Assembly: GCF_007004735.1 (NCBI RefSeq)
Contig: NZ_ML660182.1
Span: 552,130-616,129 of the forward strand
Length of the DNA: 64,000 bases
Direction: 5' to 3'
DNA from: Salinigranum halophilum
GTDB taxonomy: Archaea > Halobacteriota > Halobacteria > Halobacteriales > Haloferacaceae
Shown: positions 1 through 64,000 of the stretch, piece by piece
Layout of the letters: the number at the start of each line of letters is the position of its first letter
How positions within the stretch are numbered: the stretch's first letter is position 1
The notes under the pieces: model-generated
Told to the model about the DNA's origin: nothing
Database searches by the model: none
The model's input: only the letters and a program-made list of their open reading frames with translations
Position numbers and translations under genes: made by a program

Positions 1-136
1 AGACGTTGGGGGTAAAGCCCGCGCGTGCGGTCTCGTCGGCGATTCGCTCCTGCAGGTCCTCGGGCAGGTCCTCGAAGTCGGGCACGGGGAAGCGTCGCAT
101 CGCGTCGTCGTCGAGTTCCGGGGTCGAATCTGCCAT
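1..136 (-). CDS. AhpD/carboxymuconolactone decarboxylase-like protein, N-terminal part
   Basis: Only the first 45 codons are inside the window; the gene continues off the left edge. The visible N-terminus is acidic and carries the pattern FPVPDFEDLPEDLQERI followed by a GFTPNV motif. As I recall, this is typical of the N-terminus of haloarchaeal 'peroxidase-related' proteins of the AhpD/CMD fold. The CxxC active site of that family would lie outside the window, so the function is inferred from the N-terminus alone. The ATG at 134-136 is the only good start. Confidence 0.5.
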   Translation of the reverse strand, partial: MADSTPELDDDAMRRFPVPDFEDLPEDLQERIADETARAGFTPNV

Positions 137-211
137 AGTCGGCGTTCGACGGGAGGGGTCAAAGGTGCAACGGCGAGGACGAGGGCGAGTGTTCGGGTGG
201 TGGTCGCGGGC

Positions 212-706
212 TCACCCCACGAACAGCACGCCGACCCACGCCGCGGTGACGAAGACGCCGAGCGAGAGCAGGCTGTAGTTGCCGAGGGTGCTGTCGGCGG
301 TCCACAGCGAGAGCGTGAACTTCCGGCCGGAGAGCGGCCAGAGGGGCCTGATGCCCATCGGCGTCAACACGTCGGCCAGGAGGTGCGAGCCGACGCTCAC
401 GAGACCGACCGCGGCACCGACCGTCCCCAGCGTCTCGGGACCGTACGGCGCGCCGAGGCCGAGGCGACCGACGGCGACCCCCGCCGCGCCCAACACGCCC
501 CCGAGGAGAAGCGCGAACCAGACCGTGTGCGTCACGCCGCGGTGTGAGAGGCCGGGGACCCGGTGGTCGAGGTCGGGGAGCATCGCCAGCCAGAGCGCGC
601 CCGCGCCCACGACGAACGCGAGGTCGACCAGCCCAGTCATCACGAGGGCGACGCCGACCGGCGCGAAGGTGAGCAGTGCGACACCGTAGTGGCCGTTGCG
701 GTACAC
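212..706 (-). CDS. YdjM/DUF457-type membrane metal-dependent hydrolase
   Basis: This 164-residue membrane protein has about four hydrophobic segments. Its polar signature is LPDLDHR, then SHRGVTHT, near residues 42-60. The spaced Asp and His residues facing the membrane are the hallmark of the YdjM/DUF457 family ('LexA-binding, inner membrane-associated putative hydrolase'), which is widespread in haloarchaea but has no firmly known substrate. It stands alone, with its start 64 bases from the end of the thioredoxin-fold gene. Family assignment is fairly safe; the reaction is not known. Confidence 0.75.
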   Translation of the reverse strand: MYRNGHYGVALLTFAPVGVALVMTGLVDLAFVVGAGALWLAMLPDLDHRVPGLSHRGVTHTVWFALLLGGVLGAAGVAVGRLGLGAPYGPETLGTVGAAVGLVSVGSHLLADVLTPMGIRPLWPLSGRKFTLSLWTADSTLGNYSLLSLGVFVTAAWVGVLFVG

Positions 707-769
707 AGTGAATGGGGAGCGTCGAGCAACGAGTACCTGACGACTCGCCGCGGCGGGCCCGACGTCGGT

Positions 770-1330
770 TCAGTCGCGCCACTTGATGCTACAGCCGCGG
801 GAGGGGACGACCTCGACGTCGACGGCCTCGTCTGCGAGCACGGCCTCGACGGCCTCGCGCATGACGTACTCGTCTGCCTCCTCGTCGGGGCTCATCGCGT
901 CGTCGATGCGCCCGTGGTACCGGAGACGGAAGGTGCCGTCGTCGTTCGCGAAGAGGAACGGGTCGGGCGTACACGTCGCGCCGTACGTCTCGGCGACCTC
1001 CTGTGACTCGTCGCGGAGGTACGCGGTGTACTGGACGCGGCCGTCGTCGACGTACTCGCGCATCTTCTCGAAGGAGTCGTCGGGGTACTCCTCGGCGTCG
1101 TTCGGATTGATACCGACGACCGCGAGGTCGTCGTACGCCTCGGCGAGGTGGTTCAGTTCGTCGAACTTCGCCTGCGCGTAGGGGCAGTGGTTACACGTGA
1201 AGACGACGAGCAGCGCGTCGTACTCGGCGAACGAGCCGAGCGAGTACGTCTCGCCGTCGGTACCGACGAGGCTGAAGTCGGGCGCTTCGTCACCGAGGTC
1301 GAGGTTCCCTTCGGACTCTGTTAAGACCAT
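770..1330 (-). CDS. Thioredoxin-fold redoxin (AhpC/TSA-like)
   Basis: A 186-residue cytoplasmic protein of the redoxin/peroxiredoxin-like family. The N-terminal half reads GDEAPDFSLVGTDG, the usual start of the fold, followed by the active-site motif FTCNHCPY with Cys46 and Cys49. The CxxC-Pro arrangement suggests thiol-disulfide exchange or thiol peroxidase chemistry rather than a 1-Cys peroxiredoxin. There is no signal peptide, so it is intracellular. A T-rich box about 25 bases before the ATG (bases 1350-1357 on the reverse strand) fits a leaderless transcript. The physiological partner is unknown. Confidence 0.85.
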   Translation of the reverse strand: MVLTESEGNLDLGDEAPDFSLVGTDGETYSLGSFAEYDALLVVFTCNHCPYAQAKFDELNHLAEAYDDLAVVGINPNDAEEYPDDSFEKMREYVDDGRVQYTAYLRDESQEVAETYGATCTPDPFLFANDDGTFRLRYHGRIDDAMSPDEEADEYVMREAVEAVLADEAVDVEVVPSRGCSIKWRD

Positions 1331-1399
1331 ACCACTGGTTAGGAGTCGTGGAAAAAAGTCGTTGTGTGTCCACGGTCGGCCCGGACGGGGTCGCCTCGC

Positions 1400-2443
1400 T
1401 CAGGGCGGGGTGATGACGGCGCGTCCGTCGATCTCGCCGTGTTCGAGCCGTTCGGCGACGGTGTTCACGTCACCCAGGTCGTACCGCTCGGTGTGGAGGT
1501 CGACGGCCCCGCGGTCGACGAGCGCGACGAGTTCCTGCAGTTCCGCGTAGCGGCCGACGAGCGTGCCCCTGAACGCGAACTCGCCGTTGACGAGCGCCTG
1601 TGCGGGTTCGTGGATGTGACCGCCGTAGCCGATGATGTGGTGGTCACCGCCGGCGGCCGTGATGTCGGGCGCGAGCGCCGTCGTCTCGTCGCGGCCGACG
1701 AAGTCGAGCACCTGCTGTGCGCCGACGCCGCCGGAGAAGTCCGTGACGGCGTCGGTCACGTCCTCGGTCTGGGGGTCGACGGTCTCGTCGGCTCCCAGGT
1801 CCGACGCGAGGGCGCGCGCGGACTCTTTGAGGTCGACGGCGACGATGTCGGCGGCGGACATCGCCCGGAGGCACTGCAGGCCGATGTGGCCGAGGCCGCC
1901 GACGCCGATGACGACCGCCGTGTCGCCGGGGTTGAGTTCGCGGACGGCCTTCTTCGCGGCGTGGTAGGCGGTGATGCCCGCGTCGGCGTGCGGGGCGATG
2001 TCCGTCGGGTCGACCCCCGCCGGAAGCGGAATCACGGCGCGTTCGGAGGTGAGGAGATACTCGGCGAACCCGCCGTCGTGGGTGAGCCCGTTGAACTTCG
2101 AGTCCTCGCAGTACATGTCCTCCCCCAGGCGGCAGGAGCGGCAGGTCCCGCAGGTCTGTACCGGATGACAGATGACGGGGTCGCCGACTTCGACGGTGGT
2201 CACCTCGTCGCCGACCTCGCTCACGATTCCGGCGTTCTCGTGGCCGAGTGTCATCGGGAGGTCCTGCGGGGCGTACTCCGTCCACATCCCCTCGATGATG
2301 TGATTGTCCGTCTGGCACCATCCCGCTCCCTCGACCTCCACGATGACGCCGTCGGAACTGTCGATGGTCGGGCGGTCAATCTCGTCGACCGACAGCGCCT
2401 GGCTCATGTCGTGGGTGTACTCGTGTAGACGCGCAGCTTGCAT
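1400..2443 (-). CDS. Zinc-dependent NAD(P)-alcohol dehydrogenase
   Basis: A 347-residue medium-chain dehydrogenase. Catalytic zinc ligands are Cys43 (AGWCQTD) and His68-Glu69 (LGHENAG). Structural zinc cysteines are 98, 101, 104 and 112. The Rossmann glycine motif GVGGLG lies at 180-185. It oxidises an alcohol to an aldehyde or ketone with NAD(P); the substrate is not evident. It is divergent from the amidohydrolase-DUF59 pair with a 181-base shared upstream region. In actinobacterial propane/acetone monooxygenase loci, as I recall them, such a dehydrogenase sits beside an amidohydrolase and a DUF59 protein, so a role with short secondary alcohols is possible but inferred only from context. 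Confidence 0.9.
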   Translation of the reverse strand: MQAARLHEYTHDMSQALSVDEIDRPTIDSSDGVIVEVEGAGWCQTDNHIIEGMWTEYAPQDLPMTLGHENAGIVSEVGDEVTTVEVGDPVICHPVQTCGTCRSCRLGEDMYCEDSKFNGLTHDGGFAEYLLTSERAVIPLPAGVDPTDIAPHADAGITAYHAAKKAVRELNPGDTAVVIGVGGLGHIGLQCLRAMSAADIVAVDLKESARALASDLGADETVDPQTEDVTDAVTDFSGGVGAQQVLDFVGRDETTALAPDITAAGGDHHIIGYGGHIHEPAQALVNGEFAFRGTLVGRYAELQELVALVDRGAVDLHTERYDLGDVNTVAERLEHGEIDGRAVITPP

Positions 2444-2624
2444 AGCGATTAATCATGATGGAGCTCGGACAAAAAGCCCTCGTCTAGCGGAGATGTGTGT
2501 CCGCCACTGTACTGTCCCGCCCGGTGGGGCGCTCGCGCGGACGAGTGCTCCCGACAGTATTCACGGGAGAAATGATGAATAATTATGTTAATTATTTATC
2601 GGTGGTGTCCTCAGGCAGAATCGC
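2444..2624. promoter_or_regulatory. Divergent promoter region, alcohol dehydrogenase / amidohydrolase
   Basis: This 181-base intergenic region serves two divergent genes. On the plus strand, ATTATTTATC (2591-2600) is centred about 28 bases before the amidohydrolase ATG, a standard haloarchaeal TATA position for a leaderless message. On the minus strand, a T-rich CTTTTTG box near 2470-2478 is at the matching distance from the dehydrogenase ATG. The stretch 2571-2602 is far more A+T rich than its surroundings. I see no strong palindromic operator. Confidence 0.6.
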
Positions 2625-3683
2625 ATGTACACCTACGAAGGCGAAGACGTGTTCGTTATCGACGGACACACGCACATGTGGGACGCGACGGAGGAGAACA
2701 TCAAACACGAGGGTGGCGAGCAGTTCATCCAGTGTTTCTACGACTATCACACCGGGTTCACACCCGAAGACCGCCAGCGCGACATCGACGACTACCGGAA
2801 GTTCACGCCACAGGAGATGAAAGAGGACCTCTTCACGAACCACGTGGACATGGCGGTGTACCAGCCGACCCACCTCCACGAGTTCTACACGGAGGGGTTC
2901 AACACCGTCGACGACCTCGGCCAGACGCTGTATCAGGACCACCCGGACCGGTTCGTGCTCAACGGACGCTGGGACCCGCGCGACGGTGAGGCCGGGCTGA
3001 AAGAACTCGAGCGACAGAAAGACGAGTACGACGTCAAGGGCGCGAAGGTCTACACGGCGGAGTGGAAGGGCGACTCGAAGGGGTGGCGCCTCGACAGCGA
3101 AGAGTCGTACGAGTTCCTCGAGAAGTGCGTCGAACTCGGCATCGAGAACATCCACCCGCACAAGGGGCCGACCATCCGCCCGCTGAACAAGGACGCCTTC
3201 GACGTGGGTGACGTCGACGACGCCGCGACGAACTTCCCCGAACTGAACTTCATCGTCGAGCACGTCGGGCTCCCCCGACTCGACGACTTCTGCTGGATCG
3301 CCACGCAGGAGCCGAACGTCTACGGCGGTATCGCCGTCGCCGCCCCGATGGCGCTCGGCCGCCCGAAGAAGTTCGAGGAGATCATGGCCGAACTGCTGTT
3401 CTGGCTCGGCGAGGACCGCATCACGTTCGGCTCGGACTACGGCATCTGGGACCCCGACTGGCTCATCGAGGCCATCATGGACCTGGAGTTCTCCGAGGAG
3501 ACGGTCGAGGAGTTCGGCGTTGAGTTCGACCTCGAGACGAAGAAGAAAGTCATGGGCGAGAACATCGCGGAGCTGTACGACATCGACATCGAAGAGCGGA
3601 AGGAGCAGTTCCGAGACGACGCCATCAGCCAGGAGTTCGGCCTCGGTGACACCTACAGCGCGCCGGCCTCGGCGGACGACTGA
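2625..3683 (+). CDS. Amidohydrolase family protein (PF04909), monooxygenase-cluster type
   Basis: A 352-residue TIM-barrel metallohydrolase. N-terminal metal ligands are in IDGHTHMWD (HxH). FIVEHVGLPR carries a further His, and FGSDYGIWD carries the late Asp ligand. From memory, the sequence around AVYQPTHLHEFYTEGFN, VKGAKVYTAEW and HKGPTIRPLNKDAFD closely resembles the amidohydrolase encoded beside binuclear-iron propane/acetone monooxygenases (mimABCD/prmABCD) of mycobacteria and rhodococci. The real reaction of that protein is not settled. Its stop codon overlaps the start of the DUF59 gene by one base, so the two are translationally coupled. No monooxygenase gene is within the window. Confidence 0.88.
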   Translation: MYTYEGEDVFVIDGHTHMWDATEENIKHEGGEQFIQCFYDYHTGFTPEDRQRDIDDYRKFTPQEMKEDLFTNHVDMAVYQPTHLHEFYTEGFNTVDDLGQTLYQDHPDRFVLNGRWDPRDGEAGLKELERQKDEYDVKGAKVYTAEWKGDSKGWRLDSEESYEFLEKCVELGIENIHPHKGPTIRPLNKDAFDVGDVDDAATNFPELNFIVEHVGLPRLDDFCWIATQEPNVYGGIAVAAPMALGRPKKFEEIMAELLFWLGEDRITFGSDYGIWDPDWLIEAIMDLEFSEETVEEFGVEFDLETKKKVMGENIAELYDIDIEERKEQFRDDAISQEFGLGDTYSAPASADD

Positions 3684-4462
3684 TGTCCGCGACACCCGCC
3701 GACGTCCGCGCGCGACTCGACCGTGTGACGGACCCCGAGCTGGACGAGTCCATCGTCGACCTCGACTACGTCGACCGCATCGACATCGACGAGACGTCGG
3801 TGACCGTCCACTTCACACTCCCGACGGCGTGGTGTTCGCCCGCCTTCGCCTGGATGATGGCGACGGACGCCCGTGACGAACTCGAGTCGCTCCCGGACGT
3901 CGAGACGGCCGCGGTGTACCTCCGCGACCACATGCACGAGACGGAGATAAACGAGGGGGTCAACGAGCGCCAGTCGTTCGAGGAGTCGTTCCCGGACGCC
4001 GACGGCGAGGTGGCCTCGGTACGTGCCACGCTCGACGACAAGGCCCGTCTCTCCCGGCAGTACGCGGCCGTCGAGGCGCTGCTCGACGCCGGGGTCTCTC
4101 CGGAGCAGCTCTGTGAGCTGACGCCCGCCGACGTCGACATCGAATCCGCTCCCCGCCGTGAGGGCGCTCGCGCCTCGGTCTACCTCGCCGACGGTGCGTT
4201 CGCGGTCACCGTCGACGCGCGGCCGCTCGACCGCTACCTCTGTAAGGCGCGCGCCGTCGACGCGGTCACCGGCGACGACGACCGGCTGTTCCGGACCCCC
4301 GAGGGCGACCCCATCGACCCGGACGCGTTCGAACTCGTCCACCAACGCGGTCGCCTCGCGCAGACGAACATGACGGGACAGGGCGGCGTCTGTGACGCGC
4401 TCAACGAGAGCCGACGCCGGAAGCTGAACCGCGACAGCCCGACGGTCGTCGACGCCGACTGA
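3683..4462 (+). CDS. DUF59/MIP18-family protein with C-terminal extension
   Basis: A 259-residue protein. Residues 1-80 are a DUF59 domain (VTDPELDESIVDLDYVDRI, then LPTAWCSP with the conserved Cys). This family includes Fe-S cluster assembly factors and the phenylacetate-oxygenase maturation protein PaaD. The remaining 180 residues (HMHETEINEGVN onward) are not a DUF59 domain. DUF59 proteins are known to accompany multi-component oxygenases, and a DUF59 gene follows the amidohydrolase in propane monooxygenase clusters. It is coupled to the upstream amidohydrolase by a one-base overlap. A maturation or metal-loading role is inference; its client would have to be elsewhere in the genome. Confidence 0.8.
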   Translation: MSATPADVRARLDRVTDPELDESIVDLDYVDRIDIDETSVTVHFTLPTAWCSPAFAWMMATDARDELESLPDVETAAVYLRDHMHETEINEGVNERQSFEESFPDADGEVASVRATLDDKARLSRQYAAVEALLDAGVSPEQLCELTPADVDIESAPRREGARASVYLADGAFAVTVDARPLDRYLCKARAVDAVTGDDDRLFRTPEGDPIDPDAFELVHQRGRLAQTNMTGQGGVCDALNESRRRKLNRDSPTVVDAD

Positions 4463-4778
4463 GTCGGCCTCACGACGCTCTACTTTTACTAAGTATATTA
4501 TACTACTCTCTTCGTCTAATCATCTACTCTCTGGTGATGACGAGCGTCGAAGCGCTAGAATCAGTAGATTATGCTAGCTGTATTCTATCATCGAGTATAT
4601 TTTACAATCTTTAGTCTGAAACTGTACTGTCGATTAATTGTTTTATCTAATTAGTTCTATCTAAACTGCGCGGCGGTCGGACCGACACGGAACGAGAGGC
4701 CGTCGCCGTCCGTGGGCCCGGTCAGCTCACGTAGATTACACCGATATGTGTGTAATCTCTCGGTGTCGAGCGTCGGGC
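4463..4778. other. A+T-rich intergenic island between convergent genes
   Basis: This 316-base gap lies between the ends of two convergent genes and holds no ORF I can support. Bases 4490-4665 are strikingly A+T rich (runs such as AAGTATATTATACTAC and TTAATTGTTTTATCTAA), in sharp contrast to the G+C-rich coding DNA on both sides. It contains several TATA-like words but no gene start at the right distance. It could hold transcription terminators for both genes or a short non-coding RNA. Confidence 0.6.
4733..4758. terminator. 9-bp inverted repeat downstream of the IclR gene
   Basis: AGATTACAC (4733-4741) and GTGTAATCT (4750-4758) form a perfect 9-base inverted repeat with an 8-base loop. It starts 20 bases beyond the IclR stop codon on the minus strand. 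It may be a 3'-end hairpin or a protein-binding palindrome. Archaeal termination depends mainly on U-tracts, and there is no clear T-run immediately after it, so terminator is a tentative label. Confidence 0.4.
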
Positions 4779-5549
4779 TCAGAGGTACGTGATGTTCAGT
4801 TCGATGACGTTCGCGGCGCTCCGAAGCTGGTCGGGGAGCTCCGACTGGAAGCGGTCGCCGCGCAGCCTGCTCGTCGGGCCGGCGACGCTGATGGCACCGA
4901 GGACGTCGCCGTCGTCGGTCCGAAGCGGCACGGCGACGCTCCGCAGGCCGTTGATGCGTTCCTCGTCGTCGAAGGCGACCCCTTCCTCTCGAATCTTCCC
5001 GAGTTCCTCGGCCAGCGCGTCCGCGTCGGTGATGGTGTGGTCGGTCAGCGCCGGGAGCCCCCGCCAGTCGATGACCTCCTGGACGTGGTCGTCCGACGAG
5101 AACGCGAGCATGGCCTTCCCGAGGGCAGCACCGTGGAGGTGGATACGTTTGCCGACGTGCGTGTCGACGTGGACCGCCTGGTCACCCTTCGCCCGGTGTA
5201 AGAACACTCCGTAGCCGTGTTCCTCGACGACCAGCCCCGCGAGTTCGCCCGTCCCCTCCGCCAGCGCCGTCACCTCGTCGCGCGCGATCCGGTAGACGAG
5301 GTAGCGCTCACGAGTCATCGACCCGAGTTCGAGAAACCGACAGGCGAGGCGGTACTGGTCGTCCGTCTTGACTACGTAGCCCCGGCGGTTGAGCGTGTCG
5401 AGGTGGTTGTACACGGTGCTCTTCGGCTCGTCGAGTTGCCGGGCGAGTTGGGTCACGCCCGCGGTTCCGATGTCGTTGAGCGTCTCGACGATACGGAGCG
5501 TCGTGTCGACGGCACCGATGAGCCCGTCGGCGTCGTGGTCTCGTTCCAT
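4779..5549 (-). CDS. IclR-family transcriptional regulator
   Basis: A 256-residue one-component regulator. The N-terminal winged helix-turn-helix (about residues 15-70) includes VTQLARQLDEPKSTVYNHLD and RRGYVV. The rest is the IclR ligand-binding (GAF-like) domain, with the typical GEEGVAFDDEER-type and SVAVPLR segments near the C-terminus. I chose the ATG at 5549: a TTGTATCA box (about 5572-5580, reverse strand) is centred 27 bases upstream, while the longer reading needs a GTG at 5564. It is divergent from the cyclase gene and is the only local regulator of the 5-22 kb catabolic genes. IclR proteins usually control adjacent catabolic operons in response to a pathway metabolite. Confidence 0.9.
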   Translation of the reverse strand: MERDHDADGLIGAVDTTLRIVETLNDIGTAGVTQLARQLDEPKSTVYNHLDTLNRRGYVVKTDDQYRLACRFLELGSMTRERYLVYRIARDEVTALAEGTGELAGLVVEEHGYGVFLHRAKGDQAVHVDTHVGKRIHLHGAALGKAMLAFSSDDHVQEVIDWRGLPALTDHTITDADALAEELGKIREEGVAFDDEERINGLRSVAVPLRTDDGDVLGAISVAGPTSRLRGDRFQSELPDQLRSAANVIELNITYL

Positions 5550-5915
5550 GAGTACTGGTACCACGTATGTCCTGATACAAAAAACATCTGTTCTGTCTGA
5601 TTGAACACGACGTCAGCCGCCACCGGTCGTGACTTGTACACGTCCCACATACGTTCTACCCTGCTGAACACCTGTCTCACGAGAGAAGCCGCGACCCACT
5701 CGCTCGATATGTGGGCACGAACACACCTCAGGAGCGCCTATCAGGTGAGAAATTGTCTCACGTCGAATCGAAATAAACCGCTCCACAGCGCGGGACTGCT
5801 CGAGACGTGCGTTCCACACTGATGAACAGCGGCGAACCATTTCTGGACGCGTGTCGACGTCGACGGCGCACACGTGGAACAACACTTATCACCCTCCTGC
5901 GGGAGGTGCACGTGT
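5550..5915. promoter_or_regulatory. IclR/cyclase divergent intergenic region with candidate operators
   Basis: This 366-base region holds no supported ORF. It carries the IclR TATA box on the reverse strand near 5576 and an ACTTATCAC box (about 5884-5892) centred near 28 bases before the cyclase ATG. A perfect inverted repeat GTGAGA-AATTG-TCTCAC spans 5745-5761. The octamer TGTCTCAC occurs at 5673-5680 and again, inside that repeat, at 5754-5761. CACGTG occurs near 5870 and 5910 on either side of the cyclase TATA box. The 17-base palindrome is my best guess for the IclR binding site. Confidence 0.5.
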
Positions 5916-6680
5916 ATGCTCGACGGATACGAGATGTACGATCTCACGCAGCCGTGGTCGCAGGACACGCCCGCGTGGCCGACGTACGACAACCCGAAGA
6001 TCTGGTACGAGAAGTCCCTCGACACCGAGAAGGTCAACGGCCAGAAGATCGAGTTCATGAACCACACGGGAACGCACCTCGACGGCGAGAAGCACTTCAT
6101 CGCCCACGGCCGGGACATCGAGCAGATGCCGCTCGACGAACTGGTGAGCGACGCCGTCGTCGCCGACATCTCGGACAAGGTGGGCGAGTACGACGTCTAC
6201 ACCTCCGAGATGATCGAAGACGTCTGTGACGTCCGCGAGGGCGACATCCTGTTCGTCCACACGGGCTTCCAGAAGTACGCCTGGCACAGAGAGGAGGCCG
6301 ACCCGCACGCCTTCTTCTGTAAGCATCCCGGGCCGAACATGGAGTTCGCCGAGTGGTGTCGCGAGATGGACATCAACTACCTCATCCTCGACTGCGGGAG
6401 CGCCGACCACCCGATGAACACGGTCGTCCGTGACGTCCGCCCCGAACTGGCCGCGGAGGCGCGCGACCACCTCGGCGTCGACGACCTCGACGAGATATTC
6501 CCGCCCGAGGGGTACCAGCTCATGCACACGGAGCTGTTCCCCCACGGCATCGTCCACGTCGAGAACGCCCAGGTGCCCGAGGAACTCCTGAACGAGCGTG
6601 TTCAGATCGGCACGTTCCCGTGGCGGTTCCGCGGTGGCGAGTCCTCGGTCTGTCGGTGTGTCGCGTTCAAAGAGGCGTAA
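5916..6680 (+). CDS. Cyclase-family metal-dependent hydrolase (kynurenine formamidase/isatin hydrolase fold)
   Basis: A 254-residue member of the 'putative cyclase' family (PF04199), which includes kynurenine formamidase and isatin hydrolase. The metal site is the motif NHTGTHLDGEKHF with His50, His54, Asp56 and His60; the usual Pro before the last His pair is replaced by Glu. These enzymes hydrolyse amide or lactam bonds using Mn or Zn. The start at 5916 is set by both a TATA box 28 bases upstream and a GGGAGGTG Shine-Dalgarno-like stretch at 5901-5908; a longer reading from 5874 adds 14 unlike residues. It is divergent from the IclR regulator, suggesting direct control. The substrate is unknown; an amide arising from N-heterocycle breakdown is plausible. 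Confidence 0.88.
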   Translation: MLDGYEMYDLTQPWSQDTPAWPTYDNPKIWYEKSLDTEKVNGQKIEFMNHTGTHLDGEKHFIAHGRDIEQMPLDELVSDAVVADISDKVGEYDVYTSEMIEDVCDVREGDILFVHTGFQKYAWHREEADPHAFFCKHPGPNMEFAEWCREMDINYLILDCGSADHPMNTVVRDVRPELAAEARDHLGVDDLDEIFPPEGYQLMHTELFPHGIVHVENAQVPEELLNERVQIGTFPWRFRGGESSVCRCVAFKEA

Positions 6681-7058
6681 CCACACCGTCGGGCCGTCTC
6701 CGCTCTCTGGTCGGAGCAGTCGACCTGCCGTCCACCGTCCGGCCGGCGGACGACCGTCTCCTGTGGTTCGGTCCCCATGACGACTCGGCCCTCCGTCACC
6801 ACGCCGGTCCGCGCGGCCCGGGGCCAGAGCGCATCGAACGGTCCGGGCTGTCGTCGACGAGCGACCCCCCGTTCTCTTCTACCAGGCCGCACGCGTCGAC
6901 GCCGAAGACGGGACGCGCTCGCCTCGGTGAGCATCCGCCAGCGCGTCTCGACGTTCCCTCGACCGCTCGTCCGCGCGCGTACTGCGACAGGACGCAGGCC
7001 GCGTCGAGCGGGTCGCCGACTCGAGTCCGTCTGCGCCCGTCGGACGCCTCTCTGCCCG
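6681..7058. other. Intergenic region with no supported gene
   Basis: This 378-base G+C-rich stretch lies between the cyclase and the minus-strand permease. Open frames cross it, but all have the Arg/Pro/Ser-rich composition of shadow frames and lack a promoter. A short minus-strand stretch near 6870-6925 would read FGVDACGLVEENGGSLVDD, more like real haloarchaeal protein, and could be a decayed fragment, but I cannot identify it. Confidence 0.4.
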
Positions 7059-8441
7059 TTACGACTCCTCCGCACCGCCGTCCGTCGTGACGGCCGCAGG
7101 CTCACGCACCGGCGTCTCGTCGGACGGCAACACGAGGTTCAGAACGAGCGCCGTCACACCGCCGGCGATGAGTCCCGACCCGGCGAGCAAGCGGAGGTCC
7201 TCCGGGAGGCTCGACAGCACGTCGGGCCGCACCTCGACGCCCAGGCCGAGGACGATAGAGGTGGCGACGATAGTCAGGTTCCGCTGGGTGAGCTGTGCGC
7301 CTCTCGTCAGGATGCGCACCCCGACCGAGAAAATCATGCCGAAGAGGACGATGGCGGCCCCACCGAGGACGGGGTTCGGCATCGCGGCGACGACGGCGGC
7401 GACCTTCGGCACGAAGCCGAGGAGGATCAAGAAGACGCCACAGATGGCGACGACGTATCGGCTGGCGACCCCGGTGAAGCTGATGAGACCGACGTTCTGC
7501 GAGAACGAGGTGTTCGGGAACGCCCCGAAGACGCCGGCGATGCCGCTCATGACGCCGTCGGCGACCAGGCCGCCTTTCAGTTCGTCCCCCTCGGGGTCGC
7601 GACCCACGGACTCGGTCGTCCCCGAGATATCGCCGATGGTCTCGATGGCCGTGATGATGTACGCGAAGGCGACGACCAGGATGGCGCTCGGGTGAAACTC
7701 CACGCCGTAGCGGAGCGGCACGGGGAAGGAGATCCACCCCGCCGTCGCGACGCCGCTCAGGTCCAAGAGGCCGAGCGGAACCGCGGCGACGTAGCCGACG
7801 ACGACGGCGATGAGCACGCTCGTCATCCGGAGGAAGCCGTCGAAGAACTGGTTGACGCCCACAGCGACCAACAGGACGAGCGCCGCGAGACCGACGTTCT
7901 CGACGTTCCCGTACGTCGCCGCACCGGGACCGCCGGCGGCGTAGTCCATGGCGACCGGGATGAGCGTGAGGCCGACGAGCATCACCACGACGCCCGTCAC
8001 CAGCGGGGGGAACAGGCCCCTGAGGTCGTCGATGAAGTAGCCCAGGACAATCTCGACGGGGGCGGCGAGGATGACCGCACCGAAGATGGCGGCGAGTCCG
8101 AACTGGCTCCCCACGTCGATGAGGGGCGCGACGAAGATGGCGCTCGTCCCCATGACGATGGGGAGGCGCGCACCGACCGGGCCGATGGGGTACGCCTGCA
8201 CGATGGTCGCGACCCCGGCGACGAGCAGCGCCATCTGGAGGAGGAACGTCGTGTCGGACTGTCCGAGACCGATCGCCCCCGCGATGACGATGGGGAGTGC
8301 GACCGTCGACAGGAACATCGCGAGGAGGTGCTGGACGCCCAACGGGACCGCCTCGCCCGCGGGTGGCTTGTCTTCGATATCGTACTCGACGATACTGGTA
8401 CTCGACGCTCCGCCGCCGTCGATGGTGTCACCACTTGACAT
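7059..8441 (-). CDS. NCS2-family nucleobase (xanthine/uracil) permease, paralogue 1
   Basis: A 460-residue integral membrane protein with about 12-14 hydrophobic helices. The N-terminus reads VEYDIEDKPP then LGVQH, typical of NCS2 (NAT) transporters. The substrate-site helix appears as ITAIETIGDISG with the conserved Glu, and the following NTSFSQNVG is the second NAT signature region. NCS2 proteins import purines, pyrimidines or ascorbate with a cation. It shares the N-terminal pattern with the second permease at 18.4 kb. The start is preceded by the perfect repeat GTCTC-ACTATC-GAGAC (8445-8460), which contains the TGTCTCAC octamer also seen beside the IclR gene. Confidence 0.92.
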   Translation of the reverse strand: MSSGDTIDGGGASSTSIVEYDIEDKPPAGEAVPLGVQHLLAMFLSTVALPIVIAGAIGLGQSDTTFLLQMALLVAGVATIVQAYPIGPVGARLPIVMGTSAIFVAPLIDVGSQFGLAAIFGAVILAAPVEIVLGYFIDDLRGLFPPLVTGVVVMLVGLTLIPVAMDYAAGGPGAATYGNVENVGLAALVLLVAVGVNQFFDGFLRMTSVLIAVVVGYVAAVPLGLLDLSGVATAGWISFPVPLRYGVEFHPSAILVVAFAYIITAIETIGDISGTTESVGRDPEGDELKGGLVADGVMSGIAGVFGAFPNTSFSQNVGLISFTGVASRYVVAICGVFLILLGFVPKVAAVVAAMPNPVLGGAAIVLFGMIFSVGVRILTRGAQLTQRNLTIVATSIVLGLGVEVRPDVLSSLPEDLRLLAGSGLIAGGVTALVLNLVLPSDETPVREPAAVTTDGGAEES

Positions 8442-8444
8442 GGT

Positions 8445-8460
8445 GTCTCACTATCGAGAC
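8445..8460. promoter_or_regulatory. Inverted repeat at permease start (candidate IclR operator)
   Basis: GTCTC (8445-8449) and GAGAC (8456-8460) flank ACTATC, four to nineteen bases before the permease ATG on the minus strand. The left half overlaps TGTCTCAC (8444-8451), the octamer found twice in the IclR/cyclase intergenic region. A repressor bound here would cover the transcription start of a leaderless message. The short arms make this tentative. Confidence 0.35.
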
Positions 8461-8547
8461 GACGGTGGTATAACTGTTCTGCCGACATATCCTGGTACGC
8501 GCGGGACGACCGGAGACGGCGCGTCCGCCGACGCCCCCCCGCACACC

Positions 8548-8557
8548 AACGCTTTTG
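8548..8557 (+). promoter_or_regulatory. AACGCTTTTG core promoter of alcohol dehydrogenase
   Basis: The decamer AACGCTTTTG is centred 28 bases before the ATG at 8582. The same decamer occurs at 10832-10841 before the CoA-transferase and on the reverse strand at 35286-35295 before IMP dehydrogenase, each about 27 bases from the start codon. It is read here as BRE plus a non-canonical TATA box for leaderless transcription. Confidence 0.65.
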
Positions 8558-8581
8558 ACCCCCTGACCCGCACCTCGTCGC

Positions 8582-9625
8582 ATGACTCAGATGAACGCCG
8601 TCGTCCTCGACGAGTGGGGCGGCGACCTCACCATCGAGCAGGTGGACAGACCCGAACCCGGACCCGGCGAGGTTCGTGTCGACGTGCGGGCCTGTGCCGT
8701 CACGCGAACCATCGAGAACGCCGTCCAGGGCGGCCTCGCCGCCGACCCCGCTCTCACCCCGCGCATCCCCGGCCACGAGTTCGCGGGCGTCGTCGAGGCG
8801 GTCGGCGACGGCGTCGACCTCGACGTTGGTGACCGCGTCCTCGCGTACTTCTACCTCACCTGCGGCGCGTGCGACCACTGCCGCCGCGGGGAGACGAACC
8901 GCTGTACGTCGTTCGGCGGCTGGTACGGCGTGAACTGCGACGGCGCCTACGCCGAGTCCGCGGTCCTCCCGGCCACGAACGCGCTCCCCCTCCCCGACGG
9001 GACTGGTTTCGCCGCCGGTGCCATCGCCGCGGACGGTCTCGCGACACCGCTTCACGTCTGTGAACGGACCGACGTCGACGACACCGACACCGTCCTCGTC
9101 GTCGGCGCGGCGGGGCGCATCGGCGTCCACCTCTCACAACTGGCGGCCGCGCGGGGGGCTCACGTCGTCGCCGCCGACATCGGGGCCGAGCGGCTCGGCC
9201 ACGTCGACGACCTGACGCCGGACACGGTCGTGCCCGTCGACGCCACCGCGGACGACTTCGTCTCTCGGGTCTGCGACGCGACGCCCGGGGACGGCGGCCC
9301 CACCGTCGTCGTCGACACCGTCGGCGACACTGACACGCTCCGCGACGCCTGGGACGCGATGGCGATGGGCGGACAGGTGGTCTCGCTCACTACCCACCAC
9401 GACCGGACGTTCGACGTCCCGATGACGGAGTACGTCGTGAAGGAGGCGTCGTTCGTCGGGTCGCGGTACGCGACGAAGGACCAGGTGGTCCGCGCCGCCC
9501 GACTGTTCGCCGACGGTCGCGTCGAACCGGTCGTCCGGCGGCGCGTCGGCCTCGACGAGGTGCCCGCGGTCCACCGGGAACTCCGCTCGGGGGCGACGTT
9601 CGGGACCACCGTCCTCGAGCCCTGA
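8582..9625 (+). CDS. Zinc-binding alcohol dehydrogenase, medium-chain
   Basis: A 347-residue medium-chain dehydrogenase/reductase. Candidate catalytic zinc ligands are Cys38 (RACAVTRT) and His65-Glu66 (PGHEFAG). The structural zinc lobe is CGACDHCRRGETNRC (Cys94, 97, 100, 108). The cofactor fold starts near VLVVGAAGRIG. This VGAAGRIGVHL form is closer to the quinone reductase/zinc-alcohol dehydrogenase branch than to the dehydrogenase at 1.4 kb. It opens a plus-strand run with the MFS transporter (start 3 bases after its stop) and the CoA-transferase. It is likely to oxidise or reduce an intermediate of the same catabolic route; substrate unknown. Confidence 0.88.
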   Translation: MTQMNAVVLDEWGGDLTIEQVDRPEPGPGEVRVDVRACAVTRTIENAVQGGLAADPALTPRIPGHEFAGVVEAVGDGVDLDVGDRVLAYFYLTCGACDHCRRGETNRCTSFGGWYGVNCDGAYAESAVLPATNALPLPDGTGFAAGAIAADGLATPLHVCERTDVDDTDTVLVVGAAGRIGVHLSQLAAARGAHVVAADIGAERLGHVDDLTPDTVVPVDATADDFVSRVCDATPGDGGPTVVVDTVGDTDTLRDAWDAMAMGGQVVSLTTHHDRTFDVPMTEYVVKEASFVGSRYATKDQVVRAARLFADGRVEPVVRRRVGLDEVPAVHRELRSGATFGTTVLEP

Positions 9626-9627
9626 CG

Positions 9628-10803
9628 GTGGCACGAACCACCCGCCGACTGCCGCGTCGGGCGCTCGCGACACTCGGGACCGGCCTGTTCGGGCTGGGTG
9701 TCGCCGTCGGCTCCTACGGCGCTGTCGTCTCGCTCCTCATCGACCGCGGGGTCGCGCCGGACGCGGCGGGGTTCGGCATGACGCTGTTCCTCCTCATGCA
9801 GGGCGTGGCGGCGCTTCCCGCCGACCGGCTCACGCGCGTTGTGTCGGTCCCGCGGGCCTGCGCCGCCGGGTTCGCGCTGACGGCACTCGGTGCACTCGTC
9901 GGTGGCTGGGCGACGCTCCCGGCCGCGCTCGCGTCGAGAGCCCTGCTCGGCGTCGGCCAGGGTGTGGCGTTCGTCGCGTCGATGAAGTACGTCGGCCGGC
10001 GCGTCCCCGACCGGACGGCGACGGCGCAGGGGCTGTTGGGCGCGTTGTTCACGCTCGGCTTCGCCGTCGGTCTCGCCTCCGCGCCGGGACTGCTCGAACG
10101 GGTGGGCCCCGTCGTCCCCGCCGTCGGCGCTGCCGCGCTCATCGGGGGCGGGGCGCTCGGCACCGTGACGCTCCCGGACGTCCGGACCGACGCACCGGTC
10201 CCGATGGGGGCGTACCTCGCGCCGCTCCGCACGCCGACCGGGCTCGCCCTCGGCCTGGGCAACATGGCCACGTTCGGCTTCCTGATGGTCGCCGGGACGT
10301 GGTATCCGGACGTGCTTCGCGGGGCCGGTGTGCCCGTGACGGCGACACTCGTCGGCTTCTCGCTGGCGACGGTCGCTGGCCGGGCCGTCGGCGGCCGGCT
10401 CTCCGAGCGGGTGGGCGACCGGCGGACCGTCCTCGTCTCGTTCGTCGGCAGCGTCGTCGTCCTCGCACTCTTGGCCCTCGCGCTCCGGATGGGGACACCG
10501 TGGCTCCTCGCCGCGACGATTGTCGGGACGGGCCTCGGCTTCGGCGTCCCGTTCGGCCCGCTGTTCGCCCTCGCCTTCTCGGAACTCGCCGACGATGCCG
10601 GCGTCACGCTGGTGGCGATGATACTGGTCGGCAACGTCGGGGCCGTCGTCTACCCGTGGCTCCTCGGACGGACGCTCCTCGATACGGACTCGTTCGCGCT
10701 CGGGTTCGTCGCGATGGCGGCCACCGTGCTCGCCGTCGCCCTGTTGTGGCTGTCGGCCATCGGGACGGACGCGCCGACGGTGACCCGACCCGTCAGCGAG
10801 TGA
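9628..10803 (+). CDS. MFS transporter
   Basis: A 391-residue protein with about 12 transmembrane helices and the major facilitator layout of two six-helix halves. The loop after helix 8, GRAVGGRLSERVGDRRT (about residues 250-266), matches the MFS A-motif GxxxDRxGRR in modified form. The start is a GTG two bases after the upstream stop codon; the next Met is deep in helix 2, so GTG is needed to include helix 1. Translational coupling to the dehydrogenase suggests that it moves the substrate or an organic-acid product of the same pathway. Direction and substrate cannot be told from sequence. Confidence 0.85.
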   Translation: MARTTRRLPRRALATLGTGLFGLGVAVGSYGAVVSLLIDRGVAPDAAGFGMTLFLLMQGVAALPADRLTRVVSVPRACAAGFALTALGALVGGWATLPAALASRALLGVGQGVAFVASMKYVGRRVPDRTATAQGLLGALFTLGFAVGLASAPGLLERVGPVVPAVGAAALIGGGALGTVTLPDVRTDAPVPMGAYLAPLRTPTGLALGLGNMATFGFLMVAGTWYPDVLRGAGVPVTATLVGFSLATVAGRAVGGRLSERVGDRRTVLVSFVGSVVVLALLALALRMGTPWLLAATIVGTGLGFGVPFGPLFALAFSELADDAGVTLVAMILVGNVGAVVYPWLLGRTLLDTDSFALGFVAMAATVLAVALLWLSAIGTDAPTVTRPVSE

Positions 10804-10831
10804 CGGTGATGACAACGGCGAGGGTAACGAC

Positions 10832-10841
10832 AACGCTTTTG
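10832..10841 (+). promoter_or_regulatory. AACGCTTTTG core promoter of CoA-transferase
   Basis: Identical decamer to that at 8548-8557, centred 27 bases before the ATG at 10865. It lies after the MFS stop codon, so the CoA-transferase can be transcribed on its own as well as by read-through. Confidence 0.65.
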
Positions 10842-10864
10842 CCCCGTCCACGAGGCTACGTCGC

Positions 10865-12079
10865 ATGGACACGAACGGCACACGCATCCTCGACGGCGTG
10901 ACGGTGGTCGACCTCTCGACGTTCGTCACCGGCGGGTTCTGCTCGCTCATGCTGGCGAACCAGGGTGCCGACGTCATCAAGGTCGAGCGTCCGGGCACTG
11001 GCGACGACATCCGACACTCCGGTCCGCCGTTCATCGACGGGGAGTCGCCGTACTACTGGACGCTCAACTACGACAAGCGCTCGGTCGAACTGGACCTCAA
11101 GAGCGAGGCGGGCGTGGCGGCCCTGTACGACCTCGTCGAGGAGGCGGACGTGTTCGTTCAGAACTTCCGGCCCGGCGTCGCCGACCGCCTGGCGGTCGAC
11201 TACGACACCCTCTCCGAGTTGAACCCCGGCCTGGTCTACTGCTCCATCTCCGCGTACGGCGACAGCGGCCCGTGGAGCCAGCGTCCCGGCTACGACCTCC
11301 TCATCCAGGGGATGAGCGGTATCATGAGCGTCACGGGGGAGGCACCCCCGGAGGGGCGGCCGGTGAAAGTCGGCCTCCCACAGACCGACCTCATCACGGG
11401 GATGTGGGCCGCCTTCGGCGTCGTGAACGGGCTCTACAAGCGTGAGCTGACGGGCGAGGGCGACCGGGTCGAACTCGGGATGCTCGACGCGACGCTCCCG
11501 TGGCTGACGAAGCAGGCGGGGAAGGTGTTCGCCGGCGAGGAGCCCTCCCGGATGGGGACGAAAGACCCCGTTCTCGCCCCCTACCAGACGTACGCGACGA
11601 AGGACGGCCACCTCAACGTCGCCTGTCTGAACCAGCGGCTCTGGCGCGACTTCTGCGACGCCATCGACCGGCCCGACCTGCCCGAGGACGACCGCTTCGA
11701 GACGAACGCCGACCGTGTCGAACACATGGACGAACTGGAGGCCGAAATCGAGGCGGCCCTCGCGAAGCGCTCGACGAGCGAGTGGATGGACGTCCTCGTC
11801 GACGCGGGCGTGCCCGCCGGGCCGGTCCAGTCCGTGGAGGAAGCGCTCTCCAACGAGCAGACCGAGGCGCGCGGCGTCGTGAGCGAGGTCTCCGACGGGG
11901 AGCGGACGGTGCCGACCATCGAACACCCGCTGAACTTCACGCACGCCGAGAGCGGGTTCCGCTCGCCGCCGCCGCGACTCGGCGAGCACAGCCGCGAGGT
12001 GTTCGCGGAACTTGGTTACTCGGCCGAGCGCCTCGACGAACTCGAGGCCGCGGGCGCGTTCGGCGACCCCGACGCGTAA
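10865..12079 (+). CDS. CaiB/BaiF class III CoA-transferase
   Basis: A 404-residue family III CoA-transferase. The N-terminus LDGVTVVDLSTFVTGGFCS and the segment ADVIKVERPGTGDD are family hallmarks. YWTLNYDKRSVELDLKS and YGDSGPWSQRPGYDLLIQ follow. The nucleophilic Asp is expected at Asp175 in LPQTDLITG. The C-terminal AGVPAGPVQSVEEAL closes the fold. The enzyme moves CoA between an acyl-CoA donor and a free carboxylic acid, activating it for beta-oxidation-like steps. Its place between permease, dehydrogenase and molybdenum hydroxylase genes suggests activation of a carboxylate released after ring opening. The exact acid is unknown. Confidence 0.92.
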   Translation: MDTNGTRILDGVTVVDLSTFVTGGFCSLMLANQGADVIKVERPGTGDDIRHSGPPFIDGESPYYWTLNYDKRSVELDLKSEAGVAALYDLVEEADVFVQNFRPGVADRLAVDYDTLSELNPGLVYCSISAYGDSGPWSQRPGYDLLIQGMSGIMSVTGEAPPEGRPVKVGLPQTDLITGMWAAFGVVNGLYKRELTGEGDRVELGMLDATLPWLTKQAGKVFAGEEPSRMGTKDPVLAPYQTYATKDGHLNVACLNQRLWRDFCDAIDRPDLPEDDRFETNADRVEHMDELEAEIEAALAKRSTSEWMDVLVDAGVPAGPVQSVEEALSNEQTEARGVVSEVSDGERTVPTIEHPLNFTHAESGFRSPPPRLGEHSREVFAELGYSAERLDELEAAGAFGDPDA

Positions 12080-12131
12080 CCGCCGAACCGAACGACCCGG
12101 GTTCCCCGTCCGCCACGCGCCTCGACGCAAG

Positions 12132-12140
12132 GATTATCAC
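12132..12140 (+). promoter_or_regulatory. TATA box of the molybdenum hydroxylase operon
   Basis: GATTATCAC is centred 27 bases before the ATG at 12163 within the 83-base gap after the CoA-transferase. It fits a leaderless message for the three-gene operon that follows. Confidence 0.6.
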
Positions 12141-12162
12141 ACGAGGCTCGTAACGTAGCGTC

Positions 12163-12687
12163 ATGAGTACCGGTACCACAGATGGTGATGAGGCTCGCCC
12201 GACCGAGACCGTCACCCTGACTGTCAACGGTGAGGAACTCACCCGCGAGGTCGAACCCCGTCTGAAGCTCTCCGACTTCCTGCGCGAGGAGTGTGGACTC
12301 CGCGGCGTCCGCGTCGGCTGCGAACACGGCGTCTGCGGGGCCTGCACGGTCATCATGGACGGCGCGACGACGAAGTCGTGTCTCACGTACGCGGTCCAGG
12401 CCGACGGCCTCGAACTCGAGACGGTCGAGAGTCTCGCCGACGACGGCGAACTCCACCCCCTCCAGTCGGCGTTCCACGAGGAACACGCCCTCCAGTGTGG
12501 CTTCTGCACCAGCGGCTTCGTCATGTCCGCCGTCGAGTTACTGCGAGAGAACCCCGACCCCGACAGGGACGAGGTGAAGACGGCACTCTCGGACAACATC
12601 TGCCGCTGTACGGGGTATCACAACATCTACAGCGCCGTCGAGCGCGCCGCCGCCGACCTCGCGGTCGAGAGCGGGGAGGGAGAGTAG
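12163..12687 (+). CDS. Xanthine dehydrogenase-family [2Fe-2S] small subunit
   Basis: A 174-residue electron-transfer subunit of a molybdenum hydroxylase. The plant-type [2Fe-2S] cluster is bound by Cys53, Cys58, Cys61 and Cys73 (VGCEHGVCGACTV ... SCL). The second, all-helical [2Fe-2S] domain is bound by Cys112, Cys115, Cys147 and Cys149 (QCGFCTSG and CRCTGY). Length and motif order match CoxS/XdhC/NicA-type small subunits. It directly abuts the large subunit with no gap, followed by the FAD subunit, giving the order S-L-M. It passes electrons from the molybdenum centre to FAD. Confidence 0.95.
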   Translation: MSTGTTDGDEARPTETVTLTVNGEELTREVEPRLKLSDFLREECGLRGVRVGCEHGVCGACTVIMDGATTKSCLTYAVQADGLELETVESLADDGELHPLQSAFHEEHALQCGFCTSGFVMSAVELLRENPDPDRDEVKTALSDNICRCTGYHNIYSAVERAAADLAVESGEGE

Positions 12688-15159
12688 ATGTCCCGAGCCG
12701 AGACCGAATCCGTCGGCGACGCCACGCCCACGAGCGAGCGCGAGTCGTACACCGGCCAGTCGGTGAAGCGCGTCGAGGACTACGACATCCTCACGGGACG
12801 TGCGGAGTACATCCACGACATCACGCCCCCGGACTGCCTCCACATGGCGCTCGTCCGGAGCGTCCACCCCCACGCCCGTATCGAGGAGGTCGACGTCTCC
12901 CGGGCGCTCGACCACCCCGACTGCGAACTCGTCATCACCGGCGAGGACCTGAAGGCGGACTACAACCCGATGCCATCGGGGCTGCCGGGGTTCGAGGAGT
13001 GGTCGCTCGCCACGGACAAGGTGCTGTACTCGGGCGAGCCCGTCGCGGCCATCGTCGCCTCCGACCGCTACGCCGCCGAGGACATCGCCGACCGCGTCGT
13101 CGTGAACTACGAGAAGCTCGACGCCGTCGCCGACGCGATGGAGGCGCGGACGGACGAGCACGTCATCCACGAGGACATCGGGACGAACGTCCCCGACTCG
13201 GAGCGGTTCGAGTTCGGCGACCCACAGACGGCGTTCGAGGCGGCCGACCACGTCGTCGAGGGCGAGTACTCGTGGGGGCGCATCTCGGGGGTCCCCCTCG
13301 AGACCGCGGGCGTCGTCGCACAGTACGATACCGAGAACGACTCGTTCGACATCGACTGTAACATCCAGCTCCACACGCTCGTCGACGACACCGTCTACGA
13401 CACCCTGGGCTACCCGCCCGAGAAGGTCCGGCTGAACGTTCCCGCCGACGTCGGCGGGAGCTACGGGACGAAAATCGCCATCCACCGCTACTGCTGTCTG
13501 GCGGCGATGGCGTCGCAGTATCTCGACGGCCGCCCCGTAAAATTCGTCGAGGACCGCGTCGAGAACCTCCAGGGCGGCGACATGCACTCCTCGGAGCGCG
13601 ACTACAAGGTGAAGCTGGCCGTCGACGACGACGGCACCATCAGCGGCCTGGACGTCTGGTTCGTCGACGACTTCGGTGCCTACCCGCGATATCCGGTGAA
13701 CCAGGTGCTCAAGCCGCTGGCGGTGCTGACGAACGCCTACCACATCGAGGACGTCGGCTACGAGTACGAACTCGCCCTGACGAACAAGACGTGTCAGACC
13801 GCCTACCGGGGCTTCGGCGTCCCGTCTCACCTCTACGCCCTGGAGATGATCGTCGACGAGGCGGCCCGCGAACTGGGGATGGACCCGACGGCGTTCAGGC
13901 GACAGAACCTCATCCCGCCCGAGGAGATGCCGTACCTCATCCCCTCGAAGAACATCTACGACTCGGGCGACTTCCCCGCGGCGTTCGACCGCATCGTCGA
14001 CATCGTCGACGAGGAAGAGCGCGTCGAGGGGGGGCTGCTCGACCCCGAGGTGGTCGACCAGCGCCGCGAGGAGGGGTACATCCGCGCCGCCTCGCCCTCG
14101 ATCCACGTCGAGCCCGGGGTCTCGGGGTCCGACTGGACCGACCGCCAGCGTACCGACCGCGACACGCTCGAAGCCCGCGACCGCGACGACGTCGAAGAGC
14201 TCCCCGAACACCTCCGCGGGAGCATCCGTCCGGACGGCAGCGTCGAGGCGTTCATCGCCACCGACTCGCAGGGGCAGGGCCACCGGACCATCGTCGCCCA
14301 ACTGCTCGCGGACGCGCTCGAACTCACCCCCGACGACGTCGAGGTCTCCTACCTCGACAGCGTCGAGGCACCCACCGAGTACGGCACCGCGGCCTCGCGG
14401 ATGGCCGTGATGCTCTCGGGCGCGTCCGAAGGACTCGGCGAGTTGCTGAAGACGAACCTCCGCGAACTCGGGGCGCGCGAGTTCGACGCCGAGGTCGAGG
14501 ACGTCGTCTACCGCGAGGGTGGTGTCGAACACGTCGAGACGCGCGAGCGCCTCACCCTCGCGGAACTGCGCGACCGAGACGACGGCGAGTACACCGCCGC
14601 CGCCTACGACTACCAGCACCCCGCCTCCGTGCGTGAGGAGTTCGACGACGCGCTCACTGGGAAGCTCCCGGTCTACCCGACGGCGGCGTTCGCCGCGAAC
14701 GCGCCGATCATCGAGGTCGACACCCGGACCGGACAGGTCGAGATACTGAAGTTCTACACGCTGCGCGACTGCGGGACCCGACTGAACCCGATGATCGTCG
14801 ACGGGCAGGCGATGGGCGGCCTCGCACAGGGCATCGGTGCCGCGCTGTACGAGGAGTTCGGCTACGCCGACGACGGGCAACCGCAGGCCATCACGCTGTT
14901 CGACTACCTCCTCCCGTCGGTGAAGAACATGCCCGACCTCGAACTGTACCACCAGGAGACACCGTCGCCGTACACGGCCACGGGCGCGAAGGGGACCGGC
15001 GAGGGGGGGATGATCGACGGCCCCGCCGCCATCGCCACCTCGCTCAACACCGCGCTCGCCGAGTTCGGTATCGTGACCGACACGATTCCCGCGACGGGCC
15101 ACCGCGTCCGCCGCTGGCTCCGCGACGCGGGGGTCGGGACCGAGGGGGTGGGCCGATGA
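12688..15159 (+). CDS. Xanthine dehydrogenase-family molybdopterin-binding large subunit
   Basis: An 823-residue catalytic subunit that binds molybdopterin-cytosine-dinucleotide-type cofactor and hydroxylates a carbon, usually in an N-heterocycle or aldehyde, with water. Seen here are SVKRVEDYDILTGRAEYIHD at the N-terminus, the TAYRGFG motif near residue 372, and GTGEGG near residue 772 with the expected catalytic Glu. The AYRGFG loop replaces the AYRCSFR signature of form I CO dehydrogenase, so this is not a typical CO dehydrogenase. The RGFG form is shared by xanthine, nicotinate, isoquinoline and similar enzymes, so the substrate is open. Neighbouring permeases and hydantoinase favour a nucleobase-like ring. 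Its stop overlaps the FAD-subunit start by four bases. Confidence 0.94.
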   Translation: MSRAETESVGDATPTSERESYTGQSVKRVEDYDILTGRAEYIHDITPPDCLHMALVRSVHPHARIEEVDVSRALDHPDCELVITGEDLKADYNPMPSGLPGFEEWSLATDKVLYSGEPVAAIVASDRYAAEDIADRVVVNYEKLDAVADAMEARTDEHVIHEDIGTNVPDSERFEFGDPQTAFEAADHVVEGEYSWGRISGVPLETAGVVAQYDTENDSFDIDCNIQLHTLVDDTVYDTLGYPPEKVRLNVPADVGGSYGTKIAIHRYCCLAAMASQYLDGRPVKFVEDRVENLQGGDMHSSERDYKVKLAVDDDGTISGLDVWFVDDFGAYPRYPVNQVLKPLAVLTNAYHIEDVGYEYELALTNKTCQTAYRGFGVPSHLYALEMIVDEAARELGMDPTAFRRQNLIPPEEMPYLIPSKNIYDSGDFPAAFDRIVDIVDEEERVEGGLLDPEVVDQRREEGYIRAASPSIHVEPGVSGSDWTDRQRTDRDTLEARDRDDVEELPEHLRGSIRPDGSVEAFIATDSQGQGHRTIVAQLLADALELTPDDVEVSYLDSVEAPTEYGTAASRMAVMLSGASEGLGELLKTNLRELGAREFDAEVEDVVYREGGVEHVETRERLTLAELRDRDDGEYTAAAYDYQHPASVREEFDDALTGKLPVYPTAAFAANAPIIEVDTRTGQVEILKFYTLRDCGTRLNPMIVDGQAMGGLAQGIGAALYEEFGYADDGQPQAITLFDYLLPSVKNMPDLELYHQETPSPYTATGAKGTGEGGMIDGPAAIATSLNTALAEFGIVTDTIPATGHRVRRWLRDAGVGTEGVGR

Positions 15160-16052
15160 AGCCCACCCAGTTCGAGTACGACCGCCCCGACTCGGTGGAG
15201 GCGGCGCTCGAACTCCTCGAAGAGCACTTCGACGCGGAACTGCTCGCGGGCAACCAGTCGCTCGGCATCATCATGGCGAACCGCTTCGCCTCGCCCGAGC
15301 GCCTCGTCGACATCAACCGTCTCGACGAACTCGCCTTCGTCGACATCCGCGCGGACGAGGTCGAAATCGGCGCGATGACCCGACACCGGACCCTCGAGCG
15401 ACACGACGACCTCCGGGGGGTCCTCGAACTCCTCCCGGAGGCGGCCGAGCAGATCGCGGGGCCCGCGGTCCGAAACCGTGGCACGATGGGCGGGAGCATC
15501 GCCGAGGCGGACCCCGCCGGTAACTACCCGACCGCCCTCTCGGCGCTCGGCGGCGAACTCCACGTCGTCTCCGTCGACGGCGAGCGAACCATCCCGGTCG
15601 ACGACTACTTCATCGGCTACATGTTCACCGACTTAGAGGAGAACGAGCTCATCGCGAGCGTCTCGTTCCCGCGAGAACCGTTCCCGGTCGAGCGAAGCGG
15701 GAGTGCGTTCGTCGAACTCAAGCGCGGCGCGCAGACGTGGCCGACGGTGAGTGCCGCCGCCGCGGTCACCGTCGACGACCCCGCGAGCGACGACCCGCTC
15801 GTGGAGACGGCGCGACTCGCCGTCGGCAACGCCGGCGGCATCCCCCTCCGCGTCGACGACACGCTCGAAGCGCTCGAGGGTGAACCGCTCACCGACGGGG
15901 CGCTCGAGACAGTCGCCGAGGCGGTCCGCGACGACGCGGACCCCGCCGACGAGATGCACGCCGACCGCGAGTACAAGATCGAGATGGCCGGCGAGTACGC
16001 CGTGCGGTCGCTCCGAAAATCGTACGACCGGGCCTGTGCGGGCGGGAGCTGA
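15156..16052 (+). CDS. Xanthine dehydrogenase-family FAD-binding medium subunit
   Basis: A 298-residue flavoprotein subunit (CoxM/NdhF type). FAD-binding signatures are LLAGNQSLGIIM near residue 28 and RNRGTMGGSIAEADPAGNYP near residue 108, followed by the C-terminal CO-dehydrogenase flavoprotein domain. It overlaps the large subunit by four bases (ATGA), so it is the third gene of the S-L-M operon. It receives electrons from the [2Fe-2S] subunit; the final acceptor is not evident from sequence. No maturation gene (XdhC/CoxF-like) or cofactor gene lies next to it within the window. Confidence 0.94.
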   Translation: MKPTQFEYDRPDSVEAALELLEEHFDAELLAGNQSLGIIMANRFASPERLVDINRLDELAFVDIRADEVEIGAMTRHRTLERHDDLRGVLELLPEAAEQIAGPAVRNRGTMGGSIAEADPAGNYPTALSALGGELHVVSVDGERTIPVDDYFIGYMFTDLEENELIASVSFPREPFPVERSGSAFVELKRGAQTWPTVSAAAAVTVDDPASDDPLVETARLAVGNAGGIPLRVDDTLEALEGEPLTDGALETVAEAVRDDADPADEMHADREYKIEMAGEYAVRSLRKSYDRACAGGS

Positions 16053-16269
16053 CCCCGAGACGGTCTCTCGACTGTCCCCCCGCATCTCGTGCCGAGCCGC
16101 AGACGCGGGCACACCAGAACCGAGCGTGGACAGTCTGGCGCACAGGAGCGAGTGAGTACAACGACCGAGGGACTCCCGCTCGGTTCGAGCGTGGTCCGCT
16201 CCGCACCCCGGTCGGCAAAATCAGTTCCACTGCCGCTGATTTCCGCAGGGCGAGTGCTCGACGCCGCGA

Positions 16270-18198
16270 CTAGCGCGGCTGAAGCGGGAGTTCGACGTGC
16301 GTCGGGTGCGTCGCGCTGTGGTGGACGGTGTTGGTCGCCACGACGGGGTCGGCGTCGTCCGCGCCGCCGTACAGCGCCTCGCCGGTGTTGTGGTTGACGT
16401 CGTACCGCGGGAAGTTCGACGAGGAGACGTCGAGTCGGATGCGGTGGCCTTTCTCGAACACGTTCGCCGTCGGGTACGGCTCCATGTAGTACTCGTACAC
16501 CTCCCCCGGTTCGACGGGGTCGGGTTCGTCGCGGTAGCCGCGGAAGCGACCCCGGCAGATGGAGTCACAGAGGTTCAGCGCGTAGCCGTCGGGGTAGTCG
16601 TCGCTCGCGGGATACTCGTCGATGAGCTTCGCGGTGAAGTCGGTGTCCGCCGCGTCCGTCTCGCCGTAGACGCGAACCCGGATGGGGCCGGCGACGACGA
16701 CGTCCTCGTCGAGCGGTTCGGTTCGGAACGTCAGCACGTCGTCGCGGGCTTCGAGTGGTTCCCCCTGGCCGTCCCCCCAGACCCACTCGTGCTCGCGCTG
16801 GTCGAACGGCCCCCGACCGACGAAGTCGATGAGCTTGCGGTCACCGAGCGGGTACGCACCCACCGACTCCTCGCGCGGTTCGTACGTGAGATACGACGAG
16901 GAGTTGCCGCCGACCGACGGAACCGGGTCGAGCGGGTCGTACTCGTAGCTCGTCGACGAGTCCTCCTCGTCCGGTTCCTCGGCTGTGAGCGTCCCGTCCG
17001 CGTGAGCGTAGTACCGCGTGAACTCGGTCTCCGCGGGCGGCCACTCCTCCGACGAGCGCCACTCCCCGCCGTGGAAGAGCAGGCCGTCTTCGGTCTTCCG
17101 GCCGTCGCCAGTCCCCATCAGGAAGTACTGGACGGTCGGTTCGTCGGCGAAGGCGTCATCGCCCTTGAGGTACTGGTCGAAGAAGCGGAGGCGTGTCTCT
17201 CGGTACTGCTTGACGGCGTCGTCGCCGAACGCGAGGTCGCCCGCGGTCGGGACTTCCCACGTCAACGGGGGATACAGAAGGGTCTCGGAGTGGTCGTGCC
17301 CACCGGGGAGGCGTGCGAGGTGGGTCCACGGGCCGACAATGAGGTAGTGGTCCTCGTCTTTCCGCTCGCTCAACCCGACGAAGTTGTCGCAGGTCGCCTT
17401 GGTGTACGAGTCGTACCACCCGCCCGAGTAGACGGTGGGGACGTCCGCCGACTCGTCGTAGTAGCGCTCGAAGTTGACGCCGGGGTTCTGCCACAGGTCG
17501 TCGCTCGCCGCGCCCGTCTCCATGATGTCGAACGCCCACTCGTCGTAGTCGGGCAGTTCCGCGAGGGCCGTCTCGCCTCGCCGGGGTGGCCAGTCTTCGA
17601 GTACCTCCCGGACGTCGACGTCGGCGAAGACCTGCTGGACCTCGGGGTCGGCGAGCGACTCGTGGGCGAACCCCGCTCCCAAGGTGTAGGCCCAACAGAG
17701 CCACCGGAGTTCGAAGGCCCCGTTGTGCCGGAACGTCGCCTTGCGCGCGTTGGCCGCGCCCATGTTGACGAACATTCCACTCAGGCCGTCGGGGTCCTGT
17801 GTGGCGAGGGCGTTCTGGACCCACGCGCCGTAGGAGGTGCCGAGTGTGGCGACCTGGCCGTCACAGAACGGCTGGTCGGCGAGCCACTCGACGGTGTCCG
17901 CACCGTCTTCGGCCTCCGTCGCACAGATGTAGAAGTCGCCCTCGCTGTCGAACCTCCCCCGGACGTCCTGGATGGCGACGACGTAGCCGCGAGAGGCGTA
18001 CCACTCGCCGTGGCGGCCCTGCGCGCCGCGCTTGCCGTACGGCGTCCGGTCCAAGAGCACGGGGAGTGGGTCGTCGACCGGTTCTCGGGTGTCGGGGTCC
18101 GCAGGTCGATAGATGTCCGTCGCGAGACGCGTACCGTCGCGCGTCTCGATCATCACGTCGAGGTCGGCGTGGACCTCGTACTCCGGTTGTGAGACCAT
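16270..18198 (-). CDS. CocE/NonD-family alpha/beta hydrolase
   Basis: A 642-residue hydrolase of the X-Pro dipeptidyl-peptidase (S15)/CocE family. The nucleophile elbow is LGTSYGA with Ser122, preceded by the oxyanion segment RTPYGKRG and IQDVRGRFDSEG. The C-terminal third is the jelly-roll domain typical of CocE. These enzymes cleave esters, amides or beta-lactams such as cocaine and glutaryl-7-ACA. I chose the ATG at 18198; a GTG 54 bases upstream would add 18 residues without family likeness. It runs opposite to the molybdenum hydroxylase operon and divergent from the second permease. A role in hydrolysing a linear intermediate is possible; there is no export signal. Confidence 0.88.
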   Translation of the reverse strand: MVSQPEYEVHADLDVMIETRDGTRLATDIYRPADPDTREPVDDPLPVLLDRTPYGKRGAQGRHGEWYASRGYVVAIQDVRGRFDSEGDFYICATEAEDGADTVEWLADQPFCDGQVATLGTSYGAWVQNALATQDPDGLSGMFVNMGAANARKATFRHNGAFELRWLCWAYTLGAGFAHESLADPEVQQVFADVDVREVLEDWPPRRGETALAELPDYDEWAFDIMETGAASDDLWQNPGVNFERYYDESADVPTVYSGGWYDSYTKATCDNFVGLSERKDEDHYLIVGPWTHLARLPGGHDHSETLLYPPLTWEVPTAGDLAFGDDAVKQYRETRLRFFDQYLKGDDAFADEPTVQYFLMGTGDGRKTEDGLLFHGGEWRSSEEWPPAETEFTRYYAHADGTLTAEEPDEEDSSTSYEYDPLDPVPSVGGNSSSYLTYEPREESVGAYPLGDRKLIDFVGRGPFDQREHEWVWGDGQGEPLEARDDVLTFRTEPLDEDVVVAGPIRVRVYGETDAADTDFTAKLIDEYPASDDYPDGYALNLCDSICRGRFRGYRDEPDPVEPGEVYEYYMEPYPTANVFEKGHRIRLDVSSSNFPRYDVNHNTGEALYGGADDADPVVATNTVHHSATHPTHVELPLQPR

Positions 18199-18252
18199 GA
18201 TGTCACGGACCAGGGAGACCGTCAAGTAACTTGTGACCGGGGCCACCTGCAC

Positions 18253-18428
18253 GGGTCCCCGTCCGTTTTATCTCAGTACCAACAGGAAGAACGCTGAATA
18301 AAAGCCGAGTCGTGGCGTAATAAGTCGTATTCACCAATAGTTTTATCAGGAGAATCGGGGTAACGTACTGTCGACGTTTAACATATGACGCACCATAGCC
18401 CAACTCATCGGTCCAGCGAGGCGGAACC
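18253..18428. promoter_or_regulatory. Divergent promoter region, CocE hydrolase / second permease
   Basis: The gap carries GATAAAA on the reverse strand near 18266-18272, suitable for the hydrolase with a short leader, and AGTTTTATC on the plus strand near 18336-18344, which would give the permease a leader of roughly 60 bases. GAGGCGG just before the permease ATG is a weak ribosome site. I find no copy of the TGTCTCAC octamer here. Confidence 0.4.
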
Positions 18429-19964
18429 ATGAGCGACGACGCGGCGCTCCGAACCGACGGCGGGTCGTCGAGCATGGTCGAGTACGGTATCGACGACAAG
18501 CCACCGCTCGGGCAGTCGATTCTGCTCGGCGTCCAACACTGGCTGACGATGGTCGGGTCGACCATCGCCATCCCGCTCGTCCTCGCGGGGGCGGTCGGAT
18601 TCGACCCCGCGAACACGGCACAGCTCGTCGGGACGTTCTTCGTCGTCTCCGGTATCGCCACCCTGGCGCAGTCGACCATCGGGAACCGCTACCCCATCGT
18701 CCAGGGGGGGACGTTCTCGATGCTCGGCCCCGCGCTCGCCATTATCGGCGTGCTCGCGGCGAGTAACGCCTCCCCGACGGTGATGATGCGCGAACTCCAG
18801 GGAGCCATCATCGTCGCCGGGGCCGCCGAGGTGCTCATCGGCTATCTCGGCATCTTCGGCCGGCTCAAGCGGTTCATCGGCCCACTCGTCATCAGCGTGG
18901 TCATCGCCCTCATCGGACTGGCGCTCATCAGCGTCCCGCAGATCATCAGCGCCTCACAGAACTGGTACCTCGCGGGGCTGACGCTCGTCCTCATCGTCCT
19001 GTTCTCACAGTATCTCGACGGCTACTCGCGCGTGTTCAAACTGTTCCCCGTGCTGTTGGGTCTCGGTGGCGCGTACCTGCTCGCGGTGGTGCTCTCCGTC
19101 GCCGGCGTCGCGAACCTGGTCAACCTGGGCGTTGTCGCGGAGGCACCCGCCGTCCGACCCATCGTCCCCTTCCAGTGGGGGATGCCGCTGTTCACCGGGT
19201 CGTTCGTCGTCGGTATGTTCGCCGGGATGCTCGCGTCGGCCATCGAGAGCTTCGGCGACTACCACTCCGTCGCCCGGATGGCCGGTGAGGGTGCGCCCAA
19301 CTCCCGTCGGGTCAACCACGGCCTCGGCATGGAGGGGTTCGGCAACATCTTCGCGGGCATCATGGGCACTGGTAACGGCTCCACGTCGTACACCGAGAAC
19401 ATCGGTGCCATCGGCATCACCGGCGTCGCCTCCCGGTACGTCGTTCAGGTCGGGTCCGTCGTGATGATCGTCGTCGGCTACGTCGGCGCGTTCGGCGCGC
19501 TCGTGACGACCATCCCGAACGCCATCGTCGGTGGGCTCTTCCTGGCGATGTTCGCACAGATCGTCGGCGTCGGGCTCTCACAGCTCCAGTACGTCAACCT
19601 CAACCAGAACCGTAACGTGTTCGTCCTCGGCTTCGGGCTGTTCGCCGGGCTCTCCATCCCGCAGTACATCTCGAACGTCCAGGGCGCGGAGACGACGCTC
19701 CAGGCCGGTCTCTCGTCGGTGCCGGTCCTCGGTGCCGTCCTCGGTATCCCCGCGGTCGCAGAGACCATCGGTATCATCATGGGTACGCCCATCGCCGTCG
19801 GTGGCATCGCGGCGTTCGTCCTCGACAACACCATCCCCGGCAGCCGCGACGAGCGCGGACTGACCGCGTGGGAGGATATCACCGAGGACGACGACGCGTT
19901 CGTCCCGCTCCACGAGCGCCTCCTCGGCCGGGAGACGCCCGAGTCGGACATCGCCGGCGACTGA
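18429..19964 (+). CDS. NCS2-family nucleobase permease, paralogue 2
   Basis: A 511-residue membrane protein of the xanthine/uracil permease family with about 12-14 helices. The N-terminal VEYGIDDKPP then LGVQHWLTM closely parallels the permease at 7-8.4 kb, so the two arose by duplication. The substrate-site region reads ASAIESFGDYHSVAR, where the first paralogue has TAIETIGDISG. The later NGSTSYTENIGAIGIT replaces the paralogue's NTSFSQNVG. The differences in both signature regions suggest different ligands. The gene is followed on the same strand by a small membrane protein and the hydantoinase-like enzyme, fitting uptake of the ring substrate. Confidence 0.92.
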   Translation: MSDDAALRTDGGSSSMVEYGIDDKPPLGQSILLGVQHWLTMVGSTIAIPLVLAGAVGFDPANTAQLVGTFFVVSGIATLAQSTIGNRYPIVQGGTFSMLGPALAIIGVLAASNASPTVMMRELQGAIIVAGAAEVLIGYLGIFGRLKRFIGPLVISVVIALIGLALISVPQIISASQNWYLAGLTLVLIVLFSQYLDGYSRVFKLFPVLLGLGGAYLLAVVLSVAGVANLVNLGVVAEAPAVRPIVPFQWGMPLFTGSFVVGMFAGMLASAIESFGDYHSVARMAGEGAPNSRRVNHGLGMEGFGNIFAGIMGTGNGSTSYTENIGAIGITGVASRYVVQVGSVVMIVVGYVGAFGALVTTIPNAIVGGLFLAMFAQIVGVGLSQLQYVNLNQNRNVFVLGFGLFAGLSIPQYISNVQGAETTLQAGLSSVPVLGAVLGIPAVAETIGIIMGTPIAVGGIAAFVLDNTIPGSRDERGLTAWEDITEDDDAFVPLHERLLGRETPESDIAGD

Positions 19965-20045
19965 ACGAACGAGACCGTCGCCGTCGGCAGCACTCCTTCG
20001 TGACCGTCTCACAACTGCAAAGTGCGTCCACGCCGACGCCCGAGT

Positions 20046-20489
20046 ATGAACGACGACGCGGAGCGGGCGACGGAGACGACCATCACGCGGATGGCACTCC
20101 GCCCGGGTGGCTGGATCGGCTACGACGACGACACCGTGTTCGTCCAGCCGGCGGACGAACAGGGGTTCAAAGTCACCCGGGGCGACATCGCTCGTATCAC
20201 GCTCAATCCCGTCGAGTGGGACCTCGCCGTGATGAGCCTCCTGCTCGTTGGCATCGGTGCGTACGTCGTCGCGACGCGGAACCCGCTGGTCGGCATCGGC
20301 TTCGTGCTCGTCGGCTGCTGGAGCCTCTACCGGACGTACACGAAGCGATACGAGCTCGTGCTGTACGTCGACGACCAGCCGAAGCCCGTCTCGGTCTACC
20401 CGACGTACCCGAAAGAGTGTCACCGGACGCTCGGGGAGTTGATTCGAGCGGCGGACGGAAAAGAACACGCTGGGGCCGAGTCGACGTGA
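20046..20489 (+). CDS. Small membrane protein of unknown function
   Basis: A 147-residue protein I do not recognise. Residues 1-56 are soluble and include GGWIGYDDDTVFVQPADEQG, which looks like a small beta domain. Two hydrophobic helices follow at about 58-76 and 80-96, and then a soluble tail with VDDQPKPVSVYPTYPKE. The shape resembles membrane-anchored PH-like proteins, but that is only an impression. It sits between the permease and the hydantoinase-like gene on the same strand, so it may be co-transcribed. I used the ATG at 20046; the frame is open further upstream without a better start. Confidence 0.7.
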   Translation: MNDDAERATETTITRMALRPGGWIGYDDDTVFVQPADEQGFKVTRGDIARITLNPVEWDLAVMSLLLVGIGAYVVATRNPLVGIGFVLVGCWSLYRTYTKRYELVLYVDDQPKPVSVYPTYPKECHRTLGELIRAADGKEHAGAEST

Positions 20490-20510
20490 CTCGCACCGCT
20501 CGCTACACGT

Positions 20511-20522
20511 AATTATATATAC
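20511..20522 (+). promoter_or_regulatory. TATA box of the hydantoinase-like gene
   Basis: AATTATATATAC is centred about 29 bases before the ATG at 20546. This is the strongest TATA element in the catabolic island and decides for the ATG over a TTG at 20525. Confidence 0.7.
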
Positions 20523-20545
20523 TCTTGCGGGGAACTGCGCATGTC

Positions 20546-21976
20546 ATGACAGCCGAGGCTGCGGACTTACGAGTCACGAACGCGCGGGTCGTCACCCCGA
20601 GCGGGACAATCGACGGCGGCGTCGCCGCGAAGGACGGGAAGATCGTCGCGGTCGGGACCGAGGCGAACCTGCCCGACGCCGACGAGGAGATCGACGCGGA
20701 GGGGAACTACCTCGTGCCGGGGTTCATCGACCCCCACGTCCACTGGGGGCTCTCCCGATACGAGTTCGACTACCACGAGGGCCTCGCCCACGACTTCGAG
20801 ACCGAAACGAGAGGAGCGGTCCACGGCGGCGTCACCAGCGTCGTGAACTTCCTGCTGCAACCCGACCCCTACCTCCCGGACATGGACTTCTTCCGTTCCG
20901 TGGGGGAGGAGAACTCCTACATCGACTTCGCGTACCACGCCATCGTCCACCAGGACCACCACGTCGCAGAGATCGAAGGCCTCGCCGAGGAGGGTATCCG
21001 CTCGTTCAAGGTCTTCTTCAACTGGTACAAACACGCCTCGCCGGAGTTAGGCATCGACCACTCCGACGCCGGTCGAACCTACAGAGTCCTCGACAAGGTG
21101 TCGGAGATGCCCAACGGCATCGTGATGTTCCACGCGGAGAACGAGGACCTGGCGTACGAACTCCGCCAGGACCTGATGGAGGAGGGACGGAACGACCTCG
21201 AAGCCTGGACCGAGGCCTCGCCCAACGTGGCGGAGGCGATGCAGATCGAGCAGATCGCCATGCTCACCGAGTACACCGACTCGCGGTCGTACATCGTCCA
21301 CATGAGCACGGGCGAGGGCGTCGACATCTGCGAGCGCTACCAGGACAAGGGCGTGAACATCCACGCCGAGACCCTACCCGCCTTCTTATCGCACACGAAA
21401 CACGACACCGAACTCGGCACGTGGGGGAAGATTTCGCCGCCGCTCCGAGGCGACGCGAGCGTCAAGCGACTCTGGGAGGGCATCCGCACCGGGGTCGTCG
21501 ACTACGTCGGCACGGACCACTGCCCGCACAAGATCGAATTCAAGGAGAAGGGTGAGGGTAAACACGGCGACATGTGGGAGGCCATCCCCGGCGACAACAA
21601 CGGCATCGAGTACCTCCTGCCCGTGATGATGTCCGAGGGCGTGAACAAGAACCGTATCTCGATGGAGCGTTGCGTCGAGGTCTGTTCGACGAACAACGCC
21701 AAGCGCTGGGGGCTCTACCCACGGAAGGGTGCCATCGCCGAGGGCTCCGACGCCGACATGGTCATCGTCGACCTCGAGAAGTCGGCTGTCGTCGACGACG
21801 ACTTCTACCACACGATGGAACCGGGCTACTCGACGTTCCACGGGATGGAACTGACGGGCCTCCCGACCCACACCATCGTCGGCGGTGAGGTCGTCGTCGA
21901 AGAGGGCGAACTCCTCGCCGACAAGGGTGGCCGCGACTACCTGCCCCGGTACGACGAGGGCGTCCCGAGTAACTGA
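20546..21976 (+). CDS. Dihydropyrimidinase/hydantoinase-like amidohydrolase
   Basis: A 476-residue cyclic amidohydrolase. Metal ligands appear as PGFIDPHVHWG (His64, His66), the carboxylated Lys155 in IRSFKVFFNW, His in MFHAENED and IVHMST, and Asp in VGTDHCPH. This full set is that of dihydropyrimidinase, hydantoinase, allantoinase and enamidase, enzymes that open cyclic amides. The exact ring is not readable from sequence. Together with the molybdenum hydroxylase and NCS2 permeases it supports a catabolic route for a nucleobase-like or pyridine-like ring. The upstream TTG reading is rejected in favour of the ATG with a TATA box 29 bases before it. Confidence 0.9.
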   Translation: MTAEAADLRVTNARVVTPSGTIDGGVAAKDGKIVAVGTEANLPDADEEIDAEGNYLVPGFIDPHVHWGLSRYEFDYHEGLAHDFETETRGAVHGGVTSVVNFLLQPDPYLPDMDFFRSVGEENSYIDFAYHAIVHQDHHVAEIEGLAEEGIRSFKVFFNWYKHASPELGIDHSDAGRTYRVLDKVSEMPNGIVMFHAENEDLAYELRQDLMEEGRNDLEAWTEASPNVAEAMQIEQIAMLTEYTDSRSYIVHMSTGEGVDICERYQDKGVNIHAETLPAFLSHTKHDTELGTWGKISPPLRGDASVKRLWEGIRTGVVDYVGTDHCPHKIEFKEKGEGKHGDMWEAIPGDNNGIEYLLPVMMSEGVNKNRISMERCVEVCSTNNAKRWGLYPRKGAIAEGSDADMVIVDLEKSAVVDDDFYHTMEPGYSTFHGMELTGLPTHTIVGGEVVVEEGELLADKGGRDYLPRYDEGVPSN

Positions 21977-22301
21977 GCGCGTCTGCGACACCCGCCGAAG
22001 TTCATTTATTTCTGTATAGAAACGGCCCAGCCGTCGATTTCACACCGACGCATCGCGGAATCGGCGAATCGCCGAGAAACCGGCCGAAACACCGTTTTGC
22101 GGCCTGTGACGTCGCCTCTTAGGTCGTCAGTGCGCCGGTGTCTGTGCTCACAGTGATACTCCTCGCTCTGGCGCAAATCAGTTGACGTGAGCGTCAAGCA
22201 GGCGAGATGCGAGCGTCTGCGACACACGACGCGGTCTCCGCTCGACGGCCTCGTTCTCCGAAAGCGTTAGAGAAGTTCTTGTACTACTCGGTCGTCGCGG
22301 C
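21977..22301. other. Intergenic region with two palindromes and a short direct repeat
   Basis: This 325-base gap between two convergent genes has no supported ORF. It contains TCGGCGA-A-TCGCCGA (22061-22075), TTGACG-TGAG-CGTCAA (22182-22197), and two copies of GCGTCTGCGACAC (near 21979 and 22210). These may be terminators, protein sites or remnants. A T-rich TTCATTTATTTCTG near 22001 could terminate the hydantoinase-like transcript. Confidence 0.45.
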
Positions 22302-23162
22302 CTACTCCACCCACAGCGACGCGAACGAGTCGAAGAAGTCCTCGCCGGTGTTCACGAGCGCGTGTGTCGCCCGGAGGTCGCTCGCGCGCTCGGCCACCTC
22401 CCCGGTGAACTGGTCGAGACGCGACCGGTACTGCTGGGCGAGTCGCCCGCCGAAGTAGGTGCGGAGTTCCTGTTCGGTCTCGGGCTCCTCGAAGACCGTA
22501 TCGCCCATGACGTCGGGGTCGAGTTCGTCCGGAGAGAGGACCTGTGCCGTCACGAGTTCGTTCCGCGCGAGCGCCGCCAGCCCCTCCTCGATGTCGTCGA
22601 GGTCACCGAGGAAGTCAGAGAGGACGACGACGAGCGACCGGCTGGAGATGCTCGTGGTGTAGCTCTCGAGGGCGTTGCGGAAGTCGGTCCGTCCGCCGAG
22701 TTCCTGTTCGTTCAGGAGGTCGATGACCCGGAGGAGTTCGCCGCTGTTGGAGCGGCCGGTGTCGAGGCGCTCGTAGTCGTCGCCGAACACCGAGAACCGA
22801 AAGTCGTTGTTCTCCTGTGCGGTGAGGTAACAGAAGCCGAGCCCGAGCTTCGCCGCGTACTCGAACTTGTGCTCGTCGCCCGCGCCGAAGTCCATCGACG
22901 ACGAGGAGTCGACGAGGACGTGCACCGTGAGGTTGCGCTCTTCTTCGTACTGTTTGATGAAGTACTCCTCCGTCCGCGCGTAGAGCTTCCAGTCGATGAG
23001 GCGCGTGTCGTCACCGGGCGCGTAGCGTCGATAGTCCGAGAACGTGAGTCCCTCGCCGATGTCGGGCGACTCCTGTTCACCCTGATGCTGAGAGGTGGTC
23101 TCGCGCTTCATCGACGAGTCGAAGCGGTCGAGTTCGTCGAGGAAGCCGGGGTCGATGGTCAT
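22302..23162 (-). CDS. DUF58 (VWA-like) protein
   Basis: A 286-residue soluble protein. The family signature FSDYRRYAPGDDTRLIDWKL is at residues 41-60, followed by a von Willebrand A-like core with the MIDAS sequence VDSSSSM (Asp85, Ser87, Ser89). DUF58 proteins are nearly always encoded with MoxR AAA+ ATPases and are thought to be their metal-dependent partners or adaptors. It is the last gene of a six-gene minus-strand operon, starting one base after the MoxR stop. No transmembrane segment is seen, unlike many bacterial DUF58 proteins. Confidence 0.93.
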   Translation of the reverse strand: MTIDPGFLDELDRFDSSMKRETTSQHQGEQESPDIGEGLTFSDYRRYAPGDDTRLIDWKLYARTEEYFIKQYEEERNLTVHVLVDSSSSMDFGAGDEHKFEYAAKLGLGFCYLTAQENNDFRFSVFGDDYERLDTGRSNSGELLRVIDLLNEQELGGRTDFRNALESYTTSISSRSLVVVLSDFLGDLDDIEEGLAALARNELVTAQVLSPDELDPDVMGDTVFEEPETEQELRTYFGGRLAQQYRSRLDQFTGEVAERASDLRATHALVNTGEDFFDSFASLWVE

Positions 23163-23163
23163 C

Positions 23164-24105
23164 TCAGCTGGCCTGTGCGACGATGGATTCCACCACGTCG
23201 TCGGCGTCTAGCCCCTCGCGTTCGGCGCGGAAGTCGATGATGATGCGGTGACGGAGGACCGGCGCGGCCATCGCCGCGATGTCCTCCCACTTGACGTGGG
23301 TCCGCCCCTGCAGGAACGCCCGGGCCTTCCCCGTCAGGACGAGCGCCATACTCGCCCGCGGACTCGCGCCGTACTCGATCTGGTCGTGCTCGCGGGTCGC
23401 CCGCGCCAGGTTCACCGCCCGGTCGCGGAGGTCGTCGGCGATGGGCACCTCCCTGACGAGCTGTTGGACCTCCTGAATCTCCTCGCGGCTGAGCACACGC
23501 TCGACGTCGGGGACCCGTCCGCCTTCGGTGTACAGGCGGACGATCTGTCGCTCCTCCTCGAAGGAGGGGTAGTCGACGAGTATCTTGAGGAGGAACCGGT
23601 CGGTCTGGGCCTCGGGCAGCGCGTAGGTACCACCCTGGTCGATGGGGTTCTGGGTGGCGAGGATGAAGAAGGGCCGGGGGAGGTCGTACGTCTCGCCCGC
23701 CGCGGTCACCTGTTTCTCCTGCATCGCTTCGAGGAGCGCCGCCTGCGTCTTGGGTGTGGCGCGGTTGATCTCGTCGGCGAGGACGATGTTCGCGAACACC
23801 GGACCCTTCTCGAAGACGAACTCCCGGTCGCCGTCCGTCTCGCGGATGATTTCGGTACCCGTGATGTCGGAGGGCATCAGGTCCGGCGTGTTCTGAATGC
23901 GCGAGAACTGCAGGTCCGTCACCTCCGAGAGGGTCCGGATCATCGACGTCTTGCCGAGTCCGGGGTTCGATTCGAGCAGCGCGTTCCCGTCGGCGAGGAC
24001 ACAGACCAGGAGTTGTTCGATGACGTCCGTCTGGCCGACGATGCGCTTTCCGACTTCTTCACGGACCTGACTCAGCTTCGACTGGAGATGTTCGATATCA
24101 CTCAT
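23164..24105 (-). CDS. MoxR-family AAA+ ATPase
   Basis: A 313-residue AAA+ ATPase. Walker A is ESNPGLGKTSM (residues 45-55), Walker B is LADEINRATPKTQ, and sensor 1 is FFILATQNP. The C-terminal lid domain ends with WEDIAAMAAPVLRHRI, typical of MoxR. MoxR ATPases act as chaperones or remodelers that load metal or assemble complexes with VWA-domain partners. It overlaps the upstream membrane-protein gene by four bases and is followed by the DUF58 gene, so all subunits should be made in proportion. The target complex is unknown. Confidence 0.95.
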   Translation of the reverse strand: MSDIEHLQSKLSQVREEVGKRIVGQTDVIEQLLVCVLADGNALLESNPGLGKTSMIRTLSEVTDLQFSRIQNTPDLMPSDITGTEIIRETDGDREFVFEKGPVFANIVLADEINRATPKTQAALLEAMQEKQVTAAGETYDLPRPFFILATQNPIDQGGTYALPEAQTDRFLLKILVDYPSFEEERQIVRLYTEGGRVPDVERVLSREEIQEVQQLVREVPIADDLRDRAVNLARATREHDQIEYGASPRASMALVLTGKARAFLQGRTHVKWEDIAAMAAPVLRHRIIIDFRAEREGLDADDVVESIVAQAS

Positions 24106-25154
24106 GTATCGCTATCGTCTGTTTCGCGTATCTGCAGGTTGTACTCCCGGATGAGTTCGGCGTCCTCGAGCTGTTCGCTCTCGGCGAACCCGGCCTCCTG
24201 TCCCTCGACGTCGCCGCTGCCGGCGAACCCACTCGAATCGTACGCCGCGGCGGCGCTCTCGCTCCCGTCGTCGCCGCCTCCCTGTGTCGAGAGCGTCGTG
24301 TTCAACGTCTCCTCGCCCGCCGAGACGTCTTCGGGGTCGCCCAGCACACCGCTGGCGTCCTGGAGCCCCTCGTACTCGGAGGTCCTGTCGCTCCCGTCGA
24401 CGCCCTCGTCGGCGTTGAAGTCGCGGACGTCGAGGTCGACCACCGCCACCTGGATGCTGGCGAGGCTCACCACGGAGATGACGACCACGGTCAGGAGGAC
24501 GCGCTTGACGTTCACGAGGCCGATGCTCGACGTCCGACCGAGGCGTGCGAGGACGTCCTCGTAGAGCGCGAGCGCCATCCGGGAGTCCCGGCCCGCCCTG
24601 ACGGTGTCGCGGGCCGTCCGCAACGCGTCCTGCACGCCCGGGTTCGCCCCCTCGAACTGCTCGACGAGCGGGCGGCGCGTCCGCGCGATGACCTCGCCGA
24701 CGAAGACGGCGACCCCCGCGAGGAGGCCGACGACGACAGACGTCTGCAACGGTGCGGGCGGCGCGCCGGTGTACCCCACGATGGCGTCGAAGACGACGCG
24801 CGGCCACGGGAGCGTTGTCGGGAGCTGTTCGGGCTTCGTCACTTGGAGGAGGAGGTTCACCACGAGCACCGCGAGGGCGGCGTCGACGGCGGCGTAGATG
24901 ACGGCGACCTTGTACCCCTCACGGCGGACCTCCGCGAGCGCACGCTGCATCCGGGTCTCGGGGGAGGCTCCCGACTCGGTGGCCGCGCGCTGCTTCTGGA
25001 GGGCCGCGCGGTACTGGTCGTCCTGTGCGGCCTGGGCACGTTCGCGGCGTTCGGCCTGGTCGCGCTCGCTCGCGGCACGGTTCCGCTGGCGACGGCGCTC
25101 GAGCCAGCCCTGGTTCTCACCCCCGTCCTGTCGGGGGGCGTCGTTCCCGTCCAT
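24102..25154 (-). CDS. Membrane protein of unknown function in the MoxR operon
   Basis: A 350-residue protein I cannot assign to a function. Residues 15-75 are a highly charged, Arg/Gln-rich, probably helical cytoplasmic segment. Three transmembrane helices are likely at about 81-104, 138-158 and 216-238. The last 110 residues are acidic and low in complexity (GGGDDGSESAAAAYDSSG), probably outside the membrane or disordered. It overlaps MoxR by four bases and the coiled-coil gene by one base, so it is an integral part of the operon. It may anchor the ATPase to the membrane; that is inference. Confidence 0.8.
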   Translation of the reverse strand: MDGNDAPRQDGGENQGWLERRRQRNRAASERDQAERRERAQAAQDDQYRAALQKQRAATESGASPETRMQRALAEVRREGYKVAVIYAAVDAALAVLVVNLLLQVTKPEQLPTTLPWPRVVFDAIVGYTGAPPAPLQTSVVVGLLAGVAVFVGEVIARTRRPLVEQFEGANPGVQDALRTARDTVRAGRDSRMALALYEDVLARLGRTSSIGLVNVKRVLLTVVVISVVSLASIQVAVVDLDVRDFNADEGVDGSDRTSEYEGLQDASGVLGDPEDVSAGEETLNTTLSTQGGGDDGSESAAAAYDSSGFAGSGDVEGQEAGFAESEQLEDAELIREYNLQIRETDDSDT

Positions 25155-25768
25155 CAGTTACACGCAGCCGGCTTGGGCTCGACGGCCTGGCTACAGATGC
25201 GGTTGATTCGGTCCTGTAGGGTATCCACTCGGTCCTCCAGCGTGTCCCGCTCGTTCCGCAGTTCGTCCCGCTCGTCCTCTAGTCTGTCCCGCTCGCTCTG
25301 CAGTTCGTCTACCTGCTGTTCGAGCTCGTTCCGCTCGGCTTCCAGGTCCTCCTCTCGCTCCTCGAGCTCTTGGACCTCCGACTGGAGCGAGTCGGCGCGG
25401 CTGCGCGCCTCCGAGAGGTCCTCTCTCGTCGCACTGAGCTCAGAGGAGGTCTGTGAGAGTTCGCTCTGGGTCGACTGGAGCTGGTCTTCGGTCTCGTCGA
25501 GACTCTCTGAGACCTGTGAGACGTCGCCCCTCGTGGTCTGGAGGCTCTGGTTCAGCTCGCGCAGCTGCGTCCGTGTCGCGTCGAGCCGTTCCCGCGTCGT
25601 CTCCAGCTCGCTCCGGAGCTCGCCGTTCCGCTCGCGGAGCTCCTGGTTCTGCGTGTCGAGTTGCTCGACGGAGTGCTGATAGTACATCGTGGCACCCGCC
25701 GTCCCGACGACTGACGTGGCGACGAGGACGACGAGGGCGAGGTTGATGGAGGAGCCGAGGGCGCTCAT
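25154..25768 (-). CDS. Membrane-anchored coiled-coil protein
   Basis: A 204-residue protein with a single N-terminal hydrophobic helix (about residues 9-27) followed by a near-continuous coiled coil to about residue 190. Heptads of Leu/Val with Arg, Glu, Gln and Ser are plain, for example ELRERNGELRSELETTRERL. The tail has a Cys pair (RICSQAVEPKPAACN). The topology suggests a signal-anchored rod, most likely outside the cell. It overlaps both neighbours by one to four bases. I know no name for it. Within a MoxR/VWA operon it could be a structural scaffold or spacer. Confidence 0.85.
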   Translation of the reverse strand: MSALGSSINLALVVLVATSVVGTAGATMYYQHSVEQLDTQNQELRERNGELRSELETTRERLDATRTQLRELNQSLQTTRGDVSQVSESLDETEDQLQSTQSELSQTSSELSATREDLSEARSRADSLQSEVQELEEREEDLEAERNELEQQVDELQSERDRLEDERDELRNERDTLEDRVDTLQDRINRICSQAVEPKPAACN

Positions 25769-28149
25769 GTCAGACCACTCTCACTGCGGCTTCGGCCCCG
25801 GTACACTTGAAGACGACGGAGCACGACTTCGCTGAAGTACAACACGAGCGCGAGCAGAATCGCGAGCCAGGTCCACGACTGCTCCAGTTCGCGGACGCGG
25901 GTGGACTCCTGGCGAGCGAACTCGACGATGGCCGCCGCCTCGTTCGGCTCGAACTGTCGTCCGCCCGTCGACTGGACCACCGAACGTAGCTCCGCGGCCT
26001 GTCCGAACGCGCCGTACTCGCGGGGGTAGTTCACCGCGTACGTGGCGTCGAGGACGTCGTCGTATCCCGCTTCGGTCGGCGTGAGCGTCGCCTGATAGAC
26101 GCCCGTCGACGTCTGTCTGAACTCGACCTCGTCGCTCTCGGGGCGAGTGGTCCCCCGGAAGGTCACCGTCGTCGACTCTCCAACGCGGGTGTCCGTGACG
26201 TCCGCGACGCCCTCGGTCTTCCGTTCGGGGTCGCCGATGGCGTAGTTCACCGTCTTGGTGACGAGCAGCGAGTCCGGTTGCTGGAGGAGCCCGTCGAGGG
26301 TCCCGTCGGAGCCGTAGGCCGTGACGGTCGCGACCCGCCCCAGGCCGTAGCGCCACGAGGCGACGGCCGGGGTCCCGTCGCCGGTGGCGACGAGGAAGTC
26401 CGCCCCGCGCCGGATGGCGACGTCGTTCGCTGCGCTCGGGTTCGATTCGAGCGTGACCCCGCTCGTGATGAACGAGTTCGGGTCGACGATGGTGAGTCCC
26501 TCGCCCTCGAACTGCCGCGAACTCCCCCCGAAGAAGAGCCGGAGTCGGTCGGTTTCGGTGGCGCGGAAGTACGTCCCGCCCGACTGGGAGGCGATGCGCT
26601 GGAGGGTCCGCTCGTCGATGGAGCGGCCGGCACCGACGGTGATGACGCGGGTCCCCCGCGAGCCGAGTTGGTTCGCGACGGTCGCCGCCTCGCCCACGCT
26701 GTCCTGACCGTCCGAGAGCAGGATGACCGTCCCCTGCTCGCCGCCGAGCATCTCCTCGGCCCCGCGGAGGCCGGAGGAGATACTCGTCGCCCCGCCGCTC
26801 TCCAGCCTCCGAATGCGGTCCTCGAGGAACCCGCGGTTCTCCGCGAGCGACTGGGGCTCGGCCACCGAGTACGCCTGGTAGTTGAACGCGACGATGCCCA
26901 CGGTGTTCTCGTCGCCGAGCTGGTCGAGCGCGTCGAGCGCGATGGACTTCTGGAGGCGCATCCCCGACTCGGCGCTTCCCGAGATGTCGATGGCGAGGAC
27001 GACCGTCGCGCTCCCCGCTGAGGCCTCGCCGAACGTGACGGGCAGCATCGACGCGACGGAGGAGCCCTCGTACCCGCCGTTCTCGAAGGAGTTGTCGCCA
27101 CCGACGACCACGAGGCCGTTGCCGTCGATGACGAACCGCTGGAGGGTGTCGACGTTCCCGACGTCCTGTGCCCGCGTGTCCTGTAAGACGACCGCGTAGT
27201 ACTCGTCGAGGTCCTCGGGGACCGACTGGGCGCGTTCGACGTCGTACAGCGACGAGAGGTAGTCCTGAAGCGGGTAGCGACCCCGCGAGACGTACAGGAC
27301 CTTCGGCCGCTGGACGACACGGACGGTCTTCCGGTAGACGTTGTTCTGCTCGAACGTGTCGGGGCCGGAGACGTTCGCCGTTATCCGATGGGAGCCGACG
27401 CTGTCGAAGGTGTACGAGAAGTCGACGGAGCCGCTGCCGTTGATCTCCCGAGAGAGCACCTCCTCTCCGTCGGCGGTGACGGTCAGCTGTGAGATGCCGC
27501 CGTCCGCGCCGAGTTCCGTCCCGTCGACGCGGACGAGGAAGGTGCTCTCGACACCCGCGGCCGCCTTCGCCGGCCCCGACACCGTGACGTACCGCTCCGG
27601 CTCGTCGGTGTCGAGGTCGACGGTGCTCACCGTCGCGTTCAACGAGGTCGCGAGGTCCGCGGCGGAACCGAGGCTCCGCCCGTCGGTCACCCGTCCGTCG
27701 GAGACGAGGACGACGCTCCCGTTCTCTCTGAGGTTCGCGGCGACGCCGTCACCGATTCGCGACTGTGTCCCGTCGCCGATAGTCGCGACGGTCACGGGGA
27801 CGCCCTCCTCTTCGATGTTGGTGGCGAGCCGCTCGGTGACGTTCTGGTTCACCTGCATGCTCTCGGAGCGGTCGGCGAGCAGCGTCACTCGGGGGTCGCC
27901 GGTGGTCTCTCGCGTCACCACGGTGAACGGCCCGGCGGCGGCCGTCACGAGGAGGACGGCGACGAGCACCCGCGACGCGAACACGAGCCGGCGACTCCGC
28001 GTCGAGGCCGTCCCCTCCCCGCGCATGACGAGCCACCAGAGCGCGGCGAGGACGACGGGGAGCGCGACGAGCGCCAACGGGCGTTCGAGCCCCACGACGG
28101 CGTCGCCGAGCGTGACCTCGGTCTGGAGGGCGACGACGAGCCCCTCCAT
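25765..28149 (-). CDS. Large membrane protein with two VWA-type MIDAS motifs and a GATase-like region
   Basis: A 794-residue protein. Two membrane helices are near residues 24-41 and 55-72. A first MIDAS-like sequence LADRSESM has Asp93, Ser95 and Ser97. A beta-sandwich-like stretch spans about 190-280. A region starting PKVLYVSRGRYPLQDYLSS (283-370) resembles the class I glutamine amidotransferase-like fold found in BatB-like proteins. The main VWA domain has AIDISGSAES (Asp388, Ser390, Ser392), Thr455 and LLSDGQDS (Asp480). A last helix near 760-780 anchors the C-terminus. It overlaps both neighbours. Metal-dependent protein binding outside the membrane is the likely role, remodelled by MoxR. 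Confidence 0.88.
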   Translation of the reverse strand: MEGLVVALQTEVTLGDAVVGLERPLALVALPVVLAALWWLVMRGEGTASTRSRRLVFASRVLVAVLLVTAAAGPFTVVTRETTGDPRVTLLADRSESMQVNQNVTERLATNIEEEGVPVTVATIGDGTQSRIGDGVAANLRENGSVVLVSDGRVTDGRSLGSAADLATSLNATVSTVDLDTDEPERYVTVSGPAKAAAGVESTFLVRVDGTELGADGGISQLTVTADGEEVLSREINGSGSVDFSYTFDSVGSHRITANVSGPDTFEQNNVYRKTVRVVQRPKVLYVSRGRYPLQDYLSSLYDVERAQSVPEDLDEYYAVVLQDTRAQDVGNVDTLQRFVIDGNGLVVVGGDNSFENGGYEGSSVASMLPVTFGEASAGSATVVLAIDISGSAESGMRLQKSIALDALDQLGDENTVGIVAFNYQAYSVAEPQSLAENRGFLEDRIRRLESGGATSISSGLRGAEEMLGGEQGTVILLSDGQDSVGEAATVANQLGSRGTRVITVGAGRSIDERTLQRIASQSGGTYFRATETDRLRLFFGGSSRQFEGEGLTIVDPNSFITSGVTLESNPSAANDVAIRRGADFLVATGDGTPAVASWRYGLGRVATVTAYGSDGTLDGLLQQPDSLLVTKTVNYAIGDPERKTEGVADVTDTRVGESTTVTFRGTTRPESDEVEFRQTSTGVYQATLTPTEAGYDDVLDATYAVNYPREYGAFGQAAELRSVVQSTGGRQFEPNEAAAIVEFARQESTRVRELEQSWTWLAILLALVLYFSEVVLRRLQVYRGRSRSESGLT

Positions 28150-29951
28150 CAGAGGTCACCCCGTCGCCGCAGGTAGGCCAGTTCGAGCAGGGTGACGAGG
28201 AGCGCCGCCCCCGCCACGAACTCCGTCACCGGTCGCGGCACGAGCCGGGTCTCCTCGCGCACGGAGACGCCGGCACGCTCGCTCCGTTCGTCGAGCGACG
28301 TCGCCCCGACGTCCGACTCGGGCTCGCTCAAGAGCGAGACGCCGATGCGGCGCTCGCCGACGCGGTAGTAGCCGGTCTGGTCGAGGACGACTCCCGTCTG
28401 GGTCACCGTCCCGCTGGGCGTCTGGATGCGCGTCTCGCCGTCGAACTGGAGCCTGTCGCCGGCTGGTCGGTTCAGCTCAGGGAGGGTGTCGCGACCGGCC
28501 AGGTAGAACACCGACCGCTTCCAAAACACCGGGTACTGGAAGTTGAACTTGAACGACGACGACTCCTCGATGTAGCCGTAGTAGAGGAGCCGGCCGGAGC
28601 CGCGGTCGGCAGTGGCGATGAGCGGCGAGCCGTCGCCCAGTTCGACGGCGGGTTGCCCCGCTCTGAGCGGCCCCGAGATGTACGTCTCGGGCGGTGAGAA
28701 CGTGATGTCGCGCGTCAGCGGGCCGGAGGCGGTCCGCCGGATGGCGGGGCTCTGGCCGGTCCCCGTCGGCTCGATGAGGAGCAGGTCGCCGTATCTGTCG
28801 GGGAGGTTCGGTTGCGCCTGGATGGCGACCCCCCCGCCGGCTTCGAGCAGGTCGCGGCCGGCCGCGACGTTCCCCCGGAGGAGCCGTGAGGGGTCGACGT
28901 TGCTGTAGACGATGACGTCGTACGCCCCGCTGTCGACTGTCGTCGGCGGCTCGTCGACCGTCAGTTCGACCTCGGGGATGACCGACAGCGCCGTCGCCAG
29001 ATACCGGTTCCGGTCGTTCGTCAAGAGGAGCACGTCGATGGTCGCGTCCTCCGGGGCGGCGAGGTAGACGGTATCGTCGAGGCTGAACGAGTCGGTGGGC
29101 GTCAGCCGGAGCTGCCCCCCGCCCGCCGGAACGGTGAAGGTCGCCGTCGTGACGTCGCCCGGTGCCAGCGTGAGTTCCGCGCGCTGATTCCCGACGGTGA
29201 GCGCGCGCTGGACACGTTCGCGCCCGTAGTTCTTCACGGAGACCGTGACCTCTCGACCCGTGAAGCGCGCGTCGATGATGCCGACGTTGTCCGCGCCGCC
29301 GGCGGCGAACTGGCGGAGTTCCACGCGGAGCCCCTGTGCCCGCGCGGCCTGAACGGCGTCGGGCCAGTCGGACTCGTCGGCGAAGTCGCTCAGTACGACG
29401 ATCTGGGCGTTCTCACCCGCGATGGCAGACGCCGTCGAGAGCGCGGCCCGGAGGTCGCCGTTCGTCGCCGTCACTTGGAGGTCAGAGAGCGCCGTCCGCG
29501 CGTCGTCGGGCGGGACGGCGCGGGCAGCGATGCGCGGTTCACCCGCCGCGTACACCACGCTCGTCGTCCCCGTGACCTCCTCGGTCGCGGCCGCGACCGC
29601 CTGTCCGAAGCGGGTGGTGCCGCCGTCGGACGCCGTCATCGACCCGCTCCCGTCGACGACGAGCACCGTCTCCTCGACGGTCGTCTCCTCGGAGACCGAG
29701 ATGTACGGGGCCGCGAGCGACGTCGCCAGCAACACCAGCGCGACCACCTGGATGACGAGCAGCAGGCTCCGGAGCAGTCGCTCGAGGAGGGGGCTCGACG
29801 CCGACTGGCCCAGCTGCTCCGTGAGAAACTGCAGCGTGGGGAGCTCGACCCGCTCGGGTTCGGGCTTGACGAGGTACAACACCACCAGCGGCGGCACCGT
29901 CAGGAGGGCGAGGAGCCCCAGTGGCGCGAGAAAGACGTCGGAGAGGACCAT
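28149..29951 (-). CDS. BatA-like VWA membrane protein
   Basis: A 600-residue protein starting with the BatA-type double helix (residues 5-27 and 60-80). A VWA core follows with LVVDGSGSM (Asp100, Ser102, Ser104) and VVLSDFADESDW later. The second half is a beta-rich region that may be outside the cell. I chose the ATG at 29951 because it puts the first helix at the N-terminus as in homologues; the longer frame to 30023 adds 24 unlike residues. It is the first gene of the six-gene minus-strand operon, divergent from an Lrp regulator. The operon promoter should lie within the 186-base gap upstream. Confidence 0.88.
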   Translation of the reverse strand: MVLSDVFLAPLGLLALLTVPPLVVLYLVKPEPERVELPTLQFLTEQLGQSASSPLLERLLRSLLLVIQVVALVLLATSLAAPYISVSEETTVEETVLVVDGSGSMTASDGGTTRFGQAVAAATEEVTGTTSVVYAAGEPRIAARAVPPDDARTALSDLQVTATNGDLRAALSTASAIAGENAQIVVLSDFADESDWPDAVQAARAQGLRVELRQFAAGGADNVGIIDARFTGREVTVSVKNYGRERVQRALTVGNQRAELTLAPGDVTTATFTVPAGGGQLRLTPTDSFSLDDTVYLAAPEDATIDVLLLTNDRNRYLATALSVIPEVELTVDEPPTTVDSGAYDVIVYSNVDPSRLLRGNVAAGRDLLEAGGGVAIQAQPNLPDRYGDLLLIEPTGTGQSPAIRRTASGPLTRDITFSPPETYISGPLRAGQPAVELGDGSPLIATADRGSGRLLYYGYIEESSSFKFNFQYPVFWKRSVFYLAGRDTLPELNRPAGDRLQFDGETRIQTPSGTVTQTGVVLDQTGYYRVGERRIGVSLLSEPESDVGATSLDERSERAGVSVREETRLVPRPVTEFVAGAALLVTLLELAYLRRRGDL

Positions 29952-30104
29952 TGGAACGGTGAATGAGCCCGGTACGTATTGGTTTTGTGCTGTCCCTGCG
30001 CTGCCGCCCACCGCAGCCGACACCGGTCACCGACCGGAGTCTCGCCCGCCTCCGAGCCGAGTCCCCCGCGACGACGCCTCTCGCCCGAGCCCTGACGGTT
30101 CGCA

Positions 30105-30114
30105 AACGCTTTAC
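30105..30114 (+). promoter_or_regulatory. Core promoter of the Lrp-aminotransferase pair
   Basis: AACGCTTTAC is centred 27 bases before the ATG at 30138, a close variant of the AACGCTTTTG element before three other genes here. Confidence 0.6.
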
Positions 30115-30137
30115 TGCATGCGGGCACGCGGATTCGT

Positions 30138-30626
30138 ATGGACGAGAAGCGGGAACTGCTCGACCTGCTGCAGCACAGCGCGCGCGAGAGCACCGCCGAC
30201 ATCGCTCGGCAGCTCGGCATGGAGGACGCAGCAGTCGAAGCACTCATCGCGGAGCTCGAAGACGAGGGCGTCATCCGTGGCTACCAGGCCATCGTCGACT
30301 GGGACAACATCGAGGGCGAGCGGGTGACAGCGATGGTCGAACTCAACGTGGAACTCGACCGCGAGACGAAGTACACGGACATCTCCGCCCGCATCGCGAA
30401 GTTCCCCGAGGTCTCGGATCTGAAACTCGTCTCCGGCGACTACGACTTCGCCGTCGAGGTGGTGGGTGACTCGATGCACGACGTGTCGATGTTCGTCTCC
30501 GAGCGCATCGCGCCCATTCCCGAGGTCACACAGACGGTGACGCACTTCGTGATGGACACGTACAAAGAGCGCGGCATCGAGTTCGGCGACCACACCGACG
30601 ACGACCGCCTGAGTTTCTCGCCATGA
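30138..30626 (+). CDS. Lrp/AsnC-family transcriptional regulator
   Basis: A 162-residue regulator. The N-terminal HTH reads RESTADIARQLGMEDAAVEALI then DEGVIRGYQAIVDW. The C-terminal RAM/AsnC ligand domain includes SDLKLVSGDYDFAVEVVG. Lrp proteins bind amino acids and regulate amino-acid metabolism. The gene overlaps the aminotransferase start by four bases (ATGA), so the regulator probably senses a substrate or product of that enzyme and is transcribed with it. This pairing is common in haloarchaea. Confidence 0.93.
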   Translation: MDEKRELLDLLQHSARESTADIARQLGMEDAAVEALIAELEDEGVIRGYQAIVDWDNIEGERVTAMVELNVELDRETKYTDISARIAKFPEVSDLKLVSGDYDFAVEVVGDSMHDVSMFVSERIAPIPEVTQTVTHFVMDTYKERGIEFGDHTDDDRLSFSP

Positions 30627-31774
30627 AGCGGTCCCAGCGCGTGGAGGCCATCCCTCCGTCGGGCATCAGGCGCTTCTTCGAGATCGCCGAGGAGATGGAC
30701 GACGTCATCTCGCTCGGCGTGGGCGAGCCCGACTTCAGCACGCCGTGGGCCGCTCGGACCGCGGCGATCGACTCCCTCGAACAGGGGAAGACCTCCTACA
30801 CCTCGAACCGCGGGATGAAGCCGCTCCGCGAGGAGATTTCGAGATACGTCCGCCGGTGGGACCTCGACTACGACCCCGACGAGGAGGTGCTGGTGACGAC
30901 GGGCGCGAGCGAGGCCGTCGACCTCGCGGTTCGCTCGGTCGTCGACCCCGGCGACGTCGTCGCGGTCCCGCAGCCGTCGTACATCTCGTACGTGCCGACG
31001 GTGACGTTCGCCGGCGGTGAGGCGCTCGGCGTGCCGACCGTCCGCGAGGACGACTTCGTGCTCACGACGGAGGCCCTCTCCACGGCGGGTGCCGAGGACG
31101 CCGACGTCCTCATGCTCTGTTACCCGAACAACCCGACGGGTGCGGTGATGACCGAAGCCGAACTGGCTGAGGTCGCGTCCTTCTGTCGCGAGCACGACCT
31201 CGTCGTCCTCTCCGACGAGATCTACGCGGGACTCCGCTACGACGACGAACACACCTCCATCGCCTCGCTGCCGGGGATGCGCGAGCGGACCGTCGTCTTC
31301 AACGGCTTCTCGAAGACCCACGCGATGACCGGCCTTCGACTCGGCTTCGCACTCGGCCCCGCCGACGCCGTGACGGCGATGAACCGCATCCACCAGTACA
31401 CCATGCTCTCGTCGCCGACGACGGCCCAGCACGCCGCCGTCGAGGCGTTGCGGAGCTGCGACGACGACGTCGAGGAGATGCGCACCCAGTTCGACCGCCG
31501 CCGGCGGTTCGTCATCTCGCGATTCAACGAGATGGGGCTGGACTGCTTCGAGGCGAAGGGTGCGTTCTACGCGTTCCCCTACTGTGGCGGCGATGACGAA
31601 CAGTTCGCCGAGGCGCTACTGCGAGAACAGGAGGTCGCGCTCGTGCCGGGGAGCGTCTTCGGTGAGGGTGGCGAGGGACATCTTCGCGTCTCGTACGCGA
31701 CGGGGATGGGCGAGTTGAAAGAGGCGCTGAACCGTATCGAGGCGTTCGTCGCCGAACAGTGGTCGGTCGCGTAA
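30623..31774 (+). CDS. PLP-dependent aminotransferase, class I/II
   Basis: A 383-residue fold-type I aminotransferase. The Schiff-base lysine is Lys231 in FNGFSKTHAMTGLRLGF. The cofactor Asp is Asp198 in LSDEIYAGLRY, preceded by YPNNPTGAVM. The N-terminal IPPSGIRRF and LGVGEPDF are typical of the aspartate/aromatic aminotransferase Igamma group. It transfers an amino group from an amino acid to 2-oxoglutarate or pyruvate. The specific donor is not readable. It is translationally coupled to the Lrp regulator. Confidence 0.93.
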   Translation: MKRSQRVEAIPPSGIRRFFEIAEEMDDVISLGVGEPDFSTPWAARTAAIDSLEQGKTSYTSNRGMKPLREEISRYVRRWDLDYDPDEEVLVTTGASEAVDLAVRSVVDPGDVVAVPQPSYISYVPTVTFAGGEALGVPTVREDDFVLTTEALSTAGAEDADVLMLCYPNNPTGAVMTEAELAEVASFCREHDLVVLSDEIYAGLRYDDEHTSIASLPGMRERTVVFNGFSKTHAMTGLRLGFALGPADAVTAMNRIHQYTMLSSPTTAQHAAVEALRSCDDDVEEMRTQFDRRRRFVISRFNEMGLDCFEAKGAFYAFPYCGGDDEQFAEALLREQEVALVPGSVFGEGGEGHLRVSYATGMGELKEALNRIEAFVAEQWSVA

Positions 31775-31799
31775 CGGGCGTCTCCGCGTCGTCTGCTCC

Positions 31800-32402
31800 T
31801 CACTCCGTCTCGTCGTCGCTCTCGAACTCGACACCGCGGCCGAGGTCGCGGTAGAGCGCGGAGACGTCGTCGCCCTCGTCGAACTGACTGAGCGTCTCGT
31901 CGAGTTCGCTCCGGAGCGTCGAGAGCTGTTCGTCGAGTTGTCGGTACTCCTCGCTCTCCGAGAGCGCCGTTGGCCCTTTCTCAGACTCGAGCAGCGCCTT
32001 CTTCGAGGCGAGCGAGAACAGTTCCTGGACGCCGCTGTCGTACGCGCTCCGCAAGAGGAGGTTCGAGGTCGTCTCGTGGAGGGCGTCCTTCGAGACGGGC
32101 TTGACGAGGTAGTCGTCGAACCCCATCGCGACGATGTCGAAGTCGGGTTCGACGGCCGTGACCATCGCCACCCGGCAGTCGAAGCCGCGCGAGCGGATCT
32201 CGGCGAGGGCTTCGTCGCCGGAGAGGTCCGGCATCCGGCGGTCGAGGAGGACGACCGAGACGCTCTCGTCGAGTTTCTCGAGCGCCTCGCGGCCGCCGTA
32301 GGCGACCCGGACGTCGTACTCGTCGTCGAGCCAGGTCGCGTACAGGTCCGCGAGGTCGGGCTCGTCTTCAACGATGAGAACGACGGGTTTCTCGTCACTC
32401 AT
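31800..32402 (-). CDS. HalX-domain response regulator
   Basis: A 200-residue two-component receiver protein. The receiver domain has the acidic cluster VEDEPDLADLY, phosphoacceptor Asp54 in LLDRRMPDLSG, and the conserved Lys in YLVKPVSKDAL. Residues from about 125 form the haloarchaeal HalX output domain, helical with many Leu, Ser and Glu (QLDEQLSTLRSELDETLSQF). The HalX domain has no described DNA-binding activity that I know of. No histidine kinase is adjacent. It is followed by the aminotransferase on the other strand. Confidence 0.93.
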   Translation of the reverse strand: MSDEKPVVLIVEDEPDLADLYATWLDDEYDVRVAYGGREALEKLDESVSVVLLDRRMPDLSGDEALAEIRSRGFDCRVAMVTAVEPDFDIVAMGFDDYLVKPVSKDALHETTSNLLLRSAYDSGVQELFSLASKKALLESEKGPTALSESEEYRQLDEQLSTLRSELDETLSQFDEGDDVSALYRDLGRGVEFESDDETE

Positions 32403-32540
32403 TGGTGAGGGGATGTCGTACCTCTCGAAGACTCGTCGAGGGAGCGGTGGTGAGCCGGTGTGAACGCGCCTCGCGCTCGAGAGGGGTGGTCGTCGTGTCG
32501 AGACCCGACGGCGGGGTTCGCATGGGTGTATCGCAACGTA

Positions 32541-32579
32541 GAGCGGACAACATATAATTATTCCTGCCCCGGTCCGCTC
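32541..32579. promoter_or_regulatory. 8-bp inverted repeat flanking an A+T-rich TATA element
   Basis: GAGCGGAC (32541-32548) and GTCCGCTC (32572-32579) are perfect inverted copies separated by 23 bases that include CATATAATTATTC (32551-32563). They lie in the 201-base gap between the HalX regulator and the TrmB gene, both on the minus strand. A TATA box between matched arms is a typical repressor arrangement. On the minus strand it would start an RNA about 120 bases before the HalX gene. Confidence 0.45.
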
Positions 32580-32603
32580 GCTTGTTATGAACCCACTGAC
32601 AGC

Positions 32604-33683
32604 TCACCGCATCTCGGTCATCTCACGAACGGTAATGCGCGTCGCCTCGACGTCCTCGAGCACCGATCCCCAGCCGCCGACGGAGTACGCACGGCCCTCG
32701 GAGATGACAGTCAGGCTCACCTGTCCCGCCAGCTGTGACAGCGCCGGAGCGCCGTTCGATGAAGCCCCGCCCGAGTAGCGGACGTCGGTGACGTGACCGA
32801 TGAACGACATCGGCTCGCCCGTCTCCGTGTCGAACCCATCGACGGCGACCCGGATGCGCGCCCCATCGTTCAACAGCGGCTCGATTTCGCGAACGCACTG
32901 GCGGATGTCGGCGTAGTCGAGAGGGAGCGACGCCGACCGCGAGGAGTAGACCGTGTCCCACACCTCCCACAGACAGGTGAGGAAGTACCAGTGAAAGACG
33001 TACGTGAGCGTGTAGTCGTCGACCAGCACCCCGTACTGGTTCAGCGAGTGTGCGTGCGGCGCGAAACACGTGGTGGTCCGGTCGACGAGCGCGACGAACG
33101 GCGTCGGGAGCGTCCGGTTCCGGACCTCGGTGACGACACCGTCGAAGCGCGAGACCGCCGGGATGGGGTCGCTCTCCTCGTCGGTGTGTATCGAGAGTTT
33201 GATGATAGCGCCGTTGTCGAACGCCCGGCGGAGCGAGGGGCGGAGCTCCTCGAACTGCGCCGGCGTCACCGCGAGTTGGACCTCGTTCTCCGCCTCGCTG
33301 ATGAGCGCCGCCGCCCTGTCGAAGACGGTGTCGAAGCGCTTGACGATGCTCACCTTGTGCGTGTCGACCGCCGGCTCCTGCCAGCGCTCTTCGATCTCTT
33401 CGGCAGCCTCGGTCAGCATGGTCGCGCGCTCGCGGAGGTCGGCGAGTACCTCGTTCGGGTCACGTGCGCGGGCGTGGAGGCTGTCCTGCTCGTACGTCTC
33501 GATGTACCCCTTGCCCTCGAGGTCACGGAGCACGTCGTAGATTCGGGCAGTCGGGACGGCGCAGGCGTCGGCGATTTCGGTCGCGCTCGCCGCACCGAGT
33601 TGCAACAGTGTATTGTACGCCTCTGCTTGGTACTGCGAGAGCCCAGCCTCTTCCAGTGCCGCGCGGAGTTCGGCCGTATTCAT
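32604..33683 (-). CDS. TrmB-family transcriptional regulator
   Basis: A 359-residue regulator. The N-terminal winged HTH includes LSQYQAEAYNTLLQLGAAS then ACAVPTARIYDVLRDLEGKGYIE, the TrmB signature. A coiled linker follows (LADLRERATMLTEAAEEIEERW). The C-terminal sugar-binding domain (about residues 110-359) includes SLNQYGVLVDDYTLTYVFHWYF. TrmB proteins sense sugars and control transport and central carbon genes. I chose the ATG at 33683, which puts MNTAELRAALEEAGLS at the N-terminus and a TATA box 33 bases upstream. The gene is alone; its promoter carries a possible autoregulatory palindrome. Confidence 0.93.
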   Translation of the reverse strand: MNTAELRAALEEAGLSQYQAEAYNTLLQLGAASATEIADACAVPTARIYDVLRDLEGKGYIETYEQDSLHARARDPNEVLADLRERATMLTEAAEEIEERWQEPAVDTHKVSIVKRFDTVFDRAAALISEAENEVQLAVTPAQFEELRPSLRRAFDNGAIIKLSIHTDEESDPIPAVSRFDGVVTEVRNRTLPTPFVALVDRTTTCFAPHAHSLNQYGVLVDDYTLTYVFHWYFLTCLWEVWDTVYSSRSASLPLDYADIRQCVREIEPLLNDGARIRVAVDGFDTETGEPMSFIGHVTDVRYSGGASSNGAPALSQLAGQVSLTVISEGRAYSVGGWGSVLEDVEATRITVREMTEMR

Positions 33684-33704
33684 CGACTGTGTGTCACAAC
33701 GCTT

Positions 33705-33734
33705 CCCGAGCGTAATAACCTTCGTTACTCGGGG
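33705..33734. promoter_or_regulatory. TrmB promoter with imperfect inverted repeat around TATA
   Basis: On the minus strand GGTTATTA (33713-33720) is a TATA box about 33 bases before the TrmB ATG. It is flanked by CCCGAGCGTAA (33705-33715) and TTACTCGGGG (33725-33734), imperfect inverted copies. The halves contain GAGTAA-like and TTACTC-like words similar to the TACT-spacer-GAGTA site I recall for Halobacterium TrmB. Autoregulation is the simplest reading. Confidence 0.4.
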
Positions 33735-33768
33735 CCGACGCAACCGCCCGGCAGCGAGCGTGTCGGCT

Positions 33769-35262
33769 CTACTGGTCGGGGCTGTAGTTCGGTGCCTCGT
33801 CCGTAATCATCACGTCGTGCGGGTGGCCCTCCGTCTGGCCGGCCGCGGAGATGCGGACGAGTCGGGCGCGTTCTTTGAAGCCGGGAAGCGTCTCGGCACC
33901 GACGTAGCCCATCCCGGACTTCATGCCGCCGACGAGCTGGTGGAGTTCGGAGGCGAGCGTCCCCTTGTACGGCGTCGCGGCCTCGACCCCCTCGGGGACG
34001 AACTCCTCGTCCTCGTCGGCGTCTTTCAGATACCGGTCGCCGCCGCCGGAGCGCATCGCGCCGACGGAGCCCATCCCTCGGTACTGCTTGTACTTCTTCC
34101 CGTTCATCGTGATGACCCTACCAGGAGCTTCCTCCGTCCCGGCGAAGTACGAGCCGAGCATGACGGCGTCGGCACCGGCGGCGACGGCCTTGATGGCGTC
34201 GCCCGAGTAGCGGATGCCGCCGTCGGCGATGACCGGGACGCCCTCCGGGGCGGCGACGTCGGCCACCTCGGCGACGGCCGTGATCTGCGGCATCCCCGCG
34301 CCGGTGACGACACGCGTCGTACAGATGGAGCCGGGACCGATGCCGACCTTCAGGCCGTCGGCGAAGTCGACACAGGCCTCGGCGGCCTCCTTGGTGCCGA
34401 TGTTGCCGACGACGACGTCCGCGTCGACCTCCTCTTTGATGGCTCGCGCGGCGTCGAGCACGTTGAGGTTGTGCGCGTGTGCGCAGTCGATGAACAGCAC
34501 GTCCGCACCGGCATCGTCGGCGGCGACGGCGCGCTCCTCCTCGAAGGGGCCGACGGCGACCCCGACTCTGAGCCGGCCCTCGCTGTCGCGGGCGGCCTCC
34601 TCGTGCTCGCGGCGCTGGAGGATGCCCTGCATCGTGACCAGCCCGACGAGGTGGTCCGACCCGTCGACGATGGGGACGCGCTCGATTTTGTGGTCGTACA
34701 TGAGTTCGAGCGCCTCGCGCGCCGTGACGTCCTTCGTCGCCGTGATGACCTCGTCCGTCATCGCCTCGGTCACCTGGTCGGACTCGCCGACTTCGAGGAA
34801 CGGCCGGATGTCCGTCCCGGAGATGATACCCAAGACGGTGTCGTCCTCGTCGACGACGGGCGCGCCGGAGACGCCCGCGCGCTCCATCATCTCGTCCACC
34901 TCGCGGACGGTCTGGGTGGGCGACGCGGTGACGACGTCCTCGCGACGGATGAACAGTTCGTCGGCACGCTTGACTGCCTCGACCTGTGCGGCCGTCTCTT
35001 CGACGGTCATGTTACGGTGGAGCACGCCGAGTCCGCCGTTGCGGGCCATCCCGATGGCCATTCCGGCCTCGGTGACGGTGTCCATCGCCGCCGACAGCAC
35101 CGGGATGTTGAGTGTGACGTTCCGCGAGACGCGCGTCGACACGTCGGCGTCGTCCGGTTCGACCCGCGACTCCATCGGTCGGAGGAGGACGTCGTCGAAC
35201 GTCAACGCCTCCGGCACGCGGAGTTTCTCCGAGAACAGACCTGAGTCAGCGTCCTTCGCCAT
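33769..35262 (-). CDS. guaB: IMP dehydrogenase
   Basis: A 497-residue enzyme converting IMP to XMP with NAD in guanine nucleotide synthesis. It starts with [25 protein letters not shown]-type sequence typical of the family. Two CBS domains lie at about 100-215 ([27 protein letters not shown]). The catalytic Cys is in [13 protein letters not shown], followed by [11 protein letters not shown] and the flap [12 protein letters not shown]. The ATG at 35262 is chosen from family length and from an AACGCTTTTG promoter centred 27 bases upstream; the open frame runs over 100 codons further without homology. The gene is monocistronic. Confidence 0.96.
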
Positions 35263-35285
35263 ATAAACCGTCAACGAGCGGGCGA

Positions 35286-35295
35286 CAAAAGCGTT
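35286..35295 (-). promoter_or_regulatory. AACGCTTTTG core promoter of IMP dehydrogenase
   Basis: Third copy of the decamer, on the reverse strand, centred 27 bases before the guaB ATG. A TTTATATGG sequence directly at the start codon is too close to act as this gene's TATA box. Confidence 0.6.
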
Positions 35296-35615
35296 GCGAG
35301 AACGCACGTGTGTGGGTGGTGCTGGCACCCACGCGCCACGAGATACCCACGGTCGTGTGTATTCAACGTGACACCCCATCGGCCGGTCGGAACTGGCTCC
35401 CGCCGGAGGACGGCCGTGGCGGCTGGTCGACCATATAAACGGTCGAGTCGGAGCAATAATTGCTCGGGTACGGCGGAGCTGGCGACGATTCCTCACTCTA
35501 TCTGGGGGTATCGCCGAGCATCCTTCACTCAAGCGCGCGGAGAGCGACTGTTCTCTTGTGACGTGCGGGCGAGTCCCACACAATCTTTAATATCCTACTC
35601 CAGCATCCTTCGAAC
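35296..35615. other. Intergenic region with orphan TATA boxes and a 15-bp palindrome
   Basis: No supported ORF lies here. CCATATAAACGG (about 35431-35442) is a strong plus-strand TATA box with no gene start 27 bases on; instead the perfect palindrome GAGCAAT-A-ATTGCTC (35451-35465) sits at the predicted start point. A near copy, CCATATAAACCG, is at the guaB start (35260-35271). A transcript from here would run toward the DUF5794 gene or be a short RNA. A second plus-strand TATA, CTTTAATATC, is at 35585-35594. Confidence 0.4.
35585..35594 (+). promoter_or_regulatory. TATA box for the 64-codon ORF
   Basis: CTTTAATATC is centred 27 bases before the ATG at 35616, the exact geometry of leaderless haloarchaeal genes. 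Confidence 0.5.
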
Positions 35616-35810
35616 ATGGACTCCGAGCGTTCCATCGCGACCTACAGTGCCGGTCAGTCGACCCACTCCTCCGGCAGCCGATTCTTTACAGCGATGGCAC
35701 GCACATTTAAACCCACCAACGGCCCCAACGCCCTCTCCGAGGACGTTCAGTGCGAGTCCGGGTCGGGTTTGCGCCCGTATCGCCGTTTGGCCGATGGTGA
35801 CGGCTGCTGA
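35616..35810 (+). CDS. Possible 64-residue leader protein upstream of the DUF5794 gene
   Basis: I do not recognise this ORF. It begins at an ATG with a well-placed TATA box and ends with TGA at 35808-35810, six bases before the DUF5794 ATG and in the same frame. Its product is Ser- and Thr-rich (SIATYSAGQSTHSSGSRF) with two Cys near the end, and it is less acidic than most proteins here. It could be a real small protein, a translated leader, or the 5' part of an untranslated region with a chance ORF. A TTTAAA box at 35706-35711 within it could also serve the downstream gene. Confidence 0.3.
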   Translation: MDSERSIATYSAGQSTHSSGSRFFTAMARTFKPTNGPNALSEDVQCESGSGLRPYRRLADGDGC

Positions 35811-35816
35811 CGTGAG

Positions 35817-36746
35817 ATGAGTGTCTCTCGTCACCCGGTCGCGCTCAGCATCGAGCAGCAGGTAGGCAAGTCGACCCGCCTGCTCGCGACGGTGATGGCG
35901 CTCCCGCTCATCGACGGCATCTTCCCCGCGCTAGTCCTCGCTGGCGCGCTCACCTACCCGTTCGGCATCCTCGAGACCGGACTGCTCGTCTTCGGCGGCT
36001 CCGCGACCGTCGCGGTCATCCTCGCGGAGATGGACGACTCCCCGCGGGAGATCGTCCCCGCGATCCTCCTCTTGGGACTCGTGCTCGTCCCCGTGGCGGC
36101 GCTGGAGGCCGCGCTCGCGCCCACTATCGAGAGCATGCTCGACATGGCGACGTTCCAACGCTTCGCCGGCCTTGTCATCGTCGCCGTCGCCGCGAAGACC
36201 GCCTCCGCAACCGTCGGCGAGTACCTCCCGCGCCCGGCGGTCATCATCGGTCTCGGGCTAGTCGCCAGCTTCCAGCCGACGGGCCTCGACGTCGCGCTCA
36301 CCACCGACCCGGTCCTCATCGCGAAGGCCGCGGCGACCGCGGGCGTCGGTGTCGCGTTCGCCCTCGCCGTCGCTCTCGCGGGCCCCCAGCTCAGAGGGGC
36401 CGTCGACATCGACCGCTTCCGCTTCGGCTCCTCGGTGGCGCTGGGCATGCTCGCGCTCTCCGTCCTCGAACTCATGCCGACCGAGGCACCCGTCGCCCTC
36501 GGCGTGCTCGTCGTGACGGCGGTGTTCTCGTTCGACCCCGACGCGGCCGCCGCCCCGGCCACCGCGGACGAGAGCAACGACGACGCGGACGACGTCGAAC
36601 CGGCCGTCGAGGCCGACTCGACCGGCGAATCCGACCCCGCCGCACCCGCGTCGGGCGTCCCCACCGTGGCCGACGGCGGCGACGACTCCGACGGCGACGC
36701 CTACCGCTACCCCCGCAGCGAGGATTCGCGGCTCCCCTGGCTGTGA
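35817..36746 (+). CDS. DUF5794 haloarchaeal membrane protein
   Basis: A 309-residue protein of a haloarchaea-specific family (DUF5794 as I recall). About seven hydrophobic helices fill residues 25-240, for example LLATVMALPLIDGIFPALVL and LVIVAVAAKTASATVGEYL. The last 65 residues are a very acidic, Ala/Asp-rich tail (DDVEPAVEADSTGESDP) ending in a basic/aromatic DSRLPWL. Function is unknown. The next gene downstream is YjbQ on the same strand with a 43-base gap. Confidence 0.85.
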   Translation: MSVSRHPVALSIEQQVGKSTRLLATVMALPLIDGIFPALVLAGALTYPFGILETGLLVFGGSATVAVILAEMDDSPREIVPAILLLGLVLVPVAALEAALAPTIESMLDMATFQRFAGLVIVAVAAKTASATVGEYLPRPAVIIGLGLVASFQPTGLDVALTTDPVLIAKAAATAGVGVAFALAVALAGPQLRGAVDIDRFRFGSSVALGMLALSVLELMPTEAPVALGVLVVTAVFSFDPDAAAAPATADESNDDADDVEPAVEADSTGESDPAAPASGVPTVADGGDDSDGDAYRYPRSEDSRLPWL

Positions 36747-36789
36747 GGACGGGGAAACACCCTTCTCCGTGCTCCGTGTCCGGTCGACC

Positions 36790-37179
36790 ATGCCCCGACT
36801 CACCGTCTCGACCGACGCGCGACTGACAGTCCTCGACGTCACCGACCGGGTGCGCGAGGCGCTCGCCGACGAGGACACCGAGGGCGAACAGGTCTGTACC
36901 GTCTTCGTCGACCACACCACTGCCGGGGTCGTCGTCAACGAGGCCGAGTCCAGACTGCTCGGCGACGTCGAGTCGTTCCTGGGACGGGTCGTCCCCGACG
37001 AGGGGTGGGACCACGACGAACTCGACGGGAACGCCGACTCGCACCTCCGCGCGCTCCTCCTCGGCAACAGTGCGCAGGTTCCCGTCGTCGACGGCGACCT
37101 CGCGCTCGGGCGCTGGCAGTCGGTGCTGCTCGTCGAGTGCGACGGGCCGCGCGAACGGACACTCCGTGTCGTCGTCTGA
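36790..37179 (+). CDS. YjbQ/UPF0047 family protein
   Basis: A 129-residue protein of the YjbQ family (secondary thiamine-phosphate synthase activity has been reported for the E. coli member). Family motifs seen are CTVFVDHTTAGVVVNEAE, then DGNADSHLRALLLGNSAQVPVV and LALGRWQSVLLVECDGP. The conserved His residues in DHTT and DSHLRA likely form the anion or metal site. The start is the ATG at 36790; a TTG-containing extension upstream is unlike homologues. Confidence 0.93.
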   Translation: MPRLTVSTDARLTVLDVTDRVREALADEDTEGEQVCTVFVDHTTAGVVVNEAESRLLGDVESFLGRVVPDEGWDHDELDGNADSHLRALLLGNSAQVPVVDGDLALGRWQSVLLVECDGPRERTLRVVV

Positions 37180-37246
37180 ATCGACTGCCCTCGTGCGGAC
37201 CACGTGGATGACGAACGCTTACGTGTCCCGCTCTCTATCCTGACGT

Positions 37247-37471
37247 ATGAGCAACCGCGTCGTGCAGGGACGGATGGTGACGCCCGACAAACTCGCCGAA
37301 CTCATCGAGGGGGCCCGGCCGATGGAGACCGACGGTATCGAGGACGCCGACCGCGACTGTCCCGAGTGCGGGGAGAACGTCATCTCGGTGGGCTACATGC
37401 CGTCGGTCACCGAGTTCGTCACGGGCTACAAGTGCCAAGAGTGCGACTGGAGCGAGACGGAGCGACAGTAA
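37247..37471 (+). CDS. DUF5795 small zinc-ribbon protein
   Basis: A 74-residue protein conserved in haloarchaea (DUF5795 as I recall). Cys38, Cys41, Cys63 and Cys66 in CPECGENV and YKCQECDW form a zinc ribbon. Between them lies VGYMPSVTEFVTGY. The N-terminal RVVQGRMVTPDKLAELIEG is also conserved. The fold suggests nucleic-acid or protein binding; no function is known. It ends 46 bases before tRNA-Trp. Confidence 0.88.
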   Translation: MSNRVVQGRMVTPDKLAELIEGARPMETDGIEDADRDCPECGENVISVGYMPSVTEFVTGYKCQECDWSETERQ

Positions 37472-37485
37472 CTGAATCGAAAGCC

Positions 37486-37493
37486 CTTTTAGG
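37486..37493 (+). promoter_or_regulatory. TATA box of tRNA-Trp
   Basis: CTTTTAGG is centred about 29 bases before the mature 5' end of tRNA-Trp at 37518. Confidence 0.55.
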
Positions 37494-37517
37494 CGAATCG
37501 GCATACGGGAAGGTGCA

Positions 37518-37694
37518 GGGGTCGTGGCCAAGCCCGGCATGGCGACTGACTCCAGAGGCTACCGCCCGGTGACGACACTCCAGACTGATATACCGAGCGA
37601 CCGACTGATCATCGGTCGTGTTGACGACCCTCTGGAGGACCGAGGCGCGACCGGAGATATCAGTCGATCGGGGGTTCAAATCCCTCCGACCCCA
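37518..37694 (+). tRNA. tRNA-Trp (CCA anticodon) with a 103-base intron
   Basis: The acceptor arms GGGGTCG (37518-37524) and CGACCCC (37687-37693) pair fully, with discriminator A37694. The D arm is GGCCAAGCCCGGCATGG. The anticodon stem is ACTGA (37545-37549) with TCAGT (37660-37664). The anticodon CCA is at 37552-37554. The T arm is GGGGG TTCAAAT CCCTC (37670-37686). The loop is interrupted between positions 37 and 38 by an intron at about 37556-37658. CCA is not encoded. This arrangement is the canonical haloarchaeal tRNA-Trp gene. Its 3' end is copied 140 bases downstream. Confidence 0.95.
37556..37658 (+). ncRNA. tRNA-Trp intron, likely box C/D guide RNA
   Basis: The intron is 103 bases, matching the haloarchaeal tRNA-Trp intron. 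In Haloferax that intron contains a box C/D RNA guiding 2'-O-methylation of C34 and U39 of its own pre-tRNA. Candidate elements here are GTGACGA (37569-37575, C box), CTGA (37585-37588, D' box), TTGACGA (37621-37627, C' box), and a degenerate D box in TCTGGA near 37631. ACTCCAGA just before D' repeats the anticodon loop sequence. The exact ends follow from the bulge-helix-bulge rule and could shift by a base. Confidence 0.8.
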
Positions 37695-37715
37695 CTTCCT
37701 GTACGACATCACACG

Positions 37716-37741
37716 GCGAGCACCGCGTCGCGTGTGCTCGC
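37716..37741. repeat. 8-bp hairpin just downstream of tRNA-Trp
   Basis: GCGAGCAC (37716-37723) and GTGCTCGC (37734-37741) form a perfect stem with a 10-base G+C-rich loop, 22 bases after the tRNA. It may help 3'-end formation of the tRNA transcript or be part of the integration-site structure. Confidence 0.45.
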
Positions 37742-37767
37742 GACCCGTTGTGAGCTGTGACGTCGAC

Positions 37768-37827
37768 GGAGGGGGATTTGAACCACGCGGACGAGCGAAG
37801 CGACGTCCGCGTGGTTCAAATCCCTCC
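37768..37827. repeat. Long hairpin derived from a tRNA 3' end
   Basis: GGAGGGGGATTTGAACCACG with continuing CGGACG (37768-37793) pairs with 37804-37827 (CGTCCGCGTGGTTCAAATCC then CTCC), leaving loop AGCGAAGCGA. The arms are about 24 bases, with two extra G in the left arm. The right arm includes a T-arm-like GGTTCAAATCCCTCC. The structure gives rise to spurious proteins of the 'GPEGFEP' kind on the minus strand. Confidence 0.8.
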
Positions 37828-37835
37828 GGCCCCAC
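37813..37835 (+). repeat. Partial copy of the tRNA-Trp 3' end (candidate att site)
   Basis: Bases 37813-37835 match 37673-37695 of tRNA-Trp at 22 of 23 positions (the T-arm, acceptor 3' strand, discriminator and next base). tRNA 3' ends are standard attachment sites for tyrosine integrases, and a duplicated end marks one boundary of an integration. A decayed integrase fragment lies 0.7 kb further on. Confidence 0.6.
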
Positions 37836-38021
37836 CATCACTTTTCACCAGCATCAGGAACCCTCTCGCCAGATTACGGCAGATTCTTGATTGTTTCAAC
37901 CACCAATCTACATCATCCGATGAGGGATTCGTCCCTGTGCCGTACTCGGAATGTCAGCGGGAAGGTATGAACCCCGAGGTTGAATATTTAGTTTCGTCAA
38001 CAGGGTAATCAATCACTACTC

Positions 38022-38483
38022 TCACCAGCGCCCTGTTGATGACGCTTCCTCAGTGAGATAGCCCATTATCAAAAATAGCGCACCAACGACTGGTTCAATT
38101 GGTAGTAGAAATCCAGTAATAAACATCCAGTAGAACGACACTACACCCAACAAATCACTTTTATCATACATCAATATCGCACCAAGAGTCAAATCAAGCA
38201 CGGTTCCAACATCAATCATTGAGTAAACAAAGTTAGAGAAGTTCGCGGTCAATATCGGGGTGACAGATACGAGTTCTTTAGAAATTAGCCCCATTGGTGA
38301 AAGCCCGACTGATAAAATCAGCCCGTTCCCCAGTGCAACCGTGGTTAGGAGTCGTTTGGCGGACTTGTCCCGAAATGCTCCTACGATTCCCATAAAGACA
38401 AAATACAAAACGAATATTGCGATACCTCCGCCAACTGCGTTTAGAAATGCTGTTGGGTTCGGATTCACAGAAAAATTGCTCAA
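38022..38483 (-). CDS. A+T-rich orphan membrane protein
   Basis: A 153-residue protein I do not recognise, with about four hydrophobic helices (for example GGGIAIFVLYFVFMGIVGAF and VVSFYWMFITGFLLPIEPVV). Composition is unlike neighbours: low G+C, many A/T-ending codons, few acidic residues. The start is a TTG at 38483 by the longest frame; an internal ATG would lose the first helix. The 9-base inverted repeat TCAACAGGG (37997-38005) / CCCTGTTGA (38031-38039) brackets its stop codon and may be its terminator. It is probably cargo of the element that integrated at tRNA-Trp. Confidence 0.6.
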   Translation of the reverse strand: MSNFSVNPNPTAFLNAVGGGIAIFVLYFVFMGIVGAFRDKSAKRLLTTVALGNGLILSVGLSPMGLISKELVSVTPILTANFSNFVYSMIDVGTVLDLTLGAILMYDKSDLLGVVSFYWMFITGFLLPIEPVVGALFLIMGYLTEEASSTGRW

Positions 38484-38541
38484 TTCCGAAGAATAAGTAC
38501 CTGCCGCACGCCACGACCGCGATTACAGCAGATCGAAGAAC

Positions 38542-38820
38542 CTGTCCCGTCGCTTCCGTTTCTCCCCCCTCCTTCGCGGCGTCGCAGTGCGCGTCAAGCA
38601 CGTCTACGCCGACGTTCGCCCGTTCCACGAGGTGTGCTTTCGGGGAGTTCTGATTGAGCGCGTAGGTGATGGCCGCCCGGCGGAGCAGATGTGGACTCAC
38701 GGACGACGGACAGCCGGACGCCTTCCGCATCTCCAAGTAAATACACGGACGAGTGACCCCGTACAGGTTCTTCCGGTACGTGTTCGACGTGACCCGCTGT
38801 TGGTGCGCGGCGAAGAGAGC
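38542..38820 (-). pseudogene. Tyrosine integrase C-terminal fragment, inactive
   Basis: Reading down the minus strand from 38820, the frame gives AHQQRVTSNTYRKNLYGVTR, then CPSSVSPHLLRRAAITYALN and VERANVGVDVLDAHCDAAKE. This is the C-terminal catalytic end of haloarchaeal XerC/D-like integrases, with the HxxRR motif (SPHLLRR). The catalytic Tyr expected in 'LDxHYD' is Cys here (codon at 38584-38586). A TAG stop at 38821-38823 cuts off the upstream part, the stretch between TRPC and the CPSS segment is shorter than usual, and downstream the frame runs on into unrelated sequence. The gene is therefore broken at several points. Confidence 0.75.
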
Positions 38821-38960
38821 CTATCGCCCGTTTCACGACCCGAACGGCCCCGTTGAGGAGCCGACTCATGACTCGCACGCGACCGAGCGCGACCCCGCAC
38901 CCCCTCCGACGGCCGGCAGGGTCACCGTGTCGTCCTGCTCCGCGGCGTTAGCAGGTTGCT

Positions 38961-38970
38961 ATTTATAACA
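38961..38970 (+). promoter_or_regulatory. TATA box of the beta-helix lipoprotein gene
   Basis: ATTTATAACA is centred 28 bases before the ATG at 38993, a strong canonical element. Confidence 0.7.
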
Positions 38971-38992
38971 GCCGGTCGCCAGAGTTCAGAGT

Positions 38993-40339
38993 ATGACCCG
39001 GTCCCGACTCCCCTCTTCTCGGCCCTCCCGTCGGCGGTTCCTCGCGGCGGTCGGAAGCACCGCAGTCGCAGGGCTCCTCGCCGGCTGTGGGGACCAGCGC
39101 GGAAGCCAGCAAGCGCAGTCAACCCCGGCAACGACGACCGAATCCACGCCGACGGCGACGGCGACGCCGACACCGAACGGCCTCGCCGGAACGTACTTCG
39201 TCGACCCCGTGAACGGCGACGACGAGTTCGCCGGGAACAGTCCAGAGACGGCCTTCGCCAGCCTCCAGCCGCTGACCACCAACGGTCGCGTCACTCTGCG
39301 GCCGGGAGACGTCATCAAGCTCCGGGCGACGGCACCCATCGTCATCGAGGACAACGTCGACTTCTACCTCGTGAAGGGGACGCGCGAGAACCCCATCGTC
39401 ATCGAACCGTACGGCGACGGCCGGCCGGTCATCGACGCGAGCGAGGTCGGCGGCTCGGCCATCCGCATGGAGGGCGCACAGTACATGACGCTCCGCGGCT
39501 TCGAACTCGAGAACGCCGGGAACGACGGTATCCAGGTCCCGGGGGCGGCGAACGGCAATCAGCAGGCCATGGGCTGTGTCTTCGAGGACCTCGAGATTCA
39601 CCACTACGGACAGGGTGAGAGCACTGAGGGGAACGGTATCGGCTTCTACCGCGACTCGTACGACCACGTCGTTCGCGACGTCGTCTGCCACCACGGGTCG
39701 GTCGACGACAACTCCGACGGCTTCTACATCGGCGGGCAGAACCGCCGGTTCAGCGGTGGCCACCGGTTCGTGCGCTGCGTCGCGTACCGCAACGCCGACG
39801 ACGGCTTCGACTTCTTCCGCTGTGACCCCGAGCGTCCGAGCACACTCGTCGACTGCGTCGCCTTCGGCAACGGGCGCGACGGTGAGGGGGCGACCGGCGA
39901 CGGCAACGGCTTCAAGATGGGTGGCGGGTGGCGGACCGGCGGTAACCACGTCGTCCGCGCGCGGGCGTTCGACAACGACGCCATCGGCTTCGACTGCAAC
40001 GGGGCGAGCGCCGCGAACACCTTCGACAACTGCACCGCATACGGCAACGGCACCTACGGGTTCGAGTTCACCGGCGACACGGACCCGGACCACGTCGTCC
40101 GCAACTGTATCGCGTTCGAGAACAGTGAGGGGCCGGCGAACCTCCTCTACAACGCCCGGTCGGAGGCGAACACCTGGGACCTCGAGATAGACGACCCGCG
40201 GTTCGCGAGCGTCGTCCCCGACGACTCGCGGTTCCTCCATCTCACTGCCGGCTCACCCTGTATCGACGCCGGTGTCGACGTCGGCGTGTCGTTCGTCGGG
40301 GCGGCTCCGGACCTCGGGGCCTTCGAGTTCGAGTCCTAA
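38993..40339 (+). CDS. Secreted right-handed beta-helix lipoprotein (pectate-lyase-like)
   Basis: A 448-residue protein with a Tat signal (SRRRFLAAVG) and lipobox LLAGC giving an acylated Cys32, so it is exported folded and anchored to the outer face of the membrane. A Thr/Pro-rich linker (residues 43-62) follows. The body is a parallel beta-helix with repeated short strands and Asn/Gly turns (for example CVAYRNADDGFDFF, RAFDNDAIGFDCNG, CTAYGNGTYGFEF) and starts with GTYFVDPVNGDDEFAGNSPE, as in family 9-type pectate lyases. It may bind or cleave an acidic polysaccharide; no catalytic residues are assigned. Its stop overlaps the convergent GTP cyclohydrolase stop by four bases. Confidence 0.85.
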   Translation: MTRSRLPSSRPSRRRFLAAVGSTAVAGLLAGCGDQRGSQQAQSTPATTTESTPTATATPTPNGLAGTYFVDPVNGDDEFAGNSPETAFASLQPLTTNGRVTLRPGDVIKLRATAPIVIEDNVDFYLVKGTRENPIVIEPYGDGRPVIDASEVGGSAIRMEGAQYMTLRGFELENAGNDGIQVPGAANGNQQAMGCVFEDLEIHHYGQGESTEGNGIGFYRDSYDHVVRDVVCHHGSVDDNSDGFYIGGQNRRFSGGHRFVRCVAYRNADDGFDFFRCDPERPSTLVDCVAFGNGRDGEGATGDGNGFKMGGGWRTGGNHVVRARAFDNDAIGFDCNGASAANTFDNCTAYGNGTYGFEFTGDTDPDHVVRNCIAFENSEGPANLLYNARSEANTWDLEIDDPRFASVVPDDSRFLHLTAGSPCIDAGVDVGVSFVGAAPDLGAFEFES

Positions 40340-41127
40340 TCGGACTCGATTTCGGCGGGTTCGGCCCGGCTGCCGAACTCGACCGCCGTGCCGTCGTGTC
40401 GACACGTCTCCAGCGCGTGCTTCGCAGCGAAGCCCGCGTCGTGGGCGTTCGAGCCGGCACCGACGCCGACCTTCAGTTCGACACCGACGCTGTCTTCGAC
40501 GTGTGTGATGGCGTTCTGGTACTGCGCGGCGGTGAGCGCCGGACAGACCGCGATGATGTTGTCGCCGCCGACGAAAAACGAGAGCGCGCCGTGTTCCTCG
40601 CGCATGTAGCGCATCACGGCGGCGTACCCCTGTTCGATCTGGATGAACGAGTCGAACTCGTTGAGCTGGTCGGTGTACTTGCCGGTGGCGTCGTTGACGT
40701 CGAAGTGGGCGATGTGGACGTCCGTCTCTGTCCGGTCCGCGTCGGGGAGGGGGGTCCCCCGGAGCACCTGTCGGCGGTCGCCGTCCTGTGCACTTCCGAC
40801 CTGCTGGACCAGTCCCGTCGCACGCTCGAGCGCGACGGCGGGCGACTCGTCGACGCCGACACCGAGACTCACCGTCACCGGGTAGCGGTTACGGACCGAT
40901 TCCTGGAGGAGGGCGTGGTCGTCGAGATCGAGCCCGTTGGTGACGGCGACCATGTTGTCGAACCGGGTGAAGAAGACGTAGCCGTCTCGCGCGCCGATGA
41001 AGTTCGCGAGGTCGGCGAAGAGCCGCGACTGCATGGTCTGGAGGTCCATCTCACGGCGTGGTTCGGGGGTGACCGTCCACGGGCCGTAGTTGTCGATTTG
41101 GATGAGAGTGAGCTGCGTGTTCGTCAC
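40336..41127 (-). CDS. gch3: GTP cyclohydrolase III
   Basis: A 263-residue archaeal GTP cyclohydrolase III, which forms the formylated pyrimidine FAPy from GTP in the archaeal riboflavin/F420 branch. It is built from two related domains of the nucleotidyl-cyclase fold. Seen are LIQIDNYGPWTVTPEPRRE at the N-terminus, FFTRFDNMVAVTNGLD and VSLGVGVDESP in the first half, and FVGGDNIIAVCPALT and VGVGAGSNAHDAGFAAKHAL in the second. The start is a GTG at 41127, required to keep the conserved N-terminus. Confidence 0.95.
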   Translation of the reverse strand: MTNTQLTLIQIDNYGPWTVTPEPRREMDLQTMQSRLFADLANFIGARDGYVFFTRFDNMVAVTNGLDLDDHALLQESVRNRYPVTVSLGVGVDESPAVALERATGLVQQVGSAQDGDRRQVLRGTPLPDADRTETDVHIAHFDVNDATGKYTDQLNEFDSFIQIEQGYAAVMRYMREEHGALSFFVGGDNIIAVCPALTAAQYQNAITHVEDSVGVELKVGVGAGSNAHDAGFAAKHALETCRHDGTAVEFGSRAEPAEIESD

Positions 41128-41197
41128 ACCCGGAGTGTAGGAGGGCGAGAATATCCCTCCTTTGGTTCACGGGCTCACTGCCCGCGGGGCCACAGCG

Positions 41198-41482
41198 TCA
41201 CCGGCTCACCGTCCCCCGTGAGACGGCCAGCCGTGACCGGGCCACGGTGACCCCGACGAGGAGCGCGAGCCACGTGGCGAGCCAGACGAACGCCCAGACG
41301 AACACGAGCGCCGTCGTCGAGAGCAACGGGAGGACGCTCACCACCGCGAGCACCACCGAGTACCCGACGGCGAGGCTGACGATGGCGACGCCGAGACTGA
41401 CCACGCCACAGGTCGCCTGGCCGAGGCGTCCGACCGGTGACCACTCCTCCGCCGGACACTGTGCCGAGTTGCGCCAAGCCAT
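41198..41482 (-). CDS. Small two-helix membrane protein
   Basis: A 94-residue protein with a short polar N-terminus (MAWRNSAQCPAEEW) and two hydrophobic helices at about 24-52 and 56-80, ending with a basic tail. I know no family for it. It is divergent from the HAD hydrolase with an 88-base gap. Composition and the clean start at 41482 support a real gene; longer readings of the frame run into the divergent promoter. Confidence 0.65.
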   Translation of the reverse strand: MAWRNSAQCPAEEWSPVGRLGQATCGVVSLGVAIVSLAVGYSVVLAVVSVLPLLSTTALVFVWAFVWLATWLALLVGVTVARSRLAVSRGTVSR

Positions 41483-41570
41483 GTGTTGTGATAACACGCC
41501 TCGAATCTTAACCGTTCCCCCGGTTGCGTCAGCCGACAGCCTGAATTTCCCTGCCTCCTCCACCTCGAGT

Positions 41571-42356
41571 ATGCTCAACGGGGTCATCCTCGACGTCGAC
41601 GGGACTGTCGTGCGCGGCGACGAAGCCTTACCGGGCGCGCGTGCGGGGCTCGACCTGCTCGAAGAGCGGGGACTGCGTCGGCTGTTCGTCTCGAACAACC
41701 CGACGAAGCCCGCCGCCGCGTACGAGGAGCGCTTCGCCCGCGCGGGCTTCGACGTCGCCGCCGAGGAGATCGTCACCGCCGCGACGGTCACCACCGCGTA
41801 CCTCGACAGACACCACGCCGGGGCGGACCACTTCGTCGTCGGCGAGGACGGCCTGCGGGACATCCTCTCGGCGGCGGGCGTCTCCGTCACGGCAGACCCG
41901 GCGGAGGCGACAGTCCTCGTGGCCTCTATCGACCGCGCCTTCGACTACGAAACGCTCTGTACGGCGATGCGCGTCCTCGCGGACGACTCGGTCGCGTTCG
42001 TCGGCACCGACCCCGACATGATTATCCCGGCCGCGGAGGGCGACATCCCCGGCTCCGGTGCGGTCATCCACGCCATCGCCGGTGTCGCCGGCCGCGACCC
42101 CGATATCGTCCTCGGAAAGCCCTCCGCGCCCGCCAGAGAACTCGTCGAGGCGCGCCTCGGGGTCGACCCCCGCGAGTGTCTGGTCGTCGGCGACCGCCTC
42201 GACACCGACATCGCCTTCGGCGCCGCAGCGGGGATGACGACGGCGCTCGTCCGGACCGGCGTCACCGACGACGCGACGCTCGCGACGTCGGACGTCGAAC
42301 CCGACTACGTCCTCGATTCGCTCGCCGACCTCGACGCGGTCGACGCGCTGTCCTGA
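41571..42356 (+). CDS. HAD-IIA family hydrolase (NagD-like phosphatase)
   Basis: A 261-residue phosphatase of the HAD-IIA subfamily. Motif I is ILDVDGTVVRGDE (Asp8, Asp10), motif II is FVSNNPTKPA, motif III Lys is in LGKPSAPA, and motif IV is VVGDRLDTDIAFGAAAGM. The C2 cap lies between motifs II and III. Members dephosphorylate sugar phosphates, nucleotides, 4-nitrophenyl phosphate or phosphoglycolate; the substrate here is open. It is a single gene on the plus strand. Confidence 0.92.
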   Translation: MLNGVILDVDGTVVRGDEALPGARAGLDLLEERGLRRLFVSNNPTKPAAAYEERFARAGFDVAAEEIVTAATVTTAYLDRHHAGADHFVVGEDGLRDILSAAGVSVTADPAEATVLVASIDRAFDYETLCTAMRVLADDSVAFVGTDPDMIIPAAEGDIPGSGAVIHAIAGVAGRDPDIVLGKPSAPARELVEARLGVDPRECLVVGDRLDTDIAFGAAAGMTTALVRTGVTDDATLATSDVEPDYVLDSLADLDAVDALS

Positions 42357-42423
42357 CCGGTGGTCGACCCGACGGAGCCGACCGACACGGAGAGACGCCC
42401 GTGTGTGAGCGTCTGACGAAGAG

Positions 42424-42430
42424 TTAAATA
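42424..42430 (+). promoter_or_regulatory. TATA box of the 46-residue protein
   Basis: TTAAATA is centred 27 bases before the ATG at 42454. Confidence 0.6.
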
Positions 42431-42453
42431 CGTGTGGTGTGCTATCGAGGTAC

Positions 42454-42594
42454 ATGGACGAACCGGCCGAAGCACCGACCAGCCCGTACGTGTTCCGCGA
42501 GGAGCACGAAGCGCCCCCGTCGCACGACCCCGAGGAGCGAGAGGTCGTCATCGTCGACGGCCGGGCGATGAGCTACCGGGTGTACCGACGCTAG
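42454..42594 (+). CDS. 46-residue acidic protein of unknown function
   Basis: A short gene missed by usual length limits. The product starts MDEPAEAPTSPYVFREEHEA and ends REVVIVDGRAMSYRVYRR; it is acidic in the first part and basic at the end. A well-placed TATA box, no competing ORF, and haloarchaea-like codon use support it. The 'VVIVDGRAMSYRVYRR' end looks like a conserved short beta element. I know no family name for it. It is alone between the HAD hydrolase and OsmC genes. Confidence 0.6.
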   Translation: MDEPAEAPTSPYVFREEHEAPPSHDPEEREVVIVDGRAMSYRVYRR

Positions 42595-42693
42595 TCTTCT
42601 CCGCCGGCCCGTCGCGGTGAGCCGCCGCTCCTGGCGTCAGAAACAAGAGAGAGTGGCCGCGTCGCCGTCGCCGTTGCCGTCGTCGGCTCGCGT

Positions 42694-43101
42694 CTAGCCC
42701 TGGATGTCCGCGCCGCCGTGGACCGTGATCTCCGCGGCGAGGTCATCGCGGAGCGCGGTGTGGACGTGACAGATGCCCTCCGCGCGCTCGGTGATGTCCG
42801 CGAGTGTCTCGTCGTCGAGGTCCGCCTCGACGTAGATGTCGAACCGGATGGCCGAGAGGTCGTCGCCGTCGTCGAGGTCGGCCTCCGCGTCGATCTGGAC
42901 CTTGCCGAGGTCGTCGTGACCGACCTGCTGGGCCCCGACGCGGAACGCCGGCAGGAAGCAGGCCGCGTAGTCCGCGACGAGTACCTCGTTCGGGTTCGGA
43001 CCGGTCTCGTTGGTCGCGTCGATGTCGAGGGTGTAGTCGCCGACCTGGCTCTTCGTGGCGAAGCCGTCCGTGCTGAGCGTGTGCGTCTGGATATCTCCCA
43101 T
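42694..43101 (-). CDS. OsmC-family protein, member 1
   Basis: A 135-residue OsmC/Ohr-fold protein. The two conserved cysteines are in DYAACFLPAFR and GICHVHTAL. OsmC proteins form dimers that reduce organic hydroperoxides through this Cys pair. The ATG at 43101 is chosen; the upstream extension is unlike the family. It lies 81 bases downstream of a second OsmC gene on the same strand, but the two differ strongly in sequence. DDLGKVQIDAEADLDDGDDL is an unusually acidic surface strand. Confidence 0.9.
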   Translation of the reverse strand: MGDIQTHTLSTDGFATKSQVGDYTLDIDATNETGPNPNEVLVADYAACFLPAFRVGAQQVGHDDLGKVQIDAEADLDDGDDLSAIRFDIYVEADLDDETLADITERAEGICHVHTALRDDLAAEITVHGGADIQG

Positions 43102-43182
43102 GGCATCGTAACCAGCGGACCGGACCGGCTTAAAAACTGATGACTCGGGCCGCCGCCGTGGCCGACTCCGAGCCCACCTCAC

Positions 43183-43602
43183 TCAGACCAGCGTCGCGTC
43201 GAGTGAGATCTCCGCCCCGGCGAGTACCCGCGACACGGGGCAGTTCTCCTTTGCGCCCTCGGCGTACTCCATGAACGTCGCCTCGTCGATACCGGGTACC
43301 GACGCCTCGACGACGAGTTCGATGGTGTCGATGGTGAGTGTCTCCATGTCGAGGTGGACGTTCGCTGTCGCGTCGACCCGCTCCGGCTCGTGGCCGTCGG
43401 ATGCGAGGTCGTTCGACAGCGCCATCGCGTAACAGCCCGCGTGGGCGGCCGCGATGAGTTCCTCGGGGTTCGTTCCCTCGCCGTCTTCGAACCGCGAGAG
43501 GAACGAGTACGACCCCTCGTAGGCGCCGCTGCCGAGCGACAGCTGTCCCTCGCCGTTCTTCAGGTCCCCTTGCCACGTCGCGTCAGAGCTTCGAGTTGGC
43601 AT
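43183..43602 (-). CDS. OsmC-family peroxiredoxin, member 2
   Basis: A 139-residue OsmC protein. The conserved active-site segments are HAGCYAMALS and KENCPVSRVLAG, which supply the two redox cysteines. GEGTNPEELIAAAHAGC is the classic OsmC signature. It probably detoxifies organic hydroperoxides with thiol reductants. The start at 43602 begins MPTRSSDATWQGDLKNGEG, matching OsmC. Adjacent to the first OsmC gene on the same strand, so both may respond to oxidative stress. Confidence 0.93.
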   Translation of the reverse strand: MPTRSSDATWQGDLKNGEGQLSLGSGAYEGSYSFLSRFEDGEGTNPEELIAAAHAGCYAMALSNDLASDGHEPERVDATANVHLDMETLTIDTIELVVEASVPGIDEATFMEYAEGAKENCPVSRVLAGAEISLDATLV

Positions 43603-43715
43603 ACGAGTAACACGTCTCCTCGGAGCGGCATAAATACTCACCCGCCGCTCGGCCGCGCACCCGCTGGGCTGCCACGAGAGTTAGGTGCGACGAGTCCTCC
43701 GAACCGGACGGGGAG

Positions 43716-44375
43716 ATGACCGGCGACGCTTCCGACGGGCGCGACCCGCCCGAGACGCCCGAGACGTCCGACACGCCAGACACGTACGACGACCCCGTGG
43801 CCCAGACGCTTCTCGACGGGAGCGAGTTCCACCGCCGGCGGCTGGCCGTCGGCATCACCCGACTCTCACAGCGGCACAAACTGTTCGCGTTCGGTGCCGT
43901 CGCCGGGTCGCTCGCGCTGTGTCTCCCCATCGGTGCGACGCTTCCCGCAGCGGTCCGCGACGGCTTCCTCGGGGGCGCGCCGCTCGCTGCGACACCCGCC
44001 ATCCTCGTCGTCGGCCTCTTCGGCCTCGGTGCGGAACTCGCGGCGGGTCTCGCCGTCGCTGCCGTCTCGGTTCGCGCGCGCCAGCGGACGCTGACCGAGC
44101 GTGAAGCGCTCCACCTCGTCGCCGTCGACAACGTCGCCACCATGGCCGGACTCGGCGTCGGAACGCTCGCCGTCCTCGCCACACTCTGTGGTTTCGCCGT
44201 CGGATACGGCGGTGTCGACCTAGTCCAGACGTTCGCCTCACCGGACAACGGTGTCACGGGGCCGTACACCGCCCCCGCCCTCCCGCTGCCGTCCGTCGGC
44301 ACGGTCGGTGTCGCCGCGCTCGTCGTCGGTGGCCTCCTCACACTCCTCGGGGCCACGGTCGAGGCAGACGCGTAG
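43716..44375 (+). CDS. Membrane protein of unknown function
   Basis: A 219-residue protein with an acidic/Thr/Pro-rich N-terminus (PPETPETSDTPDTYDDP) and about four to five hydrophobic helices from residue 55 on (LFAFGAVAGSLALCLPIGA and later ones). I do not recognise the family. GGGGAG just before the ATG at 43716 is a possible ribosome site. It is convergent with the SRPBCC gene. Confidence 0.75.
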   Translation: MTGDASDGRDPPETPETSDTPDTYDDPVAQTLLDGSEFHRRRLAVGITRLSQRHKLFAFGAVAGSLALCLPIGATLPAAVRDGFLGGAPLAATPAILVVGLFGLGAELAAGLAVAAVSVRARQRTLTEREALHLVAVDNVATMAGLGVGTLAVLATLCGFAVGYGGVDLVQTFASPDNGVTGPYTAPALPLPSVGTVGVAALVVGGLLTLLGATVEADA

Positions 44376-44415
44376 CCGCGAGTCGACGTCGGCACGGCGG
44401 CGGCCCCGTCCCGTC

Positions 44416-44850
44416 TCACGTCGCCTCGAGCCCGTCACGCAGCCGAGCGAGTGTCTCGTCGAGTTCCCGCTCGTTGTACACCCGAACCACGGGACCGAAC
44501 AGCGTCGCCAGCGGGCCACCCGGGACGGTGAACGTCGCCTCGCAGGTGACGCGCGTCCCGCCGTCGACCTCCCGGAGCCGCCAGTCCATCTCGCCGTCGA
44601 TTCCCCCACGAAGCACGAACCCGAGTCGCCGCGGCGGGTCGTGGACGACGGCCTCGACCGTGCCGCGAAGCGGCACGCCGAACAGCCGATACGTGTACCC
44701 CGCGCGGTGGCCTCCCTCCGGGAGGCGCTCGACGTCGTGGACGGACGCGATGCTCGGCGAGATGCGTTCGTGGTTCGCCGGGGTGTCGAGGAAGGCGAAC
44801 ACCTCCTCGGGGGGTGCCGGCACCTGTGCTGTCGACGAGACGGTCACCAT
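44416..44850 (-). CDS. SRPBCC-family protein
   Basis: A 144-residue START/Bet v1-like lipid- or small-ligand-binding protein. The N-terminus VTVSSTAQVPAPPEEVFAFL and NHERISPSIASVHDVERL follow the polyketide cyclase/dehydrase pattern, and the helix at the end (VRVYNERELDETLARLRDGL) is the C-terminal alpha helix of the fold. I used the ATG at 44850; the frame extends upstream without homology. Ligand unknown. Confidence 0.85.
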   Translation of the reverse strand: MVTVSSTAQVPAPPEEVFAFLDTPANHERISPSIASVHDVERLPEGGHRAGYTYRLFGVPLRGTVEAVVHDPPRRLGFVLRGGIDGEMDWRLREVDGGTRVTCEATFTVPGGPLATLFGPVVRVYNERELDETLARLRDGLEAT

Positions 44851-44915
44851 CGTCTGTCGTAGGCGCTCGTCGGGTGAAAACGTGTGGTCGACGGGTGATT
44901 CCTGTGTCGCCGCGC

Positions 44916-45635
44916 TCAGAGTTCGAACGTCTCGTCGCCCGCGAGGACGTGCACCTCGGCGTCGCTCCCGGTGGCAGCCACCTCGGTGACGAACTCGTCG
45001 GTGTCGACTTCGATGGGCGGGAACGTGTCGTAATGCATCGGAAACGCGTGGTCGACGTCGAGCCAGTCGACGGCGATGGCTGCCTGCCACGGCCCCATGG
45101 TGAAGTGGTCTCCTATCGGAACGGCGGCGGCGTCGGGTTCGAGGTACGGGCCGATAATCTCGCGCATCTCCGTCATGAGGCCGGTGTCGCCGGCGTGGTA
45201 GAACGTCGTCGACTCCTCGTCGGACATCTGCGTCGGCTTCGTGTCCGAGACGACGAAGCCGGCAGGCATCCCCGCGGAGGTGCCGTAGGAGGTCTCGATG
45301 CCGTTCGAGTGGTCCGCGCGGTGCATCGTCACGTAGGCGTCGCCGCACTCGACGGTCCCGCCGAGGTTCATCCCCATCCCGCCGACGGCGTCGTACTCGC
45401 CGAACTCGTCGCGGCAGTACTCGACCAGTTCGGGCGTCGCGACGAGCGTCGTTCCCTCGTAGCGGTCGACGTCGCCGATGTGGTCGGCGTGGCCGTGTGT
45501 CAAGAGGACGTAGTCGGGGTCGAGTTCCTCCGGGTCCGTGTCGGTGTGTGGGTTGTCGAAGAACGGGTCGATGAGCAGCGACGTGTCGTCGACCTGTACG
45601 TGCCAGCAGGAGTGTCCGTGCCAGGTGAGTTCCAT
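44916..45635 (-). CDS. UPF0173 metal-dependent hydrolase (metallo-beta-lactamase fold)
   Basis: A 239-residue hydrolase with [10 protein letters not shown] at the N-terminus and the metal motif [11 protein letters not shown]. Further ligands are in [16 protein letters not shown] and FPMHYDTFP. This set matches UPF0173/UlaG-like hydrolases. The substrate is unknown. It is divergent from the thiolase gene with a 130-base gap. Confidence 0.93.
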
Positions 45636-45765
45636 GTGCGCCCAGGAGTTGTGTCGAGAGCTACATAAATGGTGCCGCGGCGGCAGGACGGCACCGACGG
45701 CCCTGCCGCCGCGCCGTCGGTGGTCGCGGGGAGAATTTTTTACCCGGGGTGCACGATGAGAGACG

Positions 45766-46947
45766 ATGCCAGAGCCACGACTCGCCGCCGTCGGACTCTC
45801 CGAACTCGGTCGGACAGACCTGCCCGGTCGAGACCTGTTCTCGGCCGCGCTCGCCGACGCGTTCGACGGCCTGCCCGACCCCGCCGAGGTCGTCGATGCG
45901 CTCTACCTCGGCAACCAGTCCGAACAGTACGAGAACCAGATCATGCAAGGGACGCTCATGGCCGAGTGGGCCGGTCTCCGGTACGTCCCGGCCGAGCGCG
46001 TCGAAGGCTGCGCCGCCGCGGGCGCACTCGCGCTCAAGAACGCCGTTCGCGACGTCCGCGCGGGCGTCCACGACGCCGTCCTCGCCTGCGGCGTCGAGAA
46101 GATGACCGCCGGCGGGACCGCGGGCGCGACGGACGCGCTCGCGGCGGCGTTCGACCGCGCGCTCGAGCAGCGGTCGGGGGTGACCGCTCCCGCACAGTAC
46201 GCGCTCCTCGCTCAGCGGTACCTCCACGACACCGAGGCGACCGAGGCGGACCTCGCGCGCATCGCGGTCAAGAACCACCGCAACGGCGCGCAGAACCCGG
46301 ACGCGATGTTCCAGCGGGAAATCGACGTCGACACCGTGCTGGAGTCGCCGGCGGTGGCCCGGCCGCTGAAGCTGTACGACTGCGCGCCCGTCACCGACGG
46401 TGCCGCCGTCGCGCTCGTCACGAGCGCCGACGTCGCCGACGATTTGGTCGCCCGCGACGAGCAGGTCCGCGTCGGCGGGTCGGCCGTGACCGCAAACAAC
46501 ATCGCCGTCGCCGAGCGGGACATGACGTTCGTCGAGGGCGCACACCGCGCGTCGACCAAGGCCTACGAGCAGGCCGACGTCGACGCCGCGGACGTCGACG
46601 TCGCGGAGGTTCACGACGCCTTCACCGTCTGTGAGGCGCTGCTCTCGGAGGCCGTCGGCTTCGCGCCGCGGGGCCGGGGCGTCGAGTCCGCGCTCCCGCC
46701 CGCCGAACGGAGCGACGGCTGGACGGACGTCCACCTCAACACCAGCGGCGGCCTGAAGGCCCGCGGGCATCCCATCGGGGCGACCGGAATCGCCCAGGCC
46801 GCCGAGGCGTACGCCCAGTTGACTGGCCGCGCGGGTGACCGCCAGCGCGACGCCGACGTGGCCTTGCTGTTGAACGAGGGCGGCGTCGCCGACGCGGTCA
46901 CGGCCGTCCACGTGCTTCTCGGCCCCGACACGGAGGTGGCACGATGA
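45766..46947 (+). CDS. Thiolase-family acyltransferase
   Basis: A 393-residue archaeal-type thiolase (SCP2-thiolase-like). The nucleophilic Cys is in [17 protein letters not shown] carries the conserved His, and [14 protein letters not shown] near the C-terminus carries the second His. Archaeal thiolases condense two acetyl-CoA, or in other branches act on longer acyl-CoA. GAATTTTTTACCC at 45733-45745 is a suitable promoter. It overlaps the DUF35 gene by four bases; that partner is known to bridge thiolase and HMG-CoA synthase in archaea. HMG-CoA synthase is not adjacent here. Confidence 0.93.
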
Positions 46948-47414
46948 GCGACGACCGTGACTGGACTGAAGAGAGCGGGCCGCTCGCCCGTGAGAACCTC
47001 GTCTCCGAGAGCCCGTTCACGCTTCCGGGCTTCTTCGACGCGCTCGAAGCGGGCCGCCTGCTCGCCGCCGAGTGCCGTGACTGCGAGGCGGTGTTGGTGC
47101 CGCCGCGCCCCGCCTGCTACGAGTGTGGGAGTCGCCGCGTCGCCGTCGCCGAGCAGTCGAAGACCGGGACCGTCTACTCGTACACCGAGGTCGGCCGGCC
47201 GCCGACGGCGTTCGAGGAACTGGCACCGCTGACGCTCGCCGTGGTCGAACTGGACTCCGGCGGCCGGCTCACGGGGCGCGTCGACGCCGGGTACGACGAC
47301 CTCGAGGTCGGGACGCCGGTGACGCTGACGACCAGAGCGCCCGACTTCGACGAGGAGGCGGTCCGCTCGTACGAGGCCGACTGGCCGGTCCACGTCTTCG
47401 AGCTTCGCGAGTGA
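46944..47414 (+). CDS. Zn-ribbon/OB-fold acyl-CoA-associated protein (DUF35)
   Basis: A 156-residue protein with an N-terminal helix, a rubredoxin-like zinc ribbon (Cys44, Cys47, Cys58, Cys61: ECRDCEAV ... ACYECGSR) and a C-terminal OB fold from about residue 70. DUF35 proteins bind thiolases and channel CoA intermediates. The four-base overlap with the thiolase gene makes a stable complex very likely. Confidence 0.93.
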   Translation: MSDDRDWTEESGPLARENLVSESPFTLPGFFDALEAGRLLAAECRDCEAVLVPPRPACYECGSRRVAVAEQSKTGTVYSYTEVGRPPTAFEELAPLTLAVVELDSGGRLTGRVDAGYDDLEVGTPVTLTTRAPDFDEEAVRSYEADWPVHVFELRE

Positions 47415-47497
47415 GCGGTGACACGCCACGGGCGAGTGCGGCGGACGGACCCGTCCGTTTCGGACTACGCGGCGCGGACCTCTCCCGAGCGCGCAAC

Positions 47498-47650
47498 GTG
47501 ACGAAGGCAGTGACGGTCGTCCCGGCTGGAACGGAGTCACACGAGCGCCTCGGCTCTCTCGGCGACGGACTGAAACCGGTGAAGGCGTTCGACGAACACG
47601 GCGACGGGGTGACGGTCGTCTTCGACGGCGACGAGGTCGTCACGTTCTGA
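47498..47650 (+). CDS. Possible 50-residue protein of unknown function
   Basis: The frame from a GTG at 47498 reads VTKAVTVVPAGTESHERLGS and continues with VKAFDEHGDGVTVVFDGDEV. It is acidic and beta-like, and its codon use resembles real haloarchaeal genes rather than a shadow frame. No ATG start and no clear TATA box are seen, so the start is uncertain; another GTG is four codons downstream. It follows the DUF35 gene by 83 bases on the same strand. Confidence 0.45.
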   Translation: MTKAVTVVPAGTESHERLGSLGDGLKPVKAFDEHGDGVTVVFDGDEVVTF

Positions 47651-47722
47651 CGGCGACTCGGGCCGCCGACTCCGGTCCGGATTTCTCCTTTCACAACTGC
47701 TTCCTCGTCTCGCACTGCACCG

Positions 47723-48460
47723 ATGAGCATGCGACACGTTCGATTCCGCGACCCTGCGGGTGCGGTCCGAACCGGTGAGTGGCTCGACGACGGCGTGGCG
47801 TTCGCCGACGACGAGTACGACCTGAGCGAGGTGGACGTCCTCCCCCCCTGTGAGCCGTCGAAGCTCGTCTGTATCGGTCGCAACTACGCCGACCACGCCG
47901 CCGAGATGGACAGCGACGTCCCCGACCGGCCGATGCTCTTCTTGAAGGGGCCGAACACCCTCGCTAGCCACGGCTCGACGGTGACGCTCCCGGCGGGCAA
48001 AGACCGCGTCGACCACGAGGCCGAACTCGGCGTCGTCATCGGCTCGCAGGCACGGAACGTCCCGGAAGAAGCGGCCATGGACCACGTCGCGGGCTTCACC
48101 TGTGTCAACGACCTCTCCAACCGCGACGACCAGCGTGAAGAGCAAAACTGGGTCCGCGGCAAGGCGTTCGACGGCGCTGCTCCCATCGGCCCCGTCGTCG
48201 CGGACCCCGAAGACGTCCCGGACGACGCCCGCGTGCAGGCGCGGGTCAACGGCGAAGTCCGCCAGGACGGGTCGCGCTCGCAACTCATCTTCTCGATTCC
48301 CGAACTCGTCGAGGAGATAACGAGCTATCTGACGCTCGAACCGGGCGACGTCATCTCGACCGGGACGCCGGAGGGCGTCGGGCCACTCTCGGACGGCGAC
48401 CGCGTCGAAATCGAAGTCGAGGGCGTCGGCACCCTCGAACACGATGTGCGGTTCCCCTGA
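47723..48460 (+). CDS. Fumarylacetoacetate hydrolase-family protein
   Basis: A 245-residue enzyme of the FAH fold. Metal ligands are in VDHEAELGVVIG (two Glu) and CVNDLSNRD (Asp). KLVCIGRNYADHAAEMDSD is the conserved entry segment, and GDVISTGTPEGVGPL is the C-terminal loop. Members hydrolyse or decarboxylate acylpyruvates, oxaloacetate or 2-hydroxymuconate-type acids. The exact substrate cannot be read. It stands alone on the plus strand. Confidence 0.93.
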   Translation: MSMRHVRFRDPAGAVRTGEWLDDGVAFADDEYDLSEVDVLPPCEPSKLVCIGRNYADHAAEMDSDVPDRPMLFLKGPNTLASHGSTVTLPAGKDRVDHEAELGVVIGSQARNVPEEAAMDHVAGFTCVNDLSNRDDQREEQNWVRGKAFDGAAPIGPVVADPEDVPDDARVQARVNGEVRQDGSRSQLIFSIPELVEEITSYLTLEPGDVISTGTPEGVGPLSDGDRVEIEVEGVGTLEHDVRFP

Positions 48461-48530
48461 TACGCCGGCCGCGTCGCGAGCCCGTCGCGGATGATAACCC
48501 ATAAGTTTAGGCTCGCCGAAAAATCTGACG

Positions 48531-49106
48531 ATGAGGCTATCGCGACGAGACGCGCTCGCCGCGCTTGCGGGGGTCACAGCTGCGGGTGGGGGCGTGGCCG
48601 TGGGTGCCCTCGGGACGCGTGATGCGCCTGTCGCCGGGCGTGCGGCGGGGACCGACGAGGACGAAGGACGGACGGACGACGAGGCCCTCTCGGTGCTCGT
48701 CGCAGCCGCGGAGGTACTCTACCCGTCCGCCGTCGAGGGACACCGAGCGTTCGTCGAGACGTACGTCGACGGACGGCGCCGTCGCGACCCGGACCACTAC
48801 GCGGGCGTCGTCTCGGCGGCCGCCGAACTCGACGCCGTCGCCCGTGACTGGCACGCCGCCGCCTTCGAGCGGCTCGCGCCCGAGACGCGCGACCGACTCC
48901 TCCGCGACCTCGGCGTGGACGTCGCCGACCCCGACCCCGGGGGGAACCTCTCGGACCGACTCCGCTTCTTCGTCGTGAACGACCTGCTGTACGCCTTCTA
49001 CACCTCGCCCGCCGGTGGCCGACTCGTCGGGACCGAGAACCCGACGGGCTACCCCGGCGGTCTGTCCTCGTATCAGCGCGGCCCGGAGGCGGTCGACGAT
49101 GGCTGA
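48531..49106 (+). CDS. Gluconate 2-dehydrogenase subunit 3-like Tat protein
   Basis: A 191-residue protein with a twin-arginine signal (LSRRDALAALAGVTAAGGG). The mature part matches the subunit 3 family of membrane-bound gluconate dehydrogenase and related GMC systems (ALSVLVAAAEVLYPSAVEGH, FVVNDLLYAFYTSPAGG, and GYPGG near the end). It escorts or stabilises the GMC flavoprotein outside the membrane. Its end overlaps the GMC gene by eight bases, so the two form an operon. No cytochrome subunit is seen nearby. Confidence 0.9.
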   Translation: MRLSRRDALAALAGVTAAGGGVAVGALGTRDAPVAGRAAGTDEDEGRTDDEALSVLVAAAEVLYPSAVEGHRAFVETYVDGRRRRDPDHYAGVVSAAAELDAVARDWHAAAFERLAPETRDRLLRDLGVDVADPDPGGNLSDRLRFFVVNDLLYAFYTSPAGGRLVGTENPTGYPGGLSSYQRGPEAVDDG

Positions 49107-50682
49107 CGGGAGACAGCCGTCACCCCGCGCCGACGTCTGTGTGGTCGGCTCGGGTCCGGCCGGGGCGCTCGTCGCGTGTCGACTCGCGGAAGCGGGCCAC
49201 GACGTCGTCGTCCTGGAGGCCGGCCCGCGGTTCGACGGCGACCGGGAAAACCGGATGGAGACGCATCTCCGCCCCGACATGGCCAACCCGTGGGAGGTGG
49301 GCGGTCCCCGGGACGCCTACGCCGCTTCGGGACCCAGACACTACCCGCTCAACGCCGCGCGGGTCAAGGGCGTCGGTGGGTCGACGCTCCACTGGCACGG
49401 CATGGTGATGCGCCTCCACGAGCGCGACTTCGAGATGCGCTCGCGGTACGGCGTCGGCACCGACTGGCCCCTCTCGTACGCCGACCTTCGCCCGCACTAC
49501 CGCGAGGCAGAACGCGAGATGGGCGTCGCGGGCGCACTCGACAACCCCTACGCCCCACCGCGAGCGGAACCGTTTCCGCTCCCGGCGTTCCCCCCCTCGT
49601 ACTCGGACTCGCTGTTCGCCCCGGCGTGTGAGCGCCTCGGTATCGACATGCACTCGGTGCCGAACGCGCGTAACTCCGAGCCCTACGACGGACGGAGCTC
49701 CTGCGTCGGCTACGGCACCTGCAAACCCGTCTGCCCCTCCGGAGCGAAGTACACCGCCGAGACCCACGTCGCCCGCGCCGTCGACGCGGGCGCGAGAATC
49801 ATCGACCGCGCGCCCGTCCAGCGACTCGTCCACGACGACACGGGTGAGACCGTCGACGCCGCGGTGTACGCGACGCCCGACGGGACCGAGTACGAACAGA
49901 CGGCCCGGCGGTTCGTGGTCGCCGCCGGTGGCGTCGAGACGCCGCGACTCCTGCTCCTCTCGCGCTCGGAGACGTACCCCGACGGCCTCGCGAACTCCTC
50001 TGGAGCCGTGGGTCGGTACTTCATGGACCACCTCTTCGCGGGCATGGGAGGCCGACTCGACGTCGACACCCGTCAGCACCACGTCGGCTTCAACACCAGC
50101 GAGTCACACCAGTTCTACGACGACACGGAGCCAGTGAACGGTCTCAAACTGGAGTTTCTCAACTACGCCGGCCCGACCGTCGCGGGCGCGGCCCTCTCCT
50201 CGGGGACGTGGGGCGACGAGTTGCGCGACGAACTCGACGAGGTGTACGGGACGCAGATCGGGATGGGCGCGCTCGTCGAGCAGTTCCCGCGACGAGAGAA
50301 CCGGGTGACGCTCGACGCGAGCGTGCGAGACGACCACGGCAACCCCGTCCCCGACGTGCAGTGGTCGCTCGACGGGGCGACGAAGGCGGCGCTGACGCGG
50401 GCGAACGAACTCCAGGCGCGGGTCCTCGCGGAACTCGGTGTCGAGGTCGAGTGGCGTGTCGGCCCCGAGAACACCGGGCCGGCGTTCCACCACATGGGGA
50501 CGACCCGGATGGGGACCGACCCCGACGAGAGCGTCGTCGACGCCTCGCTTCGTACACACGACCTCTCGAACCTCTGGCTCGTCGGGTCGAGCGTGTTCCC
50601 GACGGGCGGGGCGATGAACCCGACGCTCACCATCGCGGCACTGGCGCTCCGTGCCAGCGAGGCGCTCGCCGAGGGGTTGTAG
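49099..50682 (+). CDS. GMC-family FAD oxidoreductase
   Basis: A 527-residue flavoprotein. FAD is bound by VCVVGSGPAGALVACRLAEA near residues 14-33 with VVVLEAGPRF after it. VGGSTLHWHGMVMR is the GMC signature region. The C-terminal GTTRMGTDPDESVVD and LWLVGSSVFPTGGAMNP carry the catalytic region of gluconate/sorbitol-type dehydrogenases. YGTCKPVCPSGAKYT carries two of the Cys common in this branch. It oxidises a sugar, polyol or alcohol and probably passes electrons to the respiratory chain. It has no signal of its own and likely exports with the Tat-bearing subunit 3. Confidence 0.93.
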   Translation: MADGRQPSPRADVCVVGSGPAGALVACRLAEAGHDVVVLEAGPRFDGDRENRMETHLRPDMANPWEVGGPRDAYAASGPRHYPLNAARVKGVGGSTLHWHGMVMRLHERDFEMRSRYGVGTDWPLSYADLRPHYREAEREMGVAGALDNPYAPPRAEPFPLPAFPPSYSDSLFAPACERLGIDMHSVPNARNSEPYDGRSSCVGYGTCKPVCPSGAKYTAETHVARAVDAGARIIDRAPVQRLVHDDTGETVDAAVYATPDGTEYEQTARRFVVAAGGVETPRLLLLSRSETYPDGLANSSGAVGRYFMDHLFAGMGGRLDVDTRQHHVGFNTSESHQFYDDTEPVNGLKLEFLNYAGPTVAGAALSSGTWGDELRDELDEVYGTQIGMGALVEQFPRRENRVTLDASVRDDHGNPVPDVQWSLDGATKAALTRANELQARVLAELGVEVEWRVGPENTGPAFHHMGTTRMGTDPDESVVDASLRTHDLSNLWLVGSSVFPTGGAMNPTLTIAALALRASEALAEGL

Positions 50683-50686
50683 TCGC

Positions 50687-51367
50687 CTACCGGTCGACCT
50701 CGATGGATTCGACCGGCTCTCGCTCTTCGGTGTCGGCGAGCGTCGCGCCGACGAGTGACTTCATGCCCCGGCGGAGTCGCTCGGAGGCGGCCTGACTCGA
50801 GACGTCGAGGTCGTCCGCGACGTCCTGGAGCGAGGCGGCACGCGGGATGGTGAAGTAGCCGGTCTTCAGCGCGGTGAGGAGCGTCTCGTGCTGGGCCGTC
50901 GTGAGGCCGAACCGGTGTTCCGGCGCCTGCTGGTCGCGGTCGTAGACCGCGCGGATGTGTATGTCGAAATCGACCGCCCAGCAGCGCTCGCGGAACGCGG
51001 CGATGGCCTCCCGGCTCGGAAAGCGCAGCCGGACGAACCAGCCCTGGCCGTCGTTCTCGGCGTGGAGGACGGCACCGTCGAGGTCGACCAGCGCCCGGTA
51101 GGCTTCGACCTCGGGCACCTCCGCGGCGTACTGGATGCGGTAGAGTCGGGCGTCGCTCTCCTCGGCGAGGTGTTCGAACGTGGTGATGGTCGGGTCCGCT
51201 TCCAGTGCGGCCTCGAACCTGTCGAAATCACCGCCCGCCGCCCAGAAGAGGTGGCGCAGGGGAATCGCGTCCGACGCGTCGAGGGTGTCGACGACGACGG
51301 ACATCCCCGGCGTGCGCTGGAGGGCGTGTGAGAGGACGTCCGAGTCGATATCGAATTCTACGATCAT
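50687..51367 (-). CDS. HTH_10 (bacterio-opsin activator-like) transcriptional regulator
   Basis: A 226-residue regulator. The N-terminal part is the Bat-associated sensory domain (PTITTFEHLAEESDARLYRIQY). The C-terminal HTH_10 reads FGLTTAQHETLLTALKTGYF then LQDVADDLDVSSQAASERLRRG, the hallmark of haloarchaeal Bat-like regulators. The ATG at 51367 (MIVEFDIDSDVL) is the standard start of the family. It converges on the GMC operon with four bases between stops, so functional linkage is possible but not shown. Confidence 0.93.
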   Translation of the reverse strand: MIVEFDIDSDVLSHALQRTPGMSVVVDTLDASDAIPLRHLFWAAGGDFDRFEAALEADPTITTFEHLAEESDARLYRIQYAAEVPEVEAYRALVDLDGAVLHAENDGQGWFVRLRFPSREAIAAFRERCWAVDFDIHIRAVYDRDQQAPEHRFGLTTAQHETLLTALKTGYFTIPRAASLQDVADDLDVSSQAASERLRRGMKSLVGATLADTEEREPVESIEVDR

Positions 51368-51738
51368 GAGTGTGGTCTCGTGGGGACGGCCCCGGAGGGC
51401 ACCGCACCGGTCAGTCCGTAGACACGCTACGACGCCGAGTGACTTGAGCGCTCTGACGCGGCCGACGACACGCCGGGCGAGCGCCGCGTCGCCGCCGTCG
51501 GGGTCAGGCAGGGCCGAAGCTGGCGGGCCGGTCCGCAGAGCCACCCCGTCCAGTCGCAGCGTCAGAGTCAGGACGACGGCCGCCACTCCTCTCGCGGCTC
51601 CCGTCGGGTCTCCCCGTCGTCTCCCCCAGTGCCGGCCGGCATCGGTACATCAGTCCAGAGTCGCATAGTGTCCGGGGATGGATATTCAGGGGCTTCGCGG
51701 GCGACGCAGCCGCCGAACCGCCGGACGACGCATGAGCA
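51368..51738. other. Intergenic region with no supported gene
   Basis: About 370 bases between the divergent HTH_10 and hisC genes. Shadow frames are Arg/Pro/Ser rich. A 32-codon minus-strand frame starting at 51666 (MRLWTDVPMPAGTGGDDGET) has a weak TATA-like box in place, but it is too short to support. I see no RNA gene or strong repeat. Confidence 0.4.
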
Positions 51739-51748
51739 TTCTTAAGAA
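51739..51748 (+). promoter_or_regulatory. Palindromic TATA element of hisC
   Basis: TTCTTAAGAA is centred 29 bases before the hisC ATG at 51773 and is itself a perfect palindrome. Confidence 0.6.
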
Positions 51749-51772
51749 CCGGGCACCGCATTTTCCGTCTAT

Positions 51773-52858
51773 ATGGAACCACGGGACCTCTCCGCGCACT
51801 CCCCGTACGTCCCTGGACGGGGCGTCGAGGAGGTCGCCCGCGACCTCGGCATGGCCCCCGAGGAGTTGACGAAGCTCTCTTCGAACGAGAACCCCCACGG
51901 CCCGAGTCCCGCGGCCGTCGAGGTGCTCCGCGAGTACGCCCCGAAGGTGCACGTCTACCCGAAAGCCTCGCACACGGACCTCACGGAGCGACTCGCGACG
52001 GAGTGGGACGTCGAGCCGACACAGGTGTGGGTCTCCGCCGGTGCCGACGGCTCGCTCGATTACCTCTCCCGCGCGATGCTCGACCCCGGCGACCGCGTCC
52101 TCGTTCCCGACCCCGGCTTCTCCTACTACGGCATGACCGCCCGCTACCACCACGGAACCGTCGCCTCCTACCCGCTCTCGAAGGCGGACGACTTCGAACA
52201 GACGGCCGCGGGAATCCTGGATGCGTACGACAGCGAGCGAATCGTCTACGTGACGACGCCGCACAACCCGACGGGGAGCGAACTCCCCCGCGCCGAACTC
52301 GTCACCCTCCTCGACCGGGTCGACGAGCACACCCTCGTGGTCGTCGACGAGGCCTACGGCGAGTACGCCGACGTCGAGAGCGCCGCCGGCCTCCTTGACG
52401 ACCACGACAACCTCGCCGTCACCCGGACGTTCTCGAAGGCGTACGGGCTCGCTGGACTCCGCATCGGGTACGCGCTCGTCCCCGCCGCGTGGGGTGAGAC
52501 GTACGCCCGCGTGAACACGCCGTTCGCGGCGAACGAACTCGCCTGTCGTGCCGCCCGCGCGGCGCTCGACGACGACGACCACCTCGAGAAGAGCGTCGAG
52601 ACCGCCCGCTGGGGCCGCGACTACCTCCGTGAGGAACTCGACGCACACACCTGGGAGAGCGCGGGTAACTTCGTCCTCGCCGAGGTCGGCGACGCCTCCG
52701 CCGTCGCGGACGCGAGCCAGCGCGCTGGCGTCATCGTCCGCGACTGCTCCTCGTTCGGGCTGCCCGGATGTATCCGCATCTCGACGGGCACCCGCGAGGG
52801 AACGAAGCGCGCCGTCGAGGTGCTCAACCGGGTCGCCCGCGAGGTGACCGAGGCGTGA
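51773..52858 (+). CDS. hisC: Histidinol-phosphate aminotransferase
   Basis: A 361-residue PLP enzyme of histidine synthesis, converting imidazole-acetol phosphate to histidinol phosphate. Seen are KLSSNENPHGPSPAAVE at the N-terminus, VPDPGFSYYG, TTPHNPTGSEL, VVDEAYGEYAD, and the Schiff-base Lys222 in TFSKAYGLAGLRIGY. Length is standard. It is the first gene of a coupled set with the adenylate-kinase-like and CDP-alcohol phosphatidyltransferase genes (each overlapping by four bases). Confidence 0.94.
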   Translation: MEPRDLSAHSPYVPGRGVEEVARDLGMAPEELTKLSSNENPHGPSPAAVEVLREYAPKVHVYPKASHTDLTERLATEWDVEPTQVWVSAGADGSLDYLSRAMLDPGDRVLVPDPGFSYYGMTARYHHGTVASYPLSKADDFEQTAAGILDAYDSERIVYVTTPHNPTGSELPRAELVTLLDRVDEHTLVVVDEAYGEYADVESAAGLLDDHDNLAVTRTFSKAYGLAGLRIGYALVPAAWGETYARVNTPFAANELACRAARAALDDDDHLEKSVETARWGRDYLREELDAHTWESAGNFVLAEVGDASAVADASQRAGVIVRDCSSFGLPGCIRISTGTREGTKRAVEVLNRVAREVTEA

Positions 52859-53430
52859 GAGTCGCCCTGACCGGGACGCCCGGGACGGGGAAGACGACGG
52901 CCTCGGAACGACTCCCGTACGATGTCGTCCACCTCAACGACGTGGTTCGCGAGCACGACCTCTGGACCGAACGGGACGCCGACCGCGACTCGCTCGTCGT
53001 CGACGTCGAGGCGCTGGCGGCGTGGGTCGACGAGTACGTGGCATCGAGCGACGCCGACGTCGTGCTTCTCGAGTCGCACCTCGCACACCTCCTCGACGTC
53101 GACCGCGTCGTGGTCCTCCGATGTCGCCCCGACCTGCTCGAGTCGCGCCTCCGCGAACGGGGTGAGAACGCGGCGAAGGCTCGCGAGAACGCAGAGCCGG
53201 CAGAGCCGTCTCAAGCGCTCGCTCGCAAGGCTCGCGAGAACGCCGAGAGCGAGGCGCTCGACGTCGTCCTCTCCGAGTCCGTGCGCGACCACGGCGCGGA
53301 GGCGGTGTACGAGGTCGATACGACGGACCGGACGCCCGAGGCCGTCGCCGCCGACGTCGAAGCCGCCGTCGAGGGCGACCGGGAGCCCTCGGCCGGCACG
53401 GTCGACTTCACCGAGTACCTCCAGCGATGA
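52855..53430 (+). CDS. AK6/Fap7-type adenylate kinase-like NTPase
   Basis: A 191-residue P-loop kinase. Walker A is GTPGTGKTT (residues 7-15), followed by VVHLNDVVREHDL and the Walker B-like VVLLESHLAHLL. The AK6/Fap7 family acts as an adenylate kinase and in late 40S/30S ribosome maturation. The start is a GTG overlapping the hisC stop (GTGA). Residues 108-131 carry two copies of KARENAE separated by EPAEPSQALAR, an insertion in the lid region. Confidence 0.88.
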   Translation: MRVALTGTPGTGKTTASERLPYDVVHLNDVVREHDLWTERDADRDSLVVDVEALAAWVDEYVASSDADVVLLESHLAHLLDVDRVVVLRCRPDLLESRLRERGENAAKARENAEPAEPSQALARKARENAESEALDVVLSESVRDHGAEAVYEVDTTDRTPEAVAADVEAAVEGDREPSAGTVDFTEYLQR

Positions 53431-54032
53431 CGCTCGACAGGCTTCGGCCGGTCGCCACACGCGCGCTCGGCCCCTTCGTCAGCGCCGCCGACGCGCTCGG
53501 TCTCACCCCGAACGGGGTGAGTGTCATCGCATTCGGCGTCGCCGTCGCCGCGGGCGGCGTCTTCTATCTGGCGACCCCCTTCGCGTACGTCGTCGGCGCG
53601 GTCTGTGTCTTCCTCAACGGCTGGCTCGACCTCGTCGACGGCGCGTTGGCTCGCGAACAGGGCGTCGCCAGCGACGCCGGGGACTTCCTCGACCACGTGT
53701 TGGACCGCTACGCCGACATCGTCATCATCGCCGGCCTCGCCGCCGGCGTCGGGCGATATGGCCTCGGCTTCGCGGCGGTCACGGGCGTCGTGATGACCTC
53801 CTATTTGGGAACACAGATTCAGGCCGTCGGCCTCGGCCGGGCCTACGGCGGTCTCGTCGGTCGAGCCGACCGCCTCGCGCTCATGGGGCTCACGGCTGTC
53901 GTCGCCGCCGTCGTGTCGGAGCCGCTGGTCTCGGGGCTCACCGTCGTCGGCCTCCTGCTCGCGTTCTTCGCCGTCGTCGGCCACCTCACCGCGCTCCAGC
54001 GTTTCTGGGGTGCGTGGTCAGACCTGACGTAA
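53427..54032 (+). CDS. CDP-alcohol phosphatidyltransferase-family membrane enzyme
   Basis: A 201-residue membrane protein with about five to six helices. The full CDP-alcohol phosphotransferase motif D-x2-D-G-x2-A-R-x8-G-x3-D-x3-D is present at Asp68, Asp71, Gly72, Ala75, Arg76, Gly85, Asp89 and Asp93. Archaeal members make archaetidylinositol phosphate or related polar lipid headgroups from CDP-archaeol. It overlaps the AK6 gene by four bases. Headgroup specificity cannot be read from sequence; inositol phosphate is the most likely. Confidence 0.9.
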   Translation: MTLDRLRPVATRALGPFVSAADALGLTPNGVSVIAFGVAVAAGGVFYLATPFAYVVGAVCVFLNGWLDLVDGALAREQGVASDAGDFLDHVLDRYADIVIIAGLAAGVGRYGLGFAAVTGVVMTSYLGTQIQAVGLGRAYGGLVGRADRLALMGLTAVVAAVVSEPLVSGLTVVGLLLAFFAVVGHLTALQRFWGAWSDLT

Positions 54033-54116
54033 GTGGTGTCGGTGTTTCGGGCGGTGGTCGAAGGAACTGTGCTGAACCCGACGTACAGCGGGTCGCTCCC
54101 GACACCTCTGGCGCAC

Positions 54117-54124
54117 CTTTTATA
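54117..54124 (+). promoter_or_regulatory. TATA box of the MBF1 gene
   Basis: CTTTTATA is centred 27 bases before the ATG at 54148 and gives a leaderless start. Confidence 0.65.
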
Positions 54125-54147
54125 CACAGGGCTCTGTTACTGTGGGT

Positions 54148-54675
54148 ATGCCCCAGTGCGAGATGTGCGGCGCCTCCAAGTCGTCGCTCACTACCGTCAA
54201 GGTCGAAGGTGCCAAACTGGACCTCTGCGACGAGTGCAAGGACTTCGGCACCGAGGTCCGCACTGAGTCGTCCTCCTCGGCGTCCAGCAAGTACTCGACC
54301 TCCTCGTCGTCGGGGAAGGCCTCCTCTTCGTCGTCTTCGTCCTCGTCGGACGGTTCGTCGAAGCGGCGCCGGCGAGACATGTTCGACGACATGGACGAGA
54401 TCGCGACGGACTACGACCAGCAGGTTCGACAGGCCCGAGAGAGCCGCGGGCTGAGCCAGCAAGACCTCGCGAACGAACTCAACGAGAAGACCAGCCTCAT
54501 CCGGAAGATCGAACGCGGCGACGTCCTCCCGAGCGACAGCGTGCGCAAGAAGCTCGAACGCAAGCTCGAGGTGTCGCTCACCGAGGGACCGAGCGGCGAC
54601 GACGACGAGAGCGAGTGGTCTTCGGGCTCGTCGACGAAGACGACTCTCGGCGACGTGGTCAAGCGGAAGGACTGA
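54148..54675 (+). CDS. Multiprotein bridging factor aMBF1
   Basis: A 175-residue archaeal MBF1. The N-terminal zinc ribbon uses Cys4, Cys7, Cys27 and Cys30 (QCEMCGAS ... LCDECKDF). A very Ser-rich linker fills residues 41-71 and is followed by a basic patch KRRRR. The Cro/C1-type HTH has RQARESRGLSQQDLANELNE and KTSLIRKIERGDVLPS. aMBF1 associates with the small ribosomal subunit in archaea, unlike the eukaryotic coactivator. The start at 54148 is fixed by the TATA box; the track-like upstream Met adds two residues only. Confidence 0.95.
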   Translation: MPQCEMCGASKSSLTTVKVEGAKLDLCDECKDFGTEVRTESSSSASSKYSTSSSSGKASSSSSSSSSDGSSKRRRRDMFDDMDEIATDYDQQVRQARESRGLSQQDLANELNEKTSLIRKIERGDVLPSDSVRKKLERKLEVSLTEGPSGDDDESEWSSGSSTKTTLGDVVKRKD

Positions 54676-54734
54676 GCGCGCACGTCGTCGCCGTCTCGCT
54701 TTCTCCCTGCTCGTGAGCGTCGCGGTCGACCAAG

Positions 54735-54743
54735 ACTTATATC
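54735..54743 (+). promoter_or_regulatory. TATA box of the nitrilase gene
   Basis: ACTTATATC is centred 27 bases before the ATG at 54766. Confidence 0.65.
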
Positions 54744-54765
54744 TCCAGCTTCGGTGCGGTGTGGC

Positions 54766-55863
54766 ATGGCATCACCAGCCCACGAGGAGTTCACGCTCGG
54801 CGCTGCACAGGTCGCACCGGTGTACCACGACAAGGAAGGAACACTGGACCGAACCATCGAGTGGATCGAACGCGCCGGCCGGGAGGACGTCGACCTGCTC
54901 GTCTTCCCCGAGACGTACTTCCCGGGCTATCCGTACTGGCGACGGAGCACGTCCATCTCGCGGTGGACGGACCTCGTCGTCGACCTCTCGAAGCACTCGC
55001 TTTCGGTCGACAGCGAGACCGTCGAACGCATCGGCGAGGCGGTCGACGACGCGAACCTCCACCTCGTGCTCGGGACCAACGAACGAAGCGACCGGCGAGG
55101 GTCGGAGACGCTGTACAACTCGCTGTTCTTCTTCGACCGTTCTGGGAGACTCGTGCGACGCCACCGGAAGCTGATGCCGACTCACGACGAGCGGACCATC
55201 TGGGGACGCGGCGACCCCTCAAGCCTCACTACCCACGACACCGACATCGGACGCGTGGGTGGCCTCGTCTGCTACGAGAACCACATGACGCTGTCGAAGG
55301 CGGCGCTGTGTGCGATGGGTGAGGAGATTCACGCGGCGGCGTGGCCCGGCTTCTGGGAGCAACGCGGCCATCCTGGCGACAAGACCGGTGCGGAGTCCGC
55401 CGCGGCGAAGGACACCTGTGACATCTATCCCGCCGTCCGCGAGTACGCCTTCGAGACACAGTCGTTCGTCGCCTCCTGCTCGGCGTACATGGACGACACC
55501 GTCCCCGAGCAGTTCGACGAGGACGAACTCGGCTTCGGCGTCGGCAACGGCGGGAGCATGCTCGTCAATCCGGCGGGCATCGTCAAGGCCGGCCCTGTCG
55601 TCGGCGAGGAGGCGCTGCTCACCGCCGACTTCCACCGCGACGAGCGGCGGGCCACGAAAGCGTACTTCGACGCGATGGGCCACTACGCGCGGTGGGACGC
55701 CGTCTCACTGCAGGTGTCGGACGAGACGCTCGACCCGATTCGGCCGGCGGACGGCACGCCGTCCCGCGCTCGACTGTCCGCTCACCGGGCGGAGGAACTC
55801 GCGACGGAGTACGACGTACCGGTCGAGGCCGTCGAGGACGTCGCCGAGGCGCTCCGCGAGTAA
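54766..55863 (+). CDS. Nitrilase (carbon-nitrogen hydrolase branch 1)
   Basis: A 365-residue nitrilase. The catalytic triad is Glu49 (VFPETYFPGYPYW), Lys135 (RHRKLMPTHDER) and Cys169 (GLVCYENHM). The C-Y-E-N around the Cys is close to the CWEN signature of true nitrilases and cyanide-degrading enzymes rather than amidases. The FPGYPYW stretch also fits that group. It converts a nitrile to a carboxylic acid plus ammonia. The C-terminal 40 residues are an acidic helix. The gene is alone. Such branch-1 nitrilases are sporadic in haloarchaea, so transfer is possible. Confidence 0.9.
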   Translation: MASPAHEEFTLGAAQVAPVYHDKEGTLDRTIEWIERAGREDVDLLVFPETYFPGYPYWRRSTSISRWTDLVVDLSKHSLSVDSETVERIGEAVDDANLHLVLGTNERSDRRGSETLYNSLFFFDRSGRLVRRHRKLMPTHDERTIWGRGDPSSLTTHDTDIGRVGGLVCYENHMTLSKAALCAMGEEIHAAAWPGFWEQRGHPGDKTGAESAAAKDTCDIYPAVREYAFETQSFVASCSAYMDDTVPEQFDEDELGFGVGNGGSMLVNPAGIVKAGPVVGEEALLTADFHRDERRATKAYFDAMGHYARWDAVSLQVSDETLDPIRPADGTPSRARLSAHRAEELATEYDVPVEAVEDVAEALRE

Positions 55864-56056
55864 CTGCGGACGAGACAGGGCCGAGGCGGACGTTCAAGTG
55901 CGATCCCGACCCCACCTCGCCGCGTGACGTAGCGACCGACGCGCGGCGAACAGCGGGCGTCCGGGCCGACGCCGCGCGAGCGAGGTGCCCGGCTGTCAGC
56001 CCCTCTCGGGCCTCGGTGCTCCCACAGCGCCGCTGTGCCGCCGCCGAGACGTGAAG

Positions 56057-56065
56057 CTATTTATC
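56057..56065 (+). promoter_or_regulatory. TATA box of tpiA
   Basis: CTATTTATC is centred 30 bases before the tpiA ATG at 56091. Confidence 0.55.
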
Positions 56066-56090
56066 CGAGCCAGAGTGAAGACTCATCTGC

Positions 56091-56735
56091 ATGTTCATTC
56101 TGGTGAACCTCAAGGCGTACCCCTGCGACCCCGTCGCGGTCGCGGAGGCCGCCCGTGACGTCGCCGAGGAGTCCGGTATCCGAATCGCGGTCTCCCCGCA
56201 GGCCGCACACATCGAACGCGTCGCCGAGACGGGCGTCGAGACGTGGGCGCAGCACGTCTCACCGAACGCGCACGGCTCGCACACGGGGAGCACGCTCGCC
56301 GAGGCAGTCGCGGAGGCGGGCGCGGTCGGTACCCTCCTGAACCACTCCGAGAACCGGCTGAAGCTCGCCGATATCGACGCCTCGCTCGACGCGGCCGAGC
56401 GTGCCGGCCTCGAGACGTGCGTCTGCGGCAACAACCCCGAGCAGATCGGGGCCGTCGCCGCGCTGGGTCCCGATTCGGTCGCCGTCGAGCCGCCGGAGCT
56501 CATCGGCGGCGACGTGTCGGTTTCGACCGCCGACCCCGACATCGTCGTCGACGCGGTCGACGCCGCTGGCGCCGTCGACGAGGACGTCGACGTCTACTGC
56601 GGGGCCGGTGTCTCGACCGGTGACGACGTCGTCGCCGCCCAGGACCTCGGCGCGACGGGTATCCTCCTCGCGTCGGGCGTCGCCAAGGCCGACGACCCCC
56701 GTGCGGCGCTGGAAGACCTCGTCGCGGGACTGTAA
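56091..56735 (+). CDS. tpiA: Triosephosphate isomerase (archaeal type)
   Basis: A 214-residue TIM-barrel enzyme interconverting glyceraldehyde 3-phosphate and dihydroxyacetone phosphate. The archaeal short form is shown by length and by VNLKAYP at the N-terminus (catalytic Lys), [11 protein letters not shown] (electrophilic His) and [12 protein letters not shown] (catalytic Glu). [20 protein letters not shown] is the phosphate-binding loop region. The gene is monocistronic. Confidence 0.96.
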
Positions 56736-56807
56736 GTCGCACCGATCACTCGAGTCAGTTCCCGTTTCTCGTCCGGTGTCTGTCGCCGAGGTGGTCTCTC
56801 GCCGACC

Positions 56808-58646
56808 TCAGTCTGCGGTCGACTCGGCTTCGTCGGCGTCCTCGGCAGCGACCGCCTCGTCGGTGAACACCGCCTCGACCGCCTCGACGGCCTCGTCGAA
56901 CGAGTCGGGGTGAAGCCGATGCGCGTACTCGTTCCGAACGTGGTCGGGGAGCGCGTAGGCGTACTTGCCTCGACCGGCGTGTCTGACGAATCCGGCCTTT
57001 CGAAGCGCGCGGTTCCGCGCGTACGCGACCTTGTGGTCGCCCGGCCCGCCCGCAGCGACCTGTGCGGTGACCGGGTCCCCGATTCCCTGTGACTGGTAGT
57101 GGGCGAGCATCCGGCGGGTGACTGCGTCGAACTCGGCCAGCTGTGCTCTGAGCTCGCCGGCGACGGTGCCGACTTCGCCGTCGGGAAGCGGTGGCGACGC
57201 GATGTTGAACGTCTCCGTCGACGCGTCGGTGTCTGTCTCGGGCTCAGTGCTGGCTGTGACCGACACCAGCCGTTCCCCACCAGTCGACTCGCCGTTCGTC
57301 GCTCCCGACGGTTCGTCGTCGTTGTCGGCCATCTCCGGGTCAGCGGCGAGCGGGAACGGCACGTCCGAGTCAGGGTCTGCACTCGCCGCGGCGTTGACGG
57401 CTGCCTCCTCGTCAGCAGCAGTGACCGCGTCCAGTGCCTTCTCGAACGCCTGGCTGGAGTCGTCTCCTCCGTCGTCTCCAGTCGCGGCCGTCGCCTCGTC
57501 AGTCGATGCCGTCGACTCTGCCTCGTACTCACGGAGCGCTCGCTGGTGCTCGTCGGGCCGATCGAGGTTTCGGCCGTTCCCACCACGATAGGGTGCCTCG
57601 GCCTTCTGGAACATCGCCTGTGCCATCTGGTCGGCGAACCGCCGCAGGTCGCGCGCCTCCTCCAGTTCGCGTTCGAGTTCCGCGATTCGGTGCTCCTTCT
57701 TCTCGAGTTCCTGTCTGAGGTCGGCGAGTTCGGACTCCCGTCGTTCCTTCTCGTCGCTGATAGACCGGAGTTCGTCGACGAGGTCACCGCTGACCGATTT
57801 GAGGTCCGGTCGTTCGAAATCTTCGAGCCCGGGGGTCGCACCGGCGTCGAACGTCGTCTTCCGGCGGAACTGGACTCGCCGAATCGACTCCGACCAGTCG
57901 GTGACCAGAAAGCCCTCACCGTCGCCCATATCCTCGATGGCGTCGGAGTACTCCTTCCCGAGGATGCGCTTGACCACCTTGGTGTCGTTCCGCCAGGTGA
58001 GTCGGTGCCAGACGAGCCAGTCACACTGGGTGATGAAGTCCTTCTTTACGTCGGCGGGTCGCTGAGAGATACCGACGATGCCGAGGCCGTGTTTCCGCCC
58101 GCGCTTGCCGACCTTGATGAGCATCTTCCCCGTCTCGTCCATCCCACCACCTTCGGGAATGTACTCGTGGCACTCTTCGACGAGCATCAAGAACGGTTTC
58201 TTCAGCTTCTTCTCCTTCGCGAAGAGGTGCCGCGTGGTCTGCAGCAGGAGGGACTTGGCCTGGCTCTCGTCGAGGTAGCCCGAGACGTCGAGGATGATCG
58301 GCACGTTCTGCTCGAGCGCCAGCGAGGCGATCTTCTCGGCGTGTTCGGGGTTGACCTGGATGTCACACTCCTCGTCCGCGCCGACGTGGAGGATCTCGAA
58401 CTGCTCTTTCAGGCCGTAGTACTCGCCGTCGGTGTCGACGACCAGCACCGGAAAGTTCGCCGAGAGCAGTTTCTCGACGACGACCGAGGCTGTGTTCGAC
58501 TTGCCCGACCCGGACTTCCCCGTGATGAACCCTCTCCCCGTGAGAATCTCGACGGCGGGGAGCGAGACGGTCGTCCCCGGATCAGTCCCGTCACCGCCCG
58601 GGCCGGCGCTTACGTCTGCAACTGTGATTGTCTCCCGTTCGGTCAT
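56808..58646 (-). CDS. HerA/VirB4-like DUF87 ATPase
   Basis: A 612-residue P-loop ATPase. Walker A is GKSGSGKSNTAS (residues 43-54) and Walker B is MLVEECHEYIPEGGG. Conserved motor segments are GRKHGLGIVGISQRP and VWHRLTWRNDTKVVKRIL. A coiled coil spans about 345-385 (RRESELADLRQELEKKEHRI), then a low-complexity acidic Ala/Thr/Asp stretch (about 415-505), then a C-terminal winged-helix-like domain. HerA-like ATPases translocate DNA in repair or conjugation. No NurA nuclease gene is adjacent. The ATG at 58646 (MTERETITV) is chosen; the frame is open further without homology. Confidence 0.9.
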   Translation of the reverse strand: MTERETITVADVSAGPGGDGTDPGTTVSLPAVEILTGRGFITGKSGSGKSNTASVVVEKLLSANFPVLVVDTDGEYYGLKEQFEILHVGADEECDIQVNPEHAEKIASLALEQNVPIILDVSGYLDESQAKSLLLQTTRHLFAKEKKLKKPFLMLVEECHEYIPEGGGMDETGKMLIKVGKRGRKHGLGIVGISQRPADVKKDFITQCDWLVWHRLTWRNDTKVVKRILGKEYSDAIEDMGDGEGFLVTDWSESIRRVQFRRKTTFDAGATPGLEDFERPDLKSVSGDLVDELRSISDEKERRESELADLRQELEKKEHRIAELERELEEARDLRRFADQMAQAMFQKAEAPYRGGNGRNLDRPDEHQRALREYEAESTASTDEATAATGDDGGDDSSQAFEKALDAVTAADEEAAVNAAASADPDSDVPFPLAADPEMADNDDEPSGATNGESTGGERLVSVTASTEPETDTDASTETFNIASPPLPDGEVGTVAGELRAQLAEFDAVTRRMLAHYQSQGIGDPVTAQVAAGGPGDHKVAYARNRALRKAGFVRHAGRGKYAYALPDHVRNEYAHRLHPDSFDEAVEAVEAVFTDEAVAAEDADEAESTAD

Positions 58647-58713
58647 GCGGTCTTGAGGATAGGTAACCGGCCGCGCACAAAGAGGTACGTCAGACGAGCG
58701 ACTGACGACTGGC

Positions 58714-59985
58714 TCAGCTGCCCGTCTCGTCGGCGTCGAACTCCGCGAGCGAGGCCTGTCCCGACCGCCGTCGCCGTTCGGACCGACCGTCGGGGCGCAG
58801 TCCACCGGCTTTTCCCGCCTCGTCGTCGGTCTCGTACCCGTCGAGCCGGGCCTGTTCACCGGCACCGAACGTGAGGTTCGAGACACGCACACCGACCTTC
58901 CGGACGCGCTCGCCCTCGAACTCGGAGAGGAGGTCGAGCGCGACCCGTTCGACGAGGCCAGGGTCGTCGACCGGCCCCGACAGCGAGCGTTCCCGCGTGT
59001 TCACGTCGAACGGCGGCGTGACGACCTTCACACCGATGGTGCGGTACGTCGCTCCGCGGTCCGTCGCCCGCGTCGCCACGTCGCTCGCGAGCGTTCTGAC
59101 CCGCTCGCGGACGCGCTCGGACTCGTCGGTAGCCTCGGTGAACGCCGACTCCCGCGAGAGGCTCTTGGGGCGTCCCGTCGGTTCGACGACCCGGTCGTCG
59201 TCGCCGCGCGCACGACGGTGCAGCGACACCCCGCGGTCGCCGAACCGCTCTCGCAACACTGTCGGGTCCGCCTCGCCGAGGTCGCCGGCCGTCTCGATTC
59301 CCATCTCGCGGAGGTCGCGCGCGGTGACCGGACCCACGCCGTGAATCTCGTCGACGGGAAGCGGTGCGAGAAACGACCGCAGTTCGCTCGGCGGGACGGC
59401 GACGAGACCGTCGGGTTTGTCGTGGTCGGAGGCGACCTTCGCCGTGGACATGTTCGGCGCGACGCCGACGCTCGCCGGCACGCCGACCTCCCGACTGATG
59501 CGCTGTTTGACGTACCGCCCGTACCCTTCGGCCAGTGTTCTGCCGTCCGCGCCGGCACGCTCCCACGACGTCCGCTCGGAGACGTCCAGATACGCCTCGT
59601 CGATGCTCACCTCCCGGACGACGTCGGCGCAGTCGCGGAGGACCGTCTTGACCGCCGCGGCCACCTCGCGGTAGTAGTCGAGGTCGACCGGGAGGTAGTG
59701 ACCCTCGCCACCGTCTTCGACCCGGGGGAGGACGTCGAGCGCCTGCGAGATGGGTTGGGCGCTGTCGATGCCGAACGCCCGCGCCTCGTAGCTCGCCGTC
59801 GCCACTGCGCCGTGGGTCTCGCCCGGTTCGAACCCCATCCCGACCACGACCGGCTCGCCGTCGAGTTCGGGGTGTCGCCGGCGCTCGCAGGAGGCGTAGA
59901 AGCAGTCCATATCGACGTGGAGGACGACGCGTGCCTCGGTCTCCGCGGCGGGCGGACCAGCGAAGGGGTCGTCCGGGTCAGCCAT
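58714..59985 (-). CDS. dinB: DNA polymerase IV (Y-family)
   Basis: A 423-residue translesion DNA polymerase. Catalytic carboxylates are in VDMDCFYAS and VSIDEAYLD. Palm/finger segment VVGMGFEPGETHGAVATAS, thumb HhH segment EIHGVGPVTARDLREMGI and little-finger KSLSRESAFTEATDES follow. The C-terminal tail ends GQASLAEFDADETGS, where QASLAEF fits a PCNA-interacting PIP box (QxxLxxF). The start is the ATG at 59985; a GTG directly before it would add one residue. Confidence 0.95.
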   Translation of the reverse strand: MADPDDPFAGPPAAETEARVVLHVDMDCFYASCERRRHPELDGEPVVVGMGFEPGETHGAVATASYEARAFGIDSAQPISQALDVLPRVEDGGEGHYLPVDLDYYREVAAAVKTVLRDCADVVREVSIDEAYLDVSERTSWERAGADGRTLAEGYGRYVKQRISREVGVPASVGVAPNMSTAKVASDHDKPDGLVAVPPSELRSFLAPLPVDEIHGVGPVTARDLREMGIETAGDLGEADPTVLRERFGDRGVSLHRRARGDDDRVVEPTGRPKSLSRESAFTEATDESERVRERVRTLASDVATRATDRGATYRTIGVKVVTPPFDVNTRERSLSGPVDDPGLVERVALDLLSEFEGERVRKVGVRVSNLTFGAGEQARLDGYETDDEAGKAGGLRPDGRSERRRRSGQASLAEFDADETGS

Positions 59986-60080
59986 CACGCGTTCGTACTC
60001 ACTCGAGGCTACTGAGCGTTCCCAAAGCGGAGTGAAACTAAACGACCGGGCGGGGCCGAGTCGCGTCGAGGACGGGTCGG

Positions 60081-60509
60081 TTACTTCAGTCGTTCCTGGA
60101 GGAACGAGGGGTGAGCGGCGGTGACACCCTCGATGGTGAGGATATCCTCGGCGATGATGTCGCCGAGGGCGTTGCCGTCGGCGGCGCGGACTTCGGCCAT
60201 CAGCATGTGGTCACCCGAGGAGGTGTACAACGATTCGACGGAATCGAGCGCCTTCAGCGCCCGTGTCGCCTCGACGTAGCGTTCGGAGGCGACGTCGATT
60301 CCCACCATCGCGATGGACTGCCCCGAGAGCTTCTTCGGGTCGACGTCGGCGGAGTAGCCGACGATGACGCCGTCCTCTTCGAGTTTCTTGATGTACTTGC
60401 GAACGGTGGGCTTCGAGACCTCCGCCCGTTCGGCGATGTCGGCGTAGGATGCCTGTGCATCCTCCTCGAGCGCCCGGAGAATCCGCCCCTCTGTAGAGGT
60501 AACGTCCAT
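60081..60509 (-). CDS. Lrp/AsnC-family transcriptional regulator
   Basis: A 142-residue regulator. The HTH reads DAQASYADIAERAEVSKPTVRKY and EEDGVIVGYSADVD; the RAM domain includes VESLYTSSGDHMLMAEVRA. It lies next to the 2-oxoacid:ferredoxin oxidoreductase genes on the same strand, 143 bases beyond the porB stop. It may respond to an amino acid linked to pyruvate metabolism, but its targets are not shown. The A+T-rich AGAAAAATATG about 30 bases upstream of its ATG is a suitable promoter. Confidence 0.93.
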   Translation of the reverse strand: MDVTSTEGRILRALEEDAQASYADIAERAEVSKPTVRKYIKKLEEDGVIVGYSADVDPKKLSGQSIAMVGIDVASERYVEATRALKALDSVESLYTSSGDHMLMAEVRAADGNALGDIIAEDILTIEGVTAAHPSFLQERLK

Positions 60510-60652
60510 AGCGGTGATTTTTCGTCCGTTAGAAAAATATGTTGCGAATCAGAAAACGTCTCTCGGTCCTGTACAACGCCCGACGGGACCGGGCGGTACA
60601 CACGGGGGCGGGGTGAAAGAAAACGGCCGACCGAGGGGACCGCGACGCGACC

Positions 60653-61591
60653 CTAGCGGTGCTTGTCGAGGAACAGGTCGTAGGTCCGCTCCCACTCGTA
60701 GTCCTCGTCGAAGTAGCGCTCCGCGAGCGGCTCTTCGGGCATCTCGCCGATGGCGCGCTTCTCCTGACCGTAGGAGGGTCGCTCGGAGTCGACGTAGTAC
60801 CGGCCGGTGAGGACGGTGCCCTCGTGGAGGGCGTCCTCGGTTTCGGCCATCATCTCCGACGCCTCGCGACGGTCGGTGGTGTCGAAGTCGTAGTCGTCGG
60901 AGTCCTGGATGTCGATGTAGGGGACGTACTGCCGGGCGTCCTTGTTCCAGGTCGGGCACTGGGTGAGGAAGTCGACGTGGGAGAAGCCGTCGTGCTCGAT
61001 GGCCTCGATGATGATCTCCTTCGCCTGGTTCGGGTTCACCGCGGCGGTGCGGGCGATGTACGACGCGCCCGAGGTGAGCGACAGCGAGAGCGGGCGGAGC
61101 GGCTCCTTCGCCGACCCGTGGGGCTGGGTCTTCGACTTGTGCCCCTTCGGCGACGTCGGCGACGTCTGGCCCTTCGTCAGCCCGAAGATCTCGTTGTTGA
61201 ACACGATGTACGTCATGTCGTGGTTCTCACGAGCCGAGTGCATGAAGTGGTTCCCGCCGATGCCGTAGCCGTCGCCGTCGCCACCCGCGGCGACGACGGT
61301 CAGGCCGGGGTTGGCGAGTTTGGCGGCGCGGGCGATGGGCAGCGAACGGCCGTGGATGGTGTGGAAGCCGTAGCTCTCGAAGTAGCTGTTGAGCTTGCCC
61401 GAGCAGCCGATGCCCGTACAGAGGAGCATCTCGTCGGGGCTCAGACCCAACTCGGCGGCCGCGCCCTTCAGCGCCTTCAGGACGCCGAAGTCACCACAGC
61501 CGGGACACCACGTGGGCTGTGGTTCGAGCCCGGGGGTGAACTCGTTCTGGTCGTGTTCCGTCTCTTCACCGATTGCACTGAATACACTCAT
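60653..61591 (-). CDS. porB: 2-oxoacid:ferredoxin oxidoreductase beta subunit (probably pyruvate)
   Basis: A 312-residue TPP-binding subunit. TWCPGCGDFGVLKAL near residue 27 and GIGCSGKLNSYFES carry the conserved Cys. The TPP/Mg motif is GGDGDGYGIGGNHF then IVFNNEIFG. It oxidises pyruvate (or 2-oxoglutarate) to acyl-CoA and CO2 with ferredoxin. The 312-residue length fits Halobacterium PorB as I remember it, whereas KorB is shorter; assignment to pyruvate rests on that and is not certain. It starts two bases after the alpha-subunit stop. Confidence 0.9.
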   Translation of the reverse strand: MSVFSAIGEETEHDQNEFTPGLEPQPTWCPGCGDFGVLKALKGAAAELGLSPDEMLLCTGIGCSGKLNSYFESYGFHTIHGRSLPIARAAKLANPGLTVVAAGGDGDGYGIGGNHFMHSARENHDMTYIVFNNEIFGLTKGQTSPTSPKGHKSKTQPHGSAKEPLRPLSLSLTSGASYIARTAAVNPNQAKEIIIEAIEHDGFSHVDFLTQCPTWNKDARQYVPYIDIQDSDDYDFDTTDRREASEMMAETEDALHEGTVLTGRYYVDSERPSYGQEKRAIGEMPEEPLAERYFDEDYEWERTYDLFLDKHR

Positions 61592-61593
61592 GG

Positions 61594-63486
61594 TTAGTCA
61601 CCTGCGGCGGGAACGAACTTGGTCTCGGTTCCCGGGAGCGTGTCGTTCTCGACGACCGTGGTCACGAAGCCGTCGACGATCTCTGCGGGCTCGAAGGGGT
61701 TCCCGTTGTACTTGAGGAGGCTGGCGAGCTTCTCGCCGTAGCGGCCCAGTTCCTTCTGGGTAAGACCGCGGAACTGCGCCGAGGCGTTCATCTCGACGAC
61801 GAGCACCTCGTCGACGCTCTCGATGAACGCTTCGACCTCTTCGACGGGGTAGGGCATCATGTCCGAGACCGAGAGCGCCTTCACGGAGTAGCCGTCGTCG
61901 TTGAGGCGGTCGACGGCCTCGAAGACGGTCCCCTGGTTCGAGCCCCACGTGAGGATGCCGTACTCGGCCTCGCTCGGGCCGTGCGGCGTCTGGTGGCTCG
62001 TGTCCATCGCGTCGAGGTCTTTCCGGATGTTCTCGACGCGCTCCATGCGGCGGTCCATCTGGAAGACCCGGTTCTCGGGGTCCTCGCTGATGTGCCCGGC
62101 GGGCATATGTTCGTTCCCCGTCGCGAGGAAGCGCCCACCCTTCTGGCCGGGGAGTGAGCGCGGGCTGATTCCCTTCTCGACGTTGTGCTGGAAGCGGTTG
62201 TACTTCCCGGAGGGGTCGTGCGGCGCTTCGGCGATCTCCTCCTCGGTGAGGACCGAGCCCAGGTCCGGGTTCGGGGCCTCGTCGAAGTGGCTCGCCGGGA
62301 CGTTCACGAGTTCGCCGCCGAGCTTCTGGTCGTAGATGACGATGGCGGGAATCTGGTACTCGTAGGCGAGCTTGAACGCCTGTCGCGTCTGGGTGTACGC
62401 TTCCGAGACGGTCGACGGCGCGAAGACGACGCGGTTCGAGTCGCCCTGTGACGTGTAGAGGACGTGCTCTAAGTCGCCCTGTTCGGGCTTCGTCGGCAGC
62501 CCCGTCGAGGGACCGGCGCGCATCGCCTCGACGAAGACGACGGGTGTCTCCGTCATCTCGGCCAGGCCGAGCGGTTCGGACATCAGCGCGAAGCCACCAC
62601 CGGACGACCCGGACATGGCCTTGACGCCCGCGTGGGAGGCACCGAGCGCGAGCGCGGCCGCGGCGATCTCGTCTTCGACCTGCTCGGAGATGCCGCCGAG
62701 TTCGGGGAGGTTCTGCGACATGATGGTGAACACCTCCGTCCACGGCGTCATCGGGTAGCCCGAGATGAAGCGGCAGCCCTCGTCGATGGAGCCGTAGGCG
62801 ATGGCGTCAGACCCCGAGAGGAGCACCTGTTCCTCGTCGTGCTCGCCTTCGGGGACGGAGACGTCGTGCGTGTGTTCGCGCTCCATCGCCATCTCGTAGG
62901 CCTCGTCGAGAATCTCGAGGTTCGGCTCGAGGATCTTCTCCGGCATGGCCTCGGTCATCAGTTCGATGATCCAGTCGCGGTCGATGCCGGCCAGCGCGCA
63001 GGTCACGCCGACGCCGGCAGTGTTGCGCATGACCTCGCGACCGTGCTCGCGAGCGAGCGAGCGCAAGTCGAACTCGTAGACGTGCCAGTTGTTCTCTTCG
63101 ACCCGCTCGTCGAAGTCCTCGACGGAGTCGGTGTCGACGAGCCCCGAGTCGATGACGATGACGCCACCCTCACGGAGTTCGTCGAGGTTCTCGTACAGCG
63201 GTTTCTGCTCCTCGTCGCCGTAGTACGCACCCTCCGAGGGGTTGCGGGCGAACGAGTCCCCCAGCGTCAGGAGGAAGTTGTAGCCGTCGCCACGCGACTC
63301 GACCGGGTTGGCGGACGCGCGAATCTCCGTGTACGTGTGGCCGCCACGGATGCGCGACGGGTAGTGTCGGTGTGTGAATACGTGCAGCCCCGACCGCATC
63401 AGAGCCTTCGCGAAGTTCTGGCTCGTCGAGGCGATTCCGTCTCCGGAACCCCCCGCGATTCGCCAGATGAGTTCGTCATCAGTCAT
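61594..63486 (-). CDS. porA: 2-oxoacid:ferredoxin oxidoreductase alpha subunit (probably pyruvate), gamma-alpha fusion
   Basis: A 630-residue subunit made of an N-terminal gamma domain (ELIWRIAGGSGDGIASTSQN, then THRHYPSRIRGGHTYTEIRA) fused to the alpha domain (GYPMTPWTEVFTIMSQNLPE, GVKAMSGSSGGGFALM, VFVEAMRAGPSTGLPTKPEQ). It binds the pyrimidine end of TPP and the substrate together with PorB. No delta (ferredoxin-like) subunit is present, as is usual in haloarchaea. It is the first gene of the operon. The choice of pyruvate over 2-oxoglutarate is by length and memory of homologues only. Confidence 0.9.
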   Translation of the reverse strand: MTDDELIWRIAGGSGDGIASTSQNFAKALMRSGLHVFTHRHYPSRIRGGHTYTEIRASANPVESRGDGYNFLLTLGDSFARNPSEGAYYGDEEQKPLYENLDELREGGVIVIDSGLVDTDSVEDFDERVEENNWHVYEFDLRSLAREHGREVMRNTAGVGVTCALAGIDRDWIIELMTEAMPEKILEPNLEILDEAYEMAMEREHTHDVSVPEGEHDEEQVLLSGSDAIAYGSIDEGCRFISGYPMTPWTEVFTIMSQNLPELGGISEQVEDEIAAAALALGASHAGVKAMSGSSGGGFALMSEPLGLAEMTETPVVFVEAMRAGPSTGLPTKPEQGDLEHVLYTSQGDSNRVVFAPSTVSEAYTQTRQAFKLAYEYQIPAIVIYDQKLGGELVNVPASHFDEAPNPDLGSVLTEEEIAEAPHDPSGKYNRFQHNVEKGISPRSLPGQKGGRFLATGNEHMPAGHISEDPENRVFQMDRRMERVENIRKDLDAMDTSHQTPHGPSEAEYGILTWGSNQGTVFEAVDRLNDDGYSVKALSVSDMMPYPVEEVEAFIESVDEVLVVEMNASAQFRGLTQKELGRYGEKLASLLKYNGNPFEPAEIVDGFVTTVVENDTLPGTETKFVPAAGD

Positions 63487-63679
63487 AGTGTGGTCACGGC
63501 CCCGTGGGCCCTATCGACAAACTTGGCGACGTACTGAATAAAGACTTTGCTATGGATTGACAAGGAAAGATGATGATAGACCTTATATTGTATACCCACA
63601 CACGCGTGAAAAGAGAAGAAATCCACTGACGGATCTCTTCGACTTTCGAAGAGAGAACGACCGCGTCGACGTTCCGGCG

Positions 63680-64000
63680 CTACGAATTGTCAGGAGACGA
63701 GGGGTGGTAGTCGGTGTCGTACTCGCCGACCTCGCCATCCAGGCGGTCGGGGTTGATTCGCCCACCGAGGAGCATGAAGTCGAGGATGGTGAGCGACAGC
63801 ATCGCCTCGACGACCGGGACGGCTCTGGGTGGAAGCACGGGGTCGTGTCGGCCCACGACCTGAATCTCCTTCTCCTCGCCGGTCTCCCAGTCGACCGTCT
63901 TCTGCTGTTTGGGGATTGAGGTCGGCGCGTGCCACGTCGCCTCGCCGTAGATGGGCTGACCGGTCGTGATGCCGCCCTGCAGGCCGCCGTGTTTGTTCCC
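63680..64000 (-). CDS. aroC: Chorismate synthase, C-terminal part
   Basis: The last 106 codons of aroC enter from the right edge; the N-terminus is outside the window. The visible sequence has GNKHGGLQGGITTGQPIYGE, TSIPKQQKTVDWETGEE and GRHDPVLPPRAVPVVEAM, with PPRAVPVVEAM the third chorismate synthase signature. The enzyme turns EPSP into chorismate using reduced FMN. The tail ends DTDYHPSSPDNS. The 193-base gap before porA is A+T-rich and contains TCTTTATTC (reverse strand, near 63537-63545), part of the porA upstream region. Confidence 0.95.
   Translation of the reverse strand, partial: GNKHGGLQGGITTGQPIYGEATWHAPTSIPKQQKTVDWETGEEKEIQVVGRHDPVLPPRAVPVVEAMLSLTILDFMLLGGRINPDRLDGEVGEYDTDYHPSSPDNS

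Follow-up and report, generated by a model that had tools for sequence, protein, structure and literature searches.

The three genes considered here, which encode an alcohol dehydrogenase (ADH), an amidohydrolase (AMH) and a DUF59 protein (Table 1), have their orthologs in the accessory genes of MimABCD/PrmABCD monooxygenases, and in haloarchaea they occur independently of any BMM hydroxylase. On balance, we lean toward an interpretation of the trio as a self-standing module of small-molecule metabolism, composed of an AMH enzyme, a DUF59 maturation partner and an ADH, which was recruited into monooxygenase operons. AMH, DUF59 and ADH represent an oxygenase-independent module in more than 100 archaeal genomes and several bacterial phyla, and since the module occurs without an oxygenase, the role of AMH and DUF59 can be studied without one.

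Table 1. Genes of the trio and an adjacent regulator gene in the window (the whole 64,000-nucleotide stretch of Salinigranum halophilum DNA that was analyzed).
Feature	Coordinates	Strand	Length and domain evidence
ADH, zinc-type medium-chain (MDR), putative secondary-alcohol	1400..2443	-	347 aa; Pfam ADH_N + ADH_zinc_N
AMH (amidohydrolase)	2625..3683	+	352 aa; Amidohydro_2 (PF04909), E 7.6e-44; predicted TIM barrel
DUF59/MIP18-type protein with C-terminal extension	3683..4462	+	259 aa; FeS_assembly_P = DUF59
IclR-family regulator, tentative candidate regulator of the module	4779..5564	-	Pfam/NCBIfam

A preliminary description of this DNA had reported that an ADH, an AMH and an extended DUF59 protein cluster together, and all three open reading frames were confirmed, as were the AMH motifs AVYQPTHLHEFYTEGFN and HKGPTIRPLNKDAFD quoted there. 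The ADH gene is divergent to the AMH gene, while the stop codon of the latter overlaps the start codon of the DUF59 gene (TGATG). AMH, DUF59 and ADH are the set known to flank mim/prm monooxygenases, and the papers on these operons list an amidohydrolase and a "protein of unknown function" beside the oxygenase, with no function assigned (PMC6849523, PMC9213486). Our comparison of bacterial loci indicates that the trio matches this accessory set, as the same description had proposed. In full-length alignments, the AMH in the window is 46–53% identical to AMHs from MimABCD operons, the DUF59 protein is 28–36% identical to its counterparts there, and the ADH is 45–50% identical to ADHs from bacterial mim/trio loci, with one exception at 28%. 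The best solved relatives of the ADH are 1h2b (Aeropyrum ADH) and ADH-A from Rhodococcus ruber, and the latter, a secondary ADH, counts in favor of the predicted secondary-alcohol role.

The operons of MimABCD/PrmABCD (group V SDIMO; propane/acetone/phenol) therefore share with the haloarchaeal loci an orthologous AMH, extended DUF59 and ADH in equal adjacency. However, the haloarchaeal trio lacks the hydroxylase, reductase, coupling protein and GroEL of these operons, and its ADH gene is usually divergent. The absence of all four from the flanks, already remarked upon in the preliminary description, holds for up to 16 kb to the left and about 10 kb to the right of the trio in the window. Likewise, the GroEL-like MimG, the reductase MimB and the coupling protein MimD were found within about 10 kb in none of 28 haloarchaeal loci.

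AMH orthologs are present in 123 of 394 haloarchaeal genomes. DUF59 adjoins AMH in all 40 haloarchaeal loci examined and ADH does so in 34 of them, and given this conserved adjacency together with the breadth of occurrence, the clustering of the trio is not due to chance. Beyond the trio, and ignoring its own shadow ORFs, no neighbor is conserved in more than 7 of the 40 loci. The PF02332 hydroxylase is absent from this genome even at E ≤ 10, in a search whose four positive-control plasmids were all detected, and from all 123 haloarchaeal genomes bearing the trio AMH. Four haloarchaeal genomes do contain PF02332, none of them with the trio AMH, and the haloarchaeal BMM loci are devoid of AMH and DUF59. 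In the AMH tree, the haloarchaeal AMHs form one clade (support 100/100) that, unlike the MimABCD/PrmABCD members, lies outside both oxygenase-linked clades. An apparent long fused AMH frame in one genome was rejected, since its coordinates indicate that the open frame merely extends upstream.

The trio is not confined to haloarchaea. Across bacteria, it is found without an oxygenase about as frequently as with one, and the free-standing unit also occurs in Chloroflexota, Thermomicrobiota, Bacillota, Poribacteria, Ignavibacteriales and Rubrobacter, with some Bacillota having no ADH. Of 28 bacterial genomes with an oxygenase-free AMH locus, 21 are without PF02332 genome-wide. Because the hydroxylase is encoded elsewhere in the genome for the other 7, and also on a plasmid in T. 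roseum, the trio could act in trans for an oxygenase in some bacteria. GroEL tracks the oxygenase (30/32 oxygenase loci, 0/31 oxygenase-free bacterial loci and 0/28 haloarchaeal loci), whereas DUF59 is present throughout (31/32, 30/31 and 28/28, respectively), and therefore the oxygenase-plus-chaperonin unit and the trio can occur apart. In Mycobacterium sp. AT1, GroEL alone adjoins the oxygenase, whereas the trio genes are found at a different place in the chromosome (PMC6849523). Taken together, the genome-wide hydroxylase search lends no support to the earlier suggestion that the trio serves a distant oxygenase, and the AMH phylogeny and the unconserved neighbors of a trio that is widespread without an oxygenase largely speak against it. 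The other suggestion, a different role in haloarchaea, stands insofar as a role of its own is supported, but with several bacterial phyla carrying the free trio this role is not peculiar to haloarchaea.

The core of the module is the AMH-DUF59 pair. The spacing between the two genes is −4 to +5 nt in 67 of 67 cases, and in Thermomicrobium and Poribacteria their order is inverted with adjacency kept. Evolutionary distances correlate more strongly between AMH and DUF59 (0.90) than between AMH and ADH (0.81). The pairing extends to AMH paralogs of about 30% identity, for which DUF59 is adjacent in 17 of 17 loci, and this genome itself encodes a second AMH-DUF59 pair, so that two each of its four DUF59-domain and four Amidohydro_2 genes form adjacent pairs. 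That the pairing is near-universal and reaches as far as distant paralogs suggests that DUF59 proteins can act as dedicated partners of TIM-barrel metalloenzymes. We found no literature on AMH and DUF59 as a pair.

The metal-ligand set of AMH is retained. H15, K141, H179, H213 and D271 are invariant in 52 AMHs, and H17 is present in 49 of 52, being replaced by Ala in some Bacillota, namely those without the ADH. Structure prediction yielded a high-confidence TIM barrel whose closest fold matches are PF04909 decarboxylases and hydratases, while searches against PDB sequences returned no match with a single sequence and one weak, uncharacterized match with a profile. With its Pfam match, modeled barrel and ligand set, AMH has the predicted features of a PF04909 metal-dependent enzyme. 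It shares the TIM barrel and the HxH...H...H...D pattern with the mononuclear enzymes of this family (ACMSD, gamma-resorcylate and 5-carboxyvanillate decarboxylases, and LigJ hydratase), at 13–19% identity in the fold matches, but differs from them in its obligate DUF59 partner and in an invariant Lys on the fourth strand.

The partner protein belongs to the DUF59/MIP18 family, having an FeS_assembly_P domain (residues 6–78) with the conserved Cys, followed by about 180 further residues that form a conserved folded extension. Its invariant residues are C51 (39/39), H83, K120, C237 and R244. The domain and its conserved Cys are common to SufT, PaaD and FAM96A/MIP18. What sets the present protein apart from these is the long folded extension, in which a second Cys is invariant; moreover, the partner gene here encodes an amidohydrolase rather than a Suf, Paa or CIA component.

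In the self-standing module that we favor, AMH would be a catalytically active TIM-barrel enzyme that depends on a metal and belongs to the PF04909 hydrolase/decarboxylase/hydratase type. The translationally coupled DUF59 protein would be a partner dedicated to its maturation, which most likely supplies AMH with iron or another metal or activates its site. A point against this role is that DUF59 proteins have elsewhere been tied to the maturation of Fe-S clusters and not to the loading of mononuclear metal sites (PMC4982691). The ADH may interconvert a secondary alcohol (or hydroxyketone) and a carbonyl compound, the latter being acted on by AMH, and the putative substrate would be a small hydroxy or keto compound. 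In Actinomycetota and Pseudomonadota, this module was probably combined with MimABCD-GroEL, where small oxygenated C3-type compounds of the same kind would arise from propane or acetone oxidation. The AMH tree has no resolved root, so the direction of this recruitment is inferred. During growth on 2-hydroxyisobutyrate, the AMH of one mim cluster amounts to 3.2% of the proteome, and acetone likewise strongly induces that cluster (PMC7176365). Such abundance fits an enzyme rather than an assembly factor needed in catalytic amounts.

Alternatively, though we regard it as rather unlikely, AMH and DUF59 might constitute an unrecognized two-component class with at least two distant versions, in which a private MIP18-type protein installs an iron or iron-sulfur cofactor, possibly for redox or O2 chemistry instead of hydrolysis. 

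A more specific and less probable possibility is that the module handles acetol and methylglyoxal, with the ADH oxidizing acetol to methylglyoxal and AMH making a harmless acid. This would suit organisms without the oxygenase as well as those in which MimABCD oxidizes acetone, and the conversion of acetone to acetol and methylglyoxal is thought to involve the cluster ADH (PMC7176365). In Rhizobium N324, a gene of the glyoxalase superfamily, annotated gloA, lies near an oxygenase-free AMH-DUF59 pair, and DJ-1/PfpI genes lie near such pairs in four Bacillota loci, but glyoxalase-type neighbors are limited to these lineages and are absent from haloarchaea. We know of no precedent in PF04909 for methylglyoxal-to-acid chemistry.

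We further consider it improbable that AMH and DUF59 help to assemble a dinuclear-iron oxygenase, which in haloarchaea would be encoded elsewhere, even though both are consistently found in group V SDIMO operons, Fe-S/iron enzymes are known to receive assistance from DUF59 proteins (PMC4982691), and PaaD, from a di-iron epoxidase, is the nearest NCBIfam relative of the DUF59 domain. Besides the hydroxylase missing from 123 of 123 trio-bearing haloarchaea, the BMM loci without AMH/DUF59 and the lack of any conserved neighbor in the 40 loci, GroEL, which MimABCD expression reportedly requires (PMC6849523, PMC7570240), is the very component missing beside the free trio. P450 and PaaA-type enzymes were rejected as the oxygenase served, as neither is associated with the trio in 80 genomes (PaaA occurs in about 23 of 40 trio-positive vs. 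19 of 40 trio-negative genomes), and PaaA/C is absent from this genome.

Least probable of all is that AMH is itself an amidohydrolase-related dinuclear oxygenase (ARO) or a new relative, with DUF59 as metal or electron partner and the trio as a complete oxygenase-dehydrogenase pathway: this idea came from fold matches of the AMH model to SfbO (8sm6) and the related 8sm7 (E ~1e-7 to 1e-6), from AROs (AibH2, PtmU3, SfbO) sharing Pfam family, fold and a catabolic gene setting with a module that recurs in catabolic operons, and from ARO candidates reported within PF04909 from haloarchaea too (PMC10401708, PMC10811679), but non-redox decarboxylases are closer structural matches, the ARO dinuclear ligands (Asp-x-His, His, Glu, Asp-x-x-His; PMC7782822) are by motif comparison replaced in the 52 AMHs by His-x-His, His, His and Asp with no His at +3, and our general survey of 40 haloarchaeal loci revealed neither a gene for a small Rieske protein, the ARO-type partner, nor a reductase gene among the conserved neighbors.

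The IclR-family gene to the right of the trio is a tentative candidate for its regulator. It has an equivalent position at the locus of a same-genus genome, and IclR genes also adjoin the trio in Thermomicrobium, Thermogemmatispora, Ktedonobacterales and Ignavibacteriales loci.

The ADH (alcohol dehydrogenase), the AMH (PF04909 amidohydrolase) and the DUF59 protein with a C-terminal extension were confirmed at the coordinates tabulated below, the DUF59 start overlapping the AMH stop codon (TGATG). As the preliminary description held, no bacterial multicomponent monooxygenase component is found among the genes flanking this trio on the left or right. At a locus from the same genus (L078, genome G325), the neighborhood is otherwise syntenic and the amidohydrolase lies in two frames (query residues 1–119 and 106–352), which is a frameshift or assembly error.

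The trio and its flanking genes (window positions; the left-flank list is drawn in part from the genome outside the window)
Feature	Position	Strand
ADH, zinc-type medium-chain alcohol dehydrogenase	1400-2443	minus
AMH, Amidohydro_2 protein	2625-3683	plus
DUF59 (FeS_assembly_P) protein, 259 residues, DUF59 domain in the first 80	3683-4462	plus
Right flank: IclR regulator, PF04199 cyclase, xanthine-type permease, another ADH, MFS transporter, CoA-transferase		
Left flank: thioredoxin-like protein, photolyase-related protein, acyl-CoA synthetase, aldo/keto reductase, others		

The likeness of the trio to the accessory genes of propane/acetone monooxygenase (mim/prm) operons was also borne out, since homologs of all three occur in complete MimABCD-GroEL operons, and full-length alignments show each of the three proteins, the DUF59 extension included, to be homologous to its mim-operon counterpart. 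In tblastn searches of plasmid records, bacterial AMH homologs share 48–54% identity with the window AMH, clearly separated from the remaining matches (at most about 31%). Several of these AMHs lie in complete MimABCD-GroEL operons of Paracoccus, Caballeronia, Aminobacter, Bradyrhizobium, and Ponticoccus, and a Rhodococcus locus has a MimA-like gene just upstream. The ADH adjoining the Ponticoccus AMH is probably a different one, as it is just 28% identical to that of the window. Published prm/mim clusters contain, besides an amidohydrolase and an ADH, a gene of "unknown function" or "iron-sulfur cluster assembly" and a GroEL-like gene (PMC6849523, PMC9213486, PMC7176365). GroEL remains beside the oxygenase in Mycobacterium sp. 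AT1, where the other three genes are found elsewhere on the chromosome (PMC6849523). In Prauserella alba (locus L177), a complete Mim operon with AMH-DUF59-ADH-GroEL is accompanied by a second AMH-DUF59-ADH trio a few kb away on the opposite strand.

It had been proposed that the trio might serve a distant oxygenase. However, the suggested whole-genome hydroxylase search, run with the PF02332 family profile, gave no match in S. halophilum even at E ≤ 10, with positive-control plasmids matching at 1e-61 to 1e-76. Orthologous AMHs (≥58% identity, leaving out 27 genomes with only amidohydrolases of ~30% identity) are present in 123 of 394 haloarchaeal genomes, and PF02332 in just four of the 394 and none of the 123, which speaks against the proposal. 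P450 genes are near-universal in haloarchaea, trio-positive and trio-negative alike, and PaaA/PaaC genes are about as frequent in one group as in the other. Among 28 bacterial genomes with an oxygenase-free AMH locus, PF02332 is found nowhere in 21, and three positive-control genomes were detected. The four haloarchaeal exceptions each carry a PF02332 hydroxylase pair (L196, L197, and L198 in G064, G096, and G219, and G352:C23); no AMH or DUF59 gene is near it in the three loci read, two of the loci have an extradiol-dioxygenase-like gene, and they are probably an aromatic hydroxylase system without the trio.

GroEL accompanies AMH at 30 of 32 loci with Mim (oxygenase) genes, as opposed to 0 of 31 bacterial and 0 of 28 haloarchaeal loci without them, and DUF59 is present at 31/32, 30/31, and 28/28 of these, respectively (plasmids and named genomes, leaving out a 26%-identical Sphingopyxis pair). 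Bacteria that carry the trio without an oxygenase include Chloroflexota, Thermomicrobiota, Bacillota, Poribacteria, Ignavibacteriales, and Rubrobacter. The suggestion that the trio has a different, undescribed role in haloarchaea is supported, but the oxygenase-free unit is not confined to them. In a tree of 61 AMHs, the amidohydrolase phylogeny called for earlier, haloarchaeal AMHs form one clade (100/100) outside both clades holding oxygenase-linked members, one Actinomycetota-rich (100/99) and one of Pseudomonadota (97/98). Across well-supported branches, the oxygenase label switches at least seven times. The oxygenase-free state is likely ancestral, although the tree's unresolved root leaves this short of proven.

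The core of the module is the AMH-DUF59 pair. All 40 loci of a diverse haloarchaeal set have DUF59 directly after AMH, and 34 have an adjacent ADH; the interval between AMH and DUF59 measures −4 to +5 nt in 67/67 haloarchaeal cases. In Thermomicrobium and Poribacteria the order is reversed, with adjacency kept. Across 110 loci, AMH distances correlate more strongly with those of DUF59 (0.90; haloarchaea alone 0.60, bacteria alone 0.86) than with those of ADH (0.81; 0.45 and 0.58), values that contain shared phylogeny and are comparative only. Haloarchaeal amidohydrolases of ~30% identity have DUF59 immediately downstream in 17/17 cases, the DUF59 protein there being short and lacking the long extension, and two of the four DUF59-domain genes and two of the four Amidohydro_2 genes of S. 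halophilum form adjacent pairs. The families of all parts and their association with mim/prm are already known; what is new is that the trio does not depend on this association, that it forms an oxygenase-free module conserved across domains, and that amidohydrolases of this lineage are, as a general rule, paired with DUF59. A literature search of partial coverage found no published account of the oxygenase-free module or the pairing.

The AMH model (mean pLDDT 92.7) is a TIM barrel with PF04909 decarboxylases and hydratases as closest folds. The ligand pattern HxH (H15, H17), H179, H213, and D271 is retained in 52 AMHs, save Ala at H17 in three, and K141 on the fourth strand is invariant (n = 52); this conservation argues for a catalytically active metal enzyme and against an inert scaffold. 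Fold searching also matched dinuclear oxygenases of the same family (8sm6 SfbO, 8sm7), a recent discovery (PMC7782822, PMC10401708, PMC10811679). However, unlike AibH2, whose ligands are Asp25, His27, His211, Glu265, Asp337, and His340 (PMC7782822), AMH has His at the Asp25 position, the usual His on the sixth strand, and, in the sequences compared, no His at +3 from the eighth-strand Asp, so that by motif comparison it appears to lack the dinuclear signature.

The DUF59 protein model (pLDDT 93.8) matches DUF59 and FAM96A structures in its N-terminal part, and its extension folds into a mainly helical domain with no significant fold match. C51, H83, K120, C237, and R244 are invariant (n = 39). 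Over residues about 125–214, several weak, non-significant signals agree in hinting at a fold like the tyrosine-recombinase core (Foldseek to Cre/XerA; XerD profile, E 0.28; one Pfam Phage_integrase match, E 0.17). The nearest solved relatives of the ADH are Aeropyrum ADH and Rhodococcus ruber secondary ADH-A.

Taken together, the trio is best explained as a free-standing metabolic module, for which, beyond gene structure and homology, we infer that a metal-dependent AMH, matured by a DUF59 protein private to it and working alongside a secondary alcohol dehydrogenase, would act on a small hydroxy/keto compound. The acetone pathway (PMC7176365) and glyoxalase-like and DJ-1/PfpI neighbors in some bacteria offer thin evidence for acetol/methylglyoxal as one candidate substrate. 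An AMH of a mim cluster made up 3.2% of the proteome in 2-hydroxyisobutyrate-grown cells (PMC7176365), which fits an enzyme role. Four Bacillota loci (L035, L137, L147, L164) have AMH-DUF59 with a nearby DJ-1/PfpI gene, the trio ADH mostly missing, and Ala replacing H17 in some members.

The second S. halophilum amidohydrolase (L199, G000:C4:810-1787) is 26% identical to the window AMH and precedes a short-form DUF59 gene (147 aa). Members of its family have neither the first His of HxH nor the eighth-strand Asp but carry a new His-Pro motif, which suggests that their metal site differs. Near the 17 distant haloarchaeal pairs (L179-L195) lie an acetyl-CoA-synthetase-like ligase (12 loci), an SDR (12), and an aldehyde:ferredoxin oxidoreductase (six), hinting at a catabolic pathway with an acyl-CoA end product.

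Follow-up and report, generated by a model that had tools for sequence, protein, structure and literature searches.

Tandem gene-less hairpin units behind haloarchaeal tRNA genes: candidate miniature cassettes integrated at tRNA ends

Among the systems described so far, the RtT repeat of Escherichia coli tyrT/V (Rfam RF00391) comes closest to the sequences reported here: in both, gene-poor tandem units lie directly behind a tRNA, finish with a repeat of its 3' end and contain an inverted copy. At tyrT/V of E. coli K-12 we found three units of 178 bp. In each of them the terminal 19 nt of tRNA-Tyr recur without mismatch at the end of the unit, and an inverted copy pairs to close an extended hairpin; the E. 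coli sequence L392 gave four Rfam RtT matches, the fourth of them between the two tRNA genes. RtT units differ from those of haloarchaea in that their copy is acceptor-sided and includes CCA, the unit is longer, and the annotation there lists a small RNA and a short protein, a comparison that covers one locus and one isotype. RF00391 itself had no match, either at the gathering score or at low threshold, in the 64,000-nt stretch of Salinigranum halophilum DNA analysed here (hereafter the window) or in three further sequences (L366, L383 and L390), in all of which the tRNA alone gave a match at the gathering score.

Archaeal integrative elements that target tRNA genes (tyrosine recombinase elements, SNJ2-, pNOB8- or Xer-related) have in common with the units a site at the tRNA 3' end, a copy at the far end, an intact near tRNA and occurrence in the same arrays, whereas the units have neither an integrase of their own nor any other gene and are two to three orders of magnitude below the usual size. 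A T-arm hairpin is present in units and absent at the ends of the integrative elements examined (those of genomes G003 and G030, described below). Integron cassettes share with the units a short tandem form and exact gain or loss, and possibly also change beside a fixed docking site; their attC sites have the same general shape, namely a hairpin at one end in which an internal loop stays unpaired and one arm is a base longer. The haloarchaeal units, by contrast, have no genes or integron integrase, are spread over many tRNA docking sites and have arms that match the local tRNA. No IntI-type integron integrase was found in the window, and the integrase of the G003 element scored 23 bits against a TIGR02249 cut-off of 265. 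We do not regard the units as members of the integrons; integron cassettes are, by analogy, what they may work like. PATEs and MITEs of haloarchaea are, like the units, short, gene-less and hairpin-bearing, and are set apart from them by description: they are defined by IS605-type or other transposon ends, and PATEs, as far as the accessible part of the source goes, are not tied to tRNA genes (PMC3119063). In the accessible parts of the literature searched (PMC3119063, PMC8371274, PMC9897764, PMC11078007, PMC12306157 and PMC2841640) we found no prior description of the units; subscription papers lay mostly outside this search, and an earlier description is possible.

The unit behind tRNA-Trp and its neighbouring integrase element

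The window corresponds to positions 552,130 to 616,129 of contig NZ_ML660182.1 (assembly GCF_007004735.1, forward strand). It contains an intron-bearing tRNA-Trp gene at 37518-37694 on the + strand (Rfam RF00005, 45.8 bits); ARAGORN, at the settings used, reported no tRNA in the window, whereas RF00005 finds this gene, and the miss is probably due to the intron. The sequence GGTTCAAATCCCTCCGACCCCAC at 37673-37695 occurs a second time, as a direct repeat on the + strand at 37813-37835, with 22 of 23 bases the same; within the tRNA, the copied block from T-loop to last base covers 37674-37694 (+). The whole unit, or cassette, is 140 bp long, starting with the base that follows the tRNA and finishing where the copy does, at +140 (37695-37834, +). 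These bounds are a little wider than the 37716-37835 of an earlier, sequence-only reading, and the unit is called gene-less on grounds of its length. It begins with a T-rich start, followed by hairpin H1 (core CGAGCACCGCGTCGCGTGTGCTCG, 37717-37740, +), a spacer and hairpin H2 (37773-37824, +), the right arm of which continues into the tRNA 3'-end copy. H2 has perfect arms of 21 nt: the left, made up of an inverted T-arm and an inner stem, lies at 37773-37793 and is followed by the cap, the right lies at 37804-37824, and on folding the stem extends beyond both. The fold of 37690-37850 was 8 sd below dinucleotide-preserving shuffles, and the unit folded as DNA gave a z of -8.2, with none of 200 shuffles equal in either case. 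The tandem hairpins and copied tRNA end that had been noticed here from the letters are confirmed by this repeat, these arms and this fold. MicroRNA families matched H2 in Rfam at low threshold, with scores far under the gathering scores, and we dismiss these matches as chance resemblance between hairpins.

Directly behind the window copy begins a decayed integrative element akin to that of the congener G003 (left end at 37837-38052, no strand assigned): in this AT-rich stretch, local alignment with positions 1790-2012 of L218 scored 48, against a shuffled maximum of 14.5. A tyrosine recombinase remnant corresponding to residues 221-318 of the G003 protein is found at 38587-38832 on the - strand (tblastn, 66% identity, E 3e-35). 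No intact integrase was found in the window, and the PF00589 matches of this genome are all elsewhere. In G003 itself, tRNA-Trp and the unit are separated by a 2-kb element with a gene for a 338-aa tyrosine recombinase, and in G030 the same place is taken by a 5.4-kb element (L233, G030:C17:232000-241500) with a Rep protein (DUF1424) and an integrase-like protein, for which the Phage_integrase score is under the cut-off and a SAM-like domain over it. As integrase elements adjoin the unit copies, the copies serve such elements as sites. The reading of the locus as a structured att site thus stands in part: the copy behaves as an attachment site, given the decayed element behind the window copy and the G003 element between tRNA and unit. 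As for the suggested look for integrase genes beside intact copies, the G003 array has one and the G030 array has one for an integrase-like protein; none is intact in the window, and few integrase matches adjoin tRNA arrays in the three genomes searched and compared by eye, most arrays having no adjoining integrase.

Two further observations concern the surroundings. Just past the decayed element, 38993-40339 (+) encodes a 448-aa protein with right-handed beta-helix matches. Elsewhere in this genome (L227, G000:C2:685500-691500), the end of tRNA-Gly(gcc) is copied at 26 of 26 bases 2.1 kb downstream, with an integrase match in between, and this locus is probably an intact small integrative element.

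Recurrence and anatomy of the units

The T-arm palindrome GATTTGAACC-N4..34-GGTTCAAATC was found in 46 of 170 family genomes, belonging to 16 of 28 genera, and its backwards-read control in none, so the hairpin is not due to chance. A palindrome scan with one genome per species gave at least 120 stretches; of those listed, 70 were haloarchaeal (two of them, L157 and L173, under a vague taxonomic label) and 50 came from other taxa. Among these listed matches, ARAGORN found a same-strand tRNA within 350 nt upstream of 65 of the 70 haloarchaeal hairpins as against 3 of the 50 others, which were mostly unlinked to tRNAs; one of the five haloarchaeal exceptions (L118) is at a contig edge. H1 behaves in the same way. 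Its 24-mer, with two bases left free, had 29 matches in 21 of 167 family genomes (control 0), 28 of them no more than 400 nt 3' of a same-strand tRNA and the 29th (L376) between two tRNA-Thr end copies. The tRNAs concerned are of seven types, Val(gac), Ser(tga), Ser(gga), Thr(cgt), Trp, Asp and His, and H1 starts about +20 to +27 from the tRNA end or the preceding copy; at 8 of the 28 tRNA-linked loci there is no tRNA-end copy that passes the test. The sequence-only reading had suggested looking for the hairpin next to other tRNAs, where it is indeed found at many isotypes, and had named its occurrence at many non-tRNA loci as the outcome that would count against it, which failed to appear for either hairpin (for the T-arm palindrome, among the matches listed). 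Unit interiors are also related across isotypes, 16 of 6800 pairs scoring at least 25 where the shuffled maximum was 11.5 (3400 pairs). Of five T-arm hairpins in viral contigs four were inspected, and none had the haloarchaeal tRNA arrangement; H1 had no match in viral contigs, nor did the unit have a blastn match among plasmids and phages.

Several matches outside the haloarchaea deserve mention in their own right. A Nanoarchaeia bin with a GC content of 52% (L105, 5950-6200) has a full hairpin unit behind tRNA-Asn, possibly by inter-phylum transfer or through a binning error. One Armatimonadetes bin (L067, L070, L089 and further CAIUHP contigs) repeatedly carries, near its contig ends and without a tRNA, a palindrome of 37 nt whose arms resemble a T-arm; it is a different repeat family. 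Several long palindromes in a Saprospiraceae genome (L081, L082, L136, L178) share these ten-base arms, again without a tRNA.

Sets drawn by means of the hairpin are biased, and we therefore turn for frequencies to counts drawn by tRNA, which are independent of it. With a copy defined as the last 15 nt of the tRNA with at most 3 mismatches within 320 nt, 12 of the 46 tRNA genes read in this genome have a copy (two of them weak, with 3 mismatches, and one tRNA-Asp first meeting its own tandem neighbour), against 13 of 1262 control trials with the ends of other tRNAs. Copies were found at 29 of 50 and 21 of 50 tRNA genes in two Haloferax genomes, tandem tRNA genes included, and at 11 of 29 tRNA-Trp genes that had been selected solely by their tRNA. 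In the less biased set, 16 of 24 copies have an inverted T-arm beside them that passes a shuffle test (p up to 0.02). With units at between a quarter and over half of the tRNA genes in the three genomes counted, the 3' flanks of tRNA genes are hot spots of change.

The units measure approximately 85-165 bp and stand singly or in tandem, head to tail, behind tRNA genes of many isotypes. Among 189 sequences consisting of a tRNA and its downstream flank, a hairpin-enriched set, a copy with no more than 2 mismatches in 15 was present in 113, representing 15 of 19 amino-acid types, while the ends of random other tRNAs gave 0. Identity is 0.90 at the discriminator base and 0.53 at the next base on the 3' side; at the other edge it is 0.80 at the first base 5' of G53 and 0.50 at the second. 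Selection of the sequences contributes to the identity inside the block and not to its edges. With sharp edges at both ends, the copy reaches from the T-loop through to the tRNA's final base. The general plan is that of the window unit: a T-rich stretch, H1, H2 (inverted T-arm, structured cap, direct T-arm) and the tRNA 3'-end copy. Of 145 units, 123 were non-redundant; 106 of these contained two or more hairpin domains, fold z was below -2 in 80%, and the first 8 nt contained 49% T as compared with 18% overall. The strict T-arm hairpin is present in 91 of 154 non-redundant units and absent in 63; in 25 of these 91 one arm is a base longer than the other, the right arm in 17 and the left in 8. 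That the left arm follows the local tRNA is suggested by single cases at Lys, His and Glu; a simple score for this differed little (5.6 vs 4.8 of 8). Separately, a second form of unit was seen at tRNA-Ala(ggc), tRNA-Ala(cgc) and tRNA-Gly(ccc) of G072 and G073, in which the arms are formed by the acceptor end (TGGACTCGCCG .. CGGCGAGTCCA) and not by the T-arm. The original sighting is sound, and what it belongs to is a widespread, under-described class of units for which the att reading is partly supported.

Unit differences between relatives and how they may arise

Comparison of two Haloferax genomes yielded 49 tRNA ortholog pairs, of which 24 were colinear from the tRNA end, 6 differed by one unit, 13 broke elsewhere and 6 had no alignable flank. 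The six exact one-unit differences, all located at the last base of the tRNA, are at His (142 bp), Glu-ctc (120 bp), Gly-gcc (136 bp), Ser-cga (134 bp), Leu-tag (94 bp) and Ala-ggc (131 bp); they are unpolarised by a tree and can each be a gain or a loss. In these same six of the 49 pairs the relative has an exact empty site. Whole units also distinguish the tRNA-Phe arrays of Haloferax, which read tRNA-alpha-beta in G073, and tRNA-beta at the first and tRNA-alpha-gamma at the second tRNA-Phe of G085. Across arrays, we counted 34 non-trivial pairs that differ in the first position and share the next unit (5 tRNA types), as against one that differs in the second, pairs that are non-independent and likewise unpolarised. 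An apparent swap of order in the tRNA-Ser(cga) arrays was dropped, as a C1-like unit is also found after C2 and loss of the first C1 suffices. The sequence-only reading was right that a single integration duplication is not enough to explain the locus. Its alternative, a fossil of repeated integration, agrees with tandem units that differ precisely between related species, whereas the word fossil undersells units that are frequent and variable among related species.

Insertion at the tRNA end by site-specific recombination is the simplest account of the exact first-position differences, the sharp-edged copied block and the presence of one module at many tRNAs. We thus interpret the units as miniature non-autonomous cassettes integrated site-specifically at tRNA ends, where we infer a tyrosine recombinase acting in trans, and assign this interpretation a probability of roughly 0.55. 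The covarying inner stem and the open internal loop of H2, both described below, also speak for it. Against it count the many arrays without an adjoining integrase, the 13 ortholog pairs that break elsewhere and the 6 with no alignable flank, the 63 units that have no strict T-arm hairpin, the 8 H1 loci where no copy passes, and the lack of matches on plasmids, phages and viral contigs. A new unit would recombine site-specifically, through its own T-arm/3'-end copy, with the tRNA, which would stay intact while older units are pushed outward, and the tyrosine recombinase might be provided by integrative elements or be a chromosomal enzyme of the Xer type. H2 may offer the recombination core as a folded strand or, alternatively, as paired inverted core sites. 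As to the change of isotype, our guess is that the local tRNA end would be copied during insertion or the arms corrected later. The changes in the arrays, taken by themselves, could stem from homologous recombination between the repeated ends. A more far-reaching proposal, which we consider doubtful, is an integron-like system with tRNA genes as docking sites, in which gene-less cassettes would be captured at T-arms via a folded single-stranded hairpin, the arms would be copied from or matched to the local tRNA, and one family would move among isotypes; E. coli tyrT/RtT would then be an independent or a remnant case.

The units might instead be trailer RNAs similar to RtT, co-transcribed with the tRNA, removed in 3' processing and kept for an RNA function, with arrays that change by homologous recombination. 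In favour of this, tyrT/V of E. coli is built on the same plan and carries the annotated small RNA RttR. Loops of the C-GNA-G type are very stable in DNA. In the units such caps lie on the tRNA-sense strand, GCGNAGC occurring 86 times against 5 for its reverse complement and ACGNAGT 30 times against 4 (a window-wide scan for C-GNA-G hairpins at other settings, a weak measure of background, gave 6, none of them the unit's own). Covariation is also seen in the inner stem of H2: among eleven type-A hairpins, each 46 nt long, 11 cells were changed on both sides compared with 4.0 in shuffles (0 of 500), the ten outer pairs being set by the search pattern and thus uninformative. Strand-specific caps and a covarying stem are also expected from selection on an RNA. 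However, the number and kind of units vary between close relatives, 34 of the 46 tRNA genes of this genome have no unit, and a hairpin RNA needs no exact copy of the tRNA end, so that we judge a trailer RNA to be unlikely.

Slightly less likely still, in our estimation, is a passive origin without mobility: the tRNA-end repeat would date from an early integration, units would since have been made and lost through slippage and unequal recombination between these short direct repeats, and template switching would keep the palindrome arms alike. Identical neighbouring units, as at tRNA-Ser in L035 and Gly(gcc) in G073, are what such a process would give, and template switching could also have inverted the interior of H2 at tRNA-Ser(tga), which differs in orientation between two Haloferax genomes (L323 and L297) with the arms as breakpoints. 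It leaves unexplained, though, why one H1 module stands at seven tRNA types in many genera and why second-position differences are so scarce (34 vs 1). Furthermore, correction of the arms should close the conserved internal loop just inside them, yet this loop stays open, its third pair being formed in 13 of 91 hairpins where shuffles gave 23 to 53. An IS200/IS605-type (HUH) transposase acting in trans might move the units as single strands to tRNA ends, the route proposed for the PATEs of Haloquadratum. Such transposition would suit the two subterminal hairpins of each unit and the many palindrome-bearing non-autonomous elements that the accessible part of PMC3119063 describes in haloarchaea; the same text describes PATEs without target duplication, whereas the units have a tRNA-end copy, and we think this route very improbable. 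A plain fossil of a single integration with a coincidental hairpin, suggested by the decayed integrase element that abuts the copy, is contradicted by the palindrome in 46 of 170 family genomes against a control of 0, by the H1 data and by the fold z of -8, and can hardly be correct.

With whole cassettes gained or lost exactly at the tRNA end, the units have the look of very small mobile elements, widespread and so far little recognised, and the long-known, isolated tyrT repeats of E. coli are placed in a wider class. If mobile, they would be among the smallest site-specific mobile elements, would constitute a ladder of spare sites for every integrase that targets tRNA ends, and would provide a chance to test how a recombination site tracks its target sequence. 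Finally, in all 15 Haloferax genomes searched (L238-L267) a second full tRNA-Phe gene lies some kb behind the first, both of them carrying units, as if an element with a whole tRNA as its att site had entered there.
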